Position numbers and translations under genes: made by a program. A model generated the notes under the pieces. It did not search any database. It was not told the DNA's origin and saw only the letters and a list, made by a program, of their open reading frames with translations. Below, one piece after another: positions 1 through 11,050 of a stretch of DNA of 11,050 nt. The stretch is from Chloroflexota bacterium (GTDB taxonomy: Bacteria > Chloroflexota > Dehalococcoidia > UBA2979): positions 1 through 11,050 of the forward strand of contig PBOW01000093.1 of the NCBI GenBank assembly GCA_002725365.1, read 5' to 3'. Position 1 is the stretch's first letter, and each line of letters begins with the position of its first letter.

Positions 1-202
1 CACCAATCACCGACAGTATCGGCCACATTGCTATCCAAAGATAAAATCCATTCAACGGAGTTTTTGAAAATTTATCTAGGATTCGATCCCGGTAGCCATT
101 CGCCTGACCTTTAGGAAGCCGTATAGCTCGCCTGGTTTTTGAACGAGCTTTTACAAACAGCTCTTGCCCGTTTTGTGGATCTGATTCTCGATTTTTAGTC
201 AT
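1..202 (-). CDS. N-terminal part of an unidentified membrane protein (runs off left edge)
   Basis: An open frame starts with ATG at 202..200 and stays open for 67 codons to the window edge. The first ~50 residues are strongly hydrophilic and basic (MTKNRESD..., then many K and R, e.g. ARSKTRRAIRLPKGQ). A hydrophobic stretch then begins (GFYLWIAMWPILSVIG) that looks like the first transmembrane helix, so the protein probably has a cytoplasmic basic tail of about 50 residues and is membrane anchored. I do not recognise the family. There is no clear Shine-Dalgarno sequence before the ATG. A TATAAT hexamer about 95 bases upstream could be its promoter. The gene follows the lysE-like exporter on the same strand after 118 bases, so it may be a separate transcription unit. 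That it is real rests on the open frame and the sensible soluble-then-membrane layout. Confidence 0.5.
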   Translation of the reverse strand, partial: MTKNRESDPQNGQELFVKARSKTRRAIRLPKGQANGYRDRILDKFSKTPLNGFYLWIAMWPILSVIG

Positions 203-296
203 TGTGAAATTTGATTTGTCACCCGAGCGCAATGGTAGTCAACAGACCTGCAGCCCCCAGTTATTCATGTCGATCCGAAGTCTCAACTTTCCCACG

Positions 297-302
297 ATTA
301 TA
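297..302 (-). promoter_or_regulatory. Candidate -10 box (TATAAT) in the 118-base gap upstream of the left-edge gene
   Basis: On the minus strand the sequence reads GGCGTATAATCGTGG, a perfect TATAAT. The hexamer 17 bases further upstream (TATAAG, 325..320) is a poor -35 match, so this is a weak promoter call. If used, it would give a 5' leader of roughly 85-90 bases before the ATG at 202. I see no known riboswitch fold in that leader and no convincing terminator after the lysE-like gene. The rest of the 203-320 gap holds nothing else I can name. Confidence 0.3.
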
Positions 303-320
303 CGCCTACTTCCAGATTTC

Positions 321-965
321 TTATAACCATCCAAATCTAAACACCAAGGAGGCGCAATAGAACAGGAGAACTAGTCCAATAGCTCGAGTGACAACTACCT
401 CATGCTCTCGCACGACCTCTAATAGGCGGCCCTGTGAGAGAATCGTTGCCACGGTGATATACCATCCCCCATCCGTGAAAAGACCTAAAAATCCCATACC
501 AATTAGGGTTTGTGTACTCATGGAAGGGTCAATAAAAGGAACGAACATTGTAAGCATCCAAGCGAGTATCTTTGGATTGAAAAATGCAAGTGAGAATCCT
601 TGTATAAACGCGATGCTCGGGCGCCTCTCAGGCAGTTCTTCACTTGCAGCATCCACTCTGTTGTCTGTTGAAGAAATACGCAGGAAATTTATCGCTAAAT
701 ACAAAAGGACAATAAACCCAATGATATGGAGCGTGCCAGTAACTTCGGGATAATTACCCACCACTACAGCGATCCCTGTTGCTGCCGCAAAGGCGTAAAT
801 ACTGAAACCTACTCCGTGACCAATTCCAGTTGTTATTCCGTACCATCGACCTCCGAAAATAGTATTTCGAACGACCAAAGCCAAAGAAGGGCCAGGAGTC
901 ATGGCACCTAAAATCAGTACTAGGGCGAGCGTTGACCAGTTTTCTACTGAGATATCAGAATCCAA
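321..965 (-). CDS. LysE/RhtB-family amino-acid exporter
   Basis: The 214-residue protein is a typical size for the LysE/RhtB (resistance to homoserine/threonine) family, which exports amino acids or small metabolites across the inner membrane using the proton gradient. The family signature near the end of the first helix is present (AMTPGPSLALV, residues 21-31, with the conserved PGP). So are the glycine-rich segment after it (TTGIGHGVGF, 45-54) and the FFNPKILAW motif (128-136) opening the second half. About five or six hydrophobic helices can be drawn: ~11-30, 43-72, 78-95, 132-146, 155-176 and 193-212. The start must be TTG (965..963) or later, because an in-frame TGA lies directly before it. 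No Shine-Dalgarno sequence is visible. It begins only 23 bases after the CCA end of tRNA-Pro, so it is probably expressed from a transcript that passes through the tRNA. The substrate cannot be predicted from sequence. Confidence 0.88.
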   Translation of the reverse strand: MDSDISVENWSTLALVLILGAMTPGPSLALVVRNTIFGGRWYGITTGIGHGVGFSIYAFAAATGIAVVVGNYPEVTGTLHIIGFIVLLYLAINFLRISSTDNRVDAASEELPERRPSIAFIQGFSLAFFNPKILAWMLTMFVPFIDPSMSTQTLIGMGFLGLFTDGGWYITVATILSQGRLLEVVREHEVVVTRAIGLVLLFYCASLVFRFGWL

Positions 966-988
966 TCAAGGTGAGCCATGGAACTCTG

Positions 989-1065
989 TGGTCGGGGAGC
1001 CGGGATTTGAACCCGGGACCTCCAGTCCCCCAGACTGGCGCGCTGCCAGACTGCGCCACTCCCCG
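989..1065 (-). tRNA. tRNA-Pro (anticodon GGG), 3' CCA encoded
   Basis: Read on the minus strand, the sequence folds into a complete cloverleaf. The acceptor stem is CGGGGAG/CTCCCCG (7 bp, with the C1-G72 pair typical of bacterial proline tRNAs). The D arm is GCGC/GCGC. The anticodon stem is CCAGT/ACTGG with loop CTGGGGG and anticodon GGG at 1031..1029. The variable region has five bases, and the T arm is CCGGG-TTCAAAT-CCCGG. The discriminator base is A (992), and CCA is encoded directly after it (991..989). It reads CCC/CCU proline codons. It lies between the nine-helix membrane gene (41 bases upstream) and the LysE-like exporter (23 bases downstream), all on the same strand. Confidence 0.97.
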
Positions 1066-1106
1066 AAAAGTTGAATGCAAATGCTATCACCAGTGATGAA
1101 TGAAAA

Positions 1107-1892
1107 CTAGCTCAAGATCCAAATAGCGAGTAATGCAACCCCGACTACTTGTGCAAAAAGAACACTCCCTTGCTGATTTTCGTTCTTTAAGTTCTCTAAT
1201 AACGCAATGACGAGATATATCGCAGAAAAGGTAAGTACTCCGTTACCGGAATTTGAAAACGGCAGAAAATAGCCGAGCAATGACAATTGTGCTGCGATGG
1301 TCCCAGTCAGTACTCCGCTATATCGCCAATCGGAACGCTGATTCAGTTGTCGGAAATATATTTCAGTGAGGCAATAGGCGATCACGCCAACCAATATCGT
1401 GCGGAATATGTGGTCATCTACCGCGTCAAAGATAAATTGCAACAGACAAAACAGGGCCACATGGACAAAAATTTTACCTACGACAACCGGGAACGATTGC
1501 TCACTCGCTGAGTGCATATGAAGTGACATAGTCGCCCAGACCGACAGCCCGAAACAGCTACCCGACAATAGAGCAAAAGATGCTGAGTTCACATCTGACA
1601 GTATCACCTGCCGCATAACTAATAAGGCTACAAACAAAAACAGAGGTGATACCGAAAGATACTGAACATTGAGTCGGTCCATTTTTCCAACAGACCCGCC
1701 CCATCTCTGAACCCAGCCGAGAGAAATAATTATCAATAGAGCGTTGGCTACCACAATCCATTCAAACAAGGGGTCTGTTGGAATAGCAAAGTAGAAAGTT
1801 ACCGTAGAGATAAAACCAATAACGAAGCTAATAGCTAGGCTATCTTGGCTGATTTTTTCCGGACGACGAGAAAGCAAGATACTATTCCCCAC
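1107..1892 (-). CDS. Multi-pass membrane protein of unknown function (about nine helices)
   Basis: The 261-residue protein is almost entirely hydrophobic. About nine membrane helices can be seen at residues ~19-38, 42-60, 79-97, 105-124, 137-157, 162-180, 193-211, 217-234 and 242-260. They are joined by short polar loops, the longest being WVQRWGGSVGKMDRLN (60-75). There is no ATP-binding motif, no transporter signature I recognise and no cleavable signal peptide. The first ~18 residues are polar and basic, suggesting a cytoplasmic N terminus. The start is GTG (1892..1890), 11 bases after the amidohydrolase stop, without an obvious Shine-Dalgarno sequence, so it is probably the last protein gene of that operon and translated with its neighbour. 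I cannot assign a family. It could be a lineage-restricted integral membrane protein; its role is unknown. Confidence 0.8.
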   Translation of the reverse strand: MGNSILLSRRPEKISQDSLAISFVIGFISTVTFYFAIPTDPLFEWIVVANALLIIISLGWVQRWGGSVGKMDRLNVQYLSVSPLFLFVALLVMRQVILSDVNSASFALLSGSCFGLSVWATMSLHMHSASEQSFPVVVGKIFVHVALFCLLQFIFDAVDDHIFRTILVGVIAYCLTEIYFRQLNQRSDWRYSGVLTGTIAAQLSLLGYFLPFSNSGNGVLTFSAIYLVIALLENLKNENQQGSVLFAQVVGVALLAIWILS

Positions 1893-1903
1893 ACGACACA
1901 GTG

Positions 1904-2806
1904 CTATTCCTGAGCAAGCACCGGTTCCTCTAGGCCAAATATCTCGGCCGCATTGGACCAGCGAATTCGATGAGCTTCATCATCAGTGAGACTAACCTTT
2001 GTGAAAATCTCTTCCAGATTATCCACGTGGGAGGAGATCTCATCATTCCCGCAATCAGACCCCCATACCAATTTCTCAACCCCAATTTCGTAACCTACCA
2101 GTCTACGTTCAACGGCATGCCGTTCGATGGTGTCGCCACCAGACATATCAAAAAACACATTCGGACGCCAGCGGGCAACAGACGCAGACTCATCATAATT
2201 ACCTGTCCCACCAAGATGAGCACCAATTAATCGGAGATCCGGGAAATTATTAGCAATAGTATCCATATGGAATGGACGCATACGTGTAGCCGATGCATTT
2301 CTGCCAAAACTTAGTATCTGCTCCTTCATCCGTCGCTCTTGTGAAGCGAGATAGGTTATTGCTGCATCTTTGTCTCGGCGTGGATGAGTAATCGCGTAAT
2401 CGATTGGACCACCAATGACTCCCATATGGAGTAGAATCGGCATTCCAAGCCGCTCGGCCATCTCATACACAGAAAAATATTTTAGGTCGTCGTATGCCCT
2501 CTTCACACCGATCATTTTTAGACCGACGTAACCCATCTCGAACAGCTGCTGAACTGCCCGGCCATCAATATCTTCTGGATCGACCACTGCTGATGGCAGA
2601 AAAAAATCCTCATGACGTCGTGCATATTCCAGTGATTCTTCATAGCTTAGACCGAAACGTCCACCAGCCAATAAGCTCGCTTTAACTACCCCAGCCGCTC
2701 TCAACGCATCAGCTCGCTCGTCGATGGCCTTCGCATTGTCCTGTGAATCCGGGTCCTGCCAGTTACGTGGAAAATGGCAGTGCACATCAAAAATTGGATT
2801 GGCCAT
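1904..2806 (-). CDS. Metal-dependent amidohydrolase (Amidohydro_2 / TIM-barrel family)
   Basis: The 300-residue protein belongs to the amidohydrolase superfamily, TIM-barrel hydrolases or decarboxylases that use a bound divalent metal. The expected ligands appear in order: the HxH pair after strand 1 (FDVHCH, H9 and H11), a lysine on a later strand (GLKMIG, K97), a histidine after strand 5 (ILLHMG, H127), a histidine after strand 6 (GAHLGG, H197) and the aspartate after strand 8 (VWGSDCGN, D251). The spacing is that of the Amidohydro_2 group, which includes ACMSD-type decarboxylases and lactone or dicarboxylate hydrolases. The true substrate is not evident. The start ATG is fixed by a strong GGAGGT site six bases upstream. 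It lies 49 bases after the GNAT gene and 11 bases before the membrane-protein gene. There is no signal peptide, so it is cytoplasmic. Confidence is high for the family and low for the reaction. Confidence 0.88.
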   Translation of the reverse strand: MANPIFDVHCHFPRNWQDPDSQDNAKAIDERADALRAAGVVKASLLAGGRFGLSYEESLEYARRHEDFFLPSAVVDPEDIDGRAVQQLFEMGYVGLKMIGVKRAYDDLKYFSVYEMAERLGMPILLHMGVIGGPIDYAITHPRRDKDAAITYLASQERRMKEQILSFGRNASATRMRPFHMDTIANNFPDLRLIGAHLGGTGNYDESASVARWRPNVFFDMSGGDTIERHAVERRLVGYEIGVEKLVWGSDCGNDEISSHVDNLEEIFTKVSLTDDEAHRIRWSNAAEIFGLEEPVLAQE

Positions 2807-2812
2807 GAAATT

Positions 2813-2818
2813 ACCTCC
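2813..2818 (-). promoter_or_regulatory. Strong ribosome binding site of the amidohydrolase gene (GGAGGT)
   Basis: The minus strand reads CTGGAGGTAATTTCATG, a near-perfect anti-16S match six bases before the ATG. It is the clearest Shine-Dalgarno site in the window and fixes the start of the amidohydrolase. Most other genes here have weak sites or none. Confidence 0.85.
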
Positions 2819-2855
2819 AGAGCTTTAACAGAGACCAGATTACATCAATATGCTG

Positions 2856-3323
2856 TTAGATCGGTCGTGATGTGCCAAGAAAGCGGATCGCGAACCCCAT
2901 TTTCTGCCAAAACTCAATAGCAGGTTGGTTCCCGTTCAAAATATCTGCTTCCACCTCTCTCACCTCTCGATCAGCAAACAGCTTAAGCAATTCATCAACC
3001 GCCCCAGAGCCATAGCCCATCCGTCTGAAATCATTAAAAATACAAAATTCGCTGATAGAACCCTTTAGGATTGTCTCGTCGGGCCAATCAGGAAAACACC
3101 TAGTTATTACGAAACCTACACGGACCGTGTCAACTTCAATCCAGAATAATTCCCGCTCAGGGGGATATTGGGCTTCTTCCAACACAGCCGTGCGGTAGAG
3201 TTCTAATTCATGTTGTGTCGCTGTCTGCCCAAACACAGACAATTCCTGGGCATAGGCTTCATAGTGTCCAAAAAATATGTCTGTATCACTCACTGATACG
3301 GGCTGTAGTTTTACTGTTTGCAT
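2856..3323 (-). CDS. GNAT-family N-acetyltransferase
   Basis: The 155-residue protein is a single GNAT domain, which transfers an acetyl group from acetyl-CoA to an amine. The acetyl-CoA pyrophosphate-binding motif A is clear (FRRMGYGSGAVDELL, residues 99-113, carrying the R/Q-x-x-G-x-G pattern). The C-terminal part has the usual N...A..FW.KMGF segment (LNGNQPAIEFWQKMGF, 129-144). The strand before motif A (SEFCIFNDF, 91-99) also fits. The acceptor substrate cannot be predicted; small-molecule or protein acetylation are both possible. The ATG at 3323..3321 lies inside the end of the HAD gene (13-base overlap), indicating translational coupling. A GAGG ten bases upstream and an AGGA four bases upstream are modest Shine-Dalgarno candidates. 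The role in this operon is unknown. Confidence 0.87.
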   Translation of the reverse strand: MQTVKLQPVSVSDTDIFFGHYEAYAQELSVFGQTATQHELELYRTAVLEEAQYPPERELFWIEVDTVRVGFVITRCFPDWPDETILKGSISEFCIFNDFRRMGYGSGAVDELLKLFADREVREVEADILNGNQPAIEFWQKMGFAIRFLGTSRPI

Positions 3324-4075
3324 TCGTCCTGAGCCTCACCCCACAGGTCAATCAGACTTTCAATCTTACGATTTCCAGTATCTAAATCTTGTGCACCATT
3401 CCGATCAATCAATACAGATGAAATACCAAGCGCGTTGGCACCTTGGACGTCATCTTCGAGCGAATCACCTACCATCAAAGACGATTCTGGGGTAGCTCTT
3501 AATGCTCGCATAGCGTGCAGAAACATTTCTTGATGCGGCTTACGAACCCCGACTCGTGCACTGGTGACCACCGCATCGAGATATGGCGATAGGCCGAGGC
3601 CATCCGTAATTTGAGAAAGATTCCAGTCATGATTGGACACTAGTGCAACTGATATATTTTCTGATTTAATTTGAATAAGGAACTCGCGTACCTCGTCATA
3701 AATCGCGTACCGATTAGGCTCGGACTCTGCAACTGCTATCTTCATACTTGCCTCGCGAATAATTTCCGTAACACCACCGTCTAGGTGTTCTACAATTGCG
3801 GCTCGTATTCGTTTCTCAGCTATGGAAGCCCTCAGTATTCGATAAGATTCTTCATCTTTGGACTCTTCTCTATGAGTCACACCTTCCGAAGTACGCCACT
3901 CTGCCCAGGCGTCTCCCAGCGGGGTTGCCTTAAGCCGATATAACAAGTAGTCGGCATCGATCTCCAGTCCCGTACCAATGGCAATTTCACAATACATTTC
4001 CAAATGAGGAGTCTTCATAAAACCAATAGTCTTATCAAAATCAAGTAACAGAGTATTGATATGTCTGGCGATCAA
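3311..4075 (-). CDS. HAD-superfamily hydrolase (phosphoglycolate-phosphatase-like, subfamily I)
   Basis: The 254-residue protein has all four haloacid dehalogenase motifs. Motif I is LLLDFDKT (residues 9-16; nucleophile D12, acid/base D14). Motif II is VALVSNHD (143-150; S147). Motif III is the lysine in VGVRKPH (K179). Motif IV is VGDSLEDD (202-209; Mg-binding acids D204 and D208/D209). The ~120 residues between motifs I and II form a helical cap, as in subfamily I enzymes, so a small phosphorylated metabolite is the likely substrate. The chosen start is TTG (4075..4073), preceded by an AAGGGGTG element about eight bases upstream that lies over the end of mfd; motif I would be only nine residues in, which is normal. 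It begins 5 bases after the mfd stop and overlaps the GNAT gene by 13 bases, so these genes form an operon. The exact substrate is unknown. Confidence 0.88.
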   Translation of the reverse strand: MIARHINTLLLDFDKTIGFMKTPHLEMYCEIAIGTGLEIDADYLLYRLKATPLGDAWAEWRTSEGVTHREESKDEESYRILRASIAEKRIRAAIVEHLDGGVTEIIREASMKIAVAESEPNRYAIYDEVREFLIQIKSENISVALVSNHDWNLSQITDGLGLSPYLDAVVTSARVGVRKPHQEMFLHAMRALRATPESSLMVGDSLEDDVQGANALGISSVLIDRNGAQDLDTGNRKIESLIDLWGEAQDECKQ

Positions 4076-4080
4076 TTCAA

Positions 4081-7000
4081 TTACACCCCTTTTGACAATG
4101 CCAATTCCCTAACAAAAGCCTGCACAGCTTCCGGTGACCCATTATCGAGATCTATTTCTTCAACCTCCAGTTGCAAATGCCCAACACGAGTGCTCCGTGG
4201 GAGCATCGGAGGTAGGTTTCTGGTCTGAAAGGGGTCACCCTTTTCAGCCACGAATAATATCTTGTTGCCATGGTGTTGCACAGCGGTCAGGTGGGCTGAG
4301 CCCGCCAATATTCGCAGCTTGACTATCGAAAATAGTTCAAAAAGCTCTCTAGGAATAGGACCGTAACGGTCTGCAATCTCATCTTCAAGCTCCACGATGG
4401 ATGTCAGTGTTGAGACCATAGAAATTCTCATATAAAGTCCTAACCGGGCCTCTAAATCATCTACATAAGCCTCCGGAATTTCCCCGCTCCAGTTAACTTC
4501 TACCGTAATTCGTCTAAGTTTTTCCTGGCGGAGTCGTAGTTCCTGCAGTTCCATTGCACCGCCATCCAATTCATGCTTCAAACGCTCCACAGCCTCGGCG
4601 AGCATTTCCATGTAGAGATCTAGACCAACAGCTGCTATATGGCCACTCTGTTGACTCCCGAGCAGATTGCCGGCTCCTCTTAATTCAAGATCCCGTTGAG
4701 CCACCATCAAACCCGAACCTAGTTCAGAAGACTCAAAAATCGCGCTCAAACGTTGTTGCTGCAGATCATTCATAGAACCGTAATGAAATAGGTAGGCATA
4801 GGCCTGAAGGTGTGATCGTCCGACTCTTCCTCTTAGCTGATATAACTGTGATAAACCGAGAGACTGTGCTCTGTCTATCAAGATAGTGTTCACATTAGGG
4901 ATATCTAGGCCAGACTCGATAATCGTCGTACTGACCAGGACATCTGCCTCGCCGTCTACAAAATTACGCATCACTGATTCCAAGTGCCACTTCGGCATCT
5001 GACCATGCCCTACGAGAATTTTCGCCTGAGGGACAAGTCTCCGAAGCGACTCGGCAAATTCATCAATTGTCTTAACACGGTTATGCACCACGTATACTTG
5101 TCCTCCTCGGGCAAGCTCCCTTTCAATCGATGTTTTCACAACGTCTTCGTCCCATTCCAACACATATGTCTCTATTGCTTGCCTACCGGCCGGTGCAGAT
5201 TCAACCCGAGACATGTCCCTTATCCCAGAGAGAGCCATGTGCAATGTCCGTGGGATAGGTGTTGCTGAAAGGGTCAGCACATCTACCTCAAATCTCATCT
5301 CTTTCAGGCGATCTTTGTGACCAACTCCAAACCGCTGTTCTTCGTCAATGATGGCGAGTCCCAGATTCTTAAAGTCGAGCCCTGATCTCTCAGAGCTAAC
5401 TGTAATTTCCGGTAACTGGTCTGACGCAGGCAAAGCTACACCGGTGCCAGTTTTCAGCGCGGTTTTGGACTCACGATACTCCAAAACACGATGTGTACCA
5501 ATAACGATATCTATCTCACCATCTGACACTTTACGAGCAACCGCAGCTGCATCCGCTCCTGTTCTGAAGCCAGACAGCATTTCAATTTTGATAGGGAAAC
5601 CGGCCATTCGCTCTCGAAAAGAATTGTAGTGCTGCTGTGCTAGGACCGTAGTCGGGCATAAAATCACAACCTGGAATCCATCCATTACTGCCTTAAATGC
5701 AGCACGCATTGCGATCTCGGTTTTTCCAAATCCTACGTCACCACAGATTAGCCGGTCCATTGGTCGAGCAGCTTCCATGTCACGCTTGACGGCTGCGATC
5801 GCTTCGATTTGATCTTCTGTTTCTTCATATGGGAAAGCTGACTCGAGTTCCCATTGCCATTCAGTATCAGAAGAGAATGCATGACCAGTCTTGAGCGCTC
5901 TAGCCGCATACAGACTCAAATATTCTCCTGCCACAGCTTGGACAGCATGACTGGCCTTAATCCGGGACCGACGCCACTCATTAGTTCCGAGCCGAGTCAA
6001 ACGAGGTGGTCGATTGGTCGGGCCAACATATTTTGATAATCTCAAGGGCCTATCGGTGGGAAGAAATAACTTCCCATCCTCAGCAAATCGTATCTCGAGA
6101 TAGTCTCTTGTTACGTTGTCCACATTCCTTTTGATAATCCCCACAAAGCGCGCGACGCCGTACTCTGCACTTACCACGTAATCACCAGCACTGATGTCCG
6201 TAAGATTTGTGTACCTACTTCGACTCTGTTTCCCAGGTGTCACAGGTACGATCGAGACTCCTAGTATTTCGTTGTCGGTTTGCAAGGCTAGCTCGCCATC
6301 GCTAAGCTCTTTCGTCCAGCCCGAACCTCCAAATCCTTGAATTAGAGCGCATTCGCTCTTATTCAGTTCACGCGGTAGTTGTGACTGCACCTCCAGGTCA
6401 ATTCCGATTTTTGACAGTTCCTCGGAGAGTCGTTGCGCTTGAGATGTGAAGAGGATCACCCGGTCACCTCGAACCATTCTTCTACTGACGTTCTTTGCAA
6501 CAGCCTCGAGGTTCCCATTATATTTTTCGACCTGTCGGAAAGTGGTTTGGAGTTGGTCACGATCCGAGCCACTCAGCCACGGATCGAACTCAATTCTGTG
6601 TGATGTATTGAAAATTGCGTCCATAAGGGACTGTCTGGGAATATAGGGAAGAGGCATAGATTCCTCTATTTCGTTTCGAGCAAACAATTGACTCCTACGG
6701 TCTCGAGCTACATCTTCAATGGAGACAAGTTGTGCCGCTAACTCATCTCTAGAGTCACTTACCAGGAGAGTGCCTGAGGGAGCATGATCAAGAAGAGACG
6801 ATTCCAGAACCAGAGGTCCGTACATCCCAGAAGTTGGCAGCAGCCCCGACCTCAACAGTCCTATATCCTCACTGAGGGCTCCATTAGGCCGTATGAATTT
6901 TGAGAGCCAAGTAAGGCGGTCAGTGGCAGTCAGCCATTCAGTAGCGGGCGCAACATAGATTTCTTTCAATTCTGCAATCGACCGTTGATCACCCAGAGAA

Positions 7001-7689
7001 AACTCTCGAATCGAAGTCACTTCGTCTCCAAAAAATTCAATTCGTGTTGGATTGCTCTCGGTCACACCGAAAACATCGACGATTCCGCCTCTGAGGGAAA
7101 AATCACCCTGTGCCTCCACAAATGGTTGCCTCCGGTAACCTGCAGAGACTAAATCATCCAAAAATTCCTGCTGATTAAGGTTCTGGTTCACTCTCAGCAT
7201 CCCCGGACCAGTCAACAATTTTTCTTGGCTAAGAGTTCGCTCAGCCACCGCCTGAATACTTGTAACCACTACAGTCGGCAGCTCAGTCTTATTAAGCTCA
7301 TGAAGGGTAGATATCCTTTGTGCCGAGGGACTAACCCGAGTAGATTCACGTCCATAAGGGATTTGATTTCGCGACGGGAAAGAGAGAATCTGGCCTTCAC
7401 TCAGCCATATCCTCAGCTCGCTACCTAAATGCTCCGCCTCGCGATCACTCTTGGTGATCCAAATGATAGGTCCCGTCACGGACCCGGCTAAACTGGCAAT
7501 AACTGCGCTTCGAGCAGAATTCAATACATTCAGTCGAACAATCCCTCGAGCTTGGAGATGGTTCGAAACAGAATCAATATCGGGAGACCGAGCTATCCCA
7601 GCAAGCTGAGCCTTCAACTGACCGACGGCGATGGTACTGCTGCGATCAGTCACGTTGTTAGGGCTCAGATCTAGGTCAATATTTGTCAC
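4081..7689 (-). CDS. mfd: Transcription-repair coupling factor Mfd
   Basis: The 1202-residue protein is a full-length Mfd, the translocase that removes RNA polymerase stalled at DNA damage and recruits UvrA for nucleotide excision repair. In order it has a UvrB-like N-terminal module (~residues 45-240), a CarD-like RNA-polymerase-interacting domain (~498-565, with GDYVVSAEYGVARFVG) and the two RecA-like motor lobes. Motor motifs seen are Walker A GDVGFGKT (650-657), the DEEQ box (782-785), SATPIPRT (808-815) and QLRGRVGR (951-958). The C-terminal TRCF regulatory domain follows (~1058-1146). The start is GTG (7689..7687) and overlaps the pth stop by four bases (GTGA), indicating coupled translation. 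An AGGAGGA lies 14 bases upstream, a longer spacing than usual. The pth-mfd order is also known from Bacillus subtilis. No motif appears to be missing. Confidence 0.98.
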   Translation of the reverse strand: MTNIDLDLSPNNVTDRSSTIAVGQLKAQLAGIARSPDIDSVSNHLQARGIVRLNVLNSARSAVIASLAGSVTGPIIWITKSDREAEHLGSELRIWLSEGQILSFPSRNQIPYGRESTRVSPSAQRISTLHELNKTELPTVVVTSIQAVAERTLSQEKLLTGPGMLRVNQNLNQQEFLDDLVSAGYRRQPFVEAQGDFSLRGGIVDVFGVTESNPTRIEFFGDEVTSIREFSLGDQRSIAELKEIYVAPATEWLTATDRLTWLSKFIRPNGALSEDIGLLRSGLLPTSGMYGPLVLESSLLDHAPSGTLLVSDSRDELAAQLVSIEDVARDRRSQLFARNEIEESMPLPYIPRQSLMDAIFNTSHRIEFDPWLSGSDRDQLQTTFRQVEKYNGNLEAVAKNVSRRMVRGDRVILFTSQAQRLSEELSKIGIDLEVQSQLPRELNKSECALIQGFGGSGWTKELSDGELALQTDNEILGVSIVPVTPGKQSRSRYTNLTDISAGDYVVSAEYGVARFVGIIKRNVDNVTRDYLEIRFAEDGKLFLPTDRPLRLSKYVGPTNRPPRLTRLGTNEWRRSRIKASHAVQAVAGEYLSLYAARALKTGHAFSSDTEWQWELESAFPYEETEDQIEAIAAVKRDMEAARPMDRLICGDVGFGKTEIAMRAAFKAVMDGFQVVILCPTTVLAQQHYNSFRERMAGFPIKIEMLSGFRTGADAAAVARKVSDGEIDIVIGTHRVLEYRESKTALKTGTGVALPASDQLPEITVSSERSGLDFKNLGLAIIDEEQRFGVGHKDRLKEMRFEVDVLTLSATPIPRTLHMALSGIRDMSRVESAPAGRQAIETYVLEWDEDVVKTSIERELARGGQVYVVHNRVKTIDEFAESLRRLVPQAKILVGHGQMPKWHLESVMRNFVDGEADVLVSTTIIESGLDIPNVNTILIDRAQSLGLSQLYQLRGRVGRSHLQAYAYLFHYGSMNDLQQQRLSAIFESSELGSGLMVAQRDLELRGAGNLLGSQQSGHIAAVGLDLYMEMLAEAVERLKHELDGGAMELQELRLRQEKLRRITVEVNWSGEIPEAYVDDLEARLGLYMRISMVSTLTSIVELEDEIADRYGPIPRELFELFSIVKLRILAGSAHLTAVQHHGNKILFVAEKGDPFQTRNLPPMLPRSTRVGHLQLEVEEIDLDNGSPEAVQAFVRELALSKGV

Positions 7690-8414
7690 TGTCCGTTGTC
7701 CGATCCTCCTACTCGAGTATTGAGAGAATTCATCGCGGCCTCATTCCCGTTGGTCACTCCAATTTCGATACTGACTGCGACTTCCTCTAAAACGGTATTG
7801 ATAAGATCTCTATCACGTTTGTCAGGGTGTGCGAGCACCCAGTTTGCGACTTCTTCAGAATGATGAATTGGTTTGCCAGAGACGCTTCGAGGGCGGCCAA
7901 TCCCAATCCTAATTCTTGGGAATTGCTGTGTGCCGAGGTGGTTGATTATCGACTTCATGCCGTTATTACCACCATTACCCCCTAAGAGTCGCATACGTAC
8001 ATCCCCCACTTCAAGATCAATATCGTCACAAATGACTAACAACTGTGAGTTGGTATAACCATTCTTTTTCATAAATTTCACCAACGACGATCCCCCATCG
8101 TTATAAAAAGCGGACGGGTAAACCAGGTCTATATTTTGCCCTGCCATACGAACAGTCTTGACTATTTGATCTTTCTTACGCTTCTTACCATCTCCATACC
8201 GGGCATCGATAAAATCCAGGCAATCAACTCCTGTATTGTGGCGGGTCCCCGCATAACGCTCTCCTGGATTCCCCAACCCGAAAATTACTTTAGGAAAAGC
8301 GTCACCAATAGAATGGGCGTCTTCCTGATCAACGACTGGTTGAGCTCCTAAAAACTTGCGTTTAAAACTACTAAACTGATTACGAATTGGCACTAGATTA
8401 AGTTCCTTCTGCAT
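7686..8414 (-). CDS. pth: Peptidyl-tRNA hydrolase (Pth) with an N-terminal extension
   Basis: Pth releases peptides from prematurely dropped peptidyl-tRNAs. From the ATG at 8414..8412 the protein has 242 residues, longer than the ~190 usual for the family. The conserved core starts at residue ~42 (KVIFGLGNPGERYAGTRHNTG) and contains counterparts of the E. coli active-site residues: N49 (Ec N10), H59 (H20), N105 (N68), D130 (D93) and N151 (N114). Two changes stand out: the loop usually written GHGGHNG is GNGGNNG here, and the K-P-x-T-F-M-N segment is YPSAFYN. The first ~40 residues are polar and basic and not part of the standard fold. The start is uncertain: ATG at 8420 and GTG at 8393 (after AAGGA, ten bases upstream) are alternatives. 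The frame stays open to 8510, but that would overlap cofD antisense and is unlikely. It is followed immediately by mfd. Confidence 0.92.
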   Translation of the reverse strand: MQKELNLVPIRNQFSSFKRKFLGAQPVVDQEDAHSIGDAFPKVIFGLGNPGERYAGTRHNTGVDCLDFIDARYGDGKKRKKDQIVKTVRMAGQNIDLVYPSAFYNDGGSSLVKFMKKNGYTNSQLLVICDDIDLEVGDVRMRLLGGNGGNNGMKSIINHLGTQQFPRIRIGIGRPRSVSGKPIHHSEEVANWVLAHPDKRDRDLINTVLEEVAVSIEIGVTNGNEAAMNSLNTRVGGSDNGQ

Positions 8415-8420
8415 AATCAT

Positions 8421-8479
8421 AATAAATGCGTATACGCTAACTAAATTAAAAAATTCAATAGAAGAAAGCAAATACTCTT
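8421..8479. promoter_or_regulatory. Divergent pth/cofD control region
   Basis: This AT-rich stretch separates two divergent operons and must hold promoters for both. For pth, the minus strand shows TTGAAT (8458..8453), an 18-base spacer and TATACG (8434..8429), a fair promoter whose start point would fall just before the pth start codons. For cofD, the same palindromic TATACG is readable on the plus strand (8431-8436) but has a poor -35 match, and no better box stands out. The run of A and T bases between 8438 and 8463 could help DNA melting or act as an UP-like element. The calls are by eye and weak individually; that the region is regulatory is secure from the divergent layout. Confidence 0.45.
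8428..8437. repeat. Perfect 10-base palindrome GCGTATACGC in the pth/cofD divergent gap
   Basis: GCGTATACGC is a perfect self-complementary sequence. It sits 42 bases before the cofD GTG and 13 bases from the pth ATG on the other strand, and it overlaps the best candidate -10 box for pth. It could be an operator for a dimeric repressor acting on both operons, or a symmetric -10 element. No regulator gene is in the window, and a 10-base palindrome can also arise by chance. Confidence 0.35.
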
Positions 8480-9457
8480 GTGCCAAGTACAACCAACCAA
8501 GACCCGGCATCCGGCAAGCGACAAATAGTAATCATTGCGGGCGGAGTAGGTGCCGCACGATTTATAGACGGGATGCAACAAATCCATCCACCAGACTCAA
8601 TAAGTGTCATATGCAATGTAGGTGATGATCTCACATGGAATGGTCTGAAAGTCTGCCCCGATATCGATACCGTAATTTACACGCTCGCTGGAATCGAAGG
8701 AGAACTCGGATGGGGCATACAGGATGATTTTACCTCTATGCTTGACGAGCTCACAGTTCTTGGTGATGAAGCCTGGTTCAGAATAGGAAACCGTGATCTT
8801 GCTACCCATCTGATCAGAAATCGCATCCTGCAAAACGGCGGCACACTGAGCGAAGCAACTGGGGAACTTTGTCGTCGTCGCAATGTCAGCGTAAATGTTC
8901 GTCCAGTGACTGACGATAATCATCCAACGATGATCCGAACTACAGAGGGTATTTTGACCTTCCAAGAATATTTCGTAGCTCGCCAGAGTGAACCGGTGAT
9001 AACCAACATCGAGTTCCCAAACAAAGACTCTGCGCTCCCTGCCCCGGGGATTCTAGACTTAATCAGCACAGCTGAGAGCATTTACATCGCTCCGAGCAAT
9101 CCTTTTGTATCGATCGAGCCAATACTGCAAATACCCGGAATAAGAGACGCTCTGATTGAGTCCAAGGCTCCCAAAATTGCAATAAGCCCCATTATTGGAG
9201 GCAAAGCAATTAAAGGTCCGGCTGCCAAGATGCTATATGAGATGGGACATGATGTTTCGGCCCTTGGAGTGGCAAAGATCTACGCACCCTTCATAGATTT
9301 ATTCGTATATGACACTATCGATCAGGAATTAACACCTTCGATGGACTCACTGGCAATACAAACTGCCCATTGCGACACGATAATGAAAGATAGACTGGGC
9401 AGAAAACAGGTTGCGGTCAACGTAACAGCGCTTCTGAATGAAGTCCAAAAGTATTAG
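8480..9457 (+). CDS. cofD: CofD/FbiA: phospho-(enol)lactate transferase of F420 biosynthesis
   Basis: The 325-residue protein matches CofD/FbiA. This enzyme moves the phospholactyl or phosphoenolpyruvyl group from its guanylyl diphosphate onto the deazaflavin Fo, giving F420-0 or dehydro-F420-0. Family hallmarks are the N-terminal glycine-rich loop AGGVGAARFIDGM (residues 20-32), NVGDD (46-50), CPDIDT (59-64) with TLAG just after, GDEAWFRIGNRDLATHL (~94-110) and the SNPFVSIEPIL segment (~209-219). Length is normal for the family. The start is GTG; an in-frame TAG seven codons upstream rules out a much longer protein. The Shine-Dalgarno match (AGAAAG) is weak. It is the first gene of a two-gene operon with the CofC-reductase fusion 15 bases downstream, so the product and substrate of its reaction are handled by its partner. 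It acts in the cytoplasm. Confidence 0.96.
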   Translation: MPSTTNQDPASGKRQIVIIAGGVGAARFIDGMQQIHPPDSISVICNVGDDLTWNGLKVCPDIDTVIYTLAGIEGELGWGIQDDFTSMLDELTVLGDEAWFRIGNRDLATHLIRNRILQNGGTLSEATGELCRRRNVSVNVRPVTDDNHPTMIRTTEGILTFQEYFVARQSEPVITNIEFPNKDSALPAPGILDLISTAESIYIAPSNPFVSIEPILQIPGIRDALIESKAPKIAISPIIGGKAIKGPAAKMLYEMGHDVSALGVAKIYAPFIDLFVYDTIDQELTPSMDSLAIQTAHCDTIMKDRLGRKQVAVNVTALLNEVQKY

Positions 9458-9467
9458 TAGAATACTT
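9449..9467 (+). promoter_or_regulatory. Small hairpin over the cofD stop and the cofC ribosome-binding position
   Basis: AAGTATT (9449-9455) and AATACTT (9461-9467) are perfectly complementary with a five-base loop. The stem contains the cofD stop codon and ends five bases before the cofC ATG at 9473, exactly where a Shine-Dalgarno site would be; none is visible. It has one G-C pair and no T run, so it is not a terminator. A terminating ribosome would melt it, which would fit translational coupling of the two genes. This is a weak structure and may be chance. Confidence 0.3.
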
Positions 9468-9472
9468 CCACT

Positions 9473-10708
9473 ATGAACAATGCCACTGCAGTTATTGTTG
9501 CCATCCAGGCACCTGAGAAGGCCAAATCCAGATTGGCAAATGCGCTAATCCCATACCATAGGCGCACGCTGGTGACAGCGATGCTCACTGATTTCCTCGA
9601 AGCACTCCGATCAGTGCACTCGGGGCCGATAATAATCGTCACGGATTCTGATAATTATCAAGATATCGCGTCACAGACTGATGCGATTGTTGTTGAGGAT
9701 TCTGGCTCAGGATTTAATCAGGCTGCTATAGCAGGAATAGAATTTGCAGCAAACAATACGGAAGCTGATTCCATACTGGTTTTCCCTGGAGACATTCCAC
9801 AGGCAAGCTCAAACGACATCTCTGATTTAATTGCATCCCTGCAAGCATCACGAAAAGATGCGGTCACGCTGGTTGCCTCCAAAGATGGTGGCACTACTGG
9901 GTTAGGTCTACATATCCCAACCACTTATCAAACTCAGTTCGGCCTAGAATCGGCTCTCAAACATCGAGAGCAAGCAACACTCTTAGGGATGGGAGTTAAC
10001 GAGATGATTTTGTCTTCGTTAGAAATAGATATCGATACTATCGATGACCTTGAACAGGTGCAAAATATCGTTGGGAAACATACTGCGAGTGCACTTGAGA
10101 TAATTCTGTTCGAGAAGCATTTAGCTGAGCGTCGGTCTTTTCGGGGACTGCAGGGACCTCCCCTGACGCAAGAGGAGATTGAATCACTTATTCGCCTGGG
10201 ACTAAAGGCCCCAGCTCCACATCATTCGACTCCTTGGCGGTTTGTGATAGTTGGCTCAGAAAGCCGTCCAGTTCTTGCTGGCGAAATGGGAGCTAAATGG
10301 AAACAGGACCTACTCGGAGATGGTGTGCCTGAGGCTCAAATTAATAAAGCTCTGGCTAATTCCTCCGCGCGAATATTGTCAGCACCGACTCTGTTGCTCG
10401 GGTGTCTCGTGCAGGAAGGACTGAATACATACGCTGACTCTGAACGGGCATCGGCTGAATGGGGATTGGCACAACATTCTATCGGCGCCGCTCTTGAGAA
10501 TATATTGCTCGCTGCTCACGTCCGAAATTATGGTGCCTATTGGATTTCAGCACCGCTGTATGCTGGCGATAAAGTCCGGGCCGCGTTGCGACTTGAGCAT
10601 GAATGGATACCACAAGCCCTGATTGCTCTGGGCCGTAAGAATTCTGACTATAAACCGTTTGACCGGCCGGAACTGGACATCAATGATTACCTAATATGGC
10701 GAGAGTGA
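9473..10708 (+). CDS. CofC guanylyltransferase fused to an FbiB-type nitroreductase domain
   Basis: The 411-residue protein joins two F420-biosynthesis activities. Residues 1-~200 are CofC/FbiD, which links GTP to 2-phospholactate or phosphoenolpyruvate. Visible signs are APEKAKSRLA (13-22), VFPGDIPQ (~103-110), DGGTTGLGL (138-146), FGLESALKH (156-164) and IDIDTIDDL (185-193). After a short linker (~197-216), residues 217-411 form a flavin-binding nitroreductase domain: ERRSFRG (219-225), APAPHHSTPWRFVIV (246-260) and a glycine-proline-rich end. The APAPHH.(R/T)PWRF segment is characteristic of the C-terminal domain of mycobacterial FbiB, which reduces dehydro-F420-0. No CofE ligase domain is present, unlike in FbiB. 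The frame is continuous from the ATG. It follows cofD by 15 bases. The fusion implies the phosphoenolpyruvate route, but substrate choice is inferred. The family calls are strong; I do not know of a characterised protein with this architecture. Confidence 0.92.
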   Translation: MNNATAVIVAIQAPEKAKSRLANALIPYHRRTLVTAMLTDFLEALRSVHSGPIIIVTDSDNYQDIASQTDAIVVEDSGSGFNQAAIAGIEFAANNTEADSILVFPGDIPQASSNDISDLIASLQASRKDAVTLVASKDGGTTGLGLHIPTTYQTQFGLESALKHREQATLLGMGVNEMILSSLEIDIDTIDDLEQVQNIVGKHTASALEIILFEKHLAERRSFRGLQGPPLTQEEIESLIRLGLKAPAPHHSTPWRFVIVGSESRPVLAGEMGAKWKQDLLGDGVPEAQINKALANSSARILSAPTLLLGCLVQEGLNTYADSERASAEWGLAQHSIGAALENILLAAHVRNYGAYWISAPLYAGDKVRAALRLEHEWIPQALIALGRKNSDYKPFDRPELDINDYLIWRE

Positions 10709-10710
10709 TG

Positions 10711-11050
10711 TCAGGCAATCCATGAACGAATCGCCTCAATCCTTCTGTCATTAGCAGTTCTGGCCAATTCTGTGTCGCCATTGTTAAAGGCGTGCAGCCC
10801 ACCCGGATATATAGCTATCTCTGATGGGTTGCCGGCTGCAATCCATCGGGAATGCATAAATAAAGAGTCGTCAAGCAGCGGATCCAACGTCCCGACAGTG
10901 AATAGTGCGGGAGGCAGATTGTCAAGTTTCCCGTTTAAAGGCGATATGTCCGGGTCGGTCCTGTCTTCGCCATTTTGGAGAAATTGATCATAAAACCAGT
11001 TCATTGTGTCAGTATCAATTATTGGACTAGTTCCCCCGATATATCTCTGA
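10711..11050 (-). CDS. C-terminal part of an alpha/beta-hydrolase (esterase-like), enters from the right edge
   Basis: The frame is open from the window edge to TGA at 10713..10711, giving 112 visible residues. The ATG at 11004 is internal: the 15 codons before it are open and fit the family (an IIDTDTMNWFYDQFL segment, as in the cap-to-core region of hormone-sensitive-lipase-type esterases). The catalytic aspartate is in TVGTLDPLLDD (visible residue 56) and the catalytic histidine in PGGLHAFN (visible residue 86). The nucleophile serine and the HGGG oxyanion motif should lie beyond the edge. These enzymes cleave carboxylic esters; the substrate is unknown. The gene converges with the CofC-reductase gene, with only two bases between the two stop codons and no terminator visible. 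Confidence 0.85.
   Translation of the reverse strand, partial: QRYIGGTSPIIDTDTMNWFYDQFLQNGEDRTDPDISPLNGKLDNLPPALFTVGTLDPLLDDSLFMHSRWIAAGNPSEIAIYPGGLHAFNNGDTELARTANDRRIEAIRSWIA

What the first reader, a model, noticed from the sequence alone, without database searches (positions are those of the whole stretch)
9473..10708. Fusion of CofC with the FbiB-type dehydro-F420-0 reductase domain
One continuous frame carries a complete CofC domain (residues ~1-200) and a complete nitroreductase domain with the APAPHHSTPWRF signature of FbiB C-terminal domains (217-411). In mycobacteria this reductase is fused to CofE instead. Known biochemistry (CofC/FbiD using phosphoenolpyruvate, then CofD/FbiA making dehydro-F420-0, then the FbiB C-terminal domain reducing it) makes this a fusion of the first and third steps, with the second step encoded next door by cofD. 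I infer a channelled phosphoenolpyruvate-dependent pathway, possibly a CofD-bridged complex that protects the unstable guanylyl diphosphate.
Basis: partly seen in the sequence, partly recalled or inferred. Interest (0 to 1): 0.78.

Follow-up and report, generated by a model that had tools for sequence, protein, structure and literature searches.

The report
CofC fused to dehydro-F420 reductase
In one lineage of uncultured Chloroflexota, and apparently a second time in a relative, two neighbouring genes for making the redox cofactor F420 have merged into one protein that carries out the step before and the step after the enzyme encoded next door.

Summary
Window 9473-10708 is one intact 411-aa frame with a CofC/FbiD-type guanylyltransferase (residues ~7-198) and an FbiB-C-terminal/FbiE-type nitroreductase (~218-408), 15 bases downstream of cofD. 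It is not an assembly error: 4 of 4 held genomes of the genus carry it, with shared neighbours and dN/dS 0.11-0.14. In 16 sister-genus loci the same genes form cofD-cofC-fbiE with cofC and fbiE in different frames, 14 of 16 with overlapping stop and start, so the fusion is a merger of translationally coupled neighbours. A profile search found a more divergent fusion (P0091, 17-aa insert at the junction); trees place it elsewhere in the family (AU test against one fused clade p=0.003 on both domains, though 0.109 on the reductase alone), so the fusion probably arose twice. CofE is stand-alone in the 4 fused genomes. Best reading: a bifunctional enzyme for side-chain activation (PEP inferred) and dehydro-F420-0 reduction, working on either side of CofD. 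Substrate channelling and a CofD-bridged complex remain untested; FbiC is a published case of fused F420 domains that work independently. I found no published description in the held library, but the key Thermomicrobia paper (Braga 2020) could not be read.

The parts
9473..10708 (+). Fused gene: CofC-type guanylyltransferase + FbiE/FbiB-C-type nitroreductase, 411 aa
   Evidence: Single open frame; both Pfam domains over cut-off; 4 of 4 held genus genomes
9473..10087 (+). CofC domain, residues 1-205; metal/substrate residues D107, D186, D188, S160, G157 conserved; the FbiD K17 position is Q12
   Evidence: TIGR03552 over cut-off; residue mapping to FbiD and conservation
10088..10111 (+). Junction, residues 206-213, no added linker; modelled inside one helix (202-220) with low confidence
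   Evidence: Alignment with sister CofC tails; AlphaFold2 model
10112..10705 (+). FbiE/FbiB-C-terminal-type nitroreductase domain, residues 214-411; APAPHH motif, W276, D279, Y320, E329
   Evidence: PF00881 over cut-off; TIGR03553 match below cut-off; best PDB relative is the FbiB C-terminal domain 4XOM; tree
8480..9457 (+). cofD, transferase of the activated C3 acid to FO, 15 bases upstream of the fused gene
   Evidence: TIGR01819 284.6 bits over cut-off; upstream cofD in 16 of 16 sister loci with adjacent cofC-fbiE

Best explanation
The gene makes a bifunctional enzyme of coenzyme F420 biosynthesis. The N-terminal CofC/FbiD-type domain guanylylates a C3 acid, most likely phosphoenolpyruvate, to give EPPG. 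The separate CofD protein, encoded just upstream, transfers enolpyruvyl phosphate to FO, giving dehydro-F420-0. The C-terminal FMN-dependent FbiE-type domain then reduces dehydro-F420-0 to F420-0, and a stand-alone CofE adds glutamates. The gene arose by frame-merging of two neighbouring, translationally coupled genes (cofC and fbiE) in the ancestor of this Dehalococcoidia genus; a second merger probably happened in another lineage of the same family. Shown here: the domains, operon, frame difference in relatives, conservation and purifying selection. Inferred: catalysis, PEP as substrate, FMN use, and any benefit of the fusion (fixed 1:1 ratio, or docking on CofD).
For: Domains. The NTR half has the FbiB C-terminal domain as best PDB relative by sequence (101.4 bits vs 55.7 for the next) and by fold (ranks 1-11); the CofC half has FbiD as its best sequence relative, by a narrow margin over 3PG-type CofC (36.2 vs 34.9 bits), and as the top guanylyltransferase in the fold list (rank 12). 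A 92-row tree (quick method) puts the 7 fused NTRs, 27 sister NTRs, 18 FbiB C-termini and 6 other class NTRs in one group with 99% SH-aLRT, apart from 6 outgroup nitroreductases of the same family or class. FbiB positions P289, H290, H291 are kept in 7/7 fused, 27/27 sister and 18/18 FbiB rows; the P289 position is not Pro in 6/6 outgroup rows. CofC metal aspartates are kept in 7/7 fused rows, and the FbiD G163 position is Gly, not the Ser/Thr linked to 3-phosphoglycerate (PMC8764529 passages). Operon cofD-cofC-fbiE in 16 sister loci, 16 of 16 in different frames, 14 of 16 overlapping. Purifying selection. One stand-alone CofE in the own genome and a CofH match over cut-off in a 746-aa frame read as FbiC; CofE frames of 275-283 aa in 4 of 4 fused genomes.
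Against: The TIGR03553 score is below its curated cut-off. FbiB R337 and M372, proposed by docking to hold the substrate (PMC6450877 section 7), are N296 and L332 in 7/7 fused rows; sisters keep R in 24/27 but have L in 21/27. FbiD K17 is Q12 in 7/7 fused rows and Q in 10/19 sisters. The tree carries the tool's long-branch warnings. PMC8764529 states that CofC assays cannot tell which of 2-PL or PEP is used in vivo (passage). I saw no biochemistry on any member of this family.
Confidence: 0.85

Rival explanations
1. An extension of the best reading: the fusion adds true metabolic coupling.
For: Two probably independent fusions of the same pair. CofC/FbiD is active only with CofD/FbiA (PMC6450877 section 6) and FbiA copurifies with dehydro-F420-0 (PMC7253369 passages). 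The modelled junction is one helix.
Against: One fusion has no linker and the other a 17-aa insert, so no fixed geometry is conserved; helix confidence at the junction is low and pTM is 0.57. FbiC domains, also fused, work independently (PMC8498797 passage). In relatives the genes are already adjacent and translationally coupled, so merger can be neutral.
Confidence: 0.25
2. The opposite reading of the same enzyme: a near-neutral merger, a frameshift product of an overlapping gene pair, with no functional difference from separate CofC and FbiE.
For: Stop/start overlap in 14 of 16 sister loci, and genes abutting or 3 bases apart in one frame with a single stop in 3 class genomes, make merger one small mutation away. 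10 of the 11 fused clusters seen lie close to one genus's proteins.
Against: The fused frame has been kept since synonymous sites saturated between the two subclades, and a second fusion probably exists. Neither excludes neutrality.
Confidence: 0.6
3. The reductase half has drifted to another flavin reaction and no longer reduces dehydro-F420-0.
For: R337 to N and M372 to L in 7/7 fused rows; TIGR03553 below cut-off.
Against: M372 to L is shared by 21/27 unfused relatives; an arginine sits four residues on (R300: 7/7 fused, 25/25 wider-phylum rows, but only 12/27 sisters, and FbiB rows have a gap there) in the modelled helix 287-303. Strong constraint on this half (dN/dS 0.05 and 0.13). The only other NTRs matched in G001, G002 and G003 are weak (24-27% identity) and fall in the outgroup; none was matched in G000, so no other reductase candidate was seen, in drafts that are 72-92% complete.
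Confidence: 0.08
4. Assembly or sequencing artefact that hides a stop or frameshift between two genes.
For: The window is a short contig of a fragmented draft genome (97 contigs, 76.5% complete).
Against: Same fused frame in 4 of 4 held genus genomes and 10 protein clusters; low dN/dS on both sides and, on 21 codons only, across the junction (0.04 and 0.26).
Confidence: 0.01

Closest known systems
FbiB of mycobacteria (CofE fused to the same kind of reductase domain)
   Same: FMN-binding dehydro-F420-0 reductase domain, C-terminal in a two-domain F420-biosynthesis protein; nearest solved structure (4XOM/4XOO/4XOQ).
   Different: N-terminal partner is CofC, not CofE; CofE is a separate gene here.
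FbiE of Thermomicrobium roseum (stand-alone reductase; review PMC8498797, sections 27 and 33 read)
   Same: Same predicted reaction and also from Chloroflexota.
   Different: Stand-alone there, fused to CofC here. No named T. roseum sequence was compared here; the source paper is not held.
FbiD/CofC guanylyltransferases (FbiD 6BWG/6BWH, CofC 2I5E, 3PG-type 7P97)
   Same: Fold, metal aspartates, carboxylate-binding Ser and Gly.
   Different: Carries a C-terminal reductase; FbiD K17 replaced by Q; L92 replaced by F.
FbiC (CofG-CofH fusion)
   Same: Another fusion in the same pathway; the window's own genome has a 746-aa frame that I read as FbiC.
   Different: Joins consecutive steps of FO synthesis; here the joined steps flank a third enzyme.

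Membership tests
CofC/FbiD guanylyltransferase | Curated family model over cut-off | tested here: met
   TIGR03552 136.7 bits, cut-off 105; PF01983 70.7, cut-off 22
CofC/FbiD guanylyltransferase | Three metal-binding aspartates (FbiD D116, D188, D190) and carboxylate-binding S166 | tested here: met
   D107, D186, D188, S160; 7/7 fused rows
CofC/FbiD guanylyltransferase | Substrate-contacting K17 and L92 of FbiD (not constant in the family: the passage reports that the K17 equivalent does not touch the substrate in MycB3-CofC) | tested here: not met
   Q12 and F81 in 7/7 fused rows; K18 (FbiD K23) kept 7/7; Q also in 10/19 unfused sisters
CofC/FbiD guanylyltransferase | Use of PEP rather than 2-phospholactate | not testable with these tools
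   Needs an enzyme assay with cognate CofD
3PG-type CofC | Ser/Thr at the FbiD G163 position | tested here: not met
   G157, 7/7 fused rows
FbiE / FbiB C-terminal reductase | Nitroreductase fold with the FbiB C-terminal domain as closest structure | tested here: met
   PF00881 over cut-off; 4XOM best by sequence; FbiB chains ranks 1-11 by fold
FbiE / FbiB C-terminal reductase | Curated TIGR03553 cut-off | tested here: not met
   135.1 bits against 249.55. By NCBIfam's own threshold it is not a member; I call it FbiE-type by tree and operon, and take the model to be tuned to actinobacterial fusions (inference)
FbiE / FbiB C-terminal reductase | Phylogenetic grouping with FbiB C-termini apart from other NTRs | tested here: met
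   99% SH-aLRT group of 58 of 92 rows, quick method, with long-branch warnings
FbiE / FbiB C-terminal reductase | Docking-derived substrate residues P289, R337, M372 | tested here: inconclusive
   P289 kept; R337 is N, M372 is L; R300 four residues on may stand in
FbiE / FbiB C-terminal reductase | FMNH2-dependent reduction of dehydro-F420-0 | not testable with these tools
   Needs an assay
FbiB (CofE-NTR fusion) | N-terminal CofE (PF01996) domain | tested here: not met
   PF01983 and no PF01996 match; CofE stand-alone on another contig

The most novel reading that the evidence does not exclude
CofC and the dehydro-F420 reductase have fused at least twice because both halves dock on CofD, making a three-enzyme F420-0 assembly in which CofD sits between its substrate donor and the enzyme that removes its product. 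The fusion would then mark genomes committed to the PEP route.
Probability: 0.25. Interest if true: 0.65.

Novelty: new variant of a known kind. Interest (0 to 1): 0.45.

Why it matters
It is a domain pairing that I did not find described: the known F420-biosynthesis fusions join CofG-CofH (FbiC) and CofE-reductase (FbiB), this one joins CofC and the reductase. Fusing the enzyme that activates the side chain to the enzyme that is needed only if that side chain is enolpyruvyl supports a PEP route in these uncultured Chloroflexota, and gives a single gene with which to test whether CofC, CofD and the reductase act as a complex. It may also be a compact part for making F420 in other hosts.

Tried and rejected
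Artefact (missed stop or frameshift): rejected by 4 of 4 held genus genomes, 10 clusters and dN/dS.

Other fusions in the class and phylum. In the 393-genome class sample, apart from the 4 genus genomes, three further matches span both domains (G073, G076, G304) and two span them in part (G274, G245); each of the five holds one stop codon. The first three are separate genes abutting (G073, G076) or 3 bases apart (G304); the other two were not looked at further. In the 400-genome phylum sample only G000 had a stop-free match across both domains among the rows listed (the match table was truncated at its weak end, and at most 4 candidates per genome were scored). A long frame in G019 looked like a fusion, but its upstream part is antisense to a gene whose product I recognised by eye as histidyl-tRNA synthetase (name recalled, no domain scan run), so it was dropped.

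A protein search with the CofC half alone returned only the two 411-aa clusters and missed the 414-aa ones already known, so that search is insensitive and its negative result is not used. The alignment search found P0091; about 8000 candidates were scored in each, so more divergent fusions may exist. P0091's DNA was not fetched: the order search (44 genomes, the same set as the family search) did not hold it.

The NTR-only AU test does not reject a single fused clade (p 0.109); the CofC-only test (p 0.007) and the concatenated test (p 0.003) do. The grouping was named after P0091 was noticed, so the p values are indicative. In one search P0091 sits unresolved near L017, L034 and L108. The nearest unfused relatives of the genus clade differ between the CofC tree and the NTR tree, in part with long branches.

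A sigma-70-type pattern search of the window gave no more hits than chance (8 found, 11.2 expected).

Rows left out: the NTR set (92 rows) dropped the partial L026 and L028 and duplicate loci, and used 18 FbiB rows (every fourth of P0012-P0089, over 380 aa); the CofC trees left out 7 wider-phylum rows, several partial, and one search also left out P0090. Of the 10 genus-type fused clusters, 3 (P0003, P0007, P0009) were put in the trees beside the 4 genome sequences. Start codons were chosen mechanically; L018 has a second possible start.

Full report
What is there. The window holds one 1236-base gene at 9473-10708 (+), 411 codons and a stop, with no internal stop. Pfam and NCBIfam place CofC at residues 6-196 and 7-198, and a nitroreductase at 218-388 and 218-408. 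CofC passes its curated cut-off; the FbiB C-terminal model matches at E 2.4e-39 but below its curated cut-off (135.1 against 249.55 bits). cofD ends 15 bases upstream (coordinates) and passes its cut-off. The window is a whole contig (C89) of a 1.49-Mb, 97-contig, 76.5%-complete draft genome. A congener, G003, appears to be the public record DEAP01000021.1, Dehalococcoidia bacterium UBA2979 (equal contig length 19,596). That this group is one of the marine SAR202 lineages is my recollection and was not tested.

It is real and old. 4 of 4 held genomes of the genus carry the same stop-free fusion, and the protein database gives 10 fused clusters of 411 or 414 aa close to them, with 194 member sequences by the table's own counts. 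Neighbours are shared: cofD, pth, mfd and the alpha/beta hydrolase in G001, G002 and the UBA2979 record, and the HAD gene too in the two (G001, G002) where the stretch reached it. dN/dS over the gene is 0.11 (window vs G003) and 0.14 (G001 vs G002); synonymous change is saturated between the two subclades.

How it arose. In the 44-genome family set (E up to 1e-15; adjacency) I count 4 fused, 16 with adjacent cofC-fbiE, 10 with both but on other contigs or apart, 4 with the reductase only, 2 with CofC only and 8 with neither. 16 of 16 adjacent loci have cofD upstream and the two genes in different frames; in 14 of 16 the reductase start codon overlaps the cofC stop by 4, 8 or 14 bases. In three genomes of other families (G073, G076, G304) the genes abut, or lie 3 bases apart, in one frame with a single stop between them. 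So the fusion is a merger of translationally coupled neighbours. Compared with the unfused CofC proteins, the fused ones lack most of the C-terminal tail and run into the reductase without a linker.

A second fusion. A profile search turned up P0091, 428 aa, on 14 contigs, 44% identical to the window protein, with both Pfam domains and a 17-aa insert at the junction. In the CofC tree it falls with L017, L034 and L108 (98/97 support), away from the genus clade (100/100); in the reductase tree it again falls away from that clade (98/90), in a set of 6 with 99/98 support that holds L017, L034 and the reductase of L108's genome. One clade for all fused proteins is rejected by CofC (p-AU 0.007) and by both domains together (p-AU 0.003), not by the reductase alone (p-AU 0.109). 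Two origins are therefore likely. P0091's own DNA was not seen.

What the reductase half is. By sequence its best solved relative is the C-terminal domain of M. tuberculosis FbiB (4XOM, 101.4 bits; next 55.7 bits), and Foldseek ranks FbiB C-terminal chains 1-11. A 92-row tree (quick method, with the tool's long-branch warnings) puts the 7 fused and 27 sister reductases with 18 FbiB C-termini and 6 other class rows at 99% SH-aLRT, apart from 6 other nitroreductases, among them the paralogues of G001, G002 and G003; 25 wider-phylum rows, 2 class rows and one stand-alone protein also lie outside that group. FbiB P289, H290 and H291, and window W276, D279, Y320 and E329, are kept in all or nearly all fused, sister and FbiB rows (lowest: Y320 in 25 of 27 sisters). 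Two docking-derived contacts of FbiB (PMC6450877, section 7 read) differ: R337 is N in 7 of 7 fused rows though R in 24 of 27 sisters, and M372 is L in 7 of 7 fused and 21 of 27 sisters. P0091 keeps an arginine at the R337 position (alignment). In the genus an arginine four residues later (R300) is present in 7 of 7 fused rows and lies in the same modelled helix; it is present in only 12 of 27 sisters. I read the domain as a dehydro-F420 reductase of FbiE type; this is inference from kinship and operon, not assay, and the curated FbiB C-terminal threshold is not met.

What the CofC half is. D107, D186, D188, S160 and G157 match FbiD D116, D188, D190, S166 and G163 (residues from PMC6450877 section 6; mapping) and are kept in 7 of 7 fused and 19 of 19 sister rows. 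Gly at the G163 position argues against 3-phosphoglycerate (PMC8764529 passages). FbiD K17 is Q12 and L92 is F81; K17 is not conserved in the unfused sisters either (K in 4 of 19). Whether PEP or 2-phospholactate is used cannot be read from CofC; the fusion with a dehydro-F420 reductase is the argument for PEP.

Rest of the pathway. The own genome has a CofH match over cut-off in a 746-aa open frame cut by a contig end, with two weaker matches to the same model in that frame; I read it as FbiC, though no CofG model was run. It has one stand-alone CofE (276-aa open frame) and 27 matches to the luciferase-like family, which contains many F420-dependent enzymes (that link is general knowledge). 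CofE frames in the four fused genomes are 275-283 aa, too short to hold a reductase as well. No other FbiB-like reductase was matched in them, with the caveat that three of the four are 72-77% complete.

Mechanism. The order CofC, CofD, reductase (with CofE) is established for mycobacteria (PMC6450877 sections 6-7; PMC7253369 passages; PMC8498797 section 27). Here the enzymes before and after CofD are one protein. Published facts that make coupling plausible: FbiD/CofC act only with FbiA/CofD, and FbiA copurifies with dehydro-F420-0. Facts against assuming it: FbiC's fused domains work independently (PMC8498797 passage), the two fusions have different junctions, and the model gives no reliable domain orientation (pTM 0.57, pLDDT under 50 at 217-219). 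I put a functional coupling at 0.25 and a mostly neutral merger at 0.6; the bifunctional identity itself stands at 0.85.

In print? Searches of the held library and passages or sections of PMC8498797, PMC8764529, PMC6450877, PMC7253369 and PMC6946804 showed FbiB and FbiC fusions and a stand-alone FbiE, but no CofC-reductase fusion. None of these papers was read whole, and no supplements were seen. Braga et al. 2020 (PMC7267189) was not held, so prior mention cannot be excluded. The one fused protein with a source name in the table is called 2-phospho-L-lactate guanylyltransferase, after its first half only (P0004).

Verdict. A true domain arrangement of known enzymes, not remarked on in what I could search: a new variant of a known kind, made more interesting by its probable double origin.

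Noticed in passing
L062, L072, L106 (G073, G076, G304): In three genomes of other families of the class cofC and fbiE abut (G073, G076) or lie 3 bases apart (G304) in the same frame with one stop codon between them, one step short of a fusion.
   Followed up: partly
Family set: Eight of 44 family genomes show neither CofC nor the reductase at E 1e-15, yet six of these eight have CofE; either divergent genes, gaps in the assemblies or a partial pathway.
   Followed up: no
L132, L133 (G004, G019): In one genus the reductase gene lies apart from cofC, between what look by eye like hisS and relA/spoT genes (names recalled from the translations).
   Followed up: partly
window 7686-8510 (-): The peptidyl-tRNA hydrolase frame has about 74 residues before its Pfam domain and its listed start overlaps the listed cofD start by 31 bases; residues from 39 on align in two congeners.
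   Followed up: no
G000, whole genome: 27 matches to the luciferase-like family PF00296 in a 1.49-Mb draft genome, 26 of them at E below 1e-26.
   Followed up: no
window 1107-1892 (-): 261-aa protein with no Pfam match at E 0.001.
   Followed up: no
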